Shown: positions 1 to 64,000 of the stretch, piece after piece
Layout: every line of letters begins with the position of its first letter
Numbering within the stretch: position 1 is the stretch's first letter
Position numbers and translations under genes: made by a program
The notes under the pieces: model-generated
Database searches by the model: none
What the model was told of the DNA's origin: nothing
What the model saw: only the letters and a program-made list of their open reading frames with translations
DNA from: Spartinivicinus marinus
Lineage (GTDB): Bacteria; Pseudomonadota; Gammaproteobacteria; Pseudomonadales; Zooshikellaceae
Assembly (NCBI RefSeq): GCF_026309355.1
Contig: NZ_JAPJZK010000001.1
Location: 1,116,001 to 1,180,000 of the forward strand
Reading direction: 5' to 3'
Length of the DNA: 64,000 bases

Positions 1-2872
1 CAACATAGACAAGACCAGCAAAGAAAGTTGAATGTAGGAACAGAGAAGCGGTTTGTAGGTCCCTGTGCTTTAGACCATGCAACAACTGTTTTGAGTAAGC
101 AGTGATAGCAAAGGTACGAAATTGAATTAAGGTCTTGCCAAGCTCCTTGCTCATCAAGTAGGAAACGCCGTCACCAAAATCTTGTTCCTGAATTATCCTT
201 CTGCCCCACAAGCCTATTGCATAGGAAAATTTAGCGTAAACGTCAGGGTCCCACTTATCGAAATTCATTTTGGTTAACTTGCCGTTCTTATGCTCAACGT
301 GCCGATATTCATTTTTAATTCTTGCTAATAGCGCATCATCAATACCTAGCTCCCGTAACCTATCTGTTGACATAACTCTTTTATTTTTCAGGCTATAATC
401 CAGAAAGTTTTGAGCCATACCTTTCATAGTTAGGTTTTGCAGCATGTGGTTAATTGAATGGAAACCCGACATGTTAGCTGTAAACTTTCCCATGTGGTCT
501 AATCCACGCTCCAGCTTATCCCACTTATTTGTATGACCATTAAAAGTCGCACCAAAGTCGTCTATTTGATTAGTCACTTGGTGCATAAGCCGACCATTGA
601 CCCAGCCACCCATCGCGTCTGAGAGTTCTTCTAACAAGTCATCTTTATAGTTGCCATTCTCCATGCGCTTAATCATTTTACGCAGCTCTGGGACATGCTT
701 CATAAATTGCAGCCACCCAACGTGACTTAAGGCTGGCCCCATTTCCATTAGCTGTGCAAAGCCTACTTGGTTCATGTTCCGGGCATATTGAATCTTTCTT
801 ATTGTCCGAAGAATACGGCTACTTCTGGCGGTTGGGTCTGTATCAATGGGACGACCGACAAGGTGGTTATAGGCATCGTACAGTTGCTTTATTTCGAGCT
901 TATGCCGTGTCCGTTCCGCTTCTGTTTTACCAGGATTATAAGCTCGCTTCTTCTCGATTTTCTCCATGGCGGCCTTAAAGGTGCCTTCGCTGTCTATCCC
1001 TTGGCGAGCTAAGGCAATGTGACCCAGCATCGTATTGGAATAATTAAGGAAAAGTAATTCTGAGTCATTCTCCAGCAAGTCAGCTATTTTATTTTCGTCC
1101 ATATCAACACGACTCTTTAAGCGTGTCGTTTTGCCCTGGTCTTTTTCTTTAATGGCCTTTTGGATTCGCTTAGCAATTTCAGCTGCTTTTGTTGCATCGA
1201 GACCAAGCTCATTAATTAACTGCTCAGAAATATTTTCATTAATGGCTTTATTTAACTGAGGTAAATTAACATTACCTTTTTTTGCCGTGGTAATAATATC
1301 GATAAAAGCCCCAGCTAGTTCTAAAGCAGCTTCGCCTTCAACATTATTAAATGCACCAGCTATGGTATGTTGAACTCTGGTGTAACCGGCTTGTTGAATT
1401 TGCTGGACTATCTTTGCGGCGCTCCAGTGTCGAGGGCTATAAAATTCGTTAAAATCTACCTCTTCAGAGCCCCGCACAGGTACAGCATTCGGTATAGTCT
1501 CGTCACCTTGGGGTTTCTTCGCCATAGATAAAATACGCTTGTAGGCGTCTTTCAGCATATCTCCATGGGCTTTTACGTGCACATTATCAATGGCTTCTCC
1601 GCGAATATAACGGGTTACCATCTCATTAAAGCGCTCTCTGTGCTGGTGCTTCATACTGGACCCAACAGTAGAAATACCTTCAGCACGTAAAAAGTTATTA
1701 AAATGTTGATTGTGGCTTTTGTAAAAGGCAACCATGAAGCCATCGGTTTTCATCCGTTTCCAGACGCTAGCCGCTTCTTTAACTAGTTCGCCTTTCTTTC
1801 CGCCTAATGCATCTGACATTAAAGCGGCTGAAAGTCCTCTAACTTCGTCTAAATCTGAGCTTAAATTAATGCCTGCTCTGTCAAAGCGCTGCTTACCAAA
1901 CTCTGTTCCACGCTCTGCGCCATCTTCAAAAATAGCGGCTATTCGTTCTTCTGGGGTTGGAATTGAGCCATCAGCATTAAGTAGCTTTTTATATTTCTTT
2001 TTTCCTGCCTCGCTCAGTTCACCGCCAGCCTGTCGTATTTCTTCAAGCTCCTGCACCTGCCTAAACTCATTTACTTTAGCATCAAAGCGGGTACGCCAAG
2101 TTGATACGCCAGCCCCCATTAAGAAGGATGCAGCTGACCCAATGAGCACATCTGTTGCGTCATAGGTTGGGTCCTGTGATGCAATATAGCCTTCAACTGT
2201 CGCTGAGCTTGCCGCTGTAAGAAGACCAGAGGATAAAATACGTTTAAACCGCGTTACTTTATGGGCTGCTAAGAGTGGCGAGGCTAAGCCCTCAGTTGCC
2301 ACGGCCATTCCCCAGGCTCCGGGGTCAATTATGGACGCAGCCAAGCCAGCGCTAATCCCAATAAAGGCACCTTGAGACATTAGCGTTTCTTTTCGTTTTA
2401 AGGACTCTAAAATCTCATTCTTAATTTGAAAGGCATGACCACGACTTACCGCACTATTAAATTCGTCGTGTAAATCTTCAGGTATCCCATTAATTAACTG
2501 GTCGTATTCTTCCATTGAGGGGACCCACGAGGGGTCAGGTACAAGGTCGTCACGGTTAAATTGGCGTAGGGCATGAGATGAAATCCAATGCTCGTCAAAT
2601 GTGGTAGAAATAAATTCGCTGGTAGAAACGCTGTCCGCTAACGCATCTTCTTTTTGCTCTAAGTAAGCGTTGTACTGCTCGTATTGCCTATCTGAAATAG
2701 GCCGCATGGAAGTTATATCAGTATCTTCAGGCTCGCTTAAGATACCTTGTTGATTAGTCTTCGGGGCTGTAAGGAATGTGTCTGTATTTAAAGAGCCTTC
2801 TTGCTTCGGCTTTGTTGTGTCTAATTTGATTTCTATTTTTAATTTCCTCCTGCAAAGCTTGTAACTTAGCAT
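1..2872 (-). CDS. gp16-like internal virion protein, partial (runs off left edge)
   Basis: A reading frame open over more than 950 codons continues through the left edge. It follows the gp15-like gene, as gene 16 does in T7, where the product forms part of the ejected core that guides DNA across the cell envelope. The visible part is rich in helices and Gly/Ala stretches. I see no lytic transglycosylase motif near its N-terminus, unlike T7 gp16. The start is unclear. The ATG at 2872 overlaps the upstream gene by 119 bases and has a weak ribosome site. A strong AGGAGG lies near 2846-2851 but the nearest well-spaced codon is ATA, and the next ATG is at 2707. Assignment rests on position and size more than on motifs. 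Confidence 0.75.
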   Translation of the reverse strand, partial: MLSYKLCRRKLKIEIKLDTTKPKQEGSLNTDTFLTAPKTNQQGILSEPEDTDITSMRPISDRQYEQYNAYLEQKEDALADSVSTSEFISTTFDEHWISSHALRQFNRDDLVPDPSWVPSMEEYDQLINGIPEDLHDEFNSAVSRGHAFQIKNEILESLKRKETLMSQGAFIGISAGLAASIIDPGAWGMAVATEGLASPLLAAHKVTRFKRILSSGLLTAASSATVEGYIASQDPTYDATDVLIGSAASFLMGAGVSTWRTRFDAKVNEFRQVQELEEIRQAGGELSEAGKKKYKKLLNADGSIPTPEERIAAIFEDGAERGTEFGKQRFDRAGINLSSDLDEVRGLSAALMSDALGGKKGELVKEAASVWKRMKTDGFMVAFYKSHNQHFNNFLRAEGISTVGSSMKHQHRERFNEMVTRYIRGEAIDNVHVKAHGDMLKDAYKRILSMAKKPQGDETIPNAVPVRGSEEVDFNEFYSPRHWSAAKIVQQIQQAGYTRVQHTIAGAFNNVEGEAALELAGAFIDIITTAKKGNVNLPQLNKAINENISEQLINELGLDATKAAEIAKRIQKAIKEKDQGKTTRLKSRVDMDENKIADLLENDSELLFLNYSNTMLGHIALARQGIDSEGTFKAAMEKIEKKRAYNPGKTEAERTRHKLEIKQLYDAYNHLVGRPIDTDPTARSSRILRTIRKIQYARNMNQVGFAQLMEMGPALSHVGWLQFMKHVPELRKMIKRMENGNYKDDLLEELSDAMGGWVNGRLMHQVTNQIDDFGATFNGHTNKWDKLERGLDHMGKFTANMSGFHSINHMLQNLTMKGMAQNFLDYSLKNKRVMSTDRLRELGIDDALLARIKNEYRHVEHKNGKLTKMNFDKWDPDVYAKFSYAIGLWGRRIIQEQDFGDGVSYLMSKELGKTLIQFRTFAITAYSKQLLHGLKHRDLQTASLFLHSTFFAGLVYV

Positions 2873-4703
2873 TCTTCATTATTTTTGACACTGTATCTTC
2901 GCCTTGTCCCATCATTTGTTGATAAGAAAAACGGTAAGCTTTGCCCTTATTATCAAAATATGGAAAGCCCGATTCTTTATCAACCAAACGGAAAAACCCT
3001 CCTTCCATGGGTTCCAGGGCTAACTCTTCATCTGCATCAATACCCTGATTCTCTCGTTTATAGTGGTCAATTAAATGATGAAAACGTGTGGTTAAGTCGT
3101 CTCTGTCATAATTAAAGCCGAGCAGCCTTTTATTAATTAACTGACCATCAATAACGTCATAGGTATTTGTTAGTCGATTAACGACAAGCTCTTTCGCTTT
3201 TTCTGGGGAAACTTTGCGTTTAATCAGATTGGTGTACATAGCCTTCGCGGAAGCTTCAAGACCCGAAAGCATAGGAGGTGCATCTCCCCAATAAGGCGAC
3301 ATCTCGCTTCTAATATCTGCTGCCACATCGTTTAGCTCATTCCAGGTAGGCACAAGGTGCTGTGTGTTTGGGTCATTTTCGACAGCTAAGTGCTTATTTA
3401 AAGCTTCTTCCATTGTATCGCCCGTTTCCACATAGGCATCAATAGCAGCATAAGCCGTGGCCTCTTCATTCGATAGATACAAATCAACCATGCCCATTGC
3501 CTTTAGCCGCTTATAAAGATTAACCGCTTCTATGGTATTTTTAGGAATATCCTTCTCTGAATTAATGACAGCACCAAGCGAAGGAAGCCCAGCCTGTAGC
3601 GTAGCCTGATACGGCTTATAGACAATGCCATTTTTCCGTAACTTCGTATCGAAAAGGTCTTGGCCCTGCTTGGACCCGTATTGCTTTATATATTCATGGT
3701 GGCTAAATTGCAGAGCCTTTTGTTGGTCTTTTAGCTGAAGATGCTTAATATTTTCAGACCCAAAAATAGCAAGATAATTAAAGTTAGTCTTGGCCTGTTC
3801 CTGTAGCTTTTTCTGCTGATTTAAATAAGTTTGCACTTGGCCAGCCGTGAAGATGCCCTTAGCCACATAAGGCTTAAACCAAGCGCGGGTTAGCTGGTTC
3901 TGAGCCATCAACTTTTCAATTGCAGGCTGTACTTCTAATTGCTTCAGCTGTCGTTCAGCTGGCTGCATGGCCTCAGCTTCTGCCCTTTGTTTCTTCAGGG
4001 TTGCCCTATGACCAACTGAGAGTAGCTCCGAGTTTTCCAGAGCCTTTGCTAAGGCAGGGTTCCGTCCATTTAATTCTTGTAACTGAATAGCAAAGCGGCC
4101 TACATCTTCCTCGCTCATGGCGATAGCTTCAGATTCACGGGCATATTTAAATACAGTGCTTATTTCCTGGTTATACTGGTCTTGATTTATTTCACCTTTA
4201 TCAAGCAGAGCACCTAATTCCTTTACCTTGGACTCAAGAACATTTTGGCCTAACTCCAAGCGTTGTTTAGCTGCTGCATTTTGCTGGAGTGCACCTAAAT
4301 GTCCTGAATTCCAAGCATCTATTTCTGTATTTATGCTCTCTTTCAAACGACCATGCGTAATACTGCTGAAGTACTTCTCACGCAGCTTACCTAACTCTTC
4401 TTGATACTGCGCTGGGTCACCTAAGCCACCATCAGGTGTGTTTTCCAGGTACTCTGAAGCCTCTTTGATGTACGCTGATTTATTGGCGTGAGCTGTAAGG
4501 GCTTGAGATTCAAAGGTGGCTTGCCGCTGTTGTCGTACAGCTCCTGCAAGGCTTTGCGTAAAGGATGTTAACCCACGGATAAGCGCGTTACTTTGAGGGT
4601 CTATGGAACCAGTGATGGGAGCAGCAGAGGCAAAGGAAGTTGTGGGCCTAGCGTGGACCTGTCGTCTATATTGGCCCTTGGGTTCTACTTTTTGTCTTAC
4701 CAT
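2754..4703 (-). CDS. gp15-like internal virion protein
   Basis: A 649-residue protein, long, hydrophilic and mostly helical, rich in Gln, Glu, Lys and Ala with likely coiled-coil stretches and no membrane segment or enzyme motif. In T7-like phages the gene between gp14 and gp16 encodes the middle component of the internal core (T7 gp15, about 750 residues), which is ejected into the periplasm with the genome. The position fits: gp14-like and gp13-like genes lie upstream and the gp16-like gene overlaps its 3' end. A plus-strand cargo gene separates it from gp14. Its own sequence alone would not identify it. Confidence 0.72.
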   Translation of the reverse strand: MVRQKVEPKGQYRRQVHARPTTSFASAAPITGSIDPQSNALIRGLTSFTQSLAGAVRQQRQATFESQALTAHANKSAYIKEASEYLENTPDGGLGDPAQYQEELGKLREKYFSSITHGRLKESINTEIDAWNSGHLGALQQNAAAKQRLELGQNVLESKVKELGALLDKGEINQDQYNQEISTVFKYARESEAIAMSEEDVGRFAIQLQELNGRNPALAKALENSELLSVGHRATLKKQRAEAEAMQPAERQLKQLEVQPAIEKLMAQNQLTRAWFKPYVAKGIFTAGQVQTYLNQQKKLQEQAKTNFNYLAIFGSENIKHLQLKDQQKALQFSHHEYIKQYGSKQGQDLFDTKLRKNGIVYKPYQATLQAGLPSLGAVINSEKDIPKNTIEAVNLYKRLKAMGMVDLYLSNEEATAYAAIDAYVETGDTMEEALNKHLAVENDPNTQHLVPTWNELNDVAADIRSEMSPYWGDAPPMLSGLEASAKAMYTNLIKRKVSPEKAKELVVNRLTNTYDVIDGQLINKRLLGFNYDRDDLTTRFHHLIDHYKRENQGIDADEELALEPMEGGFFRLVDKESGFPYFDNKGKAYRFSYQQMMGQGEDTVSKIMKNAKLQALQEEIKNRNQIRHNKAEARRLFKYRHIPYSPED

Positions 4704-4756
4704 AGTTTTGCTAGTTTTTCTGTATAAGTAAAGTTTTTGATAAAGAGTGGTTTATT

Positions 4757-5503
4757 GTGGATGCAACTAAAAGAGCTTATAACAAAGATTTTTTCCTAGA
4801 GTTTTTGGGAGATACTTTGATTATTACTGACAAAAAGAGTAAAACACAGCCTCGTAAGGTCTTTTGGAGTGACTTAGAGTATTTGGACTATTCCAAGGAA
4901 GGCAATTTATTTATTAAATTTAAAGGTATCAGTCTAATAACACTACATTACAAGGACGAGTTTTTTGATACAGTACTTTTTGAATGTCTGAAACACAGCA
5001 AAATAGATATAAATAAGAAATTCTTTAAATGTAGAGCAACTACTCATTTTGCTTCAGTTTTATTAGTACTTCTTTTTATTATACCTAATTTGACTTATTC
5101 GCTTGTAGAATATTTTGTAAATCCTAGTGACATCGTTGCTATTACCTTAGTAGGAATTAGCATCATCGTGATGATTTTTTTTAACTGGTACTTACCTATA
5201 GCTGAAGTGACCGTAGACGATAGACATATAATTATAAACTTCAAGCGTTTTCTTAGAAAAAGAGTAGTTAGATTAAAGGATTTAGATAAAGTTACACTGG
5301 CAACACAATATGTGTCCGTTTCTGACCGAGTAAAATATAAGAGAAGATATAGACACCTACCGCTGCAGCTACTACTAAAAAGTGGTAAGCAGCTTATGTT
5401 ATACCCACAAACACCTGAAGAAATAATACAGTTAGTCTGGACAGTAAGGGACTTCGCTCCGAGTGATGTTGAGATGCGCATAGGCAAAGCGATTAAGACC
5501 TGA
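4757..5503 (+). CDS. Membrane cargo protein with two PH-like halves
   Basis: A 248-residue protein starting with GTG, encoded against the late phage operon between the gp15- and gp14-like genes. Residues 95-119 and 126-147 are hydrophobic and form two membrane segments. The parts on either side look similar in style to bacterial PH-like domains: a strand beginning LIITDKK and followed by VFWSDLEYLD in the N-terminal half, and VDDRHIIINFKRF followed by VRLKDLDKV in the C-terminal half. The gene is clearly more AT-rich than its neighbours. Opposite orientation, composition and insertion between two core genes mark it as a moron that may be expressed in the lysogen. A role at the membrane, such as superinfection exclusion, is a guess. 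Confidence 0.7.
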   Translation: MDATKRAYNKDFFLEFLGDTLIITDKKSKTQPRKVFWSDLEYLDYSKEGNLFIKFKGISLITLHYKDEFFDTVLFECLKHSKIDINKKFFKCRATTHFASVLLVLLFIIPNLTYSLVEYFVNPSDIVAITLVGISIIVMIFFNWYLPIAEVTVDDRHIIINFKRFLRKRVVRLKDLDKVTLATQYVSVSDRVKYKRRYRHLPLQLLLKSGKQLMLYPQTPEEIIQLVWTVRDFAPSDVEMRIGKAIKT

Positions 5504-5505
5504 AT

Positions 5506-6045
5506 TTAGTCGAAGGAGCCGCCAGCAGAAGAATAGGCACCCATAGCAGCGCTACTTATCTGCAAAGCAGCCCCAACACTTTTAGCCATCTTACTTGGCT
5601 TATAACTGGCGTGTGTCCTTAATCCGTACCGGGCATTATTCCACAGCGCCTGTCGTTCTCTGTTTCTTTGCCAAGCGGATGACTCCAAGTTATTTTCAAT
5701 TGTGCTAACGTTATTGGCTCCTCCTCTGATTATGTCGCTAACTAGGGAGTCGATGGATAGACCAGAAACGCCAGCTTCCGCTGAGCTAACGCGAGCTTCT
5801 GCTATACGCTTCTGGGTCTCTCGTTGTATTCTTATTTTTACTTCTGTAGCCGCGTCGTCTTCTTCGGCTTCTTGAATATTTAATTGAGAATTCTGATTTT
5901 TGTAATCTTCTAATAAGGCTTTATTTTGCCTGTCTTGATTGTGCTCTGCGAGAGCGTCTTGAAAGGCGGCTTGCTGGCCTTGCTCGTGTATACTATAAGC
6001 AGAGGTTACAGCCGCGATTGCTGCGGGAATTGCTGGATGACACAT
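5506..6045 (-). CDS. gp14-like internal virion protein
   Basis: A 179-residue protein. It starts with MCHPAIPAAIAA, a short hydrophobic N-terminus like that of T7 gp14 (internal virion protein B), followed by a long Gln/Glu/Ala-rich coiled-coil region, a motif with SAEAGVSGLSIDSLV and a polar tail. In T7 relatives gp14 forms the outer-membrane part of the ejection channel. Gene order (gp13-like, gp14-like, gp15-like, gp16-like) is conserved once the plus-strand insertions are ignored. The length is close to the T7 protein. Confidence 0.82.
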   Translation of the reverse strand: MCHPAIPAAIAAVTSAYSIHEQGQQAAFQDALAEHNQDRQNKALLEDYKNQNSQLNIQEAEEDDAATEVKIRIQRETQKRIAEARVSSAEAGVSGLSIDSLVSDIIRGGANNVSTIENNLESSAWQRNRERQALWNNARYGLRTHASYKPSKMAKSVGAALQISSAAMGAYSSAGGSFD

Positions 6046-6073
6046 ATATTACTTTTTATATGGAGATTTGGTT

Positions 6074-6454
6074 ATGGATGAATTGGAAGCACAAGTAAAT
6101 GAATTATGTACTGATAAACAGTTAGTTGACATAGTCAAGCCTCCAAGTTCCTATTCTATTAGCGCTTTTATGTCTGAGGCACATAAAGATGTACTTATAA
6201 ATGCAGTTAAAAATACTGTAAAGGCGATGGATAAATGTATTACAAATAATAGTAGAACATTACAAAATGAAATTTCACAGAGTCACTATAAGAATGAAGT
6301 AGGCGAAAATGAGCTTCGCATAATCGGCAACACAGTTAAGAAACTTTGTACAAAAAAAGGGTGGAGTGTAATTGTGACCTATAAGGAATCTCCTAATGAT
6401 ACAACACCTCACTATATAAATTATGTCTTCAAGAAAATTAAATGGGACATTTAA
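6074..6454 (+). CDS. Unknown small cargo protein on the opposite strand
   Basis: A 126-residue soluble protein with no family I recognise. The ATG at 6074 is preferred over a TTG two codons upstream because GGAG at 6062-6065 is correctly spaced. The sequence is Lys-, Asn- and Ser-rich with helical patterning and an ending of alternating strand-like residues (VIVTYKESP, HYINYVFKKIKW). It lies between the gp14- and gp13-like genes but points the other way, and its AT content is high. It is best read as a lysogeny-expressed accessory gene. Its stop is 11 bases from the convergent gp13-like stop. Confidence 0.6.
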   Translation: MDELEAQVNELCTDKQLVDIVKPPSSYSISAFMSEAHKDVLINAVKNTVKAMDKCITNNSRTLQNEISQSHYKNEVGENELRIIGNTVKKLCTKKGWSVIVTYKESPNDTTPHYINYVFKKIKWDI

Positions 6455-6464
6455 ATATTCAAGC

Positions 6465-6914
6465 CTATTCGGACATGCTTGAAGAAAAAGAAAATATTTG
6501 AAATGTATTAGTGCCAAAAACCCCAAAGGCGCCTAAAGTAGCTCCTAAATATTCAAGCCAAGATATGGCTACTGTATTTTTAGTAGAAACAGCATTCGTA
6601 AGGTAGCCATATTTATTTAACCAGTTATTTATGTATTTTTTTCCTAGCTTACATAAAGCCATGCCCTTATTTTCCAATTCTGCACTACCAAGGAGCCAAG
6701 GAATAGCTTGTCCGTCCTGCTCAGCAACGCCAAACATAGCAATAGGCTTTCCATTTTTCCATGCCGTGTAACACTCCAGGCCCCAGTTTAGTCCACGTAA
6801 AAGGGCATCTAATGGCTTACTTCCAAGGGCTTCTAGCTCGTCTAAATCTTGCTGTCGTAACCTTGAAGCCAATAAATAGCAATCACTTTTATCTGTTTCT
6901 CTAATTTCTATCAA
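6465..6914 (-). CDS. gp13-like protein (internal virion protein A, acetyltransferase-like fold)
   Basis: A 149-residue protein beginning MIEIRETDKSDCYLLASRL, followed by features typical of phage gp13 proteins: the DELEALGS segment, a WNGL/WGLE-type region with ECYTAWKNGKPIAMFGV and a WLLGS turn. These proteins resemble N-acetyltransferases in fold. In T7 the protein is needed for correct virion core assembly. The gene sits in the expected place upstream of the gp14-like gene. Confidence 0.8.
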   Translation of the reverse strand: MIEIRETDKSDCYLLASRLRQQDLDELEALGSKPLDALLRGLNWGLECYTAWKNGKPIAMFGVAEQDGQAIPWLLGSAELENKGMALCKLGKKYINNWLNKYGYLTNAVSTKNTVAISWLEYLGATLGAFGVFGTNTFQIFSFSSSMSE

Positions 6915-7020
6915 ATAAGTATTCCTCTTAATAATTATATAACTTTTATTTCTCTTATTGATGTTTGGCTGCTTTATATTACACTTAGTTGAGATACCCT
7001 ATCTATGGTCGTATTCCGAC

Positions 7021-7344
7021 ATGCCATGTAAATTGCGATATAAAGTAATAAATGAGATAACACATGTATTTCTTACTGGAGAATTGACTCAAAGCATTAA
7101 ATCTAACCTGAGTAATAGTATTGAAAAAATAATAACACACTGCCCCAAAATTATTCACCTAGATATTACAGGTATTAAGTACATTGACTCTGCGGGCATC
7201 GGTGAATTATTAGTTATTCATTCCATGCTTTATAAACGTGATGGTAGGCTTGTTATAGTTAACCCATCCCCTGAATGCAAAGAAATATTAAATACTATTC
7301 TTCGCAATATTATTGAAATAAAAACTTCTGAGAGTGTTACATAG
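7021..7344 (+). CDS. STAS-domain protein (anti-sigma factor antagonist type)
   Basis: From ATG 7021 the product is 107 residues and covers one complete STAS domain, the fold of SpoIIAA and RsbV. The opening strand ends in VFLTGEL, a central strand reads IIHLDITGIKYID, and the signature is DSAGIGELL. Ser57 occupies the position that partner kinases phosphorylate in this family. An upstream ATG at 6961 would add 20 residues that do not look like STAS. The gene runs against the phage operon and ends 2 bases from the TTAA target of the IS element. No matching kinase or phosphatase gene is nearby. Proteins of this type usually act by binding a switch kinase that controls a sigma factor or a signalling pathway. 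A role in changing host signalling during lysogeny is inference. Confidence 0.8.
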   Translation: MPCKLRYKVINEITHVFLTGELTQSIKSNLSNSIEKIITHCPKIIHLDITGIKYIDSAGIGELLVIHSMLYKRDGRLVIVNPSPECKEILNTILRNIIEIKTSESVT

Positions 7345-7350
7345 AATTAA

Positions 7351-9194
7351 CTATATAGTGCCTGACAGAAAAGTAGTCTAGTTTGCCAGTTGAAGGGGCA
7401 ACTATTTTGGTCTTATAAGTTAATATTACTCATTTATGACTGTTTTTGACTTGGGCATATAAAATAAGGTTGTTTTTTGATCAAGCTTCTTTAGAATCGT
7501 CTTTTCACAGACAGCCAAACCTAGCCAGTTAGGCAAAGGCTCACTGGAAAATTATTTTAAATCTCAGTTAAGGACTATTAAGCTGCTTTTTTACGTATTC
7601 TTTTGGCTTGACGGTATTGCTCCTCTTTTTCTTGTTTATACAATAAGGCACCTAACTTTTGGATATTTCGTGCTAATACAGCAAATGAAACGTAACGCCT
7701 GAAGCCATTAATACCGCTATCTGGACATCGGTCAAGGCCATGTACTTCAAGCGCATTAATAGCAGACTCAACCGCTGAGTGCTGCTTTCTTGCTTTTTTG
7801 AAAGCCTCATCGTTTTCACGTTCTGTTTCCTTTTTTGATAAACGTCCTTTTTTAGGCAGCACTACCCGATTTAATTCTTCGGCCAACTTCAACTGATTCT
7901 CAGGTGAATGAAACCCTTTATCAAAACTGCACTGGTTGAGCTCAGGGAATTTAGCTTTGGTTGCTCTGATCATGACGATGGCAACATCAACATCTTGCTC
8001 TTTTTCCATCACACGATGGTGAAGAATAAAGCCATGCTGACATTCCATAACACACACTTTAATACCTAATTCCACTGGTACCCCTGCTTTCCCTTTGCTC
8101 ACCCACTCAGTGTGAGGTTGAAATATTGAGTAAACTTTTTCATCAGCTGGGACTTTTTCATCTTCGACTACTCGCCTGTGAATTTGCGACACCTGCCGTT
8201 TAGCATGAGAAAGATTGTTGGCAATATTTCGTAATAACCAAATCGGGGCTGCTATGGCTTTAAGCTTATCCAATGTGAGTTCAGCTTTATCAATAAACCA
8301 TTGCGCTTTATTCAGATAGTTGATATGTGTCTCACGTTTCTTGTCATCGGCATTTTTTGCTTTTGATTGGTTGCTTTGCCTTGCCTGATTAAAGCATTTT
8401 TTAAGTGACTTCAGATTGTGCCTATGTTGTCGCCAATCACTTAAATGGTAGTTTTCGCCCATATCAGCTAGTTGATTAATCACTTTTCTCATTGCATCCC
8501 ATAATAAACTGATATCAGTGGGATAATGAACAGCTGTTTCTACCACAAATGAGTCACAACGCCCTTCAAGGCTTGCTTCTTCGTTTTTTTTTAACAGTTT
8601 ATGCCCTGTCTCGACGACAACTGTGTTAATTTTGTCCAGAATTTCTGGGGTCAAAAGAGAGACGTTATCTTTTATGGTCTGCAAGTGATATTCTGTCAGA
8701 TCTTCCCAATTGACACCATGCCCTAACATCGCTCGAATAGTTCGATGCTGATTCACTAATTCATGCAAACGATCATAGTCACAATTTAAGTTGATGCGCA
8801 AAACCCCCATCACCAGTATTTTCCAAAGTTCCATGCCTGGCCTTCCAAGTCTTGGATTCGTTTTACCCACTATAGACTCCTCTAAAATAGTGAATACCTG
8901 CTCTCTAACTTCGGGTGTAATATAAATGTACTGTAATCCCTTTAACAATTGAGGCACATCATCTCTAGACTTCGGGTCAAACTTGATCTCGGTAATATCT
9001 GTTTGGCCGAATTGAAGTTGTGGGTTTTGGACTTGCCTCATATCGTATTCTCCGCGAAGTTTGGCTGGTTTTAACTAAAAACCTAGGCCGATTCATTTTT
9101 ATGAGGACTTAATATAGCAATCTTCGATGACGGATTTATGATGAATTATCTTATTTATCAATCAGTTATGATTTTTCGGTCAAGCACTATATAG
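7351..9194 (-). mobile_element. IS element with DDE transposase (ISNCY-like), 1844 bp
   Basis: Imperfect terminal inverted repeats bound the element: CTATATAGTGCCTGAC starting at 7351 and its counterpart CTATATAGTGCTTGAC read inward from 9194. They match at 21 of 23 positions. TTAA is present directly outside both ends (7347-7350 and 9195-9198), as expected for a 4-bp target duplication. Because TTAA is itself palindromic, it could instead be part of the repeats. The single gene inside is the transposase. Insertion occurred in the few bases between the stop of the STAS gene and the stop of the tail gene, so neither gene is broken. Confidence 0.88.
7578..9041 (-). CDS. IS transposase, ISNCY-like DDE family
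   Basis: A 487-residue protein. The start MRQVQNPQLQFGQTDITEI and the block GRPGMELWKILVMGVLR are typical of transposases grouped as ISNCY. Candidate catalytic acids are Asp in EGRCDSFVVETAVHYPTD, Asp in SFDKGFHSPENQ and Glu in HSAVESAINALEVHG. A cysteine-containing HGLDRCPD motif lies near the end. The frame is intact from start to stop, so the element may still be active. It lies wholly inside the terminal repeats. Confidence 0.88.
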   Translation of the reverse strand: MRQVQNPQLQFGQTDITEIKFDPKSRDDVPQLLKGLQYIYITPEVREQVFTILEESIVGKTNPRLGRPGMELWKILVMGVLRINLNCDYDRLHELVNQHRTIRAMLGHGVNWEDLTEYHLQTIKDNVSLLTPEILDKINTVVVETGHKLLKKNEEASLEGRCDSFVVETAVHYPTDISLLWDAMRKVINQLADMGENYHLSDWRQHRHNLKSLKKCFNQARQSNQSKAKNADDKKRETHINYLNKAQWFIDKAELTLDKLKAIAAPIWLLRNIANNLSHAKRQVSQIHRRVVEDEKVPADEKVYSIFQPHTEWVSKGKAGVPVELGIKVCVMECQHGFILHHRVMEKEQDVDVAIVMIRATKAKFPELNQCSFDKGFHSPENQLKLAEELNRVVLPKKGRLSKKETERENDEAFKKARKQHSAVESAINALEVHGLDRCPDSGINGFRRYVSFAVLARNIQKLGALLYKQEKEEQYRQAKRIRKKAA

Positions 9195-11960
9195 TTAAAT
9201 TCGTTGATTCCTTTTGTAAAATCGAGCTGTCCACTGTGCCGCCTGAAATGTAAGTGGTAAATGTGAATCAGAGTGAAGCGCTATTTTTACCTTGCTTGCC
9301 TCTGACTGGATATTAAAAGAGAACTTGCCGCTTTCAATGGGCACCCGTGAAATACGGTTTCTAGTGGACCCAATAAGGCGACCTGTAAATGTGTAGCTTT
9401 GCTCTGGTCTGGCTTCAGGTTCGACGGATGCCTGAAAGAACCCACTGTCAACGTAGGACACCGTAAAGCGCTTAAGCTGCAAACGACCATCTAAAATAGC
9501 TACCTTATTCCCATCAGTTGCTACCTGTTCAGAAAAGAGATAATAAAAGCGGTAAGGTATGCCAATGTAGCAGTCCTGCTTAGCGCCACCAGCAAAGAAT
9601 GCAGTTAACCTGTCGCCTTCATAAATGTTGCCCTCAATATCTACGGCTCGTGTCCTGTTATCCTGATATGGCCTGCTGCCACCTTTAGGAATAAAGCAGC
9701 GTCTATCCAAATTTATTTCTGTCGGGAACGAGCGTGAAGAGGGCTCATTAATCTGTGTTAACGTGATGCGTTCCAGGCACACACCATCTGTCCTGTCGAT
9801 AACTAAAATTATGTTCGACTCCATAAAAGAAGCTGCCAGAATAACGCCGTCAACCTCCCAGCGGGACCAAGAGCTTTGTAGCTTTTCGTTCCCTTGCCAG
9901 TAGTAGTTATATACGTAGAGTGAGCTTGGGTCCTGGTCTGTGACAGTAAGTAGCATATCCTCGTTTGAAGAAGCCGACAGGTGCCTTACGCTGCCTTTAA
10001 TATACGTCGGGCAATGTGAAGTAATATCAGCAGCGTCATTAACCTTACTTTCAGGGTCCACGTAATATTCCCTTATACCTGCTGCATTACCACGTCTTGT
10101 GGAGAAATAAACGTTCTTACCAGCACCTACAGGCTTAGCTTTAAGCTCACACTCAAAACGTGTTGTAACATCGACAGAAACTTCTTCTGCTGTTAATCGG
10201 TCTTGCCCACGAATAATAAATTGGGTTAAATCCGAGAATAATAAAAGAGTCTCATTAAAAGGGACTGCATGACGTAATAAGGATACTGTGTCATTGGTTA
10301 CAGCAATATCTATCGGGTTGGTGTCCAGCATTTGAACTACTGTTGCAGGGTAGAAATTATAATAGGACCCAAGCTCACTAAAAATAATATTCTCATCTGA
10401 GAGTAAACCAAGCCTATTTTTAAAGAAGAAAATATCACTAATGGGCTTATTGATAAATGAGGGTTCAGGTGCTGTGTCCTCATCACCAGCCTTTCTTGCG
10501 TTCCAATCGATAGCTTCAAAAGTAAATGTTCCGTCAGCATTGGACACTAAACGGTGCGGCATAGTTTGATAAGATGGACGCCTATTTAATCCTGGCTTAG
10601 CTACTTCAACCCATGAGCCCGACGTTCTTTCTCCTTTAGTATTTTCTTGATACTGCACATAATAATCATCATCAGCTACGCCATTTTCGCCAGCCACCTT
10701 AATTGTGAAACCGTGGAAACAAGTGGCGGGTAAATGGGTAAATGATTGGACACGGCCTTTACAAGCAAAAATAGCCTTATCACCTAAGCTGTCGCTGCAA
10801 GTTAACGTAAAGTCTGCGTTAGCATTTTTTGCAGTAATTGATATGACATTATCCTTTTGTGCCACTGTAAAAGAAGCACTTAGTTTTTTACTTAACTGTG
10901 AATACAGTCCTTCAGTAATCGCTACAGTAGAAATTTCCGTTCTATTTTTATCGCTTGTTTTAACTTGTCCTTGAAGAACACCATTAATATTAACATTATA
11001 TGTTGTCCCGTAGTCGCCCACACGAACATGCACAATACCCATTTTATTTGTAGGCGTTGGCGCTGGAAGAATATCGCCTGTCTCACTCCTATACCCAATT
11101 AGGCGAGTACTTGTCGTGCTCCTGACAATCCCGCTAGTTTGCTTGTAGGTACACCTTGGGTTTGTCTTCTCTGTAATCCTCTCGACGCCCTCCCGCTTAT
11201 CTCTGTAATACGTGCGGGTATCCCAAGTGAGGTAACTTGTAGCGCTCTCGTCGACTACTGGGAACGGCTGCTGACCACTATTTAAGGGTATTTCGACAGC
11301 ATGGCCGTTATTAACTACGTGAAGCCCTGTGTCATCTCTAAGCTTAGCTGCAAGGTACGAAGCGAAACCCGAGGCACCACCATTCTCGGCTGAGTAGGAA
11401 TAGGTACGGCCACCAATGCGACATTTATAAAGTGACCAACAACGAAACCATTTTTCCCTTTTCCACAGCTCATCTTTGTAAGCTGGCACGATAGGCGTAA
11501 TTGTTATTGTTTGGTATCGCTGGTTAACCGGCGTGAGCTTTATATTCTTGGTTGGGTCGTAGCTTCTGACTATACGCTCTTTGTTAACTATAAAAGTGTA
11601 GTCGGCTACTGTGACAGCTGAAAAGGCTGTTGATGGGTCATGTGCTTTTAAATAAGTTACGCCACTTGGCTTTTTAACTGTCCGCTCTTTTCCGTTTAAA
11701 TCAAAAACACGAATATCACCGTTAGCAATGACAGCAATATATTTTTCCCATTTATCTCTGTTTATTGTGTGGATAAAAGAGCCGGTAAAACTAGAGCTAG
11801 ATATTCTTGCTAAGTGCTCCGTTGGTGGTCTTTTTTGCAGCCCATAGACTACACTAGATAGGCCATTTATCTGTTCCTCACATTGGGTCGGCAAACGGAT
11901 GCCCGGCGGTTGCTGCGAGACTCCATTAATTAAGTTAGGTATTGGTTTTTCAATTAGCAC
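9195..11960 (-). CDS. Tail tubular protein B (gp12-like, nozzle)
   Basis: A 921-residue protein. The N-terminus IPNLINGVSQQPPGIRLPTQ is the hallmark of podovirus tail tubular protein B, which forms the tail nozzle below the gatekeeper ring. Later segments such as FFKNRLGLLSDENIIFSE and TDLTQFIIRGQD-like sequence also match this family. It is longer than T7 gp12 (about 790 residues). The gene starts one base into the stop of the gp11-like gene, suggesting translational coupling. Its TAA stop lies at the edge of the IS insertion but is intact, and would have been so before insertion. Confidence 0.92.
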   Translation of the reverse strand: MLIEKPIPNLINGVSQQPPGIRLPTQCEEQINGLSSVVYGLQKRPPTEHLARISSSSFTGSFIHTINRDKWEKYIAVIANGDIRVFDLNGKERTVKKPSGVTYLKAHDPSTAFSAVTVADYTFIVNKERIVRSYDPTKNIKLTPVNQRYQTITITPIVPAYKDELWKREKWFRCWSLYKCRIGGRTYSYSAENGGASGFASYLAAKLRDDTGLHVVNNGHAVEIPLNSGQQPFPVVDESATSYLTWDTRTYYRDKREGVERITEKTNPRCTYKQTSGIVRSTTSTRLIGYRSETGDILPAPTPTNKMGIVHVRVGDYGTTYNVNINGVLQGQVKTSDKNRTEISTVAITEGLYSQLSKKLSASFTVAQKDNVISITAKNANADFTLTCSDSLGDKAIFACKGRVQSFTHLPATCFHGFTIKVAGENGVADDDYYVQYQENTKGERTSGSWVEVAKPGLNRRPSYQTMPHRLVSNADGTFTFEAIDWNARKAGDEDTAPEPSFINKPISDIFFFKNRLGLLSDENIIFSELGSYYNFYPATVVQMLDTNPIDIAVTNDTVSLLRHAVPFNETLLLFSDLTQFIIRGQDRLTAEEVSVDVTTRFECELKAKPVGAGKNVYFSTRRGNAAGIREYYVDPESKVNDAADITSHCPTYIKGSVRHLSASSNEDMLLTVTDQDPSSLYVYNYYWQGNEKLQSSWSRWEVDGVILAASFMESNIILVIDRTDGVCLERITLTQINEPSSRSFPTEINLDRRCFIPKGGSRPYQDNRTRAVDIEGNIYEGDRLTAFFAGGAKQDCYIGIPYRFYYLFSEQVATDGNKVAILDGRLQLKRFTVSYVDSGFFQASVEPEARPEQSYTFTGRLIGSTRNRISRVPIESGKFSFNIQSEASKVKIALHSDSHLPLTFQAAQWTARFYKRNQRI

Positions 11961-12535
11961 TAAAATAAATCCCGTTGTAAGTCATACCTCATCGGTCCGT
12001 GGAATATGTTGTATTTTTCTGTGTCTACTTCATCTAAGAAGAGTCTTCTTGCTTCTTCCTCGTCTTGCTTTTGGTAGCCGTGTAAATCATTAGCACCTAT
12101 TATTCTATCTTGGAAAATTCGAGCAGCTTTAAGCGTGATATAATTACGCGTTGTGACTGTCAGTTCATCAAAGGGAAGCTTCAGGACTAAGTTAACTACG
12201 ACACTTGCTGAAAAGGTAAATGATTGTTCTTTGCTGTTATAAAGCTTTTGACCTCTTTGTTTTACATACCCGTTATCAGTAAGTGGACCACAGACTTTTA
12301 AGGTGTTATCAGGTAAGTGAATTATTCCATCAATGTCTCGGGATAAGCGAAAGTTCTTTTCTGTATTGAAAGGGTAACCAATAGCCTGTATCTTTTCATT
12401 TTGTTGGTCCAGTAAATCGAGTGCTATTGCTGCTTCCAAAAGGCCGCTGTCTAATGAAGTGACCGGACTTTCGCCTATTGATTGCAACATTTCATTTACT
12501 GCGCTTAAAACAAATATGCTCATATAGTTAGACAA
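11960..12535 (-). CDS. Tail tubular protein A (gp11-like, gatekeeper)
   Basis: A 191-residue protein similar in size to T7 gp11. Family features are the N-terminal AVNEMLQSIGESPVTSLDS, a middle section on substrate-independent strands, and ITLKAARIFQDRIIGA followed by a short EEARRLFLDE segment. The protein forms the ring between portal and nozzle. It lies directly between the capsid-terminator and the gp12-like gene, as in T7. Confidence 0.92.
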   Translation of the reverse strand: MSNYMSIFVLSAVNEMLQSIGESPVTSLDSGLLEAAIALDLLDQQNEKIQAIGYPFNTEKNFRLSRDIDGIIHLPDNTLKVCGPLTDNGYVKQRGQKLYNSKEQSFTFSASVVVNLVLKLPFDELTVTTRNYITLKAARIFQDRIIGANDLHGYQKQDEEEARRLFLDEVDTEKYNIFHGPMRYDLQRDLF

Positions 12536-12565
12536 AAAATAAGAGGGGGAGCTAAGTACTCCCCC
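12533..12565 (-). terminator. T-phi-like terminator after the capsid gene
   Basis: A perfect 7-bp stem (GGGGGAG with CTCCCCC, 12545-12551 and 12559-12565) with a 7-base loop. In the minus direction it is followed by TCTTATTTTTTG. It sits between the capsid and gp11-like genes, the same place as the phage RNA polymerase terminator T-phi in T7. It probably lowers expression of the tail and core genes relative to capsid. Confidence 0.85.
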
Positions 12566-12573
12566 GATTTAAA

Positions 12574-13602
12574 TTAACCGGCTTTATTAATTGTCATTGC
12601 ACACGCTGGGCGTAAAATGTTATGACCCATGGCGTACTTAGCAACAAAAAGCCAACCTTGGCGACTTAACTGATATTCACTCTCGGTCTGCAAGTCCATT
12701 AACTTCACGGTACATATAGCACTTGGTGACATAATTAAACCAATTACCTTGGAGAAATCACCCCGATAAGCTTCAGGACGCACACGTGACTCAGGTGTGC
12801 CTACTAAGCCTGTAGTCTCATTAGCGTTAGGCATGTTATTACTTTTGAACAGTTTAAAGCCTGCCAATTCAGCAACTGTGCCTTTCGCTACAGAGCCTTC
12901 ACCACCAACATCACGGTGAATGTGAATTAATTTAGAAATATCTGTATCATTAAAAAGGGCGTAGTAAGTAGAAGGAGGTAATATGCACACAGCTTCCTCG
13001 TCTACATCTTTCGTATCCCATTCTTCAGCAGCTTGCATTAAAGCCGCAAAGACTTTAGATGCTTTTGTTTCATCACCTTTTGCTTTGAGTGCAATATTAT
13101 TAGTGAAGGTTTCACCTTTTACTGGGGTAATACCAGCAGCAATGCACTGCTCTTCGTTTGTAATTGCAGCCGCTTTACATGCCATACGGATAATATTTTT
13201 ATCAGCCGTGTTTGATAATGCCTTGGCGCACTCAGTGGTATAAATGGACCTAACATCATAATGATTCATAGCCTCGTCTAAGTTATCAAGGAAGACTGGA
13301 CTAATTAACAGCTCATCAATTGTTGCTGTCCGTTTAGCATGTGCCATTGGGTCAGCTTCAATCTCTTGACCAGGAATATGATATTTAGCACCCGTAGTAC
13401 CTACCATAGGAAAGGAATAAGACCGGCCATTTTTAATTGTTTTAACTCGGTGCTTGTCCATCATAATATTTTTCTTTTTGAAAGCAGTTAATACTTCACC
13501 TGCAAAAAGCTCTTGGAATAAAGCACGTTTATCACCAGCAATATTTTCTTGGCCAGTGAAAGATACGGTTTGATTTAAGGGAAAGTTTGTATTAGTTGTC
13601 AT
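12574..13602 (-). CDS. Major capsid protein (gp10-like)
   Basis: A 342-residue protein, almost the length of T7 gp10A. The N-terminus includes a LFQELFAGEVLTAFKKKN segment, followed by RSYSFPMVGTTGAKYHIPG, a typical gp10 block, and LDEAMNHYDVRSIYTTE. It is the HK97-fold shell protein. The scaffold gene lies upstream and the terminator directly downstream. No frameshift site for a longer minor capsid form was found. Confidence 0.92.
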   Translation of the reverse strand: MTTNTNFPLNQTVSFTGQENIAGDKRALFQELFAGEVLTAFKKKNIMMDKHRVKTIKNGRSYSFPMVGTTGAKYHIPGQEIEADPMAHAKRTATIDELLISPVFLDNLDEAMNHYDVRSIYTTECAKALSNTADKNIIRMACKAAAITNEEQCIAAGITPVKGETFTNNIALKAKGDETKASKVFAALMQAAEEWDTKDVDEEAVCILPPSTYYALFNDTDISKLIHIHRDVGGEGSVAKGTVAELAGFKLFKSNNMPNANETTGLVGTPESRVRPEAYRGDFSKVIGLIMSPSAICTVKLMDLQTESEYQLSRQGWLFVAKYAMGHNILRPACAMTINKAG

Positions 13603-13624
13603 TTAGTTCCATTGCGGATTAGGT

Positions 13625-13647
13625 GGTGTCGCTCGAATGGCAACACC
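13625..13647 (-). other. Hairpin in capsid gene leader
   Basis: An 8-bp stem with a 7-base loop in the 85-base space between the scaffold and capsid genes. Read as minus-strand RNA it pairs fully with one G-U pair (GGUGUUGC with GCGACACC), whereas the plus strand would have a C-A mismatch. This supports a role in the minus-strand transcript, for example as a processing or stability element for capsid mRNA, as RNase III sites do in T7. The role is inferred. Confidence 0.55.
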
Positions 13648-13687
13648 GAAGATTGTTTAGGAAGGGTAAAAATAAAGGAGGGAGGGA

Positions 13688-14365
13688 TTAACGAGCTCTT
13701 AAAGAACGCATCATTTTTGCTTCAACTTCTTTTGTGTAAGTCTCATTAACGCCATAACGCGGGTCTGACATTGCCTCTTGGACATCATCTTGTGAATGAA
13801 AAATATCAGTAGTGATTTGAGGCTGAGTCCCGCTATACGACGTTATTTGCATTGAGCCATTTTGTGATTCATATTGGGCCTTGAGGCCATTTAAAGCTAG
13901 TGTGAGTTGGCTCATGTCTCCATTAGCAGCTATATCATTAAAGGAATTAATGTCCTCTTCTTTCAAGTGTTGACCAGCCCAGGATAAAAGTTGATTTAAA
14001 TTTTCTTCACCTCCAACTGTGTTATATAAAGCCTGCATTTGTAATTCTTCAGTAGCACGCAGACCATCTATATGAGCATCTACAATTTCTGGCGGAAAAC
14101 CAGCAGCCTCTAGCTTTTGGTAGCTCTCATCAGATAATTTACCACCAGCCTCGTATTCACTTTGAAATACATCAAAATCAAGACCAGCCTGTTCAACGAG
14201 GCTTTTAACTTGCTCCTCGTCAACGTCAGCTTTTGGTTGGTCTTCGGGTTTTGCTTCAGGTTCAGCTTGGGGTGGCTCTTGTGGTATATCTTGTTGACTT
14301 TCTTGCGGCTGTGTTTCGGGTGTTTCTTGTTCTGGCGTATTATTTTCTTGTTCGTTTACGTCCAA
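13688..14365 (-). CDS. Capsid scaffolding protein (gp9-like)
   Basis: A 225-residue, very acidic protein. The first 60 residues are Gln-, Glu- and Pro-rich, then helices follow and the basic end KEVEAKMMRSLRAR would contact the capsid protein. This acid-rich body with a positively charged tail is usual for T7-type scaffolds, which assemble the procapsid and then leave. It is shorter than T7 gp9 (about 307). Position between portal and capsid confirms the role. Confidence 0.88.
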   Translation of the reverse strand: MDVNEQENNTPEQETPETQPQESQQDIPQEPPQAEPEAKPEDQPKADVDEEQVKSLVEQAGLDFDVFQSEYEAGGKLSDESYQKLEAAGFPPEIVDAHIDGLRATEELQMQALYNTVGGEENLNQLLSWAGQHLKEEDINSFNDIAANGDMSQLTLALNGLKAQYESQNGSMQITSYSGTQPQITTDIFHSQDDVQEAMSDPRYGVNETYTKEVEAKMMRSLRAR

Positions 14366-14368
14366 AGA

Positions 14369-15913
14369 TTATTCTCCTTTAGTTAAATTATTTGCTACAG
14401 GACCAGCAGCATTAAGTGCCGCCTGCTGCATCATTTGTTGGCTCATTGCCTCTTGCTGTTGCTTAGCTTCTTCTGCTTTCTGGTCTGCACTCTTAATTAA
14501 GCCTTTTGTGTCTATGCCTATGGATGCCGCAAGACGTGCCATGTAATCGTTAAGATTTAATTCACGAGCTATGGTTTCTTGTCCTAAAACTTCAAGATAA
14601 CGCAAGAATGTGGTTAATTTATCTAAGTCTTGACCACGACCTAACGCTTCAATACCAGTAGTTACAAATGGACGCACCTTGTCAAAAAGCGGAGGTATTT
14701 TGTCTTTCCGTTGTAACCGTTTAAGAATTATTTTAACGATAGGTAATTGGAATTCCTGGCTTAATATCGAATAGACACCACCTAGCGCCGTTTCTAATTC
14801 TTGAGCCATAAAGCGGATTTCTTCAGCAGTGACTCTTTCAGCGTCTCGCTGCACACTGCTATTCATTAGGAAAGCTGCTGCTATGCGTTGGGTTAACTGC
14901 TGTATGGTATCTGAGGCGACACGAAAATCAGCAAACTTATTTAATTGCAGGACACCGACATCATTAACGTCACCTCTTATTGTTTCTCCGTTAGCTGCTT
15001 CTTGTATATCTTTACGCTTGGTAATGGCATCAGGACGAACCATGAGAAGAACTTTAGACGCAGCAACAGAGCCCTCTACAATGGCTTTGCTAAGCTTTTC
15101 TAGGCTATGTAGGTCGCCATAATACTGCTCAGCATAAGAGCGACCGTAGGACTCACCGTCAACTGTAGTGAAGCGCAGAGGTAGCCAAGGTGAGCCATCA
15201 AGCGGGAATATAGCCCTTGTTTCTGGCAGTTCTTTTCCGTTAATTTCTTCATACGACACCCACTGATTTTTTACTCGTTTAATATGACGATATAAGTTAA
15301 GTGTTTTCTGATTTGACAGTTCCTCCTTTTTATCTGTATTGCCTTCTGCCAGATACATCAGGACTTTTTCAGGCAGTACATAAGGGCTCAAGGTTTCGTG
15401 CGTAATTATTTCAAGCACATTGCCTAATGGGTCCCGCGAGATAACATAAGATGATAGGTGAAAGACACGCGTCTTATTATCTTTTGGGTCCATATAGAGC
15501 AAAGCATTCCCTGTGCCAACTAAGTGTTTAAGGGCTTCATAGCAGGCGACACGTAAAGCCATTTGTTCTATTTCGTCCATCACCTGTCTTTCAATCGCTG
15601 AAAGTGCCTGCTCAACTTTACCTTTATCTCCTGCATTAACTTTTTTCATTACTTCGTCATCTACTTTTAATCTAAAAAAGGGAGCATTAGGTGGCAGCAA
15701 GGTTAACAGGAAACGAGCAGCTAAATAGTTAAGCGCACGAGCGCCAATTGATTGATAAGGCGTTGCGTAATTTGTGTGACCTGTAGCCCCTTCAGGTGGG
15801 ACTAAGGTTGGAATGGTTAGCTCTGCACATTTACGTGCTCTTTCGAGAAATGGACCTCTCTCTGATTTTAATTTTTCGTATTTTCCTTTAGCTGTACTTT
15901 TATTTAACTCCAA
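14369..15913 (-). CDS. Head-tail connector / portal protein (gp8-like)
   Basis: A 514-residue protein starting MELNKSTAKGKYEKLKSERG, with ARALNYLAARFLLTLLPP, APFFRLKVDDEV and a later SVQRDAERVTAEEIRFMAQE block. All are typical of the T7 gp8 portal family (T7: 536 residues). It forms the dodecameric ring through which DNA is packaged. The C-terminal 60 residues are Gln/Ala/Met-rich. The scaffold gene begins 3 bases after its stop. Confidence 0.93.
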   Translation of the reverse strand: MELNKSTAKGKYEKLKSERGPFLERARKCAELTIPTLVPPEGATGHTNYATPYQSIGARALNYLAARFLLTLLPPNAPFFRLKVDDEVMKKVNAGDKGKVEQALSAIERQVMDEIEQMALRVACYEALKHLVGTGNALLYMDPKDNKTRVFHLSSYVISRDPLGNVLEIITHETLSPYVLPEKVLMYLAEGNTDKKEELSNQKTLNLYRHIKRVKNQWVSYEEINGKELPETRAIFPLDGSPWLPLRFTTVDGESYGRSYAEQYYGDLHSLEKLSKAIVEGSVAASKVLLMVRPDAITKRKDIQEAANGETIRGDVNDVGVLQLNKFADFRVASDTIQQLTQRIAAAFLMNSSVQRDAERVTAEEIRFMAQELETALGGVYSILSQEFQLPIVKIILKRLQRKDKIPPLFDKVRPFVTTGIEALGRGQDLDKLTTFLRYLEVLGQETIARELNLNDYMARLAASIGIDTKGLIKSADQKAEEAKQQQEAMSQQMMQQAALNAAGPVANNLTKGE

Positions 15914-15916
15914 GGG

Positions 15917-16150
15917 TTAACCTGCATTAATATTTAAACCAGCACCAGAGCCACCAATGCGAGTCGCCCGATTAATTCGTAGTGATGACCGTCCACTTTT
16001 CTTTTTCGCTTTTTTAGCTGATGGACTCTGAGCGCTACCCTTGTCGGGTGTAGCTATCTGAGCGGGAGCTGGAGCGGGTTCTGGGGGAGGTGGAGGCGGC
16101 GGTGGAGGTGGTGGTTGCTGGGGGATTTTGGGGCGTCTTGATGAACACAT
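15917..16150 (-). CDS. gp7.3-like tail assembly protein, proline-rich
   Basis: A 77-residue basic protein placed directly before the portal gene, as is gene 7.3 in T7. It has a run of eleven prolines near residues 13-23, a Pro/Ala stretch, a Lys-rich block (AKKAKKKSGRSSLRI) and the ending GGSGAGLNINAG, which resembles the Gly/Asn-rich C-terminus of T7 gp7.3. In T7 that protein is involved in tail assembly and adsorption. It overlaps the upstream gene by one base. Confidence 0.68.
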   Translation of the reverse strand: MCSSRRPKIPQQPPPPPPPPPPPEPAPAPAQIATPDKGSAQSPSAKKAKKKSGRSSLRINRATRIGGSGAGLNINAG

Positions 16151-16335
16151 TACTTCTGGTAAGCTCCCTCCTCTTGGTCTTTAAGCCCGAATACAAGTGC
16201 ATCTATTGTATGTCTAGCACCAGCGGCATACATAATGTCTGCAATACTATCGCTAGGTCCTGGTGTCCTGAATGGAAATTCTTTGTCTAGGAAGTGGATT
16301 AATTCTTTATGCTTTATTAAATCTATATCGTCCAT
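16150..16335 (-). CDS. Small phage protein, unknown function
   Basis: A 61-residue protein that I do not recognise. It has an acidic N-terminus, a DSIADIMYAAGARHTIDAL helix and a short polar end. It is coupled on both sides by TAATG overlaps, so it is almost certainly translated with its neighbours. It lies in the interval corresponding to T7 genes 6.5-7. Confidence 0.65.
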   Translation of the reverse strand: MDDIDLIKHKELIHFLDKEFPFRTPGPSDSIADIMYAAGARHTIDALVFGLKDQEEGAYQK

Positions 16336-16472
16336 TAATTAGCCATTTCGTCAATTACCAGGAGGCAGGTTAAGTATGCTTTACGGCCATCAGGTAAGGT
16401 GTAAGTAAAAATAGTTTTATCTTCTTCTCTGTCAAGAAAGTAGTTAATAACTGCTTTAATAGCCTGCTTCAT
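16335..16472 (-). CDS. Small phage protein, 45 residues
   Basis: A short gene with a good ribosome site (GAGGAG, 8 bases before the ATG) and one-base overlaps of stop and start codons with both neighbours. The product begins MKQAIKAVINYFLDREEDK and continues with strand-like residues (TIFTYTLPDGRKAYLTCLLV). No family is recognised. Confidence 0.6.
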   Translation of the reverse strand: MKQAIKAVINYFLDREEDKTIFTYTLPDGRKAYLTCLLVIDEMAN

Positions 16473-16630
16473 TAATCAGCTCTCCTCACGATGAAAGTTT
16501 CCACTGAGCCGTCCTCAAGAAACCGTTTAAGTTCCATTGTGTCTTGTATTCGCAGAGTCTCAGAAATTAACGTTAGGTAATCCAGTGCTGTTATTTTGGG
16601 TTCTTTGTCTTTCTTTTTCTTCTTAGCCAT
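16472..16630 (-). CDS. Small phage protein, 52 residues, Lys-rich N-terminus
   Basis: The ATG is preceded by GGAGGATAACA, a strong ribosome site. The start overlaps the stop of the preceding gene by 8 bases, and its own TAA overlaps the next ATG by one base. The product begins MAKKKKKDKEPKITALDYL and ends ETFIVRRAD. The arrangement strongly supports a real gene, but the function is unknown. Confidence 0.62.
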   Translation of the reverse strand: MAKKKKKDKEPKITALDYLTLISETLRIQDTMELKRFLEDGSVETFIVRRAD

Positions 16631-17159
16631 TGTTATCCTCCAGTTTATCTAAGCAATGAAGGGCATGTATGGTGTAGTGAGCTATCTTCAGTAAGTCCTG
16701 TCTATTCTTACCGTCCTTTTTCCCAAAGCGGTCAGCGTACTTCACAATGTTACTTAATGTGTAATGTAGACCACGTTGGGCATCTGCGAAAATAAGTTCT
16801 GCTGTTTGTACGCCTTTTGATGCATAGTGCTGGCTGTAGGTACTGTCGACGTATTGCTCCAGCTCTTTTAGGTAATCAGGCTCACTGAACTTGTATTGAA
16901 TAGCTTTTACTATAGAAGCGTCCCTTGAAGTATTTTGGCCAATACCCGTCCAGAATTCCTCAGTATTATATGGAGCTGTTTTGAAATGGCTAAAATGGTA
17001 TTGACCATCAATTTCTTCTAGCTCTAAACTGCAATCCCTACAGATTTTTTTGACTGTGTAAAGTACGTTAGGGTTTAAAAGTATCCTAAAGCCACGAGCA
17101 TTACATGTTTGGACATACTCATCTGTTACAGCTATTTTTTCACCTACTTTAAAGTTCAA
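16623..17159 (-). CDS. DUF3310-like phage protein
   Basis: From TTG at 17159 the product is 178 residues. This start overlaps the TGA of the 29-residue gene upstream and has GGAGAAG at a workable distance. A longer frame to 17222 would add an unlikely leader. The first 60 residues hold a small beta-type region (NFKVGEKIAVTDEYV). The C-terminal half resembles the phage DUF3310 domain: QHYASKGVQTAELIFADA, then LSNIVKYADRFGKKDGKNRQ and DLLKIAHYTIHALHCL. Proteins with this domain are common in phage nucleotide-metabolism regions, but their activity is not settled. Confidence 0.7.
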   Translation of the reverse strand: MNFKVGEKIAVTDEYVQTCNARGFRILLNPNVLYTVKKICRDCSLELEEIDGQYHFSHFKTAPYNTEEFWTGIGQNTSRDASIVKAIQYKFSEPDYLKELEQYVDSTYSQHYASKGVQTAELIFADAQRGLHYTLSNIVKYADRFGKKDGKNRQDLLKIAHYTIHALHCLDKLEDNNG

Positions 17160-17245
17160 GCTTCTTTCTTCTCCTGAGTTGCAATTAAATAAATAATACC
17201 GCCAGTAATAAATGTCACACAAAAATCAATTAAGAATAATTCCAT
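17156..17245 (-). CDS. 29-residue single-span membrane peptide
   Basis: A tiny gene with AAGGA 9 bases before ATG 17245. It overlaps the end of the exonuclease gene and its TGA overlaps the TTG start of the next gene. The product MELFLIDFCVTFITGGIIYL continues with a short charged end (ATQEKKEA), so one membrane span faces a polar tail. It resembles other micro-proteins of T7-like phages in the gp6.3 region in position only. A lysis or membrane role is possible but unproven. Confidence 0.55.
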   Translation of the reverse strand: MELFLIDFCVTFITGGIIYLIATQEKKEA

Positions 17246-18069
17246 AGTTTTACTTCCTTATTTTTAAAATTATAATCACATGCTCTTAGTATCCGAGCAC
17301 ACCGGGCTTGAATCAAGGCGGCCTCCTCACTTAATCCAGCTTTTTCGTAGCAAGACACAACAGTTTCCCAGAGAGAGATAGAAGGAACTTTTTGCCACCT
17401 TATTTCTGTGGTCCCCTTGCGTAGACCTGATTTAAATGTGTGCTCGTAAGGCTCAAACTTTAAGCCACCTTTAAGCAGCTCTTTTGCTAGTCCCTCGCCT
17501 ACGCCTGGGCAGCCTGGGTAACCGTCGGCTACGTCTCCTGTTAGCACCTGTTGCATAAAGTACAGCTCTGCGTCTTCTTCACTATTAAAGGTTGGTTCAA
17601 GGTCTCTGTTGGGATTAAATAGATATACGCCACCTATGGTACGCATATCCTTATCCTCGGACACAATAACTTTAGATGCTCCAGGCTTGTACTTAGGCCA
17701 CGTTGCCAGAATGCCCATTACATCATCAGCTTCTAGCGTTGGCCGCTGGAAGGTTTCGTAATTATCTTTAACGTACTCAACGATACCAGCATAAGCACAC
17801 GGCTTTTGTACTTCTTTCCGGTTACTTTTATATTCTGGATAAATAGATTTACGAAAGTTTCCTGCGTCCGTTAGGCACATAATTACTTCGTCTAATTGGC
17901 AAGCCTTGGTAATGTAATCTAATTTACCTTCAAATATGGACCGAACAACAGAGAAGTCAGCGTGATAAGTCCACCAATCGTTGCCCCAATTGATAGCGGT
18001 CTGAGCAGCTGAGGAAGCCTGAAAACAAAGTATATCTGTGTCGAGGAGTCCTACTCTTTTAGAACTCAA
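17230..18069 (-). CDS. 5'-3' exonuclease (T7 gp6-like, flap nuclease fold)
   Basis: A 279-residue protein of the FEN/5'-3' exonuclease family. It has the early acidic residue in VGLLDTDILCF, a YPEYKSNRKEVQKP segment typical of the helical arch entry, EADDVMG, VSEDKDMR and a later helix-hairpin-helix-like GYPGCPGVGEGLAKELL. These are the metal-binding and DNA-binding blocks of the family. In T7, gp6 removes RNA primers and degrades host DNA. Length is close to T7 gp6 (300). Confidence 0.9.
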   Translation of the reverse strand: MSSKRVGLLDTDILCFQASSAAQTAINWGNDWWTYHADFSVVRSIFEGKLDYITKACQLDEVIMCLTDAGNFRKSIYPEYKSNRKEVQKPCAYAGIVEYVKDNYETFQRPTLEADDVMGILATWPKYKPGASKVIVSEDKDMRTIGGVYLFNPNRDLEPTFNSEEDAELYFMQQVLTGDVADGYPGCPGVGEGLAKELLKGGLKFEPYEHTFKSGLRKGTTEIRWQKVPSISLWETVVSCYEKAGLSEEAALIQARCARILRACDYNFKNKEVKLWNYS

Positions 18070-18238
18070 ATGTTAAGCTCCTGTCTACCTTATCGAAATA
18101 GAGTTTATCTGTGGGTGTTGTTGCGAAATGCTCAAATGCCTTACTACAAAGCATGGTGTCATCTGGGACTTCATATTCATCTAGAAATTGCTTCAAATCT
18201 TTAACTGTAATAATGTCTTCTGTAGTAAATTCGACCAT
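18059..18238 (-). CDS. Small phage protein A of a tandem pair (59 residues)
   Basis: ATG 18238 is preceded by GAGAGGAAAATAA. The stop overlaps the start of the exonuclease gene by 11 bases. The product contains ITVKDLKQFLDEYEVPDDT, later LYFDKVDRSLTFEF at the C-terminus. The neighbouring upstream gene has the same layout: ITVGELKVFLEKNKVPDYA and an AEETALAFEF end. The two genes therefore look like tandem duplicates that have diverged. Function unknown. Confidence 0.68.
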   Translation of the reverse strand: MVEFTTEDIITVKDLKQFLDEYEVPDDTMLCSKAFEHFATTPTDKLYFDKVDRSLTFEF

Positions 18239-18252
18239 TTATTTTCCTCTCT

Positions 18253-18447
18253 TTAAAACTCAAAAGCTAAGGCTGTTTCTTCTGCATCGTAGAAAGCGTT
18301 AGTTGCGTATAATCGACCTGAGCCACAATATGGCTTCTGACTGTCTTCTATCTGTAGCAGCGCATAATCAGGCACTTTATTTTTTTCAAGAAAAACTTTT
18401 AGTTCACCTACAGTAATCCGAGGGTTATTGCGTAGATATTTATTCAT
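18253..18447 (-). CDS. Small phage protein B of a tandem pair (64 residues)
   Basis: The product shares the block ITV-x(2)-LK-x-FL-x(4)-VPD and the LY...(T/A)FEF C-terminal pattern with the next gene downstream, so the pair arose by duplication. It has no membrane segment or known motif. It overlaps the gene upstream by 4 bases (ATGA), indicating coupled translation. Confidence 0.68.
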   Translation of the reverse strand: MNKYLRNNPRITVGELKVFLEKNKVPDYALLQIEDSQKPYCGSGRLYATNAFYDAEETALAFEF

Positions 18448-18632
18448 TTTTTTCCTTTATTATTTTCTACCTTTATCACGGTCTTGTAGTAGCAACGACA
18501 GCCATCGACCCATAAATAGTCTTTTAAATATTCGTCTTGTTTTTCTACGAGGCCAAAGAGAAGGTAGCCACCGATTGATGAGTAGAGAGCTTTATCGCCT
18601 ATGCTGATTGTGTTTCCGAGAACGTCACGCAT
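18444..18632 (-). CDS. Small phage protein with SH3/KOW-like start
   Basis: From ATG 18632 the product begins MRDVLGNTISIGDKALYSS, a pattern (G-N-x-I-x-x-G-D-x-A-x-Y-S) seen in small barrel-type phage proteins. A TTG five codons upstream is possible but lacks a good ribosome site. The end is basic (VIKVENNKGKK). Function unknown. Confidence 0.6.
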   Translation of the reverse strand: MRDVLGNTISIGDKALYSSIGGYLLFGLVEKQDEYLKDYLWVDGCRCYYKTVIKVENNKGKK

Positions 18633-18639
18633 ACTTTTT

Positions 18640-18816
18640 CTAGTCAATTCGATGCTCTAAACCATCCAAGATTAGCATCTGGTTTCTTAGGTCTGTAACT
18701 TCACTGCATGTATCCCAATCTGTAGGATAGACACACTCCAAGGCTGCGAGGCTACAAGAATCGTAAAGAAGCTGTTCGTATTCTTCTTTTGTAATTGTGA
18801 CTTTTTCTTCAGTCAT
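18640..18816 (-). CDS. Small acidic phage protein (58 residues)
   Basis: ATG 18816 follows AAGGAAAATTA, a good ribosome site. The product begins MTEEKVTITKEEYEQLLYDS, continues with a Cys-containing LAALECVYPTDW stretch and ends in a helix. It is short, acidic and without known motifs. The start at 18816 lies 12 bases after the endolysin stop. Confidence 0.6.
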   Translation of the reverse strand: MTEEKVTITKEEYEQLLYDSCSLAALECVYPTDWDTCSEVTDLRNQMLILDGLEHRID

Positions 18817-18828
18817 AATTAATTTTCC

Positions 18829-19263
18829 TTATTTATAAAAAATGTGTTTATTTATTGTTGTGGTCCTAATTAAAGATTCAGCCCAGTAGGGCCTTACGTA
18901 ATTTGCATGATAATGTGTTGCTCCCCTAGTTAAATTAAGCCTCACCCCAGAAAGAATTAGCTTGGCTACTAGTTGTGATAGGTGCTTAGCTTCCTCTTCC
19001 TTCATGCTGTCTGTTAGCTGGTCGTGAGTCCATGAGAACTGCTTGTCCTGATAGACCACAGCACATATAGAGTTAGGCCACTTCTTATTATTCACACGGT
19101 TTATCGTGATTTCACCTACTGCCAACATACCCATAAGCCCTTCACCACGGGCTTCGTGGTAAATGTTCAGGGTTAGACATTGTAAGTCTTTGGTTGATGG
19201 AGGATGAGTGGTACAAGCATTTAGTAAAATGAGAAGTGAGAATAAAAGTGGTACATGTATCAT
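18829..19263 (-). CDS. SleB-type cell wall hydrolase with lipoprotein signal (endolysin)
   Basis: From ATG 19263 the product is 144 residues. Residues 1-17 form a signal with a lipobox (LLNAC, Cys17). The rest is a hydrolase_2/SleB domain: catalytic Glu37 in YHEARGEGLMGMLAVGEI, then FSWTHDQ and ATHYHANYVRPYW. Enzymes with this fold cut peptidoglycan. It occupies the place of a phage endolysin, between the polymerase and the small genes. A lipid-anchored lysin would be exported by the Sec system and could start lysis without a classical holin. The gene starts with little ribosome-site support. Confidence 0.82.
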   Translation of the reverse strand: MIHVPLLFSLLILLNACTTHPPSTKDLQCLTLNIYHEARGEGLMGMLAVGEITINRVNNKKWPNSICAVVYQDKQFSWTHDQLTDSMKEEEAKHLSQLVAKLILSGVRLNLTRGATHYHANYVRPYWAESLIRTTTINKHIFYK

Positions 19264-19305
19264 CACTTTATAGACTATAATTAATATAATTATTTTTTAC
19301 TTTGA

Positions 19306-19530
19306 ATGGTAAATATGGAAGAGTATGTAGTAATTATTTCTGTAATTGGAGCGATTTTGATTCTCCTAGGTATACATTCATTAGTTACTGGAGAGCTGTT
19401 CCCATCAGTACGCTGGATTTTTAGAAAAGAAAACAAGACAACACCTGTTGCAAGAAAAGCTTATCCAATATGCTATTACGTCGTTGTTATGTGCTACTTT
19501 TCTATAGGGATTGCCCTTTTTTATATATAA
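19306..19530 (+). CDS. Two-span membrane cargo protein (74 residues)
   Basis: The product has two hydrophobic segments (about residues 6-28 and 54-74) joined by a basic loop (RWIFRKENKTTPVARK). It lies head-to-head with the endolysin gene and runs against the phage operon. TATAAT at 19276-19281 and again at 19285-19290 may serve as -10 boxes, though no clear -35 is seen. The topology fits a class II holin, but the opposite orientation and the AT content fit a lysogeny-expressed moron at least as well. Confidence 0.58.
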   Translation: MVNMEEYVVIISVIGAILILLGIHSLVTGELFPSVRWIFRKENKTTPVARKAYPICYYVVVMCYFSIGIALFYI

Positions 19531-19617
19531 TCAGCATATAGGATTAATGCATGTTTGAGCCTTTCTTCCGACGCCATGCAATAAGTCCAATTTGAAATTT
19601 CCATAATTATTTCTTAT

Positions 19618-21495
19618 TTAATGTGTATCAGCCCAAGTATATCCAAGCTTATAGCTGGCCTTTAATGGACACCTAAATTTAAATATTTCAGTTACTGTAC
19701 CCATCGCAAGCTCACAGAATGAGCCTACTTGCTTAGCTACTTCTTCATTACGGCAAGCCACTTGTACTTCATCGTGGACCCAAGCACAGAGGGCGTAATC
19801 TCCTTGCCACCCATGGATTAAGCCAGCATCACGGCACATGTCCTCTATTTCTAAAAGCCAACGTTTACAAATGAGAGCACCAGCGCCTTGGAGTAAATAA
19901 TTGAGGGCTTTGTGCTGTGAAGAAACAGCTACATGCCGACCATCGAGACCTACTAGATAGCCACGGTCCTTTGCTGTTTTCTTTACAACGTCGAGTAAGT
20001 ATTTAAGAGCTGGTAAGTTTTTAAGTAATTTATTTTTATATTTTCTACCTAATTTTTTATGCAGCTCTGGTGGTGCATTTGGTTTAATTACTGAACCTGC
20101 TAATTCATCACCTCCTCCATAAATTAATAAATATACAAAGCGCTTAGCTATCTTGTCACGAGCGTGTTCATGCTCAGGGTTATGTATATCTCGCACAGTA
20201 CCCTTTGGTAAAAGCTCAAGGGCTAATGTGTTGGTCCAGTGAATATCGCCAGCCTTAATAGCCTCGACATATCTACCTTTGTCATAGCGAGCCATGTAGT
20301 GCCCCATGACGCGGAGTTCCAACTGGTCAGCGTCACTGCCTAGTAATACCCAACCCTCAGGAACCGTGAAAAGGGACCGGCACTCTTTACCATAGGACGC
20401 TTTAGTGCTTGGCACTTGGGCAATGTTAGGATAAGCGTGGGTAGCTCGACCTGTAATTGCACCATTGGGATTAACATGACCGTGGATAAAGCCGTTGCGT
20501 TCCATACGCAGCCAAGCGTTATCTCCTTCTGCTAGTTGGCCAATGCGCTTATTAATCATTAAATATTCGCATAAAGCTTTGGCATGAGGGTTATTTAAGC
20601 GACCTAATATTTTCTCATCTATTTTAGCCTGCCCCTTATCTGTAAATTCCTTTGGTTCCCAGCCGTAAAGCTTTTTAAGGCGCTGGACAATATGCGCACG
20701 ACTAGCAGGATTAAATGTTATGCGCTCAAAAGTGGTGTAAGGTGCTCCTTCAACAACACTTGCTCTTTGTGGGTCCTTATAATTCAGAGATTTTTTAGGC
20801 TTTTTGACCTCCTTCTTTTTATTCCACCAGCCAAAGGAAATAATTAAATCCTCCTTAATTACAGCCCTTTTCTGTGCGAGTTCTTGATAAAGCTTAACAG
20901 CAGCCGACCTATTAAAAGCGAAGCCGTTGCGCTCCTGTAGTGCCATGAGAGCAGAAATACGGTTCTCGTGGTCCAGTGCCATAGGCGAATAATTTTTGCT
21001 TTCTAGCAGGGCTACAAGCTTTCTAGTGACCTCCACGTCCTGCTCACAATAAGAAAGCATTTCCTCAGAAAAGAATTGCCAATCAGTGTCTTCACAAAAG
21101 TCACCCTTAAGCACGCCCAAACGGTAACCCCAAGCCTTGAGAGAATGAGAGCCGTATAGCTTACCCGGTAAGGCGTAATTCTTTTTCCGGCCTTTCTCGA
21201 AATCTATGTCCTTTAGGTTGGAGTAGATGAGGCGGCTTTCTGCCAGGGAATCACGCAATACGCCACGGGGTTTCCAGCGGGGGTACAGCTTTTTAATTGC
21301 TACATAATCGAACCCAAATCCGTTGTGTGCTATAAGCTCGTCGGCGTCTTCAAGGTATAAAATAGCATCCATAATTTCATTAGGGCGGAAGCTTTCTTTT
21401 ATATCGTTTACTTTATCGTAGGTGCAAATGCAGTGGATTTTTGAGAGGACATCAAGGAGGCCGTTGGTTTCTATATCAAATTCAATTGAAGTCAT
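19618..21495 (-). CDS. Family A DNA polymerase (T7 gp5-like)
   Basis: A 625-residue polymerase with a 3'-5' exonuclease domain at the start (FDIETNGLL, then LIAHNGFGFDY and YCEQDVEVT) and a polymerase domain. Motif A is LLGSDADQLELRVMGHYMAR, motif B lies in KIAKRFVYLLIYGGG and motif C is WVHDEVQV. It copies the phage genome with the primase-helicase. It is about 80 residues shorter than T7 gp5, so the thioredoxin-binding loop may be reduced or absent. AGGAGG lies just before the ATG. Confidence 0.96.
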   Translation of the reverse strand: MTSIEFDIETNGLLDVLSKIHCICTYDKVNDIKESFRPNEIMDAILYLEDADELIAHNGFGFDYVAIKKLYPRWKPRGVLRDSLAESRLIYSNLKDIDFEKGRKKNYALPGKLYGSHSLKAWGYRLGVLKGDFCEDTDWQFFSEEMLSYCEQDVEVTRKLVALLESKNYSPMALDHENRISALMALQERNGFAFNRSAAVKLYQELAQKRAVIKEDLIISFGWWNKKKEVKKPKKSLNYKDPQRASVVEGAPYTTFERITFNPASRAHIVQRLKKLYGWEPKEFTDKGQAKIDEKILGRLNNPHAKALCEYLMINKRIGQLAEGDNAWLRMERNGFIHGHVNPNGAITGRATHAYPNIAQVPSTKASYGKECRSLFTVPEGWVLLGSDADQLELRVMGHYMARYDKGRYVEAIKAGDIHWTNTLALELLPKGTVRDIHNPEHEHARDKIAKRFVYLLIYGGGDELAGSVIKPNAPPELHKKLGRKYKNKLLKNLPALKYLLDVVKKTAKDRGYLVGLDGRHVAVSSQHKALNYLLQGAGALICKRWLLEIEDMCRDAGLIHGWQGDYALCAWVHDEVQVACRNEEVAKQVGSFCELAMGTVTEIFKFRCPLKASYKLGYTWADTH

Positions 21496-21505
21496 TTACC
21501 TCCTC

Positions 21506-22051
21506 TTAATAAGCGAATTTTAATTTCATATTTGGATATTTTTTACTAAGCCGGGCGTACCTTTCCTTCATCCGCTTTTCAGCTTCAAAGTAGCGGTAAT
21601 GCGTCAGGGTCTGGTTTTCCATGTCTTTAATAAAGGCTTCTGTAAATGTCCAGCTTTTACCGTCAGTCCCCACTTGGCAAAGCCCGAAGTCCATACCTTC
21701 TAGCAGCTCTACAAGGGGCATGTTGCGTGATAGGTAAATGACTTGCAGCTCACCATTCATATTCACAAAGTAATCAATTGCCTGAACGCCTCGTTCTTCA
21801 GCTAAGCCTTCGTAAAAGCCATCAGCATTACCGACTGAGCGTTGAAGGTTAAAGTCATCTTGGAGACAGCTTCGGATAGCTAAAGGGCTCTCTGTGTAAA
21901 CGAAAAGGTCCCAGTCTTTTATTGGTTTATCTAAAAGGTAGTCTCGTGGTGCACCACCGGCTAAATAAACTACATTGGTTTTTCTTAGCTTGTTGACCAT
22001 GGAAATTAGCTGGGACCACTCAGAAGGGATTGGCTTAATTTGCATTTGCAT
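21506..22051 (-). CDS. Nucleotidyltransferase-fold protein
   Basis: A 181-residue protein with the signature of the polymerase-beta / CCA-adding enzyme head domain: VVYLAGGAPRDYLL (Gly32, Gly33, Arg36, Asp37) followed by KDWDLFVY with the metal-binding pair Asp46 and Asp48. A further acidic residue is likely in GVQAIDYFV. The RNA-binding domains of tRNA-maturation enzymes are missing. The gene sits between DNA polymerase and primase-helicase, so it is expressed with replication genes. Its target could be a nucleotide, RNA end or protein. I cannot tell which. Confidence 0.78.
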   Translation of the reverse strand: MQMQIKPIPSEWSQLISMVNKLRKTNVVYLAGGAPRDYLLDKPIKDWDLFVYTESPLAIRSCLQDDFNLQRSVGNADGFYEGLAEERGVQAIDYFVNMNGELQVIYLSRNMPLVELLEGMDFGLCQVGTDGKSWTFTEAFIKDMENQTLTHYRYFEAEKRMKERYARLSKKYPNMKLKFAY

Positions 22052-22110
22052 TGAGAAATCCTCTTTCTTTTCTTGTTTATCTGCTAAACCAATTGAAGGA
22101 GTTATTCCTG

Positions 22111-22139
22111 TTGATAATTTATACTAGATACAATACAAT
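22111..22139 (+). promoter_or_regulatory. Host-type sigma-70 promoter for the 22158 cargo gene
   Basis: TTGATA (22111-22116) and TACAAT (22134-22139) are separated by exactly 17 bases, close to consensus on the plus strand. Transcription would start near 22146, just before the coding region at 22158. All phage structural and replication genes here run the other way, so this promoter would serve only the cargo gene. Confidence 0.75.
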
Positions 22140-22157
22140 CGGCTCTTTTATGCTTTG

Positions 22158-22469
22158 ATGAGTCGCACTTTTATGGATGGTATGGATAGCATTTATTTTA
22201 TTGGCATTTTGCTTGCCTTGTTTCCTTTTATTTTTGCATTGTTTTTAACAGGCAAGATAAATAAAGTTACAAACTACCTAGCAGTCCTGGGCATTTTTTA
22301 TCTTGTATCTGCTACGCAGTCATTATTATATTTTGTAATACCAAGGAAATTTATAACAGAAGTTTACTCAAGCACTTATGGTGCCTATATCAGCCTGTTA
22401 CTGTTTTACTGCTTATCTATTGCTGTTAGTATTTTTTGGTATAAAAAAATAAGAAAGCATGATTCTTAG
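22158..22469 (+). CDS. Three-span membrane cargo protein (103 residues)
   Basis: A small integral membrane protein with hydrophobic segments near residues 10-30, 37-57 and 73-95 and a basic C-terminal end (YKKIRKHDS). The ATG at 22158 is used instead of the TTG just before it. It has its own sigma-70 promoter at 22111-22139 and points against the replication operon, so it is expected to be expressed by the host polymerase in the lysogen. No family recognised. Superinfection exclusion is a plausible but unproven role. Confidence 0.68.
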   Translation: MSRTFMDGMDSIYFIGILLALFPFIFALFLTGKINKVTNYLAVLGIFYLVSATQSLLYFVIPRKFITEVYSSTYGAYISLLLFYCLSIAVSIFWYKKIRKHDS

Positions 22470-22484
22470 TTGGGTCAGTTTCTA

Positions 22485-24116
22485 TTAGAATTCACTCGTT
22501 GATGACTCCTTTACATCCTCTACATCAAAGGGGTCATATTCCTGTTTCCTACCCGTGGTGGGGTCATACAGCAGCTGTATTGTGGTTCCCGTGGACTGGC
22601 CGGTATATCTATCCTTAAGTATCCTAAATACAGTTTTATTTTTTTCTTCGTTTTCCTCCGCTTGTTGGTCTCGTTCAAGGGCAAAGGTGAAATTGGCATA
22701 TTGGACATTGGCTTTTCCTCCTGCAAAGTCGTCAAGGGTAACGCGGCCGCCTTCTTCATGGCTCTTTTTACCGTCTTTTTTTCGTAGGTGCGAAACGTAA
22801 TAAAGGGTAAAGGGAAGCTCTTTGTTTAAGTCATTAAGACCTCGCATAAAAGATTTAAGGACCTCAAGCCCTTGGCCTTCTCCTACTGCATCCATAATGT
22901 AGGTGATGTGGTCTAGGTAGACATGACGTGCTCCGTAACCTTCAACGCCTAACCGGATATATTGAAGAATATCTTCAGGTTCCGTATTGCCATCCACAGA
23001 ATACATTAATAAATTTTTGGCTACTTTTTCCCTGGTCTTTTTAAACTGTTCCTTGTCATACTCAGCACCAGGAACGTGGTATAACTTTGAGTCCACCTTG
23101 CCAGCGATAGTGTCTAACGTTAGCTGTAAATTAGGTTCTTCAAGAAAAAAGGTCATGCACTTTTCGTTATGGACCCTAATATTGTGGGCAATATCCTCCT
23201 TTAATAAATCTGTTTTACCGCAACCTGTGCCTGAGCCGATGGCGTACATTTCATTTGGTCTTTTACCGTAGGTTGCCTGGGTTAACGTGGGGAATGGCCA
23301 GGACAAGCCCATTTCAGGCTCTTGATAAGCTGTTGCTAAGACTTCCTCACCAGTGAATATACAAGCGGGTTTATAAGGCTTTGCGTCCCAAATGGCAGGT
23401 ATAATTAAATCACTACGCCCTGCCACAAGCGCTTCATTGGCATCTTTAAATGGGAGAGAGGCAACACGAGCTTTAGCACCAAGTAAACGACAAGCTTCTT
23501 CTGTTGCTATCTGGCCCGCCTCGTCATTATCAAACATGATAATAATTTCTTCGAAGCCATCGAGATAAGCCTTGTTATCAATGAAGGTTTGCTTAACAGA
23601 AGAGGCTCCGTTCGGTAAGGACACAACAGGATATTTATTATTTTGGACCTCAGAGACTGAGAGAGCGTCTATTTCACCTTCAGTTATTACAAGCTTGCGC
23701 CCACCGTTACGCCAAGTGTGCCAGCCGAAAAAGGGAAGCTTTCGGGTATTTCCAAGTATTGTAAAAGTTTTATCAGGAAAGCGTATTTTCTGGGCTTGTA
23801 CGACTCGTGTTTTAGGGCAAGCGTAATTAGCAATGTGAACGGATTTATCTTTAAAGCGGCCTATTTTATAGCCTAATTTACGGCATGTTTCCTCACTAAT
23901 TTTGCGTTTAACTAGTTCTTTATAATTACCCTCAATTAAAGAGTGTGACACTGATTTTTTACTCCCTCCTTCCTCTCCATTGGCTTTAAGAAAATAGTTG
24001 CAGTTAGGGGTATAACAATTGGCGTGTCCATCATCATAAACTGCAACATTATCCTGTGAGCCACACCTGGGGCATGGCTCGCGGCTTACAACTCTAGTGG
24101 ATAAATGCGGGTGCAT
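22485..24116 (-). CDS. Primase-helicase (T7 gp4-like)
   Basis: A 543-residue protein. It carries a zinc-binding start (CPRC and NCYTPNC, Cys15/18/34/39), a TOPRIM primase core (KLVITEGEIDALS, then EIIIMFDNDEAG) and a RecA-type helicase with Walker A GSGTGCGKTD (Lys301) and a DnaB-like VYLDHITYI block. The acidic C-terminus would contact the polymerase, as in T7. It makes primers and unwinds DNA at the phage fork. It overlaps the winged-helix gene upstream by 23 bases. Confidence 0.96.
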   Translation of the reverse strand: MHPHLSTRVVSREPCPRCGSQDNVAVYDDGHANCYTPNCNYFLKANGEEGGSKKSVSHSLIEGNYKELVKRKISEETCRKLGYKIGRFKDKSVHIANYACPKTRVVQAQKIRFPDKTFTILGNTRKLPFFGWHTWRNGGRKLVITEGEIDALSVSEVQNNKYPVVSLPNGASSVKQTFIDNKAYLDGFEEIIIMFDNDEAGQIATEEACRLLGAKARVASLPFKDANEALVAGRSDLIIPAIWDAKPYKPACIFTGEEVLATAYQEPEMGLSWPFPTLTQATYGKRPNEMYAIGSGTGCGKTDLLKEDIAHNIRVHNEKCMTFFLEEPNLQLTLDTIAGKVDSKLYHVPGAEYDKEQFKKTREKVAKNLLMYSVDGNTEPEDILQYIRLGVEGYGARHVYLDHITYIMDAVGEGQGLEVLKSFMRGLNDLNKELPFTLYYVSHLRKKDGKKSHEEGGRVTLDDFAGGKANVQYANFTFALERDQQAEENEEKNKTVFRILKDRYTGQSTGTTIQLLYDPTTGRKQEYDPFDVEDVKESSTSEF

Positions 24117-24375
24117 TTCTGTTATCTACTGCCCGAAGAGCAAGATAGGCCCGGAGTTCCTCTATATAAGGCCAGGGGAGGCTGTAAACATAGTCACCAT
24201 CCCGTTCTTCTTTTATGAAAGACGCATTGGTTATTTTAGCTATGCTATGGATAACGGCTGCTAGCCGGGTTATACGATAAAGGCCAATGGCTTCATTCCT
24301 TGTAATGTGTCCATATTTTAAAATATGTTCAGAAATAATTTGGCGCTGGGGTTTCTTTGTTTTCTTCTTTGCCAT
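24094..24375 (-). CDS. Winged-helix DNA-binding protein (HTH_39-like)
   Basis: From ATG 24375 the product is 93 residues, very basic at the start (MAKKKTKKPQRQ). It then has a winged helix: IISEHILKYGHITRNEAIGL, YRITRLAAVIHSI and a wing-like YVYSLPW. This layout matches the small helix-turn-helix proteins (PF14090 type) often found next to phage replication genes. An ATG four codons earlier is possible. It overlaps the RusA gene upstream and the primase gene downstream. Confidence 0.72.
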   Translation of the reverse strand: MAKKKTKKPQRQIISEHILKYGHITRNEAIGLYRITRLAAVIHSIAKITNASFIKEERDGDYVYSLPWPYIEELRAYLALRAVDNRNAPAFIH

Positions 24376-24715
24376 TTTGTTTCTCATACGGTATCAATTG
24401 GAATTTAAGAAATTCTTCACCCTTCTTAACAATGTTCTTCTCGATAACTAAGCGATAAATTTTATTATCATTAAAGTCATATCTTTTTTGGAGAACATCA
24501 ATGAAGGGCTTAAGGGCATTGTCAATGTCAGCTCTACTATTGCTGTAAGAAACAAGAAGTTTTAGCGTTAATTTACCTTCAGGCACGGATACGTCAGGTA
24601 AGGTGCTTATTAATATTTCTTCGTAATCACGATATTTCTTGCTTTTTACCTTGCGGCCAAGGAAGGCTTCATTGACTGAGAGGGGTTTAGTTTTAACTGT
24701 GATAGGTTGCTTCAC
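24329..24715 (-). CDS. RusA-family Holliday junction resolvase
   Basis: A 128-residue protein with the RusA catalytic pattern: SNSRADIDNALKPFIDVLQ with Asp63 and Asp65, Lys69, and Asp83 in FNDNKIYRL. RusA enzymes cut four-way DNA junctions as dimers. In T7 this job belongs to the unrelated endonuclease I (gp3), so this is a functional replacement in the same gene neighbourhood. Its start overlaps the stop of the ssDNA-binding protein gene by one base. Confidence 0.9.
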   Translation of the reverse strand: MKQPITVKTKPLSVNEAFLGRKVKSKKYRDYEEILISTLPDVSVPEGKLTLKLLVSYSNSRADIDNALKPFIDVLQKRYDFNDNKIYRLVIEKNIVKKGEEFLKFQLIPYEKQNGKEENKETPAPNYF

Positions 24716-25371
24716 TAAAAGTCGCCGTCGTCCTCCTCTTCGTTACTATCTTCTGGCTCTTCGTCATCTTCATCTGTATCGAAAGGTGCTTGGTCCTCAA
24801 TTGAAAAGCCGTCTTCATGCTCAACAAATCCAAAGGAAGAAGCATCAGGAGAGTAAGCTTTATTTTCGAGTTTTATGACTTGGACTGCATCAAACTGAAG
24901 TGTAATGCCTGCACCTAATGTTGGTGTATACCAAGTATAGAATAAAGTTGAAATTTTAATCTCACTGCCTTGGCCTATAAATATATCTGTGACTTCAGGA
25001 ACCTTCTTTCCCTTAGAGTCATAAATAATAGGCCTGCGTTTAATTATTGTTCCATCCTTCTTTTTGATTAGGGCTTTAAGCTTATATTTAAAAGTAACTG
25101 TACCTTCATCTTCGTCAACTTCATAAGGCAAATCAGCTTTTTTCAATTTTAGCTTTGGCTTTTTCTTTTTCTTACGCTCTTCTTCCGTTAACTCATTATA
25201 AAACTCTTCGTACTGTTTATTAATTCTGTCGATAAGCTTTTGGGCATCTTCAGCAGGGACAACAAGCTGGGCTTTATATTCTCCATCAGCGTTGAACTTT
25301 GTATCTGGTTTATTTAAGCGTGGGAAGGGGCCAAGAGTTCCAAGAGGTGAGATATATGTTTCTTTTGTCAT
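24715..25371 (-). CDS. Single-stranded DNA-binding protein (gp2.5-like)
   Basis: A 218-residue protein. The start TKETYISPLGTLGPFPRLNK and the middle VTDIFIGQGSEIKI lead into YTWYTPTLGAGITLQFDAVQ, typical of phage gp2.5-type OB-fold proteins. The last 40 residues are mostly Asp and Glu and end in Phe. In T7 such a tail contacts polymerase and helicase. A Lys-rich loop (KKKKKPKLKLKK) lies near residue 70. Good agreement in length with T7 gp2.5 (232). Confidence 0.88.
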   Translation of the reverse strand: MTKETYISPLGTLGPFPRLNKPDTKFNADGEYKAQLVVPAEDAQKLIDRINKQYEEFYNELTEEERKKKKKPKLKLKKADLPYEVDEDEGTVTFKYKLKALIKKKDGTIIKRRPIIYDSKGKKVPEVTDIFIGQGSEIKISTLFYTWYTPTLGAGITLQFDAVQVIKLENKAYSPDASSFGFVEHEDGFSIEDQAPFDTDEDDEEPEDSNEEEDDGDF

Positions 25372-25529
25372 TAGTGCTTTTTGTTTCTCCGTTGTTTCTC
25401 GTTGTTTACTTCTTTTTGTTCAAGGGCTTCTACGTCATACCCATCTTCTACTAGGCGAGCTGCAAGGTCTAAAGGTAGTGTCTTGCCGTGGTCCCAGAAA
25501 TGAAGATAGGCGCGTGTCAAATTAGTCAT
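25371..25529 (-). CDS. Small phage protein (52 residues)
   Basis: AAAGGATTTTCCC precedes ATG 25529 and the stop overlaps the start of the ssDNA-binding protein gene by one base (TAATG). The product starts MTNLTRAYLHFWDHGKTLPL, continues with LAARLVEDGYDVEALE and ends in a basic tail. No function recognised. Confidence 0.62.
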   Translation of the reverse strand: MTNLTRAYLHFWDHGKTLPLDLAARLVEDGYDVEALEQKEVNNEKQRRNKKH

Positions 25530-25624
25530 GGGAAAATCCTTTTGTTTTTCTTTATTTATTTAGGGCGGACCAGATGAGGCCGCACGGTCACAGGCTGAGC
25601 GCTGGGAGGGGGAATTATTTATTT
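25530..25624. other. GC-rich gene-free gap in the early region
   Basis: This 95-base gap is noticeably richer in G and C than its surroundings. It contains CTGAGCGCTGGGAGGGGG on the plus strand. The octamer-plus TGAGCGCT also occurs upstream of the RNA polymerase gene near 30587-30594. It could hold a phage promoter or processing site, but two occurrences are too few to claim this. Confidence 0.35.
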
Positions 25625-26107
25625 TTAAAAGTCAGTTGATTTAAATACTGGGCTACGTGGATGAAAGATATGTGTAGAATGCAGTATATTTCTCATTGTT
25701 TCTCTACGCTTTATATCTTGTTCTTTTTCATACTCTTCTTCTGAGATTAAGTAGCCTGAGCCAGAGAAAAGAGATGACGCTTCTACAGAGGAAGTATCGT
25801 TTGAAGATTCACTATGACCGTATTGCTTACCCGTAGACACATAAAACAAGCGGTACTTACATGGGGTGTAAGTTACTAATAGGGGACCATAAGTGCCATC
25901 ATTTCTTTTATGGTAAACCTGCTGGCCGGGCTTAACGTGCTCTAGTCCCTTGGGTTTAACTCGGTATTCTTGTGGGGCAATAAAGCTCGGTTCTGGGTCA
26001 TTTTGCCATTTCTTTGATAATGCACACTGAGTTTGAATTTCAGCGCCTTTACGGTAAGCGTCAATGATTTTCCAGTGTTTATTTAGAGCTTCGCGTGAAA
26101 AAGCCAT
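25625..26107 (-). CDS. Phage protein, unknown function
   Basis: A 160-residue protein. Its N-terminal part has a layout common in small phage proteins: a helix (ALNKHWKIIDAYRKGAEIQT), a short polar loop, then WQNDPEPSFIAPQEYRVKPK. A second, Ser/Asp-rich half follows. No catalytic motif. The 95 bases after its upstream neighbour's stop are not involved; it precedes a gene-free GC-rich stretch at 25530-25624. Confidence 0.65.
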   Translation of the reverse strand: MAFSREALNKHWKIIDAYRKGAEIQTQCALSKKWQNDPEPSFIAPQEYRVKPKGLEHVKPGQQVYHKRNDGTYGPLLVTYTPCKYRLFYVSTGKQYGHSESSNDTSSVEASSLFSGSGYLISEEEYEKEQDIKRRETMRNILHSTHIFHPRSPVFKSTDF

Positions 26108-26110
26108 AAA

Positions 26111-26353
26111 TTATTTTCCTCGTTCAGATTCGACAAAAAGACGATGGGTTTCTCTGTGACGCATACTACGAAAAGCCTGGCTGAATGATAGCTTACGGCT
26201 TCGTTCTAGCGTGCCCCGGTTTTTAAAATCACAATCTCCAACAATTAGGTCATCGTCTACTGTGGTAATAACGCAGATAACTAATTTATTCCTATAAATA
26301 TACTCAACGTCTTTTATACGGCTTTCTGCATACTCCTTAGAAACTAAGGCCAT
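26111..26353 (-). CDS. Gp49-like phage protein
   Basis: An 80-residue protein resembling the phage Gp49 (PF13876) family in layout: VSKEYAESRIKDVEYIYRNK at the start, a hydrophobic strand pair, a short DCDFKNRGTLE stretch and a SFSQAFRSM helix near the end. Family members occur in many phages, but their role is unknown. The gene starts 50 bases downstream of the antirepressor stop. Confidence 0.6.
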   Translation of the reverse strand: MALVSKEYAESRIKDVEYIYRNKLVICVITTVDDDLIVGDCDFKNRGTLERSRKLSFSQAFRSMRHRETHRLFVESERGK

Positions 26354-26403
26354 ATACTATTTTCCTTAATTAATTTTAATTTAATGGACCACATCAAAAA
26401 TAA

Positions 26404-27558
26404 TTAAACAAAACCTTTTAAGTGGCTGTATTTTTTATTCAACCAATAGAGACCTTTAGGTGTAACCAAAGTCTGTAAATGGGCTCTACCTGTTCTAGCA
26501 TGTATACGGGTCTTCACAACAAAGTAGCCCTTCTCTAAATAATATTGATAAGGCATGTTTTTACGTGAATCTATGGTGTAAAGCACTTTATCTGCGCGCA
26601 GCTTTTCATTAAATATATTTGGAGGAAGACCAAGCTCTTGTGCGGCATATCGAAGAGCAACGTTGTGGTCAGCTTCTAAGTACTCCTCAGCAAAGGCTGC
26701 TTTAGGCTCAAGCGCTGTTACCTTCTGCTCAGCTACAAGGCGACCGTCGTACTCATTAGCCCAAGCTCTAGCGGCTTCTGAGGGATTGGTGAAGTCTGGT
26801 AGTTGATGTGTCTGCGTTTCTCGGTGTAATGAGTAAGAGCCTGTTTTTCTAATGGTAGGTAGGACCTCACTAGTTATCCATTTCTTAAACATTTTGGCTT
26901 CAGGTCTACGGCTGCGTAGTATGGCTGAATAAAGGCCTGACTCGTTGATAGCCTGTAATTCTTGGGGGCCACCAAGGGTATGCTTAATTGACATACCCTT
27001 TTCATCTTCGTCTAAATAGCGGGTCATAGCACTAGGTAGAGAATAACCTAAAGCATCAGCGACATCCTTAGCGATAAACCAAGGCTCACCACCTTTATTA
27101 ACAACGCGCACTTTCCCGAAAAGGGCATGATTAAACGTGCTTAACTCTGTGCTAGGTGTTTTAGGTGGCTCTGGTTGCACCACTGGCTGTACGACAACTG
27201 GTTTATTAACCTTATCAAATGCCTTTTTAATTTTAATACCAAAAGATGTAGATACCCATGAAGCATAATCAAGGACAAGCTCTAGGCAAGCATAAGTGCC
27301 TGCTCCTGTCTTATTAGCTCCTCTTTGACCTGAGATAACTTTATCACGGGGAGCCTTTGTCTCACGCTCAATTACGTTAATTAGGACCTGAGTTAACCTA
27401 CGGTCTATCCACTGGTTATGTTTCCTTGGTTTATTACGTCCGTAGACTTTATGGATATCATTAAGGCAGTAGAGGCCATCCTCGTTTTGTTTTATTTCAA
27501 CTTGGTCAATGATGATAGGTGCTGTGGTTGTTAATGATGAAGAATTAATATTATTCAT
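26404..27558 (-). CDS. Antirepressor with KilA-N, BRO-N and KilAC domains
   Basis: A 384-residue protein with three recognisable parts. A KilA-N DNA-binding domain spans about 15-116 (GLYCLNDIHKVYG, then LVLDYASWVS). A Pro/Val-rich linker follows (117-137). A BRO-N domain spans about 142-243 (WFIAKDVADALGY, INESGLYSAILRSR, WITSEVLPTIRKTGSY). A KilAC-like C-terminus completes it (ALRYAAQELGLPPNIFNEKL). Proteins with these domains usually relieve repression during prophage induction or act as regulators. It directly follows the RNA polymerase gene and is preceded by a repeat array at 27597-27640 that could be its operator. Confidence 0.88.
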   Translation of the reverse strand: MNNINSSSLTTTAPIIIDQVEIKQNEDGLYCLNDIHKVYGRNKPRKHNQWIDRRLTQVLINVIERETKAPRDKVISGQRGANKTGAGTYACLELVLDYASWVSTSFGIKIKKAFDKVNKPVVVQPVVQPEPPKTPSTELSTFNHALFGKVRVVNKGGEPWFIAKDVADALGYSLPSAMTRYLDEDEKGMSIKHTLGGPQELQAINESGLYSAILRSRRPEAKMFKKWITSEVLPTIRKTGSYSLHRETQTHQLPDFTNPSEAARAWANEYDGRLVAEQKVTALEPKAAFAEEYLEADHNVALRYAAQELGLPPNIFNEKLRADKVLYTIDSRKNMPYQYYLEKGYFVVKTRIHARTGRAHLQTLVTPKGLYWLNKKYSHLKGFV

Positions 27559-27596
27559 TGATTGAGGTCCTTTTAGTTAAGGAGATAATTAGAGTT

Positions 27597-27640
27597 ATCT
27601 TTAGGTATCTTAAAGTTAATCTTTAGGTTAATCTGATTGA
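27597..27640. repeat. ATCT-phased direct repeats upstream of antirepressor
   Basis: Four units start with ATCT at 27597, 27607, 27619 and 27631. Units 1 and 3 are identical (ATCTTTAGGT), unit 2 is ATCTTAAAGT and unit 4 is ATCTGATTGA. Spacing is 10-12 bases, about one helical turn, so the repeats lie on one face of the DNA. They end about 40 bases before the antirepressor start, where an autoregulatory operator would be expected. Confidence 0.5.
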
Positions 27641-27764
27641 TTGATTTTTGGTCAGTTTAGTTTTGCGATGTGTTATCAATACGGGCTACTTTTTGTATCC
27701 CACGGCTGGTAAGGGTTGCAGCTATATTAGAAAAATACGATTTACATATACCTCTTTTGGGTTG

Positions 27765-27780
27765 AAAAGCCCCAGCTTTT
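27765..27780 (-). terminator. Hairpin after the RNA polymerase gene
   Basis: A 6-bp perfect stem with a 4-base loop (AAAAGC, CCCA, GCTTTT), 19 bases downstream of the RNA polymerase stop on the minus strand. The following bases (CAACCC) do not form a U tract, so it is a weak terminator or a processing hairpin at best. Confidence 0.4.
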
Positions 27781-27798
27781 ACACCAGGGCATGGCCTT

Positions 27799-30522
27799 CT
27801 ATCCGAAGCAGTATGGGGAGTTGAGGATTTCTTGCGGGTCTAAATTGCCCTTTATAGGAGTCATTGGCAAATGCGCTCCTTCTACATCTTTAACTCGCTT
27901 CGTTAACTGCTCTTTTAAATCTTCAAAGTGGTCTTTCGCTGTATATAACTTATAAAAAGTCTCCTTAATATTTTCATACAACTTTTGAGTTTGGCTTGGT
28001 AATGTACCGAATGAGTCGTGTATTAAGGCAAAATTTTTAAACTCACTCTTATTTACTACCATCATTAAATGTGTTGCATCTAATGAGTGAACAAAGTTAG
28101 GCGCTATTGCTGAAGCTTGTTTTTCCTTGTCACACTCACTAGTTTCAACTTGGATACGAAAGCGGACTTTTTCGCCTCCTAAAAAGCTAGTTTGTGTTCT
28201 TTTATCTTCAGTTTTCCAATAATTCTGCTCCACCAGGAAACCTAAAGGCGTTTGCCAATGGAGAGGCTTACCGTTTTCTGCTGCTACTTTTGCAGCCTCC
28301 TGTAACCACTTCATTCCTTCAGCAGCTTTGACCACAGTCCCCGTAACAGCTTTATATAAAAGCTTTGCGAGTAAGCTAGCAGACAGGGCTTTATACTTGC
28401 CCTCATCCCATATAAGGGAGTATACAGGCGCAATTATCCCGTCAAAGGTCTCATTGCTCCCTCCCTCGTCCATGGCTTTCTTGATTACCCTGACCTTTAG
28501 TTGCTCTGTAAAGCCATATTGTTCACTACCGTAAGCGAAAGTCATAACAGCATTTTTAGCTAATTTACGGCTTAATTTTCCGGTCTTTTTGTCGTACCCG
28601 AAATTAAGCCAAGCGAAGGCTGCAATTATCCTGTGGTAAGTTTCGTACGCCTCCTGCTCTGGTGCAATTCGCTTAGCTAATGTTCCATCTTTCTTTTTCT
28701 TTTCTTTTTTAGCTATTTCTTTCCACTCAGCAAAAGGTTTTTTAATTCGAAACTTACTTTTATTTTTATTATAAATTTCCTCCATTGCATTTTCGGCGTG
28801 TTTAATTATCCCTGGGTAATCTAGGTCTTCCCAACCAGGACCAACAATATTAATTAATTCAGGTAAAACCTTATCAATTACAGTTTGGTAAATATCCTGG
28901 GGTTTTTCTGCTGGCATTAAGTTAACCTCTTTCCCTGTCTCCTTGCATCGTAAAGCCATACCTAAATGCTGTAATCCAGAACAAGACCCATCAAGAGCAA
29001 CAGGTATACGAGACACGTGGTCTAAGCCATTCTCAATGTAGCCTTTCCACTCCATCGCAGCGACTACAGCTTGAAAGGGTTTATCAGCATCAGTCCATTG
29101 TCTGAAGTCGTAGGGATTCTCAGCTACACGACAGAGCATTTCTGTATTGGCCTTGGTCCACGCTATACGAGCTGCAAAGCTTTCTTTATCAATCTTATCG
29201 ATTGCCCATACGTTAGCTACATGAACTGCTAGCCAATCGGCGGCTTCTTGAGTCCCCAACTTTTCCCCTTCAGCAAATTGAAGCAGCGCCTTAACATAGT
29301 CAGGGCCTTGCGGAGATAAAGAGCCATTAGTTGCTGAGTAAACACGACCACGAAAACAAAGCTGATGGGGGAAGTATATTTTTTCATAACAAGCGTACTT
29401 CTTAGCAGTCTGCAATATTGAGAGCAGTGTTAAGCGCTTAGATTTATTACTTCGGTTATCTTTATATACCTTGGATGCGTGAGCTTTCCATTTCTTTTTA
29501 GCCTCCTCATTAGTATCAAAGTCTTCAGGAACTTCTCTTGGCTTCTTATCTTTAGCTGGTGGCAGCTTGCCTAGCTCGCTCTCTGTTTCAATAAGGTTAT
29601 CCAACAAGTCCAGTATTTCTGAGTTGATTCTCCAGGCTGTACTTTGTGCCTTATTAACCGCTTCGTATACTCCAGGCATTTCTACAGTTTCTAATTTTTC
29701 TAAGAAGGTTTTATTTACTGTTTTAACAAAGGTGAGTGGACGTACATTATTTGTCAGGTATCCTCCGGTAAATGGGTCTTGCCAGGGGAAAGGCTGGACC
29801 ACCATGGGCTGATAAATAGTGGCAATGTCCAGGTGTTTAGCGTTGCATTTACGTATCCACTCTAAGCAGGCTTCAGTTGGCTTTATTGTGTACTCTTGTT
29901 TGTTCTTACCCAATTCTAAGGCCACTTCAATGATTCCAAGCTTACTTACACATAGCTCTATAAGCACTGTGCCTACTGATGTGTTTATATCCTTGTCCCA
30001 TTCATGTAACGCAGTACCGTGTTGTTCAGCCATGTAAGTCGCTGTGTATTGCTTGCGGTGATATTGAGAGCGCTTATTGGCACAGGTAAGGATGCCTTTA
30101 TGTAATATCTTGTCCTCCTGCGACATGTTACGCATAGCAACTTCAAGGCTTAATGCCTCAGCTATTTTTATTGCAGTGGCACTCATCAAGGTCATTTTAG
30201 AGATACTGTCAACAAGCATACGTAAAGTGATGTAGGCTGCTGTACGTGCATCTAACATTTTTAAATAAGGCAGAGCTTTATGGTGTCTTCCGGGTCCTTT
30301 TCTTGGTGCTTCAACCCATTCTGTAATTGCAGCGGCCAGCTCATCTGTCATTCCTGAAACAAGGCGGTTGCCGTATGCCGTGTTCCCTTCTTCTCCTCGT
30401 TCTACAGCACGTAGCGTACTTTTAATGTAACTATCACGTCCTTCCTGAGCCATGTCAGACTCAAGCTTTACTTGGTCTTCTTCAGTGCCTAAAACGCGCT
30501 TAATGTTAACGTATTTATTCAT
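27799..30522 (-). CDS. Single-subunit phage RNA polymerase (T7 gp1-like)
   Basis: A 907-residue enzyme, close to T7 RNA polymerase (883). Catalytic Asp511 lies in VALDGSCSGLQHLG and Asp836 in ALIHDSFGTLPS. The nucleotide-binding helix reads LAKNAVMTFAYGSEQYGF with the expected Lys and Tyr. FVHSLDATHL precedes the second Asp. It transcribes the phage genes from phage-specific promoters. TTTAAGGAAAGAAGC supplies a good ribosome site before ATG 30522. It is the rightmost recognisable phage gene, which fits its early-gene role. Confidence 0.97.
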   Translation of the reverse strand: MNKYVNIKRVLGTEEDQVKLESDMAQEGRDSYIKSTLRAVERGEEGNTAYGNRLVSGMTDELAAAITEWVEAPRKGPGRHHKALPYLKMLDARTAAYITLRMLVDSISKMTLMSATAIKIAEALSLEVAMRNMSQEDKILHKGILTCANKRSQYHRKQYTATYMAEQHGTALHEWDKDINTSVGTVLIELCVSKLGIIEVALELGKNKQEYTIKPTEACLEWIRKCNAKHLDIATIYQPMVVQPFPWQDPFTGGYLTNNVRPLTFVKTVNKTFLEKLETVEMPGVYEAVNKAQSTAWRINSEILDLLDNLIETESELGKLPPAKDKKPREVPEDFDTNEEAKKKWKAHASKVYKDNRSNKSKRLTLLSILQTAKKYACYEKIYFPHQLCFRGRVYSATNGSLSPQGPDYVKALLQFAEGEKLGTQEAADWLAVHVANVWAIDKIDKESFAARIAWTKANTEMLCRVAENPYDFRQWTDADKPFQAVVAAMEWKGYIENGLDHVSRIPVALDGSCSGLQHLGMALRCKETGKEVNLMPAEKPQDIYQTVIDKVLPELINIVGPGWEDLDYPGIIKHAENAMEEIYNKNKSKFRIKKPFAEWKEIAKKEKKKKDGTLAKRIAPEQEAYETYHRIIAAFAWLNFGYDKKTGKLSRKLAKNAVMTFAYGSEQYGFTEQLKVRVIKKAMDEGGSNETFDGIIAPVYSLIWDEGKYKALSASLLAKLLYKAVTGTVVKAAEGMKWLQEAAKVAAENGKPLHWQTPLGFLVEQNYWKTEDKRTQTSFLGGEKVRFRIQVETSECDKEKQASAIAPNFVHSLDATHLMMVVNKSEFKNFALIHDSFGTLPSQTQKLYENIKETFYKLYTAKDHFEDLKEQLTKRVKDVEGAHLPMTPIKGNLDPQEILNSPYCFG

Positions 30523-31986
30523 GCTTCTTTCCTTAAATAGTTAGTTGAATCCCAATAAAGGGATGATTTGGGCGTAGGAATGCCCTGAGCGCTCATTGGA
30601 GCCCCATAATTTTGTGGTCAGCATTTATTCAGAGACAAAGAGAGCACATAAAGATGCGCACACAAGATGCCTCGCTATTATGTCCCGCAAATGGGATATA
30701 TCGGATACTACTATACCCACAACAAGACTGTCATGAATATTTAATCACAGTGTCGTATATGAGTAAGACAGTAAGGGTAGATAGGTAAAGCTAACAGGCA
30801 GGTATAGCTAGATATAAAGCTATAAATCTAGTGGTGTTCATCTGCTAACGTAAGCGGATGAGACGGACTTGTGCCAGGGTGAAGGGAAGACGCCTCATGT
30901 CGCATTATGGTATGTAACAAGGAATATTTAGACTAACAAATGGGATTATTTTTAGATGGCGCAAGAAGTTCTTGCTTATTATTTAGACTATCTTATTTAT
31001 AATTTTAATTGTCTTGTGGGTGCTTTTGGCGGCCACTGGTACACTTTTGTTGTTTATTTTTATTTAGTCCCGGTTAAGAGACTTAAAGCTGATTTAGTAT
31101 TAATTTAACTCAAAGCTACTTCCTATATCTGCACACGAATCTGAATTGGTAGTAAATATTAGGTACCTCCTGTAGAGTTTATTTAGAACTGAAAACTTAA
31201 TTTTTATATAAAACCACACTCCTATATAGTAAGATTTATGACAATTTAGCTACAAAAATAACAGCACATCATTAGACATAATGGTGCCCCTCCATAACAT
31301 CAGAAAAAACTAATAAAGAAGAGAAAATTTTTGTCTCAAAAATTCGGCTTACTTTTGTATCAGTAATGCTTTACAATTAGATGTGGATGCGGAAGAAAGT
31401 TGAGGAAAGGCAGTAAGTTATTGATTTTTGGGCAAAATTCTTAATTCGGGAACTACTGTAAGACAAACTTTGGCGTAATAAATTCCACACAAAGTAAAGC
31501 CTTAAGAACTGACCAATATTGTTAGCCAGCGGCTACACTCTGCCCAAAAATGTGACAAATGTCAAAAAATTATTGTGAAATGACGCAGGATATTTTGTAT
31601 TTCGTCTGTTTTGCTTGTGGAAAAATCAATTTTCCAACTTATCTGGCTACAAGCCTGCTATCAATCGTAGCTATGAAGCCAATGTAAACACTCTGCTAAG
31701 AAAAACAATTGCATCGGTTTTCAATATAAAATGAAACAAAAATCAGTGATTTTACTTACATAAAAAAACAGACAGCTATATTTCTTAAAGAAATACAGAC
31801 TGCCTGTATCCGGGGAGACTCAATGAAAACCAGATATTGCTTACCAATAAGGTGGCTTGAAGGATAGGTAGTGCTATAAGAACACCTTATCAACTATATC
31901 TTGGTAAAAAGTAAGACTGACTGTCGTTAAGTTAGTTCCCACATAAAAATAAAAGAAGCCATTTTTTTGCTATCAGCCATCTTATC
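30523..31986. other. 1.46-kb gene-free stretch spanning the prophage end
   Basis: No convincing gene is present. The first 100 bases hold an ATCCC/GGGAT dyad and the shared TGAGCGCT sequence. At 30808-30898 there are three small hairpins, two of which cannot form together. A 50-codon frame at 30956-31108 (MAQEVLAYYLDYLIYNF...) lacks a ribosome site and is doubtful. Nested inverted repeats span 31425-31550. At 31754-31813 two short palindromes precede a 14-codon frame at 31823 with GGGGAGA before its ATG. The chromosome-phage junction should lie here, but no tRNA gene or obvious core repeat is visible. Confidence 0.6.
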
Positions 31987-34737
31987 CTATGCACTAAAAA
32001 CAACCTCTTTTGCCACCTGGTCAACCACTCGCTTCAGATCGATTAGCTTTACTGGTTTAGTTAAATAATCATCCATTCCAGCTGATAAGCAGTTTTCTCG
32101 CTCACCTTTCATGGCATTTGCCGTTAACGCTACGATTGTTGTATGTAGGGAATCTGTTCGTTCTTGTTCTAAGTTGCGAATTCTTCGAGTGGCTTGATAG
32201 CCATCCATTACCGGCATATTGCAATCCATTACCACTAAGTCAAACGACTGTTGCTGCCATTGAGCCACCCCCTCTTGCCCATTATTTGCCACAGCAACAG
32301 CACACCCTAGTTTTTCCAGCATCTTGGCTGCGACTTTTTGATTAACAGGGTTATCCTCTATCAGCAATACTCGAAGTTTTTGTTTACAAATCGGCTTCTT
32401 ATCAAGTGCTTTTGAGTTTTTACTCTCCTCTACAGCCTTCCCTTGCTCAATTAATTTAAACTGCTCTGTACCAGTCTGTCTTAGTGTTCGGCAAAGTGCC
32501 TCCAATTTTATTGGATAAGCCAAATAGCCTGCACAATGGTCAGCTTGATACTTATCTACCGTTTGTATGCTACCCAGTGGGCCTAATACAATAATGGGCG
32601 CTTTAGTGAGGAGAGGTAATGATTGAAGATAACTGATCAAGCTTTGGGTTTGTTCAATCCAAAGGGCATTGAGTAAAACAAAACTTACCTGCTCAGGATA
32701 CTGCCGCAATACATCAGCAACATCTGTCGGCTGTTGTACATACAACAGTTCAGCTCCCAACGCTTCAACCAGCAATGATACTGCTTTTCCATTGATAGGA
32801 TCTGGGTCAATCATTAAACCTTTAACCATCGCATTGGAGAGTTTCATCACAGGCAATGGCTCATGACAAATGGTTAAGGGTAAAGTGGCATTAAAGCAAG
32901 AACCTTTGCCCACCTCGCTTGAAACCTTAACCTGTCCCCACATAATTTCAATCAGCTTTTTCGTAATCGCCAGTCCCAGGCCCGTTCCGCCTCTCCCCAC
33001 TTGGTCTGCCTGCTGATATTCTGCAAAAATAATATCAAGCTGCTCTTGCGGTATACCACAGCCGGTGTCTTCCACATTTAATTCAAGAATGACTTCATCA
33101 AACTCACAATGTCCAGACACCGTAATTAGTACATGACCTTTGTCAGTGAATTTAATTGCATTGGTTACAAAGTTCGTCAGTATTTGTCTTATTCTTCCCA
33201 CGTCACCGATTAAATGTAAGGGCAGATGCTTAGCAATAACATACTGTAAATTAATATTTTTTTGTGCTGCTCTAAACGCCGACAGAAATACGACATCTTC
33301 AACCAAATATCGTAAATTAAATGGTGCTAATTGTAACGTCAATTTTCCTGCTTCAATTTTTGAATAATCTAGAATGTCATTAAGTATCGAAAGTAAAGCC
33401 TCTGATGACTTCATTGCACTATCAACATAACCATGTTGTTCTTTTGCAAGCTCTGACTCTTGTAACAAAGACAACATCCCTACTACACCACCCAAAGGGG
33501 TTCTAACCTCATGACTCATATTGGCTAAGAATAAACTTTTATATTGACTGGCCCGCTCTGCTGCTTGTCTAGCTTTGACCAACGCTTTTTCAACTCGCTG
33601 ACGCTCTTTGATTTCTTGCTGCAATTTAGTGTTAGCATTTTGTTGTTCCGTCACTAAAATGCTGGTTTTATTTAATAACATCTGGGTTTTTTGATTAGCC
33701 TGTTTAAACACATCTGCCGCCTTGGCCATATCCCCAATTTCATCACTTCTACTTAGATAAGGAATTTTTTCTTCAGCTTGACCTTCCGCTAAACGCACCA
33801 ATGCCCTTTTAATTGCCTCTAGTGGTTTAGCTATCGAATTTGCCATCCATAACGCAAGCATTATTCCAGTTAAAATACCTAGCCAAACTAACCATTTAAC
33901 TGTTGAGTTAATCCAGTTAGCCGATTGGTTAATCTGACTTTGCCAATAGTTCATCGCTACAAACGTTTGTTGGTTTGCTTCGGTGACAAGTGTCATTAAC
34001 TCACTTGTCATCTGCTGCAGCTTTTTTTTCAATAATCGATAACTATTTTGAAAACTAACCAGCTTGTCATACTCCGACATATAATCATTAGCGATTAGTT
34101 GCCAAGCAGGGACTTTAGAATTAAGCTGCCAATCTGCTGCCTGCTCAGATATTCTACTAGTCAGCGAATTTTGCGACGCAGCTAAAAGGCGCTGCCCCAC
34201 CACCTGGGTATGCAACATGATTAATAACTGCTGTTGGCGAATCAGCCCATCCAGGTTGTGATTGTGATTGAAACGCTGCAAACTGCTAGTAGCTGCAAGA
34301 AAAAAACGATTAAAGTGATAACCGGCCCGAGTAATCGACTCACCATACTCCAGCTGCACTAGTGCCATCTGGCTAAATAACTGTTCATACGCCAGCAGCT
34401 GTTCACTAATCTGTTTGGCATTGTTTTTTCGCTCATCCTCTAAGCGTTCTATCGTCTGATTAATCTCACGCTGCAAACCAGTCATCAGATCAATAACCTC
34501 TCGCTGATGACGCTCTTCACCTGTTGCTTGATAAAGCAGGAGCGTGTTATGAAGGGTATTGGCCTGGTGCTTAATACCAGCCATGGTAAAAGCAACCGCA
34601 TCTTCATCGCGGTATTCTTCAAAAAGAGATTGGATTTTGTCTACACTCCAATAACTACTAACTGCAACACCAATGATGATTAATACTAAACAACTAAAAA
34701 CAGCAGATATTTTTCCTTTGATCGTACTAAAAAACAT
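31987..34737 (-). CDS. Hybrid sensor histidine kinase with a degenerate and an intact receiver domain
   Basis: A 916-residue membrane kinase. Membrane segments lie at about 11-28 and 281-299, with a helical periplasmic sensor between them, then HAMP (300-352). The dimerisation domain has the phospho-acceptor His409 in FLANMSHEVRTPLGG. The ATPase domain has N-box Asn522/Asn526, DTGCG (G1) and GRGGTGLGLA (G2). A receiver-like region at about 633-757 has lost the acceptor (Asn690 at the usual Asp site, VLLNALW) and the conserved Lys (AYPIK). A complete receiver follows, with Asp838 in VVMDCNMPVMDG and the Lys in LTKPVK. The output partner is not encoded nearby. Transcription starts away from gor. 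Confidence 0.93.
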   Translation of the reverse strand: MFFSTIKGKISAVFSCLVLIIIGVAVSSYWSVDKIQSLFEEYRDEDAVAFTMAGIKHQANTLHNTLLLYQATGEERHQREVIDLMTGLQREINQTIERLEDERKNNAKQISEQLLAYEQLFSQMALVQLEYGESITRAGYHFNRFFLAATSSLQRFNHNHNLDGLIRQQQLLIMLHTQVVGQRLLAASQNSLTSRISEQAADWQLNSKVPAWQLIANDYMSEYDKLVSFQNSYRLLKKKLQQMTSELMTLVTEANQQTFVAMNYWQSQINQSANWINSTVKWLVWLGILTGIMLALWMANSIAKPLEAIKRALVRLAEGQAEEKIPYLSRSDEIGDMAKAADVFKQANQKTQMLLNKTSILVTEQQNANTKLQQEIKERQRVEKALVKARQAAERASQYKSLFLANMSHEVRTPLGGVVGMLSLLQESELAKEQHGYVDSAMKSSEALLSILNDILDYSKIEAGKLTLQLAPFNLRYLVEDVVFLSAFRAAQKNINLQYVIAKHLPLHLIGDVGRIRQILTNFVTNAIKFTDKGHVLITVSGHCEFDEVILELNVEDTGCGIPQEQLDIIFAEYQQADQVGRGGTGLGLAITKKLIEIMWGQVKVSSEVGKGSCFNATLPLTICHEPLPVMKLSNAMVKGLMIDPDPINGKAVSLLVEALGAELLYVQQPTDVADVLRQYPEQVSFVLLNALWIEQTQSLISYLQSLPLLTKAPIIVLGPLGSIQTVDKYQADHCAGYLAYPIKLEALCRTLRQTGTEQFKLIEQGKAVEESKNSKALDKKPICKQKLRVLLIEDNPVNQKVAAKMLEKLGCAVAVANNGQEGVAQWQQQSFDLVVMDCNMPVMDGYQATRRIRNLEQERTDSLHTTIVALTANAMKGERENCLSAGMDDYLTKPVKLIDLKRVVDQVAKEVVFSA

Positions 34738-34847
34738 CTCTCATCAGCCATCCGTGGAGTTGATGCAGTTACTTTAAGCATAGACGATCTAACCTGTGAA
34801 AATGCAGCAAAAATATGAAGTATGTGCACTTTCAAAGGTTAGTCATT

Positions 34848-34899
34848 TTAAGGGCACCTCTAATAAGAGACTGCAAACAATTATTAGAGGTGCCCTTAA
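34848..34899. repeat. 52-bp perfect inverted repeat downstream of gor
   Basis: Two perfectly complementary 19-base arms (TTAAGGGCACCTCTAATAA at 34848-34866, reverse at 34881-34899) flank a 14-base centre. A 16-base copy of one arm occurs alone at 55937-55952, so the arm is an interspersed repeat rather than a simple terminator. It may be a pair of transposon ends or a small palindromic element. It lies 30 bases past the gor stop and could also end that transcript. Confidence 0.8.
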
Positions 34900-34928
34900 T
34901 GGTAAGATTATTAGAGTTTTATGAAGGA

Positions 34929-36293
34929 TTAATTGCTGACAGGCTCACGCATAGTCACAAACTCTTCAGCAGCTGTCGGATGAATACCAATAGTGCTATC
35001 AAACACAGCTTTGGTCGCTCCTGCCTTAATCGCCACAGCCATGCCTTGAATAATTTCTCCAGCATCGGCTCCCACCATATGACAGCCTAATACTTTTTGC
35101 GATTCTTTCTCTACTACCAGCTTCATCATCGTGCGTTCATCTCGGCCTGATAACGTGTGCTTCAAGTGCCGAAAGCTAGCTTTATAAATCTCCAGTTCAT
35201 AGCCTCGCTCACGGGCTTGCTCTTCAGTGAGTCCTACAGTAGCAATATTAGGTTGGGAAAATACCGCCGTTGGAATATTGTCATAGTCAACTTTGTTTGG
35301 TTCATTTAAATAAAGGGTTTTGGCTAACGCCATTCCCTCTGCCAATGCAACCGGGGTAAGTTCTGGACCACCAATCACATCACCCACTGCATAGATAGAT
35401 GGCTCACTGCTATTAAAGTAATCATCCACTTTAATAGTACCATCGCCATTGAGTTTGACTTTAACATTTTCCAAACCAAGTCCATGCAAATTAGGCTTAC
35501 GGCCAGTAGCGTATAAAATCACATCGGCAGCAATTTGCTCACCTTTATTGGTGTGTGCCACTAACGCATCGGTAGCCAGTTTTTCAATTTTATCAATCTC
35601 AGTATTGAAGTGTAGATTGACATGTTTCTTAGCTACTTCATCGCGCACAAATTCACGAATATCTTGGTCAAAACCCCTTAGAAACAAGTCTCGGCGATAA
35701 ACTAAGTGGGTTTCAGCCCCTAACCCAGCAAAAATACCAGCGAACTCAACCGCAATATAACCACCACCAACAACAATTATTCGCTGTGGAAATTTATCTA
35801 AATCAAAAACCTCATTAGAAGTAATCGCATGCTCACTACCAGGAAATTCAGGAATATAAGGCCAGCCACCAGTGGCAATTAAAATACGCTCTGCAGAGTA
35901 TTTTTTCTTACCCACTTTAACGGTATGTGCATCAACCAAAGCAGCCCGCCCCTCGATTAACTTTACCCCTGCATTCTTAAGTAAATTGCGATAAACACCA
36001 TTCAAGCGAGAAATTTCTTGCTTTTTATTATCTCGCAATGTCGTCCAATCAAATGAAACATCACTAGCCTGCCAGCCATAGCCAGCTCCATCGGCAATAT
36101 CTTCACCGAAGTGAGAACCATAAACATAAAGCTTTTTAGGTACACAACCCACATTAACACAGGTGCCCCCCATATAACGGTCTTCAGCAATGGCAACCTT
36201 GGCACCAAAGCTTGCAGCCATACGACTGGCTCTTACACCACCAGAGCCGGCACCGATAACAAATAAATCATAATCATATTTTGAGCTAGTCAT
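34929..36293 (-). CDS. gor: Glutathione reductase
   Basis: A 454-residue flavoenzyme that reduces oxidised glutathione with NADPH. It has the FAD-binding start ([20 protein letters not shown]), the redox disulfide [14 protein letters not shown], a second nucleotide-binding motif ([17 protein letters not shown]) followed by the NADPH-type Arg in [12 protein letters not shown], and the C-terminal HPTAAEEFV with the active-site His-Glu pair. The length is typical. It is transcribed away from rlmG. Confidence 0.97.
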
Positions 36294-36382
36294 TTATATT
36301 CTCTTTACCACGCCCTAAATCCACAGGATGCCTCAAACACTTCTCTGAAATTATGTTGATGTAATCCGTACAGACTTGGCTA

Positions 36383-36486
36383 TATGGAGCAATAGGGTAT
36401 TCTGTAACAGCTGTCGGGAACAGCGAAAGCTCTAAAGGCCAGGGAAGGCCTTGTAGAGCAGTGGAAGAATACTCTGTTGCTCCATA
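36383..36486. repeat. 104-bp nested palindrome between gor and rlmG
   Basis: The outer arms (TATGGAGCAATAGGGTATTC at 36383 and its inverted partner ending at 36486) pair at 19 of 21 positions. Inside them lies a second hairpin (36429-36440 with 36447-36459): GCTCTA-AAGGCC against GGCCTT-G-TAGAGC, with one bulged base. The whole would fold into a two-level cruciform or RNA stem. It lies about 90 bases upstream of the gor start and 110 upstream of rlmG. It looks like a MITE- or REP-type element; only one copy is in the window. Confidence 0.75.
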
Positions 36487-36595
36487 TTTATACACCGAAG
36501 CCTTTTACGACATCCCCTCTGCAAAACAGTATATAATGTTTTTTCCAGTTACCAGGGCCTACCCTACTTTCTTTAACATACCTTACATGTTTTGT

Positions 36596-37741
36596 ATGAA
36601 TCACTTAACTACTGTCTGGCACAGCTTAGAACTTAATCGCTATCCAAAGCAAAAAAATGAAACACTTAGAGCCTGGGATGCAGCAGATGAATACTTGCTT
36701 AGCTATTTGCATGAGCAAAATATTCAAGGGCCTTGTTTAATTATCAATGATGGTTTTGGAGCCCTAAGTACCAGCCTACATCAGCTAAGCCCAACAGTTA
36801 TTACTGATTCTTTCCTCAGTCAGCAGAGTATCATAGCCAATAGCCAAACAAACCAGCTTGACTGCCCTACTATCTTGCCGCTAATCAAGCCTCTTGAAAA
36901 ACCATGTGGTTATTTTAAAACCATCATTATCAAAATACCTAAAACCTTAGCATTATTAGAGGCTGCTTTACTTAAAATTAGACCACTGATTAATTCCGAT
37001 ACACTAATAATTGCGGCAGGAATGGTTAAATACATCCAGACAAGTATGATTGAATCTATTCAACAACTCGTTGGTCCAACAAGGCCGTCACTAGCCAAGA
37101 AAAAAGCCCGACTAATACATATCACCCCAGACCACTCCCTATTAACAGCCAAGGTTAAAAACCCATATCCAAAGGAATTGTGTGTTGAGCTGCCTGGTGG
37201 CAATAGAAAACTCAACCTCATCAACTTTGCCAATGTATTTGGGCAACATAAACTGGATATCGGCAGCCGCTTTTTTCTGGAAAACCTGGCATGTGATCAT
37301 GAGCCACAACAGATTATCGATTTAGGCTGTGGTAACGGTTTACTAGCAATGGCCACTTATCAACACCACCCAGACTCGCAATTTACCCTGGTTGATGAGT
37401 CTTTTTCTGCGGTTGCTTCTGCCAAAGCTGGCTGGTTAAGCAGCGAGTTACCTGAAAACCAAGCCCGCTTTGTTGTTAATGACTGTTTAACAGGCTTTGC
37501 AAGCAACAGTGCTGACTATATTGTTTGTAACCCACCCTTCCACCAGCAGCATACTGTGGGTGACCATATTGCATGGCGAATGTTTAGCCAAGCCAAGCAA
37601 GTACTGCAACAAGGTGGAGAGTTAAGAATTATTGGTAACCGACATTTGGGTTATCACATTAAATTGAAGCGGTTGTTTGGCAATGTCCAAATGTTGGCCA
37701 GCAACAGTAAGTTCGTAATCCTACAGGCTGTTAAAAAATAG
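36596..37741 (+). CDS. rlmG: 23S rRNA guanine-N2 methyltransferase RlmG
   Basis: From ATG 36596 the product is 381 residues, similar to E. coli RlmG (378), which methylates G1835 of 23S rRNA. The start MNHLTTVWHSLELNRYPKQK and AWDAADEYLLSYLHE match the family. The degenerate N-terminal methyltransferase half is followed by the catalytic half with the SAM motif DLGCGNG (Asp242 onward) and NPPFHQQH (Asn312). Upstream in-frame codons to 36461 fall within a palindromic repeat and are rejected as coding. Confidence 0.93.
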   Translation: MNHLTTVWHSLELNRYPKQKNETLRAWDAADEYLLSYLHEQNIQGPCLIINDGFGALSTSLHQLSPTVITDSFLSQQSIIANSQTNQLDCPTILPLIKPLEKPCGYFKTIIIKIPKTLALLEAALLKIRPLINSDTLIIAAGMVKYIQTSMIESIQQLVGPTRPSLAKKKARLIHITPDHSLLTAKVKNPYPKELCVELPGGNRKLNLINFANVFGQHKLDIGSRFFLENLACDHEPQQIIDLGCGNGLLAMATYQHHPDSQFTLVDESFSAVASAKAGWLSSELPENQARFVVNDCLTGFASNSADYIVCNPPFHQQHTVGDHIAWRMFSQAKQVLQQGGELRIIGNRHLGYHIKLKRLFGNVQMLASNSKFVILQAVKK

Positions 37742-37938
37742 TTTGTTAACAAGAAGTGTTTACCCACATCAACACTTACCCACAGATTCTGTGGATAACC
37801 CTGTTAACGACTTACTGTTTAACTAAAAAAGGGGCTTTAATTTCAGTAACTTTCACAAATCGGTCACAATATATTCATGACAATACGGTTTTTATTACTT
37901 CATTAACAGGCTAAAAATTAGCTTTTTGCAATAAATAC

Positions 37939-37967
37939 AAACCTCTATTGACAGGGGTTTTTATTTA
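37939..37967. terminator. Imperfect hairpin with T tract between rlmG and hutH
   Basis: AAACCTCT (37939-37946) pairs with AGGGGTTT (37953-37960) with one mismatch and is followed by TTATTT on the plus strand. It lies 20 bases past the hutH stop on the minus strand and about 200 past rlmG, so it could end either convergent transcript. Further short dyads occur at 37750-37795 (AAGTGTT/AACACTT and CCACAG/CTGTGG). Confidence 0.5.
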
Positions 37968-37986
37968 TCTCAGCCAACTCCAATAC

Positions 37987-39519
37987 TCAGGTATAACTGG
38001 GTAATACTTCCGGCGCAACAAATCCTCGATACTGTCCCGACTTTATCTGTTGCTTGGCCAACTCAATATCAGGAGCAAAATAACGATCCTTGTCGTAAAA
38101 GCTCACCTCTGTCCTAAGCAGCTGATGAGCTTCTTGCAGCTTGGGTGAAGTTGTCAGTGGCGCTCTGAAATCAATACCCTGACAAGCCGCTAGCCATTCA
38201 ACCGCTAAAATACCCGCCGTATTGTCAGCCATTTCTATTAGTCGTCTACCTGCGAAGGTAGCCATTGAGACATGATCTTCCTGATTAGCAGAGGTTGGCA
38301 AACTATCCACAGACGCTGGGTGCGCTAGGGACTTATTTTCACTGGCCAAGGCAGCAGAAGTCACCTGGGCAATCATAAACCCTGAGTTCACCCCACCATT
38401 ATCCACCAAAAAGGGTGGTAACTTACTTAATGTGCTGTCTATTAACAGTGCCATCCGCCGCTCAGAGAGTGCACCCACCTCAGCAATCGCCAGAGCTAAA
38501 TTATCAGCCGCCATGGCAACGGGTTCAGCATGGAAATTACCTCCGGAGATAATTTCATCATCATCACTGAACACCAGCGGATTATCAGACACCGCATTCG
38601 CTTCAGTTAACAACACTTTTGAAGTATCACGAATTTGCTGCAAACAGGCACCCATTACCTGAGGTTGACAACGCAAGGAGTATGGGTCCTGCACTTTTTC
38701 GCAATTCTGATGGGATTTTTCAATATCGCTATGCTCCAACAAATCCCGATAACAGGCTGCAGCATCAATTTGTGCCTGGTGACCACGGGCAAGATGAATC
38801 CGCTCATCAAACGGTCGACGACTACCTAAAGCTGCCTCTACTGACATGGCACCTGCCACCACCGCCATTGAAAATAAATCTTCTGCCGCAAATAAGCCAG
38901 TCAATGCAAACGCTGTTGATGCCTGAGTGCCATTAAGTAGCGCCAACCCTTCTTTGGGTGCCAAGGTTATTGGTGAAAGCCCTGCTATCTTTAGTCCTTC
39001 AGCCCCTGAAAGCCTTTCCCCCTGATAGCGTACTTCCCCTTCCCCTAATAATACGGTGCTCATATGGGCCAGCGGTGCTAAATCACCAGATGCCCCCACC
39101 GACCCTTTAGCAGGAATGAGTGGATACACTTCTTTATTAAGCAACGCCGTCAGAGCCTCAATGACTTCCAAGCGAATTCCAGAAAACCCTCTGGCCAGGC
39201 TGTTAATTTTTAATACCATCATCAGCCGAACCACATCATCGCTCATGAAATTACCTGTGCCTGCTGCATGGGATAGCACCAAACTGCGTTGCAATGTTTC
39301 CAGTTCATCTTTTTTAATATGGGTGTTAGCCAGCAAACCAAAACCAGTATTCACCCCATAAACCACTCGGTCTTCTGCCACAATTTTATTGACTGTAGCA
39401 TTACTTTTTTCAATAGCTGGCAAGGCCTCTTCAGCCAGCTGAACATTAACCGACGACTGAAGTACACAACGTAATGTATTCAGCGTAAGTTGGCCTGGCT
39501 TTAATGTTAATTGATACAC
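37987..39519 (-). CDS. hutH: Histidine ammonia-lyase
   Basis: A 510-residue enzyme that removes ammonia from histidine to give urocanate. The MIO cofactor forms from Ala-Ser-Gly in [15 protein letters not shown]. Other family blocks are [48 protein letters not shown] and [14 protein letters not shown]. The length is typical. It is the last gene of the hut transcript, 21 bases after hutU, and a weak hairpin follows. Confidence 0.97.
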
Positions 39520-39540
39520 TGCAATAACCTCCCAACCAAA

Positions 39541-41232
39541 CTATTCAGCATGCTTACTGTTAACAGTTGCTTCTAACATCGGTAAATCAAGACCATTTGC
39601 TTTAGCACAGTCGACCGCAATTTCATAACCTGCATCCGCATGGCGCATCACCCCTGTACCTGGATCGTTCCATAAAACTCGACCGAGTCTTGCTTTAGCT
39701 TCTTGGGTACCATCAGCCACAATCACCACCCCCGCATGCTGACTAAAGCCCATCCCAACGCCACCACCATGATGGAAACTGACCCAAGTGGCACCACCAG
39801 CGGTATTTAATAAAGCATTGAGTAAAGGCCAATCTGATACTGCATCAGACCCATCCAACATCCCTTCAGTTTCACGATTAGGGCTGGCAACGGAACCAGA
39901 GTCCAAATGATCTCGGCCAATCACAACAGGTGCCTTTAATTCACCGCTGGCAACCATATCATTAAATGCTTGCGCTAACCTTGCCCGGTCTTTTAAACCC
40001 ACCCAGCAAATACGAGCAGGCAAGCCTTGGAACTGAATTTTTTCCCGTGCCATATCCAACCAGTTATGCAGGTGTGGATTATCGGGAATTAATTCTTTTA
40101 CCTTGGCATCGGTTTTATAAATATCTTCAGGGTCTCCAGATAATGCCGCCCAACGGAATGGCCCTATTCCTTCACAAAACAATGGCCTAATATACGCAGG
40201 AACAAAACCAGGGAAATCAAAGGCATTTTCCACTCCCTCTTCATACGCCATTTGTCGGATATTATTACCATAGTCCAGGGTAGCAGCGCCTTTTTCCTGC
40301 AGCGCTAACATTGCTTTCACATGAATTGCCATAGAAGCTTTCGCTGCTTTTACCACCGCCTGTGGATCTTTTTGGCGCATTTCATCGGCATATTCCAACG
40401 ACCAGTCTTTAGGTAAATAACCATTAAGTGGATCATGGGCACTGGTCTGATCCGTCACCACATCAGGAATTACACCCCGAGCAACTAATTCTGGAAAAAT
40501 ATCCGCGGCATTACCTAATAACCCTACCGAAATGGCTTTACCTTGCTTGGCAGTATCATTCATCATTTGTAAAGCTTCATCGAGATTGTTGACTTTATAA
40601 TCCAGATAACGGGTTTCCAGACGCTTATCAATTCGGCTCTCGTCGCATTCAACTGCTAGCATTGAGGCACCAGCCATGGTTGCAGCCAGTGGCTGAGCAC
40701 CGCCCATTCCCCCTAAACCGGCGGTTAAAATCCATTTACCCGATAAATCGCCATTAAAATGTTTAGTGCCTACTGCTACGAAGGTTTCATAGGTGCCCTG
40801 AACAATTCCCTGAGAACCGATATACACCCAAGAGCCAGCAGTCATTTGGCCATACATCATTAGCCCTTGTTTATCCAACTCATTAAAATGTTCCCAGTTA
40901 GCCCAATGAGGCACTAAATTAGAATTCGCAATTAATACCCGAGGAGCATCAGGGTGGGTTTTAAAAACCCCTACCGGTTTACCGGATTGAATTAATAAAG
41001 ACTCGTCATTTTCCAAACGAGTCAATACTTCAACGATTTTGTCGTAGCACTCCCAATTGCGGGCAGCACGACCAATCCCGCCATAAACCACTAGTTCCTC
41101 AGGTTTTTCTGCTACCTCGGGATCCAGGTTATTCATTAGCATTCGTAAAGCAGCTTCAGTGAGCCAGCTTTTGGCTGTTAATTTTGTACCAGTTGCTGCT
41201 TTAATTTTTCTAGTTTTGTCTACTCTACTCAT
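39541..41232 (-). CDS. hutU: Urocanate hydratase
   Basis: A 563-residue enzyme converting urocanate to imidazolone propionate with NAD+ as electrophile. Family features are [33 protein letters not shown], the NAD-binding [34 protein letters not shown] and [18 protein letters not shown] 41232 follows GGAGACAAGTG, so it is preferred over the GTG one codon before. It lies between hutG and hutH. Confidence 0.97.
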
Positions 41233-41429
41233 CACTTGTCTCCTATTACCCTTCGCGAATGATTTTTATACTTTGTTGTCGTCGCTCTTGACCACCATGG
41301 AAGGTGGAAATACAGTTAATGCATGGAGCATTTAACTGTCACCCCAATCACCTATTTCAATAGGCTTATGGGGCTTCATCGCTCGACGGCCTCGTCTAAA
41401 AACCCTACGCTTTGGGTAAACATTCTTGT
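41233..41429. other. hutG-hutU spacer with two hairpins
   Basis: A 197-base gap inside an otherwise tightly packed operon. CCACC/GGTGG (41292-41307) and ACAGTTAATGC/GCATTTAACTGT (41312-41339, one bulge) can each form a stem. They may stabilise, process or attenuate the transcript before hutU. No open frame of note. Confidence 0.45.
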
Positions 41430-42389
41430 TTATCGTGTTATTAATTCGGTTAATCGCGCCACTAACCTTGCTGTCTGTTGGTCACGATCAAACTCTGGAT
41501 TAAATTCTGCAATATCCGCTAATTTAAGTTTGGGAAAACCATTAGCATCGATTGCAGGTTTAATTTTGTTTTGAATTAAATGTTCTATCAGAGCTAACTC
41601 CACTCCACACACAGCAGGAGCACTTACTCCAGGTGCAATTGCTGATGGAAAAACATCTAAACAAACGGTGAGATACAACCAGTCACATTGCTGAATAAAC
41701 TGATCAAGTTGAGCTTCAATAGCCGGCAGTTGTTGCCAGCTCATGTCTCGATCCAATCGATAGCTCACTTCCAATTGTTGAGCACGATTAAATAAAGCAG
41801 GAGTATTACTGGGCTCACTGATACCTAAGCAGCAATATTTAAAGGGGGATTGTTGGGTTTGACAGTATTCAGCAATTTGTCGAAAAGGTGTCCCAGAACT
41901 GGGCTTAGCATCCTGTCGTAAATCAAAATGGGCATCAAAATTAATAATGCCGATTACAGGTTGTTGATGGCAGCCTTCAGCGTATTTAGCTAGCCCCTGA
42001 TAACTACCCCAGGCAACTTCATGGCCACCACCGATAATTAATGGAAAATGCCGTGCTGCTAATAGCATTTCCACCTGGCAAGCTAAGGTTAATTGAGCAA
42101 ATTCCAGTTGATCATTAGAGCAAATAATATCGCCTGCATCATAAACCGGCCGGGATAATCGATTAGGTAAATTTGCCAACACCTGCCGTGCATTAAACGG
42201 CCCTTGGCTGGCACCGAGCCGGCCTTGATTACGCTTAACTCCCGCATCGCTGGCAAAACCCAAGATAGTGACCCCAGCAGCCACCCCTGGTTTAAAGGGC
42301 TGAATTAATTGATGCCAGCGTAGCCCAGCTTCACCTTCAAACTCATCCACTCGTCCTTGCCAGAGCGACATATTGGCTGGCTTATACAT
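41430..42389 (-). CDS. hutG: Formimidoylglutamase
   Basis: From ATG 42389 (GGGAG eight bases before) the product is 319 residues and overlaps the hutI stop by 8 bases. It belongs to the arginase-type ureohydrolases: GGGHEVAWGSYQGL, INFDAHFDLR and TVCLDVFPSAIAPGVSAP carry the manganese ligands. It hydrolyses formimidoylglutamate to glutamate and formamide, the last step of this form of histidine breakdown. An upstream in-frame ATG at 42449 would overlap hutI deeply and is rejected. Confidence 0.94.
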   Translation of the reverse strand: MYKPANMSLWQGRVDEFEGEAGLRWHQLIQPFKPGVAAGVTILGFASDAGVKRNQGRLGASQGPFNARQVLANLPNRLSRPVYDAGDIICSNDQLEFAQLTLACQVEMLLAARHFPLIIGGGHEVAWGSYQGLAKYAEGCHQQPVIGIINFDAHFDLRQDAKPSSGTPFRQIAEYCQTQQSPFKYCCLGISEPSNTPALFNRAQQLEVSYRLDRDMSWQQLPAIEAQLDQFIQQCDWLYLTVCLDVFPSAIAPGVSAPAVCGVELALIEHLIQNKIKPAIDANGFPKLKLADIAEFNPEFDRDQQTARLVARLTELITR

Positions 42390-43635
42390 GTGCGCCACTC
42401 CCTGTGATCTGACCATTAACCATTCTTTGTTTAATAACTTGTGGACCAAATTGATAGGCTAATTCTGCCAGGTGCTGAATATCCCAAAGCACCATATCAG
42501 CAGCCATACCTTCTTTTATTATCCCCCTGGACTCCTCCATTTTTAACGCCTTAGCTCCGTTAGCAGTAACAGCAGCAATCACTTCTGAGGGTGTCATGCG
42601 AAACAGGGTACAGCCCATATTCATCATTAGCCGTATGGATGCCAACGGCGAAGTACCGGGATTAAAGTCTGTGGCTAACGCCATGGGTACTTGGTATTTT
42701 CTAAGTAAGTCAATTGGGGGTAATTGCTGTTCCCTTAAAAAATAAAATGCTCCTGGCAACAACACAGCAGCAGTATTACTTTCAGCAAGCGCTTTTACTC
42801 CGGCTTCATCCAAGTACTCTAAGTGATCCGCCGACCAGCCTTGATATTTTGCCGTTAAAGCCGCACCAGATAAGTTCGACAGTTGTTCCACATGGGCTTT
42901 AACCCCTAATCCACAAGCTTTAGCCGCTTGCATCACTTTTTCTGACTGGGCAGGGCTAAACCCGATACCTTCACAAAATACATCAACTGCATCCGCTAAT
43001 TGCTGTTCCGCTGCTTGAGGAATAATTTCATTGCAGACTAAGTCGATATACTGGTCTGCCTTACCTTTAAACTCAGGAGGAACCGCATGAGCAGCTAATA
43101 AAGTTGTAGAAATATTGATTGGCCGGTGATTAGCTAATTGCTTGGCAACTCGCAATATTTTTAATTCATCGTTCAGGGTTAAGCCATAGCCACTTTTAAT
43201 TTCTACCGTAGTAACCCCTTCAGCGATGAGTGCATCCAAGCGTGGCAAAGCTAACTTAAGCAGCGCTTCTTCAGAGGCAGATCGGGTGGCAATAACGGTG
43301 GATAGAATACCACCACCTTGTTTAGCAATGGTTTCGTAGGGAACACCTTCTAAGCGCTGTTCAAATTCATCGGCCCGATTCCCGGCAAATACCAGGTGAG
43401 TATGGCAATCAATTAACCCAGGGCTTAACCAGCCACCTTCACCATCAATAATTCGTTCAGCTTGTGGTAAAGCAGCCCCTGAAGATTGATCAAAAATAGC
43501 CATAATCCGGCCATCCTTGACCACTACCGACTGATTTTTTGCAGTCACTAGTCCTTGGTCTGCTAGCTCACCGGTTATCAGGTTAACGTTGGTCCAGACA
43601 GTATCTGCTATGGCTGTAGAATGTGTTTGTTCCAT
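42382..43635 (-). CDS. hutI: Imidazolonepropionase
   Basis: A 417-residue amidohydrolase that opens the imidazolone ring to give formimidoylglutamate. It has the metal motif GLIDCHTHLVFAGNR, RSASEEALLKLALPRLD, EIKSGYGL, AAHAVPPEF, VEQLSNLSGA and ALATDFNPGTSPL. First gene of the structural hut operon. The two HutC-type operators lie upstream in the 391-base gap before hutC. Confidence 0.97.
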   Translation of the reverse strand: MEQTHSTAIADTVWTNVNLITGELADQGLVTAKNQSVVVKDGRIMAIFDQSSGAALPQAERIIDGEGGWLSPGLIDCHTHLVFAGNRADEFEQRLEGVPYETIAKQGGGILSTVIATRSASEEALLKLALPRLDALIAEGVTTVEIKSGYGLTLNDELKILRVAKQLANHRPINISTTLLAAHAVPPEFKGKADQYIDLVCNEIIPQAAEQQLADAVDVFCEGIGFSPAQSEKVMQAAKACGLGVKAHVEQLSNLSGAALTAKYQGWSADHLEYLDEAGVKALAESNTAAVLLPGAFYFLREQQLPPIDLLRKYQVPMALATDFNPGTSPLASIRLMMNMGCTLFRMTPSEVIAAVTANGAKALKMEESRGIIKEGMAADMVLWDIQHLAELAYQFGPQVIKQRMVNGQITGSGAHV

Positions 43636-43677
43636 TCAGACTTGGTCCTAATTGCTATTACTTTATTTAGTAGTTAT

Positions 43678-43691
43678 TTTGTATATACAAA
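43678..43691. promoter_or_regulatory. HutC operator 1
   Basis: The perfect palindrome TTTGTATATACAAA lies 43 bases upstream of hutI. It matches the core TGTATATACA-type site known for HutC repressors in Pseudomonas relatives. An identical copy lies 246 bases further upstream. Repression here would be lifted by urocanate. Confidence 0.85.
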
Positions 43692-43936
43692 CTAGCTTAC
43701 TATTTATCAACTACTTCTTCTTTTGTTCTTTCTATTACTAGATATACCTTAAAGCAGATAGAGTACTAACTTTGATGCCGGTATGAATTAGTAGATGCTT
43801 CCTAGCTTAGAACTAGATACAGGATTGAGGCGTGTTCTGTATCCTGTATCTAGCCACGCGCAACATTGTTCGTTTCCACTTCTGGCTAGCTATTCATATT
43901 GGCTTAGCTAAACTGCTAGCCTCTTATAAAACCATA

Positions 43937-43950
43937 TTTGTATATACAAA
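43937..43950. promoter_or_regulatory. HutC operator 2
   Basis: Same 14-base palindrome as operator 1, placed 77 bases downstream of the hutC stop and 302 bases upstream of hutI. The pair could support looping, or this site could hold a roadblock against read-through from hutC. No second promoter was identified. A 63-codon plus-strand frame covering this site is considered spurious. Confidence 0.8.
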
Positions 43951-44026
43951 TATAGATCGAGTTCAACTTGCTCGTCAATTGCTAATTTTTGACTTAATTC
44001 ATAAGAATGGGAAGTTTGGCTGAATT

Positions 44027-44743
44027 TTATTCAGCCAAAATTGCTTGGGAGCGAAGCTTATAACGAGAGCCAGGATGAATCAGCTTAGCAACGCTAATTA
44101 GTTGACCTGTTGACCAAGTACGACGATTAACCAATAAACAGGGCTCAGCAGACTCAATATGTAACAACTGCTGGATGGTTTCATCAGGCATAATGGCTTC
44201 AACGACATGCTCTGCCTCTGATAATGGACAATGTTTTGATAAATACTCATTAGGGGTGGTAGCAGTGAAGTCCTGTTTTAAATAGTCAGGCACTGTTGTT
44301 GCGTTAACATAACGCTCTTCCACCTGTAATGGCTGGTCATTTTCTTGATGTACAATCAGTGAATAAAAAATTGTTTCCCCTTCTTGCACTCCTAGTTTTA
44401 AAGCCGTTTGCTCAGTGGCAAAAACAGCCTCCAACTTAACCACCTTGCTGCTGTGCACATGGCCTCGACTACGGATTTCATCAGCAATGTTTTTTATTTC
44501 CAACAGCGGCGATTCGACTTTCAGGTCTGTCACAAACGTCCCTTGCCCAGGGTAACGCACCAATAACCCTTCTTTTACTAAATCCCTAATCGCTTTATTA
44601 GCCGTCATTCGACTTACTTGGAACTTGTCAGAAAGCTCATGCTCTGTAGGAATTCGCTCATGCGGCTTATAGTGACGATCACGAATATTCTGGTAAATAA
44701 AGTCTTTTATCTGTTGGTAGCGGGGTTTATCGTTTGTCACCAT
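44027..44743 (-). CDS. hutC: Histidine utilisation repressor HutC (GntR family)
   Basis: A 238-residue regulator with an N-terminal winged helix (IPTEHELSDKFQVSRMTANK, then LVKEGLLVRYPGQGTFV) and a C-terminal UTRA ligand domain (ERYVNATTVPDYL, LLVNRRTWS, HPGSRYKL). HutC proteins repress hut genes and respond to urocanate. It is encoded on the same strand as, and upstream of, the structural genes, with operators between. Confidence 0.95.
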   Translation of the reverse strand: MVTNDKPRYQQIKDFIYQNIRDRHYKPHERIPTEHELSDKFQVSRMTANKAIRDLVKEGLLVRYPGQGTFVTDLKVESPLLEIKNIADEIRSRGHVHSSKVVKLEAVFATEQTALKLGVQEGETIFYSLIVHQENDQPLQVEERYVNATTVPDYLKQDFTATTPNEYLSKHCPLSEAEHVVEAIMPDETIQQLLHIESAEPCLLVNRRTWSTGQLISVAKLIHPGSRYKLRSQAILAE

Positions 44744-45307
44744 AACGCTCTAGTTCTGCTTTTTCTGAGTTACTCACACAAACTGTGGATAAGTATGTGA
44801 ATTTGTTTGGGTCAAACGCCTGTATTAATGAATCTACCAGCTGTTAGCACAGCTGCTCAATTTGGCAACTACTCCTTTTTACTGGCGGGCATTCCAAAAA
44901 ACACCCTTACTCCCATAACCACTCATGCGTAGAAATTAACAGGCATTCTTAGAATACCATCAATTACTTACTTCCAAGCAAACATTATTCGAACCTGCAA
45001 TCAATTTGCGGTAAGATCGCCCATCTTTTCAACACCATACCTAACTAAGGTATCTCAAAAGGGGTTGAAGTAAGTTGTGTGTCTGATATGAAATAACAGG
45101 ATATTCATCCTCCATTCTTGAAGTGCCATCCTTGGCTCATCAAGAGTCAAAGCGACAGCCCAGCCAACACTCTTTATCTCAAAGTAGAGTTGCTGTCGTT
45201 AACCATGCAGTAGCTGGTTAACCCATGTCGCAGCTACAGAATACCCTGTCATTCCATATCCATTAGCTTCTACAGCCCTACATTTTGGTCAATGAGGAAG
45301 TTATTAA
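44744..45307. other. Gene-free region between hutC and the permease
   Basis: A 564-base divergent spacer. Dyads include ATACCT/AGGTAT near 45037-45053 and GTTAACC/GGTTAAC at 45198-45222, plus ACTCT/AGAGT near 45165-45190. I looked for a purine riboswitch core because the permease downstream is purine-type and did not find one. No coding frame. Confidence 0.5.
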
Positions 45308-46600
45308 ATGCTTGAGGCATTATTTAAACTCAAAGCCCACAATACCTGTGTAAAAACTGAAGTATTAGCCGGTTTTACCACTTTCTTAACGATGGCGTAC
45401 ATCGTGTTTGTTAACCCCAATATGCTAGCCGCAGCGGGAATGGATCAAGGGGCTGTGTTTGTCGCTACCTGCCTGGCAGCCGCTATTGGTTGTTTGATTA
45501 TGGGGCTCTGGGCAAACTACCCCATCGCCTTAGCACCCGGAATGGGACTTAATGCCTTTTTTACTTTTACCGTCGTCAATCAGCTTCATTATCCATGGGA
45601 AGTCGCATTAGGAGCTGTCTTTATCTCCGGTATCTGTTTCTTTTTATTAAGCGCTTTTCGTATTAGAGAATGGATCATCAACAGTATCCCCATGGCATTA
45701 CGGGTAGGGATTGGCGCAGGGATTGGCTTATTTTTAGGCTTTATTGCACTAAAGAATGCCGGCTTGGTGGTCGATAACCCTGCAACATTTGTTACCTTGG
45801 GCAATATTGCCTCATTCCCTGTAGCCATGGCTGCACTAGGGTTCTTTTTAATCATTGCCCTAAGTTACCGCCAAATAACTGGCAGCGTTATGGTGAGCAT
45901 CTTAGCAGTGACAATGATTAGCCTGTTAGCCGGCCAAACCGAATACCAAGGCATTGTGTCAATGCCTCCCAGTTTGACCCCAACCTTAATGAAGCTAAAT
46001 ATTGCTGATGCTTTAGAAGTCAGCATGATCAGTATTATTTTCGCGTTTATTTTCGTTGACTTGTTTGATACCTCCGGCACTCTGATTGCTGTTGCCCAAA
46101 AAGGTAAAATGCTTGATAAGCAGGGCCGATTACCACGACTGGGCAAAGCCTTAATGGCTGATAGCTCAGCCTCAATGGCCGGGGCCATGTTAGGTACCTC
46201 GACTACCACCAGTTATATTGAAAGTGCAGCAGGTATCGAAGCAGGCGGCAGAACCGGTTTAACTGCAGTAGTTGTCGCTATTTTATTTTTATTATGCCTG
46301 TTCTTCTCGCCACTGGTTGGTACCGTACCTGCCTATGCTACAGCTCCCGCATTATTTTACGTAGCAGTACTCATGACTGGCGGACTCACTCATATTAACT
46401 GGGATGATATTACTGATGCCGCTCCTGTCGTGATTGCAGCTGTAACTATGCCGCTCACATTTTCTATTTCTAATGGCATAGCGCTTGGTTTTATTTCATA
46501 CACTATTATCAAATTACTCAGTGGTAAAACCAGCCAATTGAACCCAGCGCTATTAATCTTGAGTGTTTTATTTTTAGTTAAGTTATCCCTTTTTAATTAA
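45308..46600 (+). CDS. AzgA-type purine permease (NCS2 family)
   Basis: A 430-residue inner-membrane transporter with about 12-13 hydrophobic segments. Signature segments are GFTTFLTMAYIVFVNPNMLA, YPIALAPGMGLNAFF, FVDLFDTSGTLIAVAQ and AMLGTSTTTSYIESAAGIEAGGRTGL. These define adenine or guanine/hypoxanthine proton symporters of the AzgA group. Exact purine preference cannot be read from sequence. It is followed closely by trmA on the same strand (25 bases). Confidence 0.92.
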   Translation: MLEALFKLKAHNTCVKTEVLAGFTTFLTMAYIVFVNPNMLAAAGMDQGAVFVATCLAAAIGCLIMGLWANYPIALAPGMGLNAFFTFTVVNQLHYPWEVALGAVFISGICFFLLSAFRIREWIINSIPMALRVGIGAGIGLFLGFIALKNAGLVVDNPATFVTLGNIASFPVAMAALGFFLIIALSYRQITGSVMVSILAVTMISLLAGQTEYQGIVSMPPSLTPTLMKLNIADALEVSMISIIFAFIFVDLFDTSGTLIAVAQKGKMLDKQGRLPRLGKALMADSSASMAGAMLGTSTTTSYIESAAGIEAGGRTGLTAVVVAILFLLCLFFSPLVGTVPAYATAPALFYVAVLMTGGLTHINWDDITDAAPVVIAAVTMPLTFSISNGIALGFISYTIIKLLSGKTSQLNPALLILSVLFLVKLSLFN

Positions 46601-46625
46601 TTGAATTCTGATTGGTATAGAGCTC

Positions 46626-47711
46626 ATGGCTGTTATTGATATCGACCCTAAGCAGTACCCCCAGCAACTCAAGGAAAAGGCGGAACAGCTCAGTGCAGCT
46701 TATGCTGACTTTAACCCACCCCAGCTGGAAATTTATCCTTCGCTGCCACAGCACTACCGAATGCGGGCAGAATTTAGAATTTGGCGAGATAATGGCCGTA
46801 TTCATTACGCCATGTTCAACCCAGAAAATAAGCAAGTGATTGAGGTCACTGAGTTTCCAGTAGCGACCTTATCCATTTCTGAGTTGATGCCTAAATTATT
46901 AATCGCTTTACAAGCTGAGGAAGTTTTACACAAGCGGCTATTTCAAGTGGAATTTCTTGCTAGTCAAACAGGTGATGTATTAGTCAGTTTAATTTATCAT
47001 AAGCCATTAGATGCCAGCTGGGAACAAGCCGCTAAGCAACTAGAGCAGCAGCTGAATATTCATATTATTGGTCGCTCACGAAAACAGCGTATTGTACTGA
47101 GTCAAGACTATGTTATTGAAAAGTTGACCATTGATGAGCAAAACTACTTCTATCAACAAATCGAAAACAGTTTTACTCAACCTAACGCTCATGTTTGCGA
47201 GAAAATGTTGAGCTGGGCAACTGGGATCGCTGAAGAGCTAAGTGGTGATTTACTAGAGCTTTATTGTGGGAATGGTAATTTTACCGTGCCACTGGCTAAG
47301 CAGTTCAATAAAGTGTTAGCAACGGAAATATCAAAAACCTCTGTCAAAGCAGCAGAGTACAATTTTCAGCGTAATAATATTAAGAATGTCACCATTGCAC
47401 GAATGGCTAGTGAAGAATTAACAGAAGCTCTGAATAATGTCAGAGCCTTTCGCCGTTTAGCCCATGTAGACTTAGACGATTATCAGTTTTCCACGGTTTT
47501 TGTCGACCCACCCAGAGCTGGGCTTGATCCAGCAACAGAAGAGTTGGTTAAGCAGTTTGATAATATTATTTATATTTCCTGCAACCCAACTACACAACAG
47601 CAAAATATTACAAACCTAATGGATACCCATCAGGTAAAACGTTTTGCTTTATTTGATCAATTTCCTTACACCCACCATATGGAAGCAGGTGTATTGCTGC
47701 AAAAAAGATAA
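46626..47711 (+). CDS. trmA: tRNA (uracil-5-)-methyltransferase
   Basis: A 361-residue enzyme making 5-methyluridine at position 54 of tRNA. Features are the RNA-binding FRIWRDNGRIHYAMF, the SAM-binding LLELYCGNGNFTVPLAKQF, the VFVDPPRAGLD block and the catalytic Cys in IIYISCNPTTQQQN, with the terminal Glu in HHMEAGVLLQ. Length is typical of E. coli TrmA (366). A strong terminator follows at once. Confidence 0.96.
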   Translation: MAVIDIDPKQYPQQLKEKAEQLSAAYADFNPPQLEIYPSLPQHYRMRAEFRIWRDNGRIHYAMFNPENKQVIEVTEFPVATLSISELMPKLLIALQAEEVLHKRLFQVEFLASQTGDVLVSLIYHKPLDASWEQAAKQLEQQLNIHIIGRSRKQRIVLSQDYVIEKLTIDEQNYFYQQIENSFTQPNAHVCEKMLSWATGIAEELSGDLLELYCGNGNFTVPLAKQFNKVLATEISKTSVKAAEYNFQRNNIKNVTIARMASEELTEALNNVRAFRRLAHVDLDDYQFSTVFVDPPRAGLDPATEELVKQFDNIIYISCNPTTQQQNITNLMDTHQVKRFALFDQFPYTHHMEAGVLLQKR

Positions 47712-47715
47712 CATC

Positions 47716-47747
47716 AAAAAAAGGCTGTAAAATACAGCCTTTTTTTC
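47716..47747. terminator. Strong bidirectional terminator after trmA
   Basis: The stem AGGCTGTA/TACAGCCT (47722-47729 and 47733-47740) with a 3-base loop is flanked by seven A on the left and seven T on the right. It can end transcription in both directions, separating trmA from the small membrane gene on the minus strand. Confidence 0.92.
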
Positions 47748-47784
47748 TACTGTGCTATCTCAACTGCACTAGCTCAACTGCCTC

Positions 47785-47916
47785 CTAATGATCCGGCCGC
47801 TCAATTCGGCTTTCTACTAGCGCAACGATAATTCCTACAGCAAGCCCTGCAATCAAGATAGTGCCCAGAGAAATCATCAATGTCATACCAGCAACCGCAA
47901 CTGTTGAGCCCATCAT
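47785..47916 (-). CDS. Small single-span membrane protein (43 residues)
   Basis: ATG 47916 is preceded by AAGGGGTGAA. The product starts MMGSTVAVAG, has one long hydrophobic segment (about residues 6-34, ending LAVGIIVALVE) and a charged tail (SRIERPDH). The placement between a terminator and the next minus-strand gene, with a good ribosome site, supports a real micro-protein. Function unknown. Confidence 0.58.
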   Translation of the reverse strand: MMGSTVAVAGMTLMISLGTILIAGLAVGIIVALVESRIERPDH

Positions 47917-47990
47917 TTCACCCCTTTGCATCTATCAAAGAATATAAGCAATAGATTAAAAGAGAGGATTAACTCCTGAGTTGATTAAGA

Positions 47991-48491
47991 TCAACGGCGC
48001 TTGCATTTATAATCAATAGTTCCACCAATATGGGAGCCTGCTTGAAAAATATAATGAGCACTCACCTCTTTATTGAGACTTTTTGGTAGAACAAAAGAAC
48101 CCCACATACCACCACCATCAAAACCATTGGTGGTCACTGCATTAAAAGGCTTAAACTGATAATGATCATGGTAAACAACGGGGTTATAATCTGGGTTTTG
48201 ATAAAGTCGGCCAAATCGAAATAAAGCATAATAACCATAACGATCAGCTAAAATAGAAGGCCCAGTTTCATCAGTTACTAACACATGACCAAGGGCCTGA
48301 GTTAAATAAATTAACCCCTTTTCATCCTTCATCAACTTCATCTCAAACCGAGAATTCACTGGCGCACCCGCTCCATTCTGACGTATTTTTCCATCGGCAT
48401 AACACAAATACCGTGCTACATAATCATCAGCAATTGCTACTTGGCTGCTGGCAGCCCAAAGTGAAGCAAAAAATAAACAATAACGTTTCAA
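47991..48491 (-). CDS. Secreted protein, unknown function
   Basis: From TTG 48491, preceded by AAGGAA, the product is 166 residues with a signal peptide (LKRYCLFFASLWAASSQVAIA) cut before DDYVARYL. A longer frame to 48533 also begins with TTG and would bury the signal. The mature part has two Cys that could pair (YLCYADGK and DYKCKRR), and a Gly-rich GFDGGGMWGSFVLP turn. It is likely periplasmic or extracellular. No family recognised. Confidence 0.62.
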   Translation of the reverse strand: MKRYCLFFASLWAASSQVAIADDYVARYLCYADGKIRQNGAGAPVNSRFEMKLMKDEKGLIYLTQALGHVLVTDETGPSILADRYGYYALFRFGRLYQNPDYNPVVYHDHYQFKPFNAVTTNGFDGGGMWGSFVLPKSLNKEVSAHYIFQAGSHIGGTIDYKCKRR

Positions 48492-49116
48492 GGTTGGTTC
48501 CTTAAGTAAAGGTTTGCTTTTGAAAGTAAACAACTTAAAACCAAAAAAACTTCAATTTAGTTTTAAGTAACACTAAAACAGCAGTTTCTTATTTATAAAA
48601 TAAAAACAACACAAAAAAAGCAACATACAATAAATATTTTATTCAGACTGAATAGTCATTTATAGACCAATAGACTAGATGCAACATCCTGCTGTATTTA
48701 AGAATCTTTAGAGATAGACTTTAATTGAAGGACTTTTACTCCCTAAAGCCATTTATATCGCATTTAACAATCCAACATTTACTAAAGTCGAATAAAAAAA
48801 ACTTTCTTTTCAAGTTAAAGTTTAGTAACAATACACCCTCAGTCATAACAGATATTAACCAGACAAATAACTAAAGCGAGTTTCATAATAATAAAAAGTT
48901 TTTATTCACTTACTTAACCATTAATAAATCTAAATCCTACCACTACTAACTAGCAGTTAGCTGTAGTGTGCAGGTTACATTTTAGCCTATTAGTTTATTA
49001 AAACTTATCGGGCAGGTGGTTTTTTGCCAAAAAATACGGCAGGTAAGTGAGTAAGAAGTAGCTATAGCCTTTTATAAAAAAGGGTATAAAACAACCTTTA
49101 GGAGTAGATAATAACA
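48492..49116. other. AT-rich gene-free region upstream of the porin
   Basis: About 620 bases of AT-rich DNA separating divergent genes. Near its right end CCTTTT/AAAAGG (49067-49082) may form a small hairpin ahead of AGGAG at 49100-49104, the ribosome site of the porin. No further element or frame recognised. Confidence 0.5.
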
Positions 49117-50436
49117 ATGCATATATTCAAACGCACCGCGCTTTGTACCGCTATCGTGGCCGCATCTTCGTTTAATATGGTAACCCATGCAGATGAAGGT
49201 TTTATTGAGGGCAGCTCGTTAGATGCAGTTCTTCGGAATGTTTATTTTAACCGGGATGGCCGCCACGGCTCTGACTATGACAATAGAGAATGGATACAAG
49301 GTCTCCAACTCAATTATACATCCGGTTACTTTGCAGACATCATAGGGTTTGATGCTTCTTATTATGGCGCTTGGGATTTAGACTCCCCAGGTAATAATTT
49401 TACTCATTTACCTGCAGATGGAAGAAATCCTAAAGAAACTAACGATATAAGCCTGCTAGGCCAAGCTTATGTGAAAGTAAAGTTAGGTGACGATGATTTA
49501 AATTTTAATTTCAAACATGGTCGAATGCGTCGTGACACGAACCTAATTCAAGGTTCTGGTTCCCGTGCTGTACCCAGCTCTGTATATGGCACTGCAGCTG
49601 ACATCAATGTTCATGGACTAAAGTTACATGGTACTTATTTAACCGAAGGATCATGGCGTAATATGGGACACTTTGAGCACTTTGGTGATGGTACTGAAGA
49701 AGTTAACTACATTCAAAGCTATGGCTTAGCTTATGAGTTTGATAATGGCTTAGGCTTTGAATATGACTGGGGAGAATCAAACAGCTTTTTAGAAGGACAA
49801 CAGTTCAAGGTTTACCACACATTCAGCTTAGCTGATAATACCCAACTCTATCTAGAAGGCATTCATCATAGAGTTAAAGAAAATGGTGATGCTTTTATTC
49901 GAAGTAAAATAAATAAAGACAGAACCGCGGCCCAAGCAGCTAGTTTTGACGGTTATGATTCCCAAAACACCCAACTCCTAGCCAAACTTACAGTAGATGA
50001 ATTAACGCTAAAAACAGCTTACCATCAAACTAAAGGTGCAGATTTTGAATATGATTGGGCAGCTTCTCCCTCAGGTTTTGGAGGATTTAATTCCATGGTT
50101 CCCTACTGGTCAGACTTTATTTGTAAAGACCAAAAGGCAATAATGGTTGGCTTTGAGTATGACTTTGCAGGAGTTGGGGTACCTGGACTTACCTTAGAAG
50201 CAGGCTATAGAAAAGGCTTTGATGGCGATAAGAACAACACTGGCATTGAGACGACTAGCCGTGGCAACAAGGAATGGGGCAGGGATACAACCATCGCTTA
50301 TGAATTTCAAACAGCTGCACTTAAAGGTTTAAAACTTAAGTGGACTAACTATACCCATAGAGAAGCATCTGGCCTAAAAAATGAAGATATAGACAACAAC
50401 CAAATTTACATTGATTACACCTTCAACATCTTCTAG
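49117..50436 (+). CDS. OprD-family outer membrane porin
   Basis: A 439-residue beta-barrel protein. A signal peptide ends near THA|DEGF. The mature start SSLDAVLRNVYFNRDGR followed by DNREWIQGLQLNYTSGYFAD and GFDASYYGAWDLDSPG is typical of OprD porins. Later alternating strands (GRMRRDTNLIQGSGSRAVP, GTYLTEGSWRN) and the C-terminal aromatic (YIDYTFNIF) fit an 18-strand barrel. Members take up amino acids, peptides or aromatic acids; substrate not assignable. A terminator follows. Confidence 0.9.
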   Translation: MHIFKRTALCTAIVAASSFNMVTHADEGFIEGSSLDAVLRNVYFNRDGRHGSDYDNREWIQGLQLNYTSGYFADIIGFDASYYGAWDLDSPGNNFTHLPADGRNPKETNDISLLGQAYVKVKLGDDDLNFNFKHGRMRRDTNLIQGSGSRAVPSSVYGTAADINVHGLKLHGTYLTEGSWRNMGHFEHFGDGTEEVNYIQSYGLAYEFDNGLGFEYDWGESNSFLEGQQFKVYHTFSLADNTQLYLEGIHHRVKENGDAFIRSKINKDRTAAQAASFDGYDSQNTQLLAKLTVDELTLKTAYHQTKGADFEYDWAASPSGFGGFNSMVPYWSDFICKDQKAIMVGFEYDFAGVGVPGLTLEAGYRKGFDGDKNNTGIETTSRGNKEWGRDTTIAYEFQTAALKGLKLKWTNYTHREASGLKNEDIDNNQIYIDYTFNIF

Positions 50437-50501
50437 TAATTACTCCTAATCATTAAACACGACTAGACGTGTACATTATCTAATGACCTACTATTCCTTT
50501 C

Positions 50502-50530
50502 AGCCTGTCATTTTTGACAGGCTTTTTTAT
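50502..50530 (+). terminator. Intrinsic terminator after the porin
   Basis: AGCCTGTCA (50502-50510) pairs perfectly with TGACAGGCT (50514-50522) around a 3-base loop and is followed by TTTTTTATTT. A canonical rho-independent terminator on the plus strand. Confidence 0.93.
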
Positions 50531-50682
50531 TTACAACACTTACCGCAACTGTGAAAGAAATCACGTTATTTTTAGTCCTTGCTAATACAATGATTGTCGT
50601 TTAAATGGACTATATCCCTTACTTTGGGCATTTTGCAATCAAATTGAATAATGTAAATAGCGACTAACAAGGACTGTTAATC

Positions 50683-51171
50683 ATGCGAAAACTCTTCATC
50701 AATACATTTGCGGCCATTTCATTACTGTCTGCCAATGTCACCATGGCAGATTACAGCCTGGCTGACCCAATTTCAGAGCCTCTACCCTATTCAGTCATTG
50801 ACCAAGGAGTTTATAGTGTTGAAGAGTCTAAAAAGCTCGAAGTGATTACCGACCAAGGTACTTTAGCAGCCCGCTATTATGCAGAAAATCCAAGTGGAGG
50901 CACAGGGTTACCCATTATTGATTTTAATGAATATTTAGTGCTGGGCATTTATATGGGTACTCAACCCAGCGGCGGTTTTATGATTGAAGTAGCAGATGTA
51001 CGGGAGAAAGAAAATAAAGTCATTGCGACAGTTAACTCAATAGAACCGGGAAAACGCTGCGCAGTGATTACTTCTCTTACATCACCCTACCAGTTAGTGC
51101 AGGTAAAAATTCCTCATGCTCCAATGCAGGTAGTATTTAAAGAAACCAATCAGGTTATGGAGTGTGAATAA
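50683..51171 (+). CDS. Secreted PrcB-like protein
   Basis: A 162-residue protein with a signal peptide ending near TMA|DYSL. The C-terminal half has the PrcB_C layout: NEYLVLGIYMGTQPSGGFMI EV-type strand, then NKVIATVNSIEPGKRC and a final SPYQLVQVKIP strand. In Treponema PrcB stabilises a protease complex; in most bacteria the role of this domain is unknown. Two Cys in the mature part could form a disulfide. Spacing suggests its own transcript. Confidence 0.75.
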   Translation: MRKLFINTFAAISLLSANVTMADYSLADPISEPLPYSVIDQGVYSVEESKKLEVITDQGTLAARYYAENPSGGTGLPIIDFNEYLVLGIYMGTQPSGGFMIEVADVREKENKVIATVNSIEPGKRCAVITSLTSPYQLVQVKIPHAPMQVVFKETNQVMECE

Positions 51172-51233
51172 GTAAGTTTTTCCTCCCAGCACCGAAAAGG
51201 AAGGGAAGATTAGCACAATGGCACAATCCAACC

Positions 51234-51255
51234 GCCCCCTTTTTTCAAAGGGGGC
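51234..51255. terminator. Hairpin after the PrcB-like gene
   Basis: GCCCCCTTT (51234-51242) pairs perfectly with AAAGGGGGC (51247-51255) around a 4-base loop. There is no clean T tract on either side, so it may be a weak terminator or a repeat remnant. It lies 63 bases past the gene's stop. Confidence 0.5.
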
Positions 51256-51407
51256 ATCAATTTTTGCGAAGCCATCAAAATATATAGTAGAGAGAAGCCC
51301 CTTATTAATACAACATCCATTGATCTGACACAAAAACATCACTTTACTTAAATGCTATATTTATAAGAGGATCCGAGTATTGCACTCACAATTATGTTAA
51401 AAACACG

Positions 51408-51833
51408 ATGAGCGACTTTGAAAATATATTCGACGCCAGTTATGAGCGAGTGTTAGGCAAAGAAATTAATGCCAGATCATTTTTTGATGCCTTTTATCTT
51501 AACTTTACCAATAAATCAGATGCAATTGCCAGAGCCTTTGCTAACACTGATATGAGCAAGCAAAAACGGTTATTAGAAAAGTCTTTTTATAAACTACTCA
51601 CTTTTTATGCCACCAATAATGCCACAGACTATTTAGAAAAAATTGCGATTCAGCACAATCGCCTTCACCTTAATATTCTGCCTGAATGGTATGACATCTG
51701 GTTAGAAGCCCTTGTAGAAACCGTTGCCCAATATGATGACGAGTTTTCAGATAATATAGAGCTTGCCTGGCGACTGGTTTTAGCTAGTGGAATCACCTAT
51801 ATGAAGTTTAAATATAGTCATGTTGAGGAGTAA
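51408..51833 (+). CDS. Single-domain bacterial globin
   Basis: A 141-residue all-helical protein that fits the globin pattern: ARSFFDAFYLNFTNKSD (A-B helices), DMSKQKRLLEKSFYKLL (E helix), EKIAIQHNRLHLNILPEWYD with the likely proximal His, then IWLEALVETVAQYD and AWRLVLASGITYMKFKY. It would bind heme and an oxygen or nitric-oxide type ligand, or act as a sensor. Standalone gene with no linked output domain. Confidence 0.8.
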   Translation: MSDFENIFDASYERVLGKEINARSFFDAFYLNFTNKSDAIARAFANTDMSKQKRLLEKSFYKLLTFYATNNATDYLEKIAIQHNRLHLNILPEWYDIWLEALVETVAQYDDEFSDNIELAWRLVLASGITYMKFKYSHVEE

Positions 51834-51954
51834 ACCCTCCTTTTTTCAGGCGAAGCAGTCCCCTCCAGACCAATAACAGTACAATTTTCAGCCCTTCCCC
51901 CAGCCTTTGATACTTTGAAGCTAAACTGATAAGAAAGTATGGCTGGGTCATTCT

Positions 51955-54345
51955 ATGAAACAACAAACAGACAAGTTAAAGCTCAGTGTTGAACGGCTGA
52001 AGACCACTATTTCTCACAATGACTTTCCATTTGCTACCACAGATAAGCTAAAGCCCTACTATGGCATTTTAGGCCAGGATAGAGCCGTTACTGCCTTGCA
52101 GTTCGGCGTGGCTATGCAGCAAAGTGGCTATCATATGTATGTGATGGGAAGACCTGGTAGCGGTCGCAACTCTTATGTAAAAGCTTTTCTTGATAAAGAA
52201 GCTAAGCGACAAACGACCCCGCATGATTATTTATATGTAAATAATTATAGACTCACTAGAGAGCCTTTTGTTTTAGCTTTGCCTGCAGGGATGGCTAATA
52301 TTTTTAGAGATGATTTTGAACAGCTATTGGATAATTTATTAGCCACATTCCCCGCCGCCTTTGAACATCCCAGTTATCAACAACAAAAAGCCAGAGTTGA
52401 ACAAGAATTTAACCAACAATACGACCGTGCTATCGATACAGTCGAAAAAGCAGCTTTAAAGCATAGCATTGCACTATTCAAAGATACCAACACCATCAGC
52501 TTTACTCCTGTGAAAGGGGGGAAAATGATGGATGAAGCCGAGTTTGCCAGTTTACCCGATGACGAACGAGAAGCCTTTCATCAACATATTTCTCACCTGG
52601 AGATATTACTCAATGAGGCTCTGGTAGGACTCCCACAATGGAAGCGGGAATCATCGGACAAAATGCGCAAACTTAACCGGCAAACCATTAATCGAGCTAT
52701 CGCTCCTCTATTTCGTCCCTTACATGATAAATATAAAGGAATGGCAAAAATCCAAGACTTTCTTCAAGCCACTAAAGAGCAGTTACACAAGACAGTGATC
52801 GAGTTATTAGTTGAAGAAAGTGAGGAAGCGCGAGAAGATGCCGAAAAGAAAGAAGCATTAACTAGTGAGTTTGCTCCTAATTTAGTCGTAGCACGAGATA
52901 AAACAGCAGGCGCCCCTGTTATTCATGAGTCACACCCTAGCTACCGAAACCTATTTGGACGAGTTGAATACAGCAGTGACTTAGGTACGTTAGTCACTAA
53001 TTTTCGTCACATTTGCCCTGGATCGCTACACCAAGCTAATGGTGGTTACCTGATTATTGATGCCGATAAACTACTGACTGAACCTCATGTGTGGGATGCA
53101 TTAAAAAGAGCATTAAAAGAAGAGGAAATACGGCTTGAGTCGCTTGTTTCTGAACTGGGGTTAGTCAATACGATAAGCCTGAATCCTCAACCTATTCCCT
53201 TGAAGGTAAAAATAGTACTGATTGGCGACCGAGAAACCTACCACCTACTCCAAGCCTACGACAGCGATTTTCACAAACTATTTAAAGTGACCGTCGATTT
53301 TGATGATGAAATATTACTTAATGAAGAAACCAAAGATGGCTTTGCCCGACTAATGCAAACCTATGTCGAAAAAAATCTATTTAAACCGCTTACTTCTGCA
53401 GCTGTTGCACGATTAATTGAACATAGCTTACGGTTAGCGGAAAATAAATCTAAACTATCAGCCTCATTCAGAGATATGTTTGACTTAGTCAGTGAAGCGA
53501 ACTGCTTAAGACGAATGGCGAGAGATAAATTAATTGAGGTAGAACATATTGAACGAGCCCTTCATGGCCAAGAGTGGCGCACTAATCGCCTGTCTAGTGA
53601 GATTATGGATGACATGCTGGACAATACTATTTTAATTGATACTCAAGGAGAATATGTTGGTAAAATAAATGGCTTAACTGTACTGGATTTAGGCAACAAT
53701 TGCATTGGAACCCCTTCAAGAATCTCCGCAACTGTTTTTCCAGGCACTGCCGGTATTGTTGATATTGAACGAGAGGCAGAGCTAGGTCAGGCTATTCACT
53801 CCAAAGGCGTCATGATTTTATCAGGTTATTTAGGTCAAAAATATGCGCAGGATTTTCCACTTAATTTGACCGCCAATATTGCCCTTGAACAATCCTACGG
53901 CAAGGTGGATGGTGATAGCGCCTCTCTGGCTGAGCTGTGCTGCTTGATCTCGGCCATCACTCAAATCCCTCTTTCCCAAAGCCTAGCTTTAACCGGTTCA
54001 ATTAATCAATATGGTGAAGTACAAGCCGTTGGCGGAATTAATGAAAAGATAGAAGGCTTTTTCAAGCTGTGTGAAAAAAGAGGCCTCACCGGTAATCAAG
54101 GAGTGATTATTCCAGCTGCCAATGTAAAAAACCTAATGCTTAATCAACCAGTGGTCGAGGCCGTCACTGCCGATAAGTTTGCTATTTATGCCATTAACAA
54201 AGTTGATCAAGCATTAGAATTACTCACCCACCGTCCAGTAGGTGAACTTGATGAAAACCATCAATACCCTACTAATTCGATTAATGGGATTGCCATTACT
54301 AAATTAAAAAAATTGGCTGAGCTGGCTAATAATCATCACCATTAA
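51955..54345 (+). CDS. Lon-related ATP-dependent protease
   Basis: A 796-residue protein of the Lon-related AAA_32 plus Lon_C type. The nucleotide site reads MGRPGSGRNSYV, with Arg where the Walker Lys is expected, and GGYLIIDADKLL serves as Walker B. A long helical insertion interrupts the ATPase core. The C-terminal protease domain has the Ser-Lys pair Ser655 (GDSASLAE) and Lys698 (GGINEKIEGFF). It lacks the Lon N-terminal domain. It sits just upstream of the phosphorylase gene in a convergent arrangement. Function in protein quality control is inferred from the family. Confidence 0.92.
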   Translation: MKQQTDKLKLSVERLKTTISHNDFPFATTDKLKPYYGILGQDRAVTALQFGVAMQQSGYHMYVMGRPGSGRNSYVKAFLDKEAKRQTTPHDYLYVNNYRLTREPFVLALPAGMANIFRDDFEQLLDNLLATFPAAFEHPSYQQQKARVEQEFNQQYDRAIDTVEKAALKHSIALFKDTNTISFTPVKGGKMMDEAEFASLPDDEREAFHQHISHLEILLNEALVGLPQWKRESSDKMRKLNRQTINRAIAPLFRPLHDKYKGMAKIQDFLQATKEQLHKTVIELLVEESEEAREDAEKKEALTSEFAPNLVVARDKTAGAPVIHESHPSYRNLFGRVEYSSDLGTLVTNFRHICPGSLHQANGGYLIIDADKLLTEPHVWDALKRALKEEEIRLESLVSELGLVNTISLNPQPIPLKVKIVLIGDRETYHLLQAYDSDFHKLFKVTVDFDDEILLNEETKDGFARLMQTYVEKNLFKPLTSAAVARLIEHSLRLAENKSKLSASFRDMFDLVSEANCLRRMARDKLIEVEHIERALHGQEWRTNRLSSEIMDDMLDNTILIDTQGEYVGKINGLTVLDLGNNCIGTPSRISATVFPGTAGIVDIEREAELGQAIHSKGVMILSGYLGQKYAQDFPLNLTANIALEQSYGKVDGDSASLAELCCLISAITQIPLSQSLALTGSINQYGEVQAVGGINEKIEGFFKLCEKRGLTGNQGVIIPAANVKNLMLNQPVVEAVTADKFAIYAINKVDQALELLTHRPVGELDENHQYPTNSINGIAITKLKKLAELANNHHH

Positions 54346-54374
54346 GCGATTAACATTTACAATAACAATAAGCT

Positions 54375-55889
54375 TTACAGCCAGGTTTCCTCAATCCGAA
54401 TAGCATCAGGGTGCTGTTGCAAAAACTCTAATGCATAATTTAATTCACCCTTTGCTTCCGCATGTAAGGTAAATAACGGTTGTCCAGATACAACCTGATC
54501 ACCCAATTTAACTTGCATTTCAAGGCCTGCGGTTTTCACTACTGGCGCCCCAACAAAATGGGCCAGCCTGGCAATAAAGCGATTATCAATATAGGTAATT
54601 ATACCATTATGGGAGGCCGTCACCTCATAAACATTATTAGCCACCGGCGGTTCAGTGAAGCCGCCTTGTGCTTCACAAATGGCCATAAACTTTTTCTCGG
54701 CTGCCCCAGAGTTTAAGATTTTCTGGGCAAGCCGATAACCTTCTCCTTCATCCGCTTTACTGCCTATTTCTAATAATTTTCCAGCAATAATCAGGGCTCG
54801 TTGTGCCAGTTCTATTGGTGCATCAGGATCACAGCGTAAGACAGCAAGCACATCTTTTGCTTCCAGGGCAGGGCCTATACCAAAGCCTATCGGTTGATTT
54901 CCATCAGAAGTCATTGCGGTTACTTCAATGCCCAGTGCTTCACCGGTAGCAACCAATAACCGCTGCAAACGAAAAGCAGCTGATTGATTTTTAATTTTAG
55001 CCGTAGGACCTATAGGGATATCAATAAGTACATGGCTGGAACCAGCCGCTATTTTTTTGGCTAATACCGAAGCAACCATCTGCCCTTCACTATCAAGGTT
55101 CAAGGCTCGCTGCACTCTTAATAAAATATCGTCAGCAGGACACAAGCTAACCGAACCACCCCAGACTAGACAGCCATTTTCTTGTTCTACCACCTGACGA
55201 ATTTGCTCCAAACTCAAATTAACAGGGGTCATCACTTCCATCGTATCAACAGTACCTGCAGGCGAAGTGATTGCCCGAGAAGAGGTTTTTGGCATGGTTA
55301 AACCAGCAGCAGCAACTATTGCTACGACTAACGGTGAAGTGCGATTACCTGGCACGCCTCCTACACAATGTTTATCCAGCACCTGCGGTATATTCCAATC
55401 AATTCGTTGTCCAGAGTTTACCATTGCCTTAGTAATAGCAAGCACTTCTGGGGGCGACAAATGGGTACCAGAACAAGCCGCTAAATAAGTGGCCAACTGA
55501 ATATCAGGATAATGTCCCAGGCAAATGTCGTGCATCACTTCAAAGACAGAGCTTTCCTCAAACGATTTACCAGCCAATTTACTTTTCACACAAGCAAAAG
55601 ACTCCGCAGGTTTTGCATGACTACAATGCACCTGTTCACCTTCATCTGCTTTTAATAGTTGCCAGGCTGCCTCAGACAAGCCAATTTCTTGATTAGTTAA
55701 CAACTGATTAGTAATAAATTGTATTGTGGCAATTATACTTCGATTTTCAGTGGCTATCTTGATTCGTGAATGAACAGAAAATCCTTCTGACTTGCACACA
55801 TGGCAGTCTTGCCGTAAATAAGCAACCGGCTCTTGGTGGGTATCAATGCCAATTCTACGTAGTCGCAATGGTTGTTTTTCTGCTTCCAT
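54375..55889 (-). CDS. AMP/thymidine-phosphorylase-like enzyme
   Basis: A 504-residue nucleoside-phosphorylase-2 family member. KHCVGGVPGNRTSPLVV is the phosphate-binding block of the AMP phosphorylase branch, whereas true thymidine phosphorylases have a different KHSTGG sequence. Further blocks are KTSSRAITSPAGTVDTMEV and SHVLIDIPIGPTAKI. An extra N-terminal domain of about 90 residues is usual for the archaeal-type branch. It could release ribose-1,5-bisphosphate from AMP or act on other nucleosides. It is adjacent to the AmmeMemoRadiSam genes. Confidence 0.88.
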   Translation of the reverse strand: MEAEKQPLRLRRIGIDTHQEPVAYLRQDCHVCKSEGFSVHSRIKIATENRSIIATIQFITNQLLTNQEIGLSEAAWQLLKADEGEQVHCSHAKPAESFACVKSKLAGKSFEESSVFEVMHDICLGHYPDIQLATYLAACSGTHLSPPEVLAITKAMVNSGQRIDWNIPQVLDKHCVGGVPGNRTSPLVVAIVAAAGLTMPKTSSRAITSPAGTVDTMEVMTPVNLSLEQIRQVVEQENGCLVWGGSVSLCPADDILLRVQRALNLDSEGQMVASVLAKKIAAGSSHVLIDIPIGPTAKIKNQSAAFRLQRLLVATGEALGIEVTAMTSDGNQPIGFGIGPALEAKDVLAVLRCDPDAPIELAQRALIIAGKLLEIGSKADEGEGYRLAQKILNSGAAEKKFMAICEAQGGFTEPPVANNVYEVTASHNGIITYIDNRFIARLAHFVGAPVVKTAGLEMQVKLGDQVVSGQPLFTLHAEAKGELNYALEFLQQHPDAIRIEETWL

Positions 55890-55936
55890 TATGGTCCTTC
55901 AGTAACAAAGCAATAACTAACAAAAAAATTATAATC

Positions 55937-55952
55937 AAGGGCACCTCTAATA
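55937..55952. repeat. Single copy of the interspersed GGGCACCTCTAATA arm
   Basis: AAGGGCACCTCTAATA matches one arm of the 34848-34899 palindrome exactly over 16 bases, but its inverted partner is missing here. It lies 48 bases upstream of the phosphorylase start. It is probably a transposon-end remnant or small repeat. Confidence 0.65.
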
Positions 55953-56158
55953 CAACACTACCCTCCATTAGCAGTCAAAGCAATTTACTGCTTGGAACAG
56001 TATAACCCATAAAAATTCTAGCCCAGATATCTAAAAGATATCTAATAGCTACAGTCTCGTTGGGCCACATAGAAATTTCCTGTGATCAGATGAAATATTC
56101 ACGATAGTAAGTCTAAACTTATATTTAGATATCCTCACCCATGTTGGAATGTGAATTT

Positions 56159-56614
56159 ATGCAATTTCCAAAGCTACACGATGTATTGGATTATGTGGTT
56201 AAGACCCACTGGCAGATGAGTCAGCTTTATCAAAAGCTAAGCCATAAGGCAGAACAAGAAAAAGTGAAGCTACTACTGGATTACTTAGTAGAACACGAAA
56301 AAGCAATCAGTGATTATTTAATAAAAATTGAAGAACACACGCCAAGTCAGGTGATTAACTTATGGTATCAAGAGCTAACTAACGACCCATTATTCAGGCA
56401 ATACCATGCCAAGGACTTTGATAAGGATATTTCCCTTAATGATGTTATGCAAATTGCATTAGAGCTGGATGACCGACTGATTGACTTGTATCAATTACTC
56501 GCCAGTCATGCAAAGTCACATCAAGCCAAAGAAACACTTAATAATTTACTTTATCTAGAAAAACAGCGAAAAAAACAATTTCTGCTAAATGCTTTACAAC
56601 TCAATATAGATTAA
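56159..56614 (+). CDS. Helical-bundle (ferritin-like) protein
   Basis: From ATG 56159 the product is 151 residues; an in-frame ATG at 56141 is also possible. It is predicted all-helical with four long helices: HDVLDYVVKTHWQMSQLYQK, KVKLLLDYLVEHEKAISDYL (Glu and His on one face), NDVMQIALELDDRLIDLYQL and a last helix ending in YLEKQRKKQF. The layout resembles rubrerythrin-type bundles, but the full iron ligand set is not evident. It is convergent with the radical SAM gene and close to the phosphorylase. Confidence 0.6.
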   Translation: MQFPKLHDVLDYVVKTHWQMSQLYQKLSHKAEQEKVKLLLDYLVEHEKAISDYLIKIEEHTPSQVINLWYQELTNDPLFRQYHAKDFDKDISLNDVMQIALELDDRLIDLYQLLASHAKSHQAKETLNNLLYLEKQRKKQFLLNALQLNID

Positions 56615-56657
56615 GCTTTTACCTGAAAACTTCATCTATTTACAGAAAGTTTATGAG

Positions 56658-57743
56658 TTAGGAAACCATCCGCACCGGTAACCGCCTGGCTCCCCAAATG
56701 CCTGGATGAGGCTCAAAAAAACCCGCTAGTGGTGTACCACAGCTTGCACAGCAACCTTGGTCATCCAGCCCCCAGTAACCAAGTACATACCAGTTACGCT
56801 CAATCAACATAGCACCACATTGATGACAATAGGTACTCTCACCTTTTACATCAAATACATTACCAGTATACACATAGTGCAACCCTTTACTGATCGCAAT
56901 ATTTCTTGCTCTGGTCAACGTTTGGGATGGGGTGCGAGGTTTATCCAGCATTTTCCAGTCTGGGTGGAAGGCCGTAAAGTGAACCGGTATAAATGGCCCC
57001 AGATTTTCCATAATCCATTCTGACATTTGATGAATTTCTGCCTCACTGTCGTTTTCATCAGGAATAAGTAAATTGGTAATTTCAAACCATACATTTGTTT
57101 CATTTTTTAGGTATTTCAGGGTATCTAATACCGCACCGAGTTGACCTCCACAAATTTTTTTATAAAATCGTTCAGTAAAACCTTTTAAGTCTACATTTGC
57201 AGCATCCATTCCCTGATAAAACTCAACGCGCGGCTCTTTACAAATATAACCTGCTGTTACCGCAACAGAAAAAATGTCACTTTCTCTACAGGCTGCTGCA
57301 ACATCTAAGGCATACTCCATAAAAATGACAGGATCATTATAAGTATAAGCAATACTACGACAGCCCAGGTTTTTCGCTGCTATTACTAATTGCTCAGGTG
57401 ATGCTTGATCTGCCAGAGTATCCATTTCTCTGGATTTGCTCATATCCCAGTTTTGACAAAACTTACAGGCCAAATTACAACCTGCAGTGCCAAACGACAG
57501 TACAGGTGTACCCGGATAAAAGTGGTTAAGGGGTTTTTTTTCTATAGGATCAACACAAAAGCCACTGGACCGACCATAACTGGTTAAGACAATCTGATTA
57601 TCTTCGCAGGCCCGAACAAAACATAACCCTCTCTGTCCTTCCCGTAACTTACAATGCCGTGGACAAACATCACATTGAATCCGACCATCTTCTAATTGAT
57701 GCCAATATTTTGTGGCAACAGTACTTTCACTTTCAAAAGCCAT
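56658..57743 (-). CDS. amrS: AmmeMemoRadiSam system radical SAM enzyme
   Basis: A 361-residue PflA-like radical SAM protein. The cluster motif is GCNLACKFCQNWDMSKS (CxxxCxxC). Two further Cys sets occur: an N-terminal CDVCPRHCKL...LCFVRAC and a C-terminal YCHQCG...CCASCG, the last likely a zinc ribbon. FYPGTPVLSFGT and YTYNDPVIFMEYALD are typical of AmrS. It is divergent from the MEMO gene (149 bases between starts). Its substrate is unknown; the triad's products are thought to work together. Confidence 0.93.
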   Translation of the reverse strand: MAFESESTVATKYWHQLEDGRIQCDVCPRHCKLREGQRGLCFVRACEDNQIVLTSYGRSSGFCVDPIEKKPLNHFYPGTPVLSFGTAGCNLACKFCQNWDMSKSREMDTLADQASPEQLVIAAKNLGCRSIAYTYNDPVIFMEYALDVAAACRESDIFSVAVTAGYICKEPRVEFYQGMDAANVDLKGFTERFYKKICGGQLGAVLDTLKYLKNETNVWFEITNLLIPDENDSEAEIHQMSEWIMENLGPFIPVHFTAFHPDWKMLDKPRTPSQTLTRARNIAISKGLHYVYTGNVFDVKGESTYCHQCGAMLIERNWYVLGYWGLDDQGCCASCGTPLAGFFEPHPGIWGARRLPVRMVS

Positions 57744-57891
57744 TGAGCTACCCTACCAGCCAGCAGGCTATGTATACATACGATCTACTTGCGCGAACTA
57801 TTTCCTCTCACCTATGCTCCTACATATAGAGTGGTATTAAATTCAAATACGATGTTACCCATTAGAGTACACCCGAGTTAGGAGGTTCGCT

Positions 57892-58671
57892 ATGGAGATT
57901 CGCCAGCCTGCAGTTGCCGGCATGTTTTACCCAGAGTCGCCTCAAGATCTCGGTAATACAGTCAAAAGCTTACTAGCCATTGATGATCCAATCACAATGG
58001 TCCCTAAAGTATTAATTGTGCCTCATGCGGGTTACATTTATTCAGGAACCGTAGCAGCGAAGGCTTATCACTTGCTTGAACCATTAAAAAACACCATTCA
58101 GCGAGTTGTAATGTTTGGTCCCTCTCACCGAGTTCCTTTTACTGGCTTAGCACTACCAGCCGCCGAAGCCTTTAATACCCCGCTTGGAATGATTAACATA
58201 GATAAAATAGCCATAGAGCAAGCAGCTCAACTGGAAGACGTGCAAATTCTGGATATTGCCCATACCCATGAGCATTGTTTAGAAGTACAGCTTCCTTTTC
58301 TACAAACTATGCTAGCCAGCTTCAAGCTAATCCCTTTTGTTGTCGGTCACGCCAGTGCAGAGTCTGTAGCCAATGTCATTGAACAATTCTGGGGAGGGCC
58401 AGAAACCCTGATAGTCATTAGTTCAGATTTGAGTCATTACCATCCCTACCAAGAAGCCAAGACTATTGATGCAGCTACAACCGAAAAAATTAAACTGCTT
58501 GACTACCATTTACATGGAGAAGAAGCCTGTGGCTGTAAACCAATCAATGGCATTTTACTAACAGCTAAACGTAAAGGATTAGAAGTCACAACATTAGATA
58601 CTCGTAACTCTGGCGATACCGCTGGCCCTAAAGATACCGTAGTAGGATATGGAGCTTATGCCCTCCGCTGA
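57892..58671 (+). CDS. amrB: AmmeMemoRadiSam system protein B (MEMO1 family)
   Basis: A 259-residue protein of the MEMO family, related in fold to metal-dependent dioxygenases. Blocks are RQPAVAGMFYPESP, VLIVPHAGYIYSGTVAAKAY, VVMFGPSHRVPFTGLAL, HEHCLEVQLPFLQ, VISSDLSHYHPY and NSGDTAGPKDTVVGYGAYAL. The His and Cys residues in these blocks match the presumed metal site. GGAGG precedes the ATG. It overlaps the AMMECR1 gene by 14 bases, so both are made together. Confidence 0.95.
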   Translation: MEIRQPAVAGMFYPESPQDLGNTVKSLLAIDDPITMVPKVLIVPHAGYIYSGTVAAKAYHLLEPLKNTIQRVVMFGPSHRVPFTGLALPAAEAFNTPLGMINIDKIAIEQAAQLEDVQILDIAHTHEHCLEVQLPFLQTMLASFKLIPFVVGHASAESVANVIEQFWGGPETLIVISSDLSHYHPYQEAKTIDAATTEKIKLLDYHLHGEEACGCKPINGILLTAKRKGLEVTTLDTRNSGDTAGPKDTVVGYGAYALR

Positions 58672-59230
58672 ACTTACCTTAGATGACCAGCACACCTTAT
58701 TAAAACTGGCACGCCAAGTGATCACTGCTGGCTGTCAAAAACAGGCACTGCCTGAGGTTAATCCTGCTGAATATTCTTCTGATTTGCAGGAAACACGCAG
58801 TGCTTTTGTTACATTAACAAAGCAACATTTATTACGGGGCTGTATCGGCAGTCTTAACCCTACCCGCCCTTTAGTCCTAGAAGTTAGTCATAATGCCCAT
58901 GCTAGTGCATTTGAGGACTATCGTTTTCCTAACCTGGATAGTAGCGAGCTGAACCAAGTTAAAATTGAAATATCCATATTATCTCCTCATCAGCTCATTA
59001 ATTTTATTGACGAAGCATCATTAATAAATCAACTTAAGCCTTTTCAAGATGGTGTAATTCTGCAATACAAACAACACCGTGGTACCTTTTTACCTCAAGT
59101 TTGGGAAAAACTACCCAAACCTACCGACTTTTTTCAACAACTCAAGCAAAAAGCAAACCTGCCTCCTGATTTTTGGAGCGAACAAATAAAATGCTACACA
59201 TACCAAGTATTTGCCTTTCATGAAAATTAA
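58658..59230 (+). CDS. amrA: AmmeMemoRadiSam system protein A (AMMECR1 domain)
   Basis: From ATG 58658 (GGAG just upstream) the product is 190 residues and covers one AMMECR1 domain. The hallmark is LLRGCIGSLNPTRPL, followed by DYRFPNLDSSELNQVKIEIS and LPQVWEKLP. Its human homologue is linked to a developmental syndrome, but the biochemical role is unknown in any organism. It ends the MEMO-AMMECR1 operon. Confidence 0.95.
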   Translation: MPSAELTLDDQHTLLKLARQVITAGCQKQALPEVNPAEYSSDLQETRSAFVTLTKQHLLRGCIGSLNPTRPLVLEVSHNAHASAFEDYRFPNLDSSELNQVKIEISILSPHQLINFIDEASLINQLKPFQDGVILQYKQHRGTFLPQVWEKLPKPTDFFQQLKQKANLPPDFWSEQIKCYTYQVFAFHEN

Positions 59231-59748
59231 TAGCGTCATTACTCATTTTAATAAAACCTGGTTAACAAAAGTTATTTTCATGCCTGACTACTCTCATACC
59301 ATTAAATAAAATACAACAGACATTCTAACTCAACCACCACACAAACTTTAAAAACCGATTATTACCACACGCTTAATCTAGAAATAATATAAATATAACT
59401 ATTTTCAATAATTAAAACTCATCACACTCATTGCACATCCATTTCTAATACCCACCCTCAATTCAATGTAAATATAGTTGACACAAAAAGTATAAAATAG
59501 TTACTATCTGTCTACCGTTGAAACCATATTTCGCAATACCAGACTAACTCTGACTATAAATTAACGACCATTAAGATATTTACATTTGTGATAACAGGTA
59601 AAATAGGCACTTATCCTTTTTTAACGAGAGCCGCATTACCAAGGAAGCGATCAACCACAAATTATCCCAAATAGTAAATTAGTCGGGTACATTTAACATT
59701 AGCAATATAGACTTTTTTACAACTCATAAACAACCGAACACTTATAGT
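59231..59748. other. AT-rich gene-free region
   Basis: 518 bases without a coding frame. It probably contains the promoter of the periplasmic binding protein downstream, but no clear -35/-10 pair stands out in the AT-rich sequence. No repeat recognised. Confidence 0.5.
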
Positions 59749-60555
59749 ATGAAATATCGTATTTTTTTTAGTTGTCTATTTATATGGTTTAACCCGCAAA
59801 TAGCAACTGCCAGTGAGTTCAAATGTAATCAAACATTACGAATGGCTATTGGCACACAACGAGAACCTTTTGTTATAAAACAAAAAAATACAACTATTTC
59901 TGGGTTTGATATTGATTTATTGCGATCAGTTGTTAAACAATCAGGTTGCAAACTTAAACTAATCAATAATAAAGACCTAACCTGGGAAAAGCGTTTAAGC
60001 ATGATAAAGAAAGGAGAGCTAGACATTGCTTCTGGCGCCTCTTGGGATAATAGCCGAGCAGAGTGGGCTCATTATAGTTTCCCTTATCGTAATGAATATG
60101 CTGGTATTTACATCAAAAGATCTGATGAAAATCGCTTTGCTAACAAAACCTTACCCGAACTATTATCAGGCTCCTTCACATTAGGTGTTACTAAAGCTAA
60201 TACCTATGGTTCTAAAATAGATACTTTATTAGCCAGCCATAAAAATCAATTGTATTTTGTAACTGACTCTTCAGATTTTTATCCACTATTAAGCCAAGGA
60301 AAAATCGATGGTTTTATTGGCTATCCTGTGACAGAAATCATTCAACTGATCAGAAATAATTTAGATGATAAATTTTCTTTACACTATGAAACTGTCATAA
60401 AAACTGGGCAAGTACACTATTTATTAAGTAAAGAAACCATTTCTCCAGAGTTATTTAATGCATTTAATTCTGCATTAGTAGCACTTAGATCAAACGGGGG
60501 CTATGATAAAATCGTTAAAAAATATTCTATCAGTTATGGAATTAGCACTTGGTAG
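59749..60555 (+). CDS. Periplasmic solute-binding protein, family 3 (amino-acid type)
   Basis: A 268-residue protein with a signal peptide (cut near ATA|SEFK). The fold is that of polar amino acid binding proteins: LRMAIGTQREPFVIK, ISGFDIDLLRSVVKQ, RLSMIKKGELDIASGASW and a Tyr/Phe-rich GKIDGFIGYPV. It has no ABC permease genes beside it and could act as a transporter partner or a sensor. It is followed by a convergent pseudogene fragment. Confidence 0.83.
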   Translation: MKYRIFFSCLFIWFNPQIATASEFKCNQTLRMAIGTQREPFVIKQKNTTISGFDIDLLRSVVKQSGCKLKLINNKDLTWEKRLSMIKKGELDIASGASWDNSRAEWAHYSFPYRNEYAGIYIKRSDENRFANKTLPELLSGSFTLGVTKANTYGSKIDTLLASHKNQLYFVTDSSDFYPLLSQGKIDGFIGYPVTEIIQLIRNNLDDKFSLHYETVIKTGQVHYLLSKETISPELFNAFNSALVALRSNGGYDKIVKKYSISYGISTW

Positions 60556-60610
60556 AAGAAGGCAAGATATGCGCCTTCTTCTATAGGTTAGGTATATCAT
60601 TTATTAACCC

Positions 60611-60847
60611 TTATGCAGTACAGTCTTGGAGTATCCAAGTTTTCCACTTTTCTTCATACTGTTTAATCCATTTATCTGCTGCCTCATTGTGGGACATTTT
60701 ATCTACATCTACCCAGACAGCAACCTCTGCTATCATCTCATTAGAAAAATTAAAATTATTAACTAGCTTATAGACACAAGGCCATTTAGATTTCATTTTT
60801 ACAGAAAGCATTTTTTTCAACCAACCACCTTTAGGGCTACCACAATC
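60611..60847 (-). pseudogene. Inverted C-terminal fragment of a betaine-type binding protein
   Basis: The frame codes for DCGSPKGGWLKKMLSVKM, then KWPCVYKLVNNFNFSNEMIA and KWIKQYEEKWKTWI. These match the C-terminus of the intact binding protein at 60959 (DCGNPKNGWLKKIAWIKF, KWPCAYQVANKMNFTNELIA, QWIKTKKHIWQQWI). Only the last ~79 codons survive, on the opposite strand, with no start or signal peptide. It is the decayed remains of a second copy, pointing away from the intact gene. Confidence 0.88.
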
Positions 60848-60958
60848 AATTTTTTTGTTTTAACAACTGCGCTTTATATACAATTTTCAATTTAGTTTAA
60901 CTTCCATTAGTAGACTATATTTACAATAGTATATAAGCCTATTAAATTGCTATTTAAA

Positions 60959-61939
60959 ATGTGCATTTATAACCTTTTGCTTCAAAGCATCATATTATCG
61001 ATGTCAGTTTCAATGTCAGAGTTTGCTATTGGAAGCTCTAATGAACGGATAAAAATAGTGATAAATGACTGGACCAGCCAGATTGTTATGTCAAATATCG
61101 CAGCTATTTTTTTTCAAGAGATGGGTTATAAAGCTTCCTTTGTTCAACTAACGACTGATGCTCAGTGGAGTATGATCAGCAGAGGACATATTCATTTACA
61201 GTTAGAAGTGTGGGAAGGTACCATGGCTACCCAATACCAAAAACTGATGGATAACAATAGAATTATTGATCTTGGTAACCACAATGCTAAAACTCGGGAA
61301 GACTGGTGGTATCCTGACTATGTAGAAGAACAATGCCCTGGCCTACCAGATTGGAAAGCGCTTCTTGGCTGCTCAGAATTATTTACAAATGAGAAGTCTA
61401 ATGGTAAAGGTATTTACTTAGGTGGCCCATGGGAAAAACCAGATGCCAAACGAATAAGAGTATTAGGGCTTAATTTTAATGTAGAAAGGGTTTCTCATGG
61501 CGATCAACTATGGATCGAACTAGAACAAGCTTACAATAAAAGAAAACCCATAGTGCTTTTCAACTGGACACCAAACTGGATTGAGTATAAATACAAAGGC
61601 AAATTTGTAGAGTTTCCAGAATACTCTACAAAATGCGAGACAGATCCATCATGGGGAATTAATCCAGAAGCAACTTATGATTGTGGCAACCCTAAAAATG
61701 GTTGGCTAAAAAAAATTGCCTGGATTAAATTTCCCAATAAATGGCCTTGTGCCTATCAAGTTGCAAATAAAATGAATTTTACCAATGAATTAATTGCCGA
61801 ACTTGTTTACTGGGTAGATGGGCAATATTTAACCCATCTACAAGCCGCACAACAATGGATTAAAACTAAAAAGCATATCTGGCAACAATGGATACCACCT
61901 GAGTGCAAAAGAGACTCTATGAGTATTTATGATGAATAA
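60959..61939 (+). CDS. Periplasmic glycine betaine/choline-type binding protein (OpuAC family)
   Basis: From ATG 60959 the product is 326 residues with a signal segment (up to about MSEFAIGS). OpuAC-type features are IKIVINDWTSQIVMSNIAAI, HLQLEVWEGTM, TREDWWYPDYVEEQCPGLPD, VLFNWTPNWIEYKYKG and the Trp-rich C-terminus (AAQQWIKTKKHIW). Aromatic residues likely form the cage for a quaternary amine. No ABC permease is beside it, so it is an orphan receptor or works with a distant transporter. Confidence 0.85.
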   Translation: MCIYNLLLQSIILSMSVSMSEFAIGSSNERIKIVINDWTSQIVMSNIAAIFFQEMGYKASFVQLTTDAQWSMISRGHIHLQLEVWEGTMATQYQKLMDNNRIIDLGNHNAKTREDWWYPDYVEEQCPGLPDWKALLGCSELFTNEKSNGKGIYLGGPWEKPDAKRIRVLGLNFNVERVSHGDQLWIELEQAYNKRKPIVLFNWTPNWIEYKYKGKFVEFPEYSTKCETDPSWGINPEATYDCGNPKNGWLKKIAWIKFPNKWPCAYQVANKMNFTNELIAELVYWVDGQYLTHLQAAQQWIKTKKHIWQQWIPPECKRDSMSIYDE

Positions 61940-61959
61940 TGCAGCTTAAACTACAGCTT

Positions 61960-62745
61960 TTAAAAAGAGTAGCCGTAGCCTACAGAACCAGATACCTCGC
62001 CCCCACCAGAGCCAAGCGAAAACTTAGTGGTATGCTTACCGCGGTTAGTTGAAATTCCTACAGCAATTGCCTGTTTACCTTTATAGTAACCCGCACCGAA
62101 AGAAACTAGGTTTTTACCACCCACCGCTTGTGGCATACCCGCAATCGCCATTGAAGTAGCAATACCAGAAAACGCATCATCCTCTAAGTGATCAATTTGA
62201 GTTTGTAAATTATCAATACGGGCACTGTTATTTAAGCTTCTATTGGTATTTGCCGAGATTTGTCCTTCATGAACACCCAATCTTTCAGAATTAGATGAAA
62301 TACGTGCATTATGGTTGTTTAGTCGATCACTATTATTACCAATATCTATTTGGTTAAATTCTATAATTTCTTTGTTAGCTTCTATTCTATCATTTTGATT
62401 GTTTAAACGACGATTATGATTCTTCAACCGTTTATTGTGATTATTCAACCGTCGTGTTTGCCGACCATTAGTTCCCTTAACTTTTTCCAATGTCTTCTTA
62501 TTACCTTCAATATTTGCTACGTTTTTTTGAATAGCGCCGTCATTTTGTTCAGCACTTATCCTATTGCTCTCTATATTTTGCTTATTTTTTTCTATGTTTT
62601 GACTATTTATTGTTATAGCGGTCTTATTTCTATCCAACTCTATAGCTGTATTTTCGCCCACACCAGCGTGGTTTTGGGCATACCCATTGATCGACAAAAA
62701 AATCAGTGATAACGACGCCGCTGGTATTAAAAATGTTGACTGCAT
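61960..62745 (-). CDS. Small YadA-type trimeric autotransporter adhesin
   Basis: A 261-residue protein with a signal peptide (to about GYAQ), no head domain, a long stalk and a YadA-type outer membrane anchor (last ~75 residues: FSGIATSMAIAGMPQAVGGK, VGYGYSF end). The stalk has about 20 heptads. From residue 36 to 92 Ile is at a and Asn at d (QNIEKNK, QNIESNR, GAIQKNV). From about 99 onward Leu or Ile is at a and Asn or His at d (RLNNHNK, RLKNHNR, RISSNSE). Such Asn layers in trimeric coiled coils can hold anions. It would be a surface fibre. Confidence 0.88.
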   Translation of the reverse strand: MQSTFLIPAASLSLIFLSINGYAQNHAGVGENTAIELDRNKTAITINSQNIEKNKQNIESNRISAEQNDGAIQKNVANIEGNKKTLEKVKGTNGRQTRRLNNHNKRLKNHNRRLNNQNDRIEANKEIIEFNQIDIGNNSDRLNNHNARISSNSERLGVHEGQISANTNRSLNNSARIDNLQTQIDHLEDDAFSGIATSMAIAGMPQAVGGKNLVSFGAGYYKGKQAIAVGISTNRGKHTTKFSLGSGGGEVSGSVGYGYSF

Positions 62746-63457
62746 AATAAACCTACCTGAATCAATTTGTTAAATAAATCAGTGACCCAAAAACATCAAG
62801 TAAACATAAATTATGCGAAATACTACAAAGCCACCCAACCCAAATCAACTGTCGGGAATTAATTATTTATCAAAAAATTATCAAAAATAGACGGCATTAT
62901 TTTATAAAACACAGCTACAAATAACTCACTTACCCATAATAATCAACAAGTTATAATCAAACCTCTTAACCCGCAATTTAAGTGAATTTATTTTCCAACA
63001 ACAATCAAAAATTAATTATATCGCGAAAAACAAATTTCAACCTCAATAGAAACCCTACGTTAAGTATACTCACTTATCATTTAACCTTGTAACAACACTG
63101 TATCATCCAGCCGGTCTAGACTACTCTTACGCCTATATAACCACAGATATATAGCCAGACTTAATGAAATGAGCTTATATAAGAAAATTACACTGCCTGA
63201 AATATTTTCACTTTAAAAGTGCTCTTATATAATCAACTAATCAATTCAATCGTTTCCTCTACAGACAAACGATGATTAGTCAAAAACATCAAAACGTTGA
63301 GTAAACAGATTAAATCAAGTTAGCACGATTGTTATCAAGCATCCTTATTTCAACTCAAAAGTAATTAAGTGATGCTATCGCTAACTTCAAACTCGTAACC
63401 TCGTCTCCTAAAAAACCTTTCGACTTGACGACACTGACCATCAAATAAGGAAACCCA
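62746..63457. other. AT-rich gene-free region
   Basis: About 710 bases between divergent genes. AT-rich throughout with no frame that has a ribosome site and no clear repeat. AAGG at 63447-63450 is the ribosome site of the gene at 63458. A minus-strand 81-codon frame at 63365-63610 overlaps that gene and is rejected. Confidence 0.5.
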
Positions 63458-64000
63458 ATGCCTATAAAGATAGCCTTTATTATCTATATAGCCCTTGCCA
63501 GCATCAGTTTTAATACCCAAGCAGGCAACAATACTAAACCTGTTGTAGGTGCAGTCTATTCTATGACAAATGCTGTAGAGGGTAATCAAGTTGTCGTTTT
63601 TAACCGACATCTAGATGGAACCCTTTCATTTTCTAAAGCATACCCCACAGGAGGACGTGGTGGGCTTGCAAATGGTGGAGATGAAGAACAAACAGAAGCA
63701 GCCTTAGAAGATGCTTTGGGCTCTCAAGGCTCTTTAATATTAAGCAAAAATAACCGATGGTTACTGACAGTAAATGCTGGTAGTAATGACATTACTGTCT
63801 TTGAAGTTATGACAAGAGTTGCAAATAATGAGGTAGATTATCAATTAGAGCGGGTAATACAGACTACTGGTGGAAACTTTCCATCTGGCGGTAGTTTTCC
63901 TGTTAGTCTTGCTATATCTGAAGATTATTTATATGTACTCAATGCTGGTGGCCAGGGCAATATTACAGGCTTTAGATTTAATCATGATTCCGGACAGTTG
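63458..64000 (+). CDS. Secreted beta-propeller (lactonase-like) protein, partial
   Basis: The first 181 codons are visible and the gene runs off the right edge. A signal peptide (PIKIAFIIYIALASISFNTQ) is followed by repeated propeller blades: VVGAVYSMTNAVEGNQVVVF with DGTLSFSKAYPTGGRGG, then SQGSLILSKNNRWLLTVNAG and SNDITVFEV, then SEDYLYVLNAGGQGNITGF. This is the pattern of the 7-bladed lactonase / 3-carboxymuconate cyclase-like family. The exact activity is not predictable. ATG 63458 has AAGG at a good distance. Confidence 0.85.
   Translation, partial: MPIKIAFIIYIALASISFNTQAGNNTKPVVGAVYSMTNAVEGNQVVVFNRHLDGTLSFSKAYPTGGRGGLANGGDEEQTEAALEDALGSQGSLILSKNNRWLLTVNAGSNDITVFEVMTRVANNEVDYQLERVIQTTGGNFPSGGSFPVSLAISEDYLYVLNAGGQGNITGFRFNHDSGQL

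Follow-up and report, generated by a model that had tools for sequence, protein, structure and literature searches.

A small gene carried between two virion genes of a T7-like prophage encodes a single-domain STAS protein, here called STAS-A. We favor, at a probability of roughly 0.55, the reading that it is a moron expressed during lysogeny, whose anti-sigma-antagonist-like product plugs into a host partner switch controlling RpoS, FlgM, or c-di-GMP. The window analyzed is a 64,000-bp stretch (G000:C1:1116001-1180000) of a 6.88-Mb genome; its relevant features are listed in Table 1.

Table 1. Coordinates of STAS-A and of the prophage features discussed in the text (window positions unless a contig is named)
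Feature	Position	Strand	Remarks
Left 179-bp direct repeat	G000:C1:1103036-1103214		Prophage boundary, beyond the window
Right 179-bp direct repeat	31447..31625	n/a	Prophage boundary
T7-type RNA polymerase of the prophage	27799..30522	(-)	phrog_414, E = 1.4e-236
gp13-type internal virion protein	6465..6914	(-)	5′ neighbor of the STAS slot; phrog_308, E = 1.8e-31
Intergenic region, gp13 start to STAS-A	6915..7020	(+)	TATATT box, weak promoter candidate
STAS-A gene	7021..7344	(+)	107-aa protein, single STAS domain, phospho-acceptor Ser57 (D56-S57-A58-G59)
Insertion sequence	7356..9189	(-)	DDE transposase 7578-9041; core common to all copies
Tail tubular protein B	9195..11960	(-)	3′ neighbor of the STAS slot; phrog_457, E = 2.5e-226
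Antisense GC-poor ORF between gp15 and gp14	4757..5503	(+)	248 aa, hydrophobic stretches; likely moron
Antisense GC-poor ORF between gp14 and gp13	6068..6454	(+)	128 aa; diverged counterpart in the G002 prophage; likely moron
Antisense GC-poor ORF between minus-strand phage genes	19306-19530	(+)	Apparent moron series
Antisense GC-poor ORF between minus-strand phage genes	22155-22469	(+)	Apparent moron series

STAS-A and its prophage

The STAS-A translation begins MPCKLRYKV...IKYIDSAGIGELL... and matches Pfam STAS (PF01740; E = 1.1e-12, 48 bits) above the curated cutoff of 22.6. Against NCBIfam TIGR00377 (ant_ant_sig; E = 8e-13), it scores 48.2 bits, under the cutoff of 53.45, as do the host's own HsbA-like (43.2 bits) and RssC-like (40.1 bits) proteins. 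Ser57, within D-S-A-G, occupies the position of SpoIIAA Ser58, the site phosphorylated in that protein, and D56, S57, and G59 are invariant in an alignment of nine homologues with identities down to 30%. The Pfam match and the motif bear out the single STAS domain and phosphorylatable serine of the original prediction. The start codon at 7021 is supported because every homologue begins there with M-(S/P)-x-x. Comparison with the homologue in an intact prophage of another species of the genus (G002) gave a dN/dS of 0.21 (95%, 0.07 to 0.40), and because the gene is thus under purifying selection, it is not a chance ORF. An AlphaFold model with nine homologues as input (pLDDT 85, pTM 0.79) predicts a SpoIIAA-like fold; Foldseek placed SpoIIAA from SpoIIAB complexes among its top matches (TM 0.84) and also returned TM1442 (TM 0.88) and RsbV from the RsbV/RsbW complex (TM 0.81). 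Neither the phage STAS proteins nor the other STAS proteins tried had a significant family in PHROGs.

The surrounding prophage has PHROGs matches to a T7-type RNA polymerase, a major head protein, internal virion proteins, and a tail protein, along with a tyrosine integrase, and is bounded at both ends by perfect 179-bp direct repeats. The RNA polymerase and virion genes uphold the T7-like identity first proposed for the carrier, and the integrase and repeats confirm that it is an integrated, temperate prophage and not a free phage. At 179 bp, the repeats are unusually long for an att core, which suggests that the phage holds a lengthy stretch copied from its target. Next to the prophage integrases of this genome lie PIN-domain genes of toxin-like type, accompanied upstream by small partner genes (L139 9400-10088 and L051 3676-4409); these differ between its two prophages.

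STAS-A runs opposite to the virion genes between which it lies (gp13 and tail tubular protein B) and has a GC content of 31%. Together with four further plus-strand ORFs antisense to phage genes (Table 1), it falls in a GC range of 0.31 to 0.34, compared with 0.36 to 0.53 in 20 minus-strand virion and replication ORFs. None of the four gave a convincing Pfam match, and some have diverged counterparts in sister prophages. The TATATT box lies approximately 40 to 50 nt upstream of the STAS-A ATG and is aligned with TATACT in three homologues; a consensus scan found no full sigma-70 site upstream of the window gene.

Recurrence in one slot and retention in prophage remnants

The slot between gp13 and tail tubular protein B holds STAS genes in three prophages. 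The window prophage has type A; type B, whose product shares 35% identity with the window protein, occupies the second prophage of that genome (L049/L050); and the G002 prophage (L046) has both, in the order A then B. The flanking tail protein is 92 to 98% identical among these prophages, against only about 52% identity for the A proteins, indicating that the STAS cassette is swapped or fast-evolving. The slot is empty in 54 related T7-like contigs that carry both flanking genes, one of them a sister-genus prophage (L057, which is also G004/L054); there, gp13 and tail protein B directly adjoin each other (-61 to +5 bp). The 4764 ORFs of 80 contigs yielded no further STAS. By placement and composition, STAS-A is therefore a moron: an insert between conserved phage genes that is absent in relatives and has its own composition and orientation.

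Searches at wider scales returned little else. Across 369 genomes of the class searched at E 1e-10, the STAS family occurred only in the window's own genome, and in a search of the taxonomic family, all strong matches to the phage STAS were confined to this genus. Scans of IMG/VR with the window STAS-A and B proteins gave no match, a scan with the phage STAS profile gave the G002 prophage as its sole match, and a genome-contig scan with protein A2 found no relative. The only two tblastn matches in the phage database (MT835480 and MT839791) lie beside SpoIIAB- and sigma-factor-like genes, as read by eye, which gives them the look of bacterial spoIIA-type operons within virome scaffolds; they were rejected. 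Within the sets searched, the STAS cargo appears to be confined to prophages of the focal genus.

An insertion sequence (IS) with 26-nt inverted repeats (7347-7372 and 9173-9198) begins about 12 bp 3′ of the STAS-A stop and sits between that stop and the stop of the tail gene. It is one of 8 near-identical full-length copies in the genome, and the seven others match only the core at 7356-9189, a shared segment that excludes STAS-A; carriage of STAS-A as IS cargo is therefore rejected. Loss of a type B gene beneath the IS is likewise not supported, as only about 17 bp separates the STAS-A stop codon from that of the tail gene when the IS is disregarded, a spacing as close as that in the other prophages.

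The second prophage of the window's genome is integrated between cheV and flgA, flanked by perfect 158-bp repeats (L139 7704-7861 and L050 13536-13693), the right one overlapping the flgA ORF where it starts; in G002, a STAS-bearing remnant occupies the cheV-flgA gap. The sister-genus prophage, which has no STAS cassette, has its DNA polymerase split over three frames (L054 10479-12618) and is thus probably defective.

STAS genes persist in three prophage remnants from the few genomes of the genus analyzed. At G002 locus L047, the tail, gp16, gp13, and tail protein B genes are fragments, and STAS-A and STAS-B are open and full-length. Two gp13 fragments are found there (L047 8719-9698), one ahead of each STAS gene, as if two gp13-STAS units had been fused by recombination. 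At G002 locus L048, the remnant between cheV and flgA, STAS-A is intact beside scraps of tail and DNA polymerase genes. In G001 (L053), STAS-B is flanked by a 30-residue tail-protein end and gp13 shards, and the genome contains no matching major capsid gene. G002 also has a related type C copy by recG, near an integrase of the same type. The dN/dS ratios between STAS copies are 0.13 to 0.22, and no upper bound exceeds 0.42. For the terminal branches leading to the remnant copies, the ratios are 0.14 to 0.26, with dN below dS in 945, 932, and 725 of 1000 bootstraps; taken alone, these branches are suggestive of selection, not individually conclusive. Given the open ORFs in remnants and the low dN/dS, selection appears to act for the cell and not the virion, and the survival of intact STAS genes where the rest of the virus has decayed suggests that they are useful to the bacterium.

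Candidate host partners and alternative roles

The host genome encodes two multidomain SpoIIE/HATPase_c_2 kinase/phosphatase proteins of HsbR type. The first, REC-SpoIIE-HATPase_c_2 (HsbR/CrsR-like; G000:C1, about 4940588-4942273), adjoins the HsbA-like STAS gene in the fli operon; the second is a HATPase_c_2-REC-SpoIIE protein (G000:C1, 853551-855116). An RssB/RssC-like pair is also present. None of the genome's PF13581 (HATPase_c_2) and PF07228 (SpoIIE) matches lies inside a prophage, and the PF13581 matches include only larger proteins and no stand-alone RsbW/SpoIIAB-like kinase. The search for RsbW/SpoIIAB-like kinases proposed at the outset thus recovered partner-type kinases in multidomain form and none of the stand-alone kind. 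The second gene (L141 3552-5120; L168/L169) has a STAS neighbor in the sister genus (G003/G004) and none in this genus. That sister-genus STAS is the sole nonphage match of the phage STAS profile in the taxonomic family (E of about 8e-7); its own best matches in the window's genome are other host STAS proteins (L007 and L001), so its tie to the phage STAS is a lead only.

In a tree, the phage STAS sequences group together with 96/96 support, and none of the nine chromosomal STAS proteins tested, the HsbA-like one among them, falls within this clade. Recent capture of a host STAS gene is therefore rejected, and the phage proteins, which are also unlinked to the HsbR-like gene, are not HsbA/CrsA orthologues. 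Because the clade is distant from the chromosomal proteins tested, orthology cannot identify a host target. The switch protein of the original prediction fits the fold, the D-S motif, and the two candidate kinase/phosphatase partners in the host; the tree does not fit a recent copy of a host antagonist.

For the favored partner-switch role, we propose the following mechanism. In a lysogen, host RNA polymerase would transcribe the STAS gene without reliance on the T7-type late program. Unphosphorylated STAS would bind a host GHKL kinase/anti-sigma domain (that of the HsbR/CrsR-like or the HATPase-REC-SpoIIE protein) or else a protein that the cognate host STAS protein itself targets. Once phosphorylated on Ser57, it would be released, and a SpoIIE phosphatase domain would reset it. 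By analogy with HsbR-HsbA and CrsR-CrsA, the extra prophage protein may titrate or bypass the host switch; through this cycle of binding and release, it would therefore bias the switch governing the output of RpoS, FlgM/FliA, or c-di-GMP, and the lysogen could shift in its motile/sessile or stress state. The kinase, target, and phenotype assigned here to the phage STAS are putative.

SpoIIAA-like folds also serve in non-sigma roles (MlaB, SulP, CapS, and VapS), which counts against a sigma reading, and STAS-A, as prophage cargo, belongs to a gene class frequently engaged in phage-phage conflict. It is possible, if unlikely, that STAS-A is such a non-sigma switch, acting as a VapS-like protein-sequestering antitoxin, a CapS-like blocker of an immune operon, or a superinfection-exclusion factor. 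STAS-GHKL pairs govern defense operons and a VapC toxin, and CapS and VapS, like STAS-A, have a STAS domain with a serine, theirs under GHKL kinase control (PMC13373217). PIN-domain genes occur near the integrase in both prophages of the window's genome; however, they are distant from STAS and lie beside their own small AbrB-like upstream partners, as read by eye. CapS moreover carries a winged-helix domain and lies next to a kinase, whereas the 107-residue STAS-A consists of STAS only and has no adjoining CapK-like kinase.

That STAS-A works for the phage, helping it to decide between lysis and lysogeny or to grow lytically, is quite improbable. The position is conserved in the three prophages that still have structural genes, but STAS is antisense to the late genes, is missing both in 54 relatives that carry the same virion genes and in the prophage of the sister genus, and is retained where phage genes have been lost. 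Chance retention of a functionless passenger is less credible still: the gene is short and remnants can be young (an age for which the data give only the broken neighbors), but the dN/dS ratios and the intact ORFs next to shattered neighbors in several independent remnants argue against it. The origin that the original prediction named among its possible refutations, a host fragment delivered by the adjoining IS, can be dismissed almost outright, since, for all the closeness of the IS to the STAS-A stop, its 8 copies share a core without STAS and the slot is occupied without this IS in other prophages.

Relation to known systems

STAS-A resembles SpoIIAA/RsbV of Bacillus in its single STAS domain of about 110 aa, D-S-x-G switch motif, and predicted fold; it differs in its low identity (about 22%), its prophage location, the lack of an adjoining kinase or sigma gene, and its gammaproteobacterial-type host. 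In the HsbR-HsbA and CrsR-CrsA systems, STAS phosphorylation chooses among FlgM/FliA, HsbD, and RpoS outputs, and the host here has the matching REC-SpoIIE-HATPase protein in its fli operon (PMC6482189). STAS-A shares the STAS-only antagonist type of HsbA/CrsA (Pseudomonas/Shewanella), but it belongs to a clade apart from the host HsbA-like protein and is unlinked to the kinase.

Morons that alter host regulation are already known. The ybiA operon of Stenotrophomonas phage DLP4 (BIT20_065-070) is, like the STAS-A insert, reverse-strand, GC-reduced, and located in the virion region; it encodes a protein modeled as an anti-sigma antagonist and is reported to be a moron operon (PMC6469090). The STAS assignment there comes from I-TASSER only, and slot recurrence and retention in remnants do not figure in the description consulted (PMC6469090). 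A phage-borne antagonist is thus not new in kind; new here are the clear STAS sequence homology, the conserved serine, the recurrence in one slot of T7-like prophages, and the retention in remnants. Temperate T7-like phages with an integrase and a MarR-like regulator are also known: LUZ100 and its relatives share with the window prophage a T7-type RNA polymerase and virion genes, a tyrosine integrase, and a MarR-like regulator (PMC10134795). The term "moron" does not occur in the text of the LUZ100 paper (PMC10134795).

A broader and rather doubtful scenario is that successive T7-like prophages seeded the genus with STAS genes that were retained after decay and have become fixtures of the host's partner-switch network, perhaps acting with the HATPase-REC-SpoIIE protein. 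If the favored partner-switch reading is true, a sequence-verified, serine-bearing STAS switch that keeps recurring in a single slot of temperate T7-like prophages and outlives its prophage would show clearly how phages can rewire the partner switches of bacteria. It raises the question of whether a prophage may, by way of a single small phosphoprotein, adjust what its lysogen decides in RpoS, flagellar, or c-di-GMP terms.
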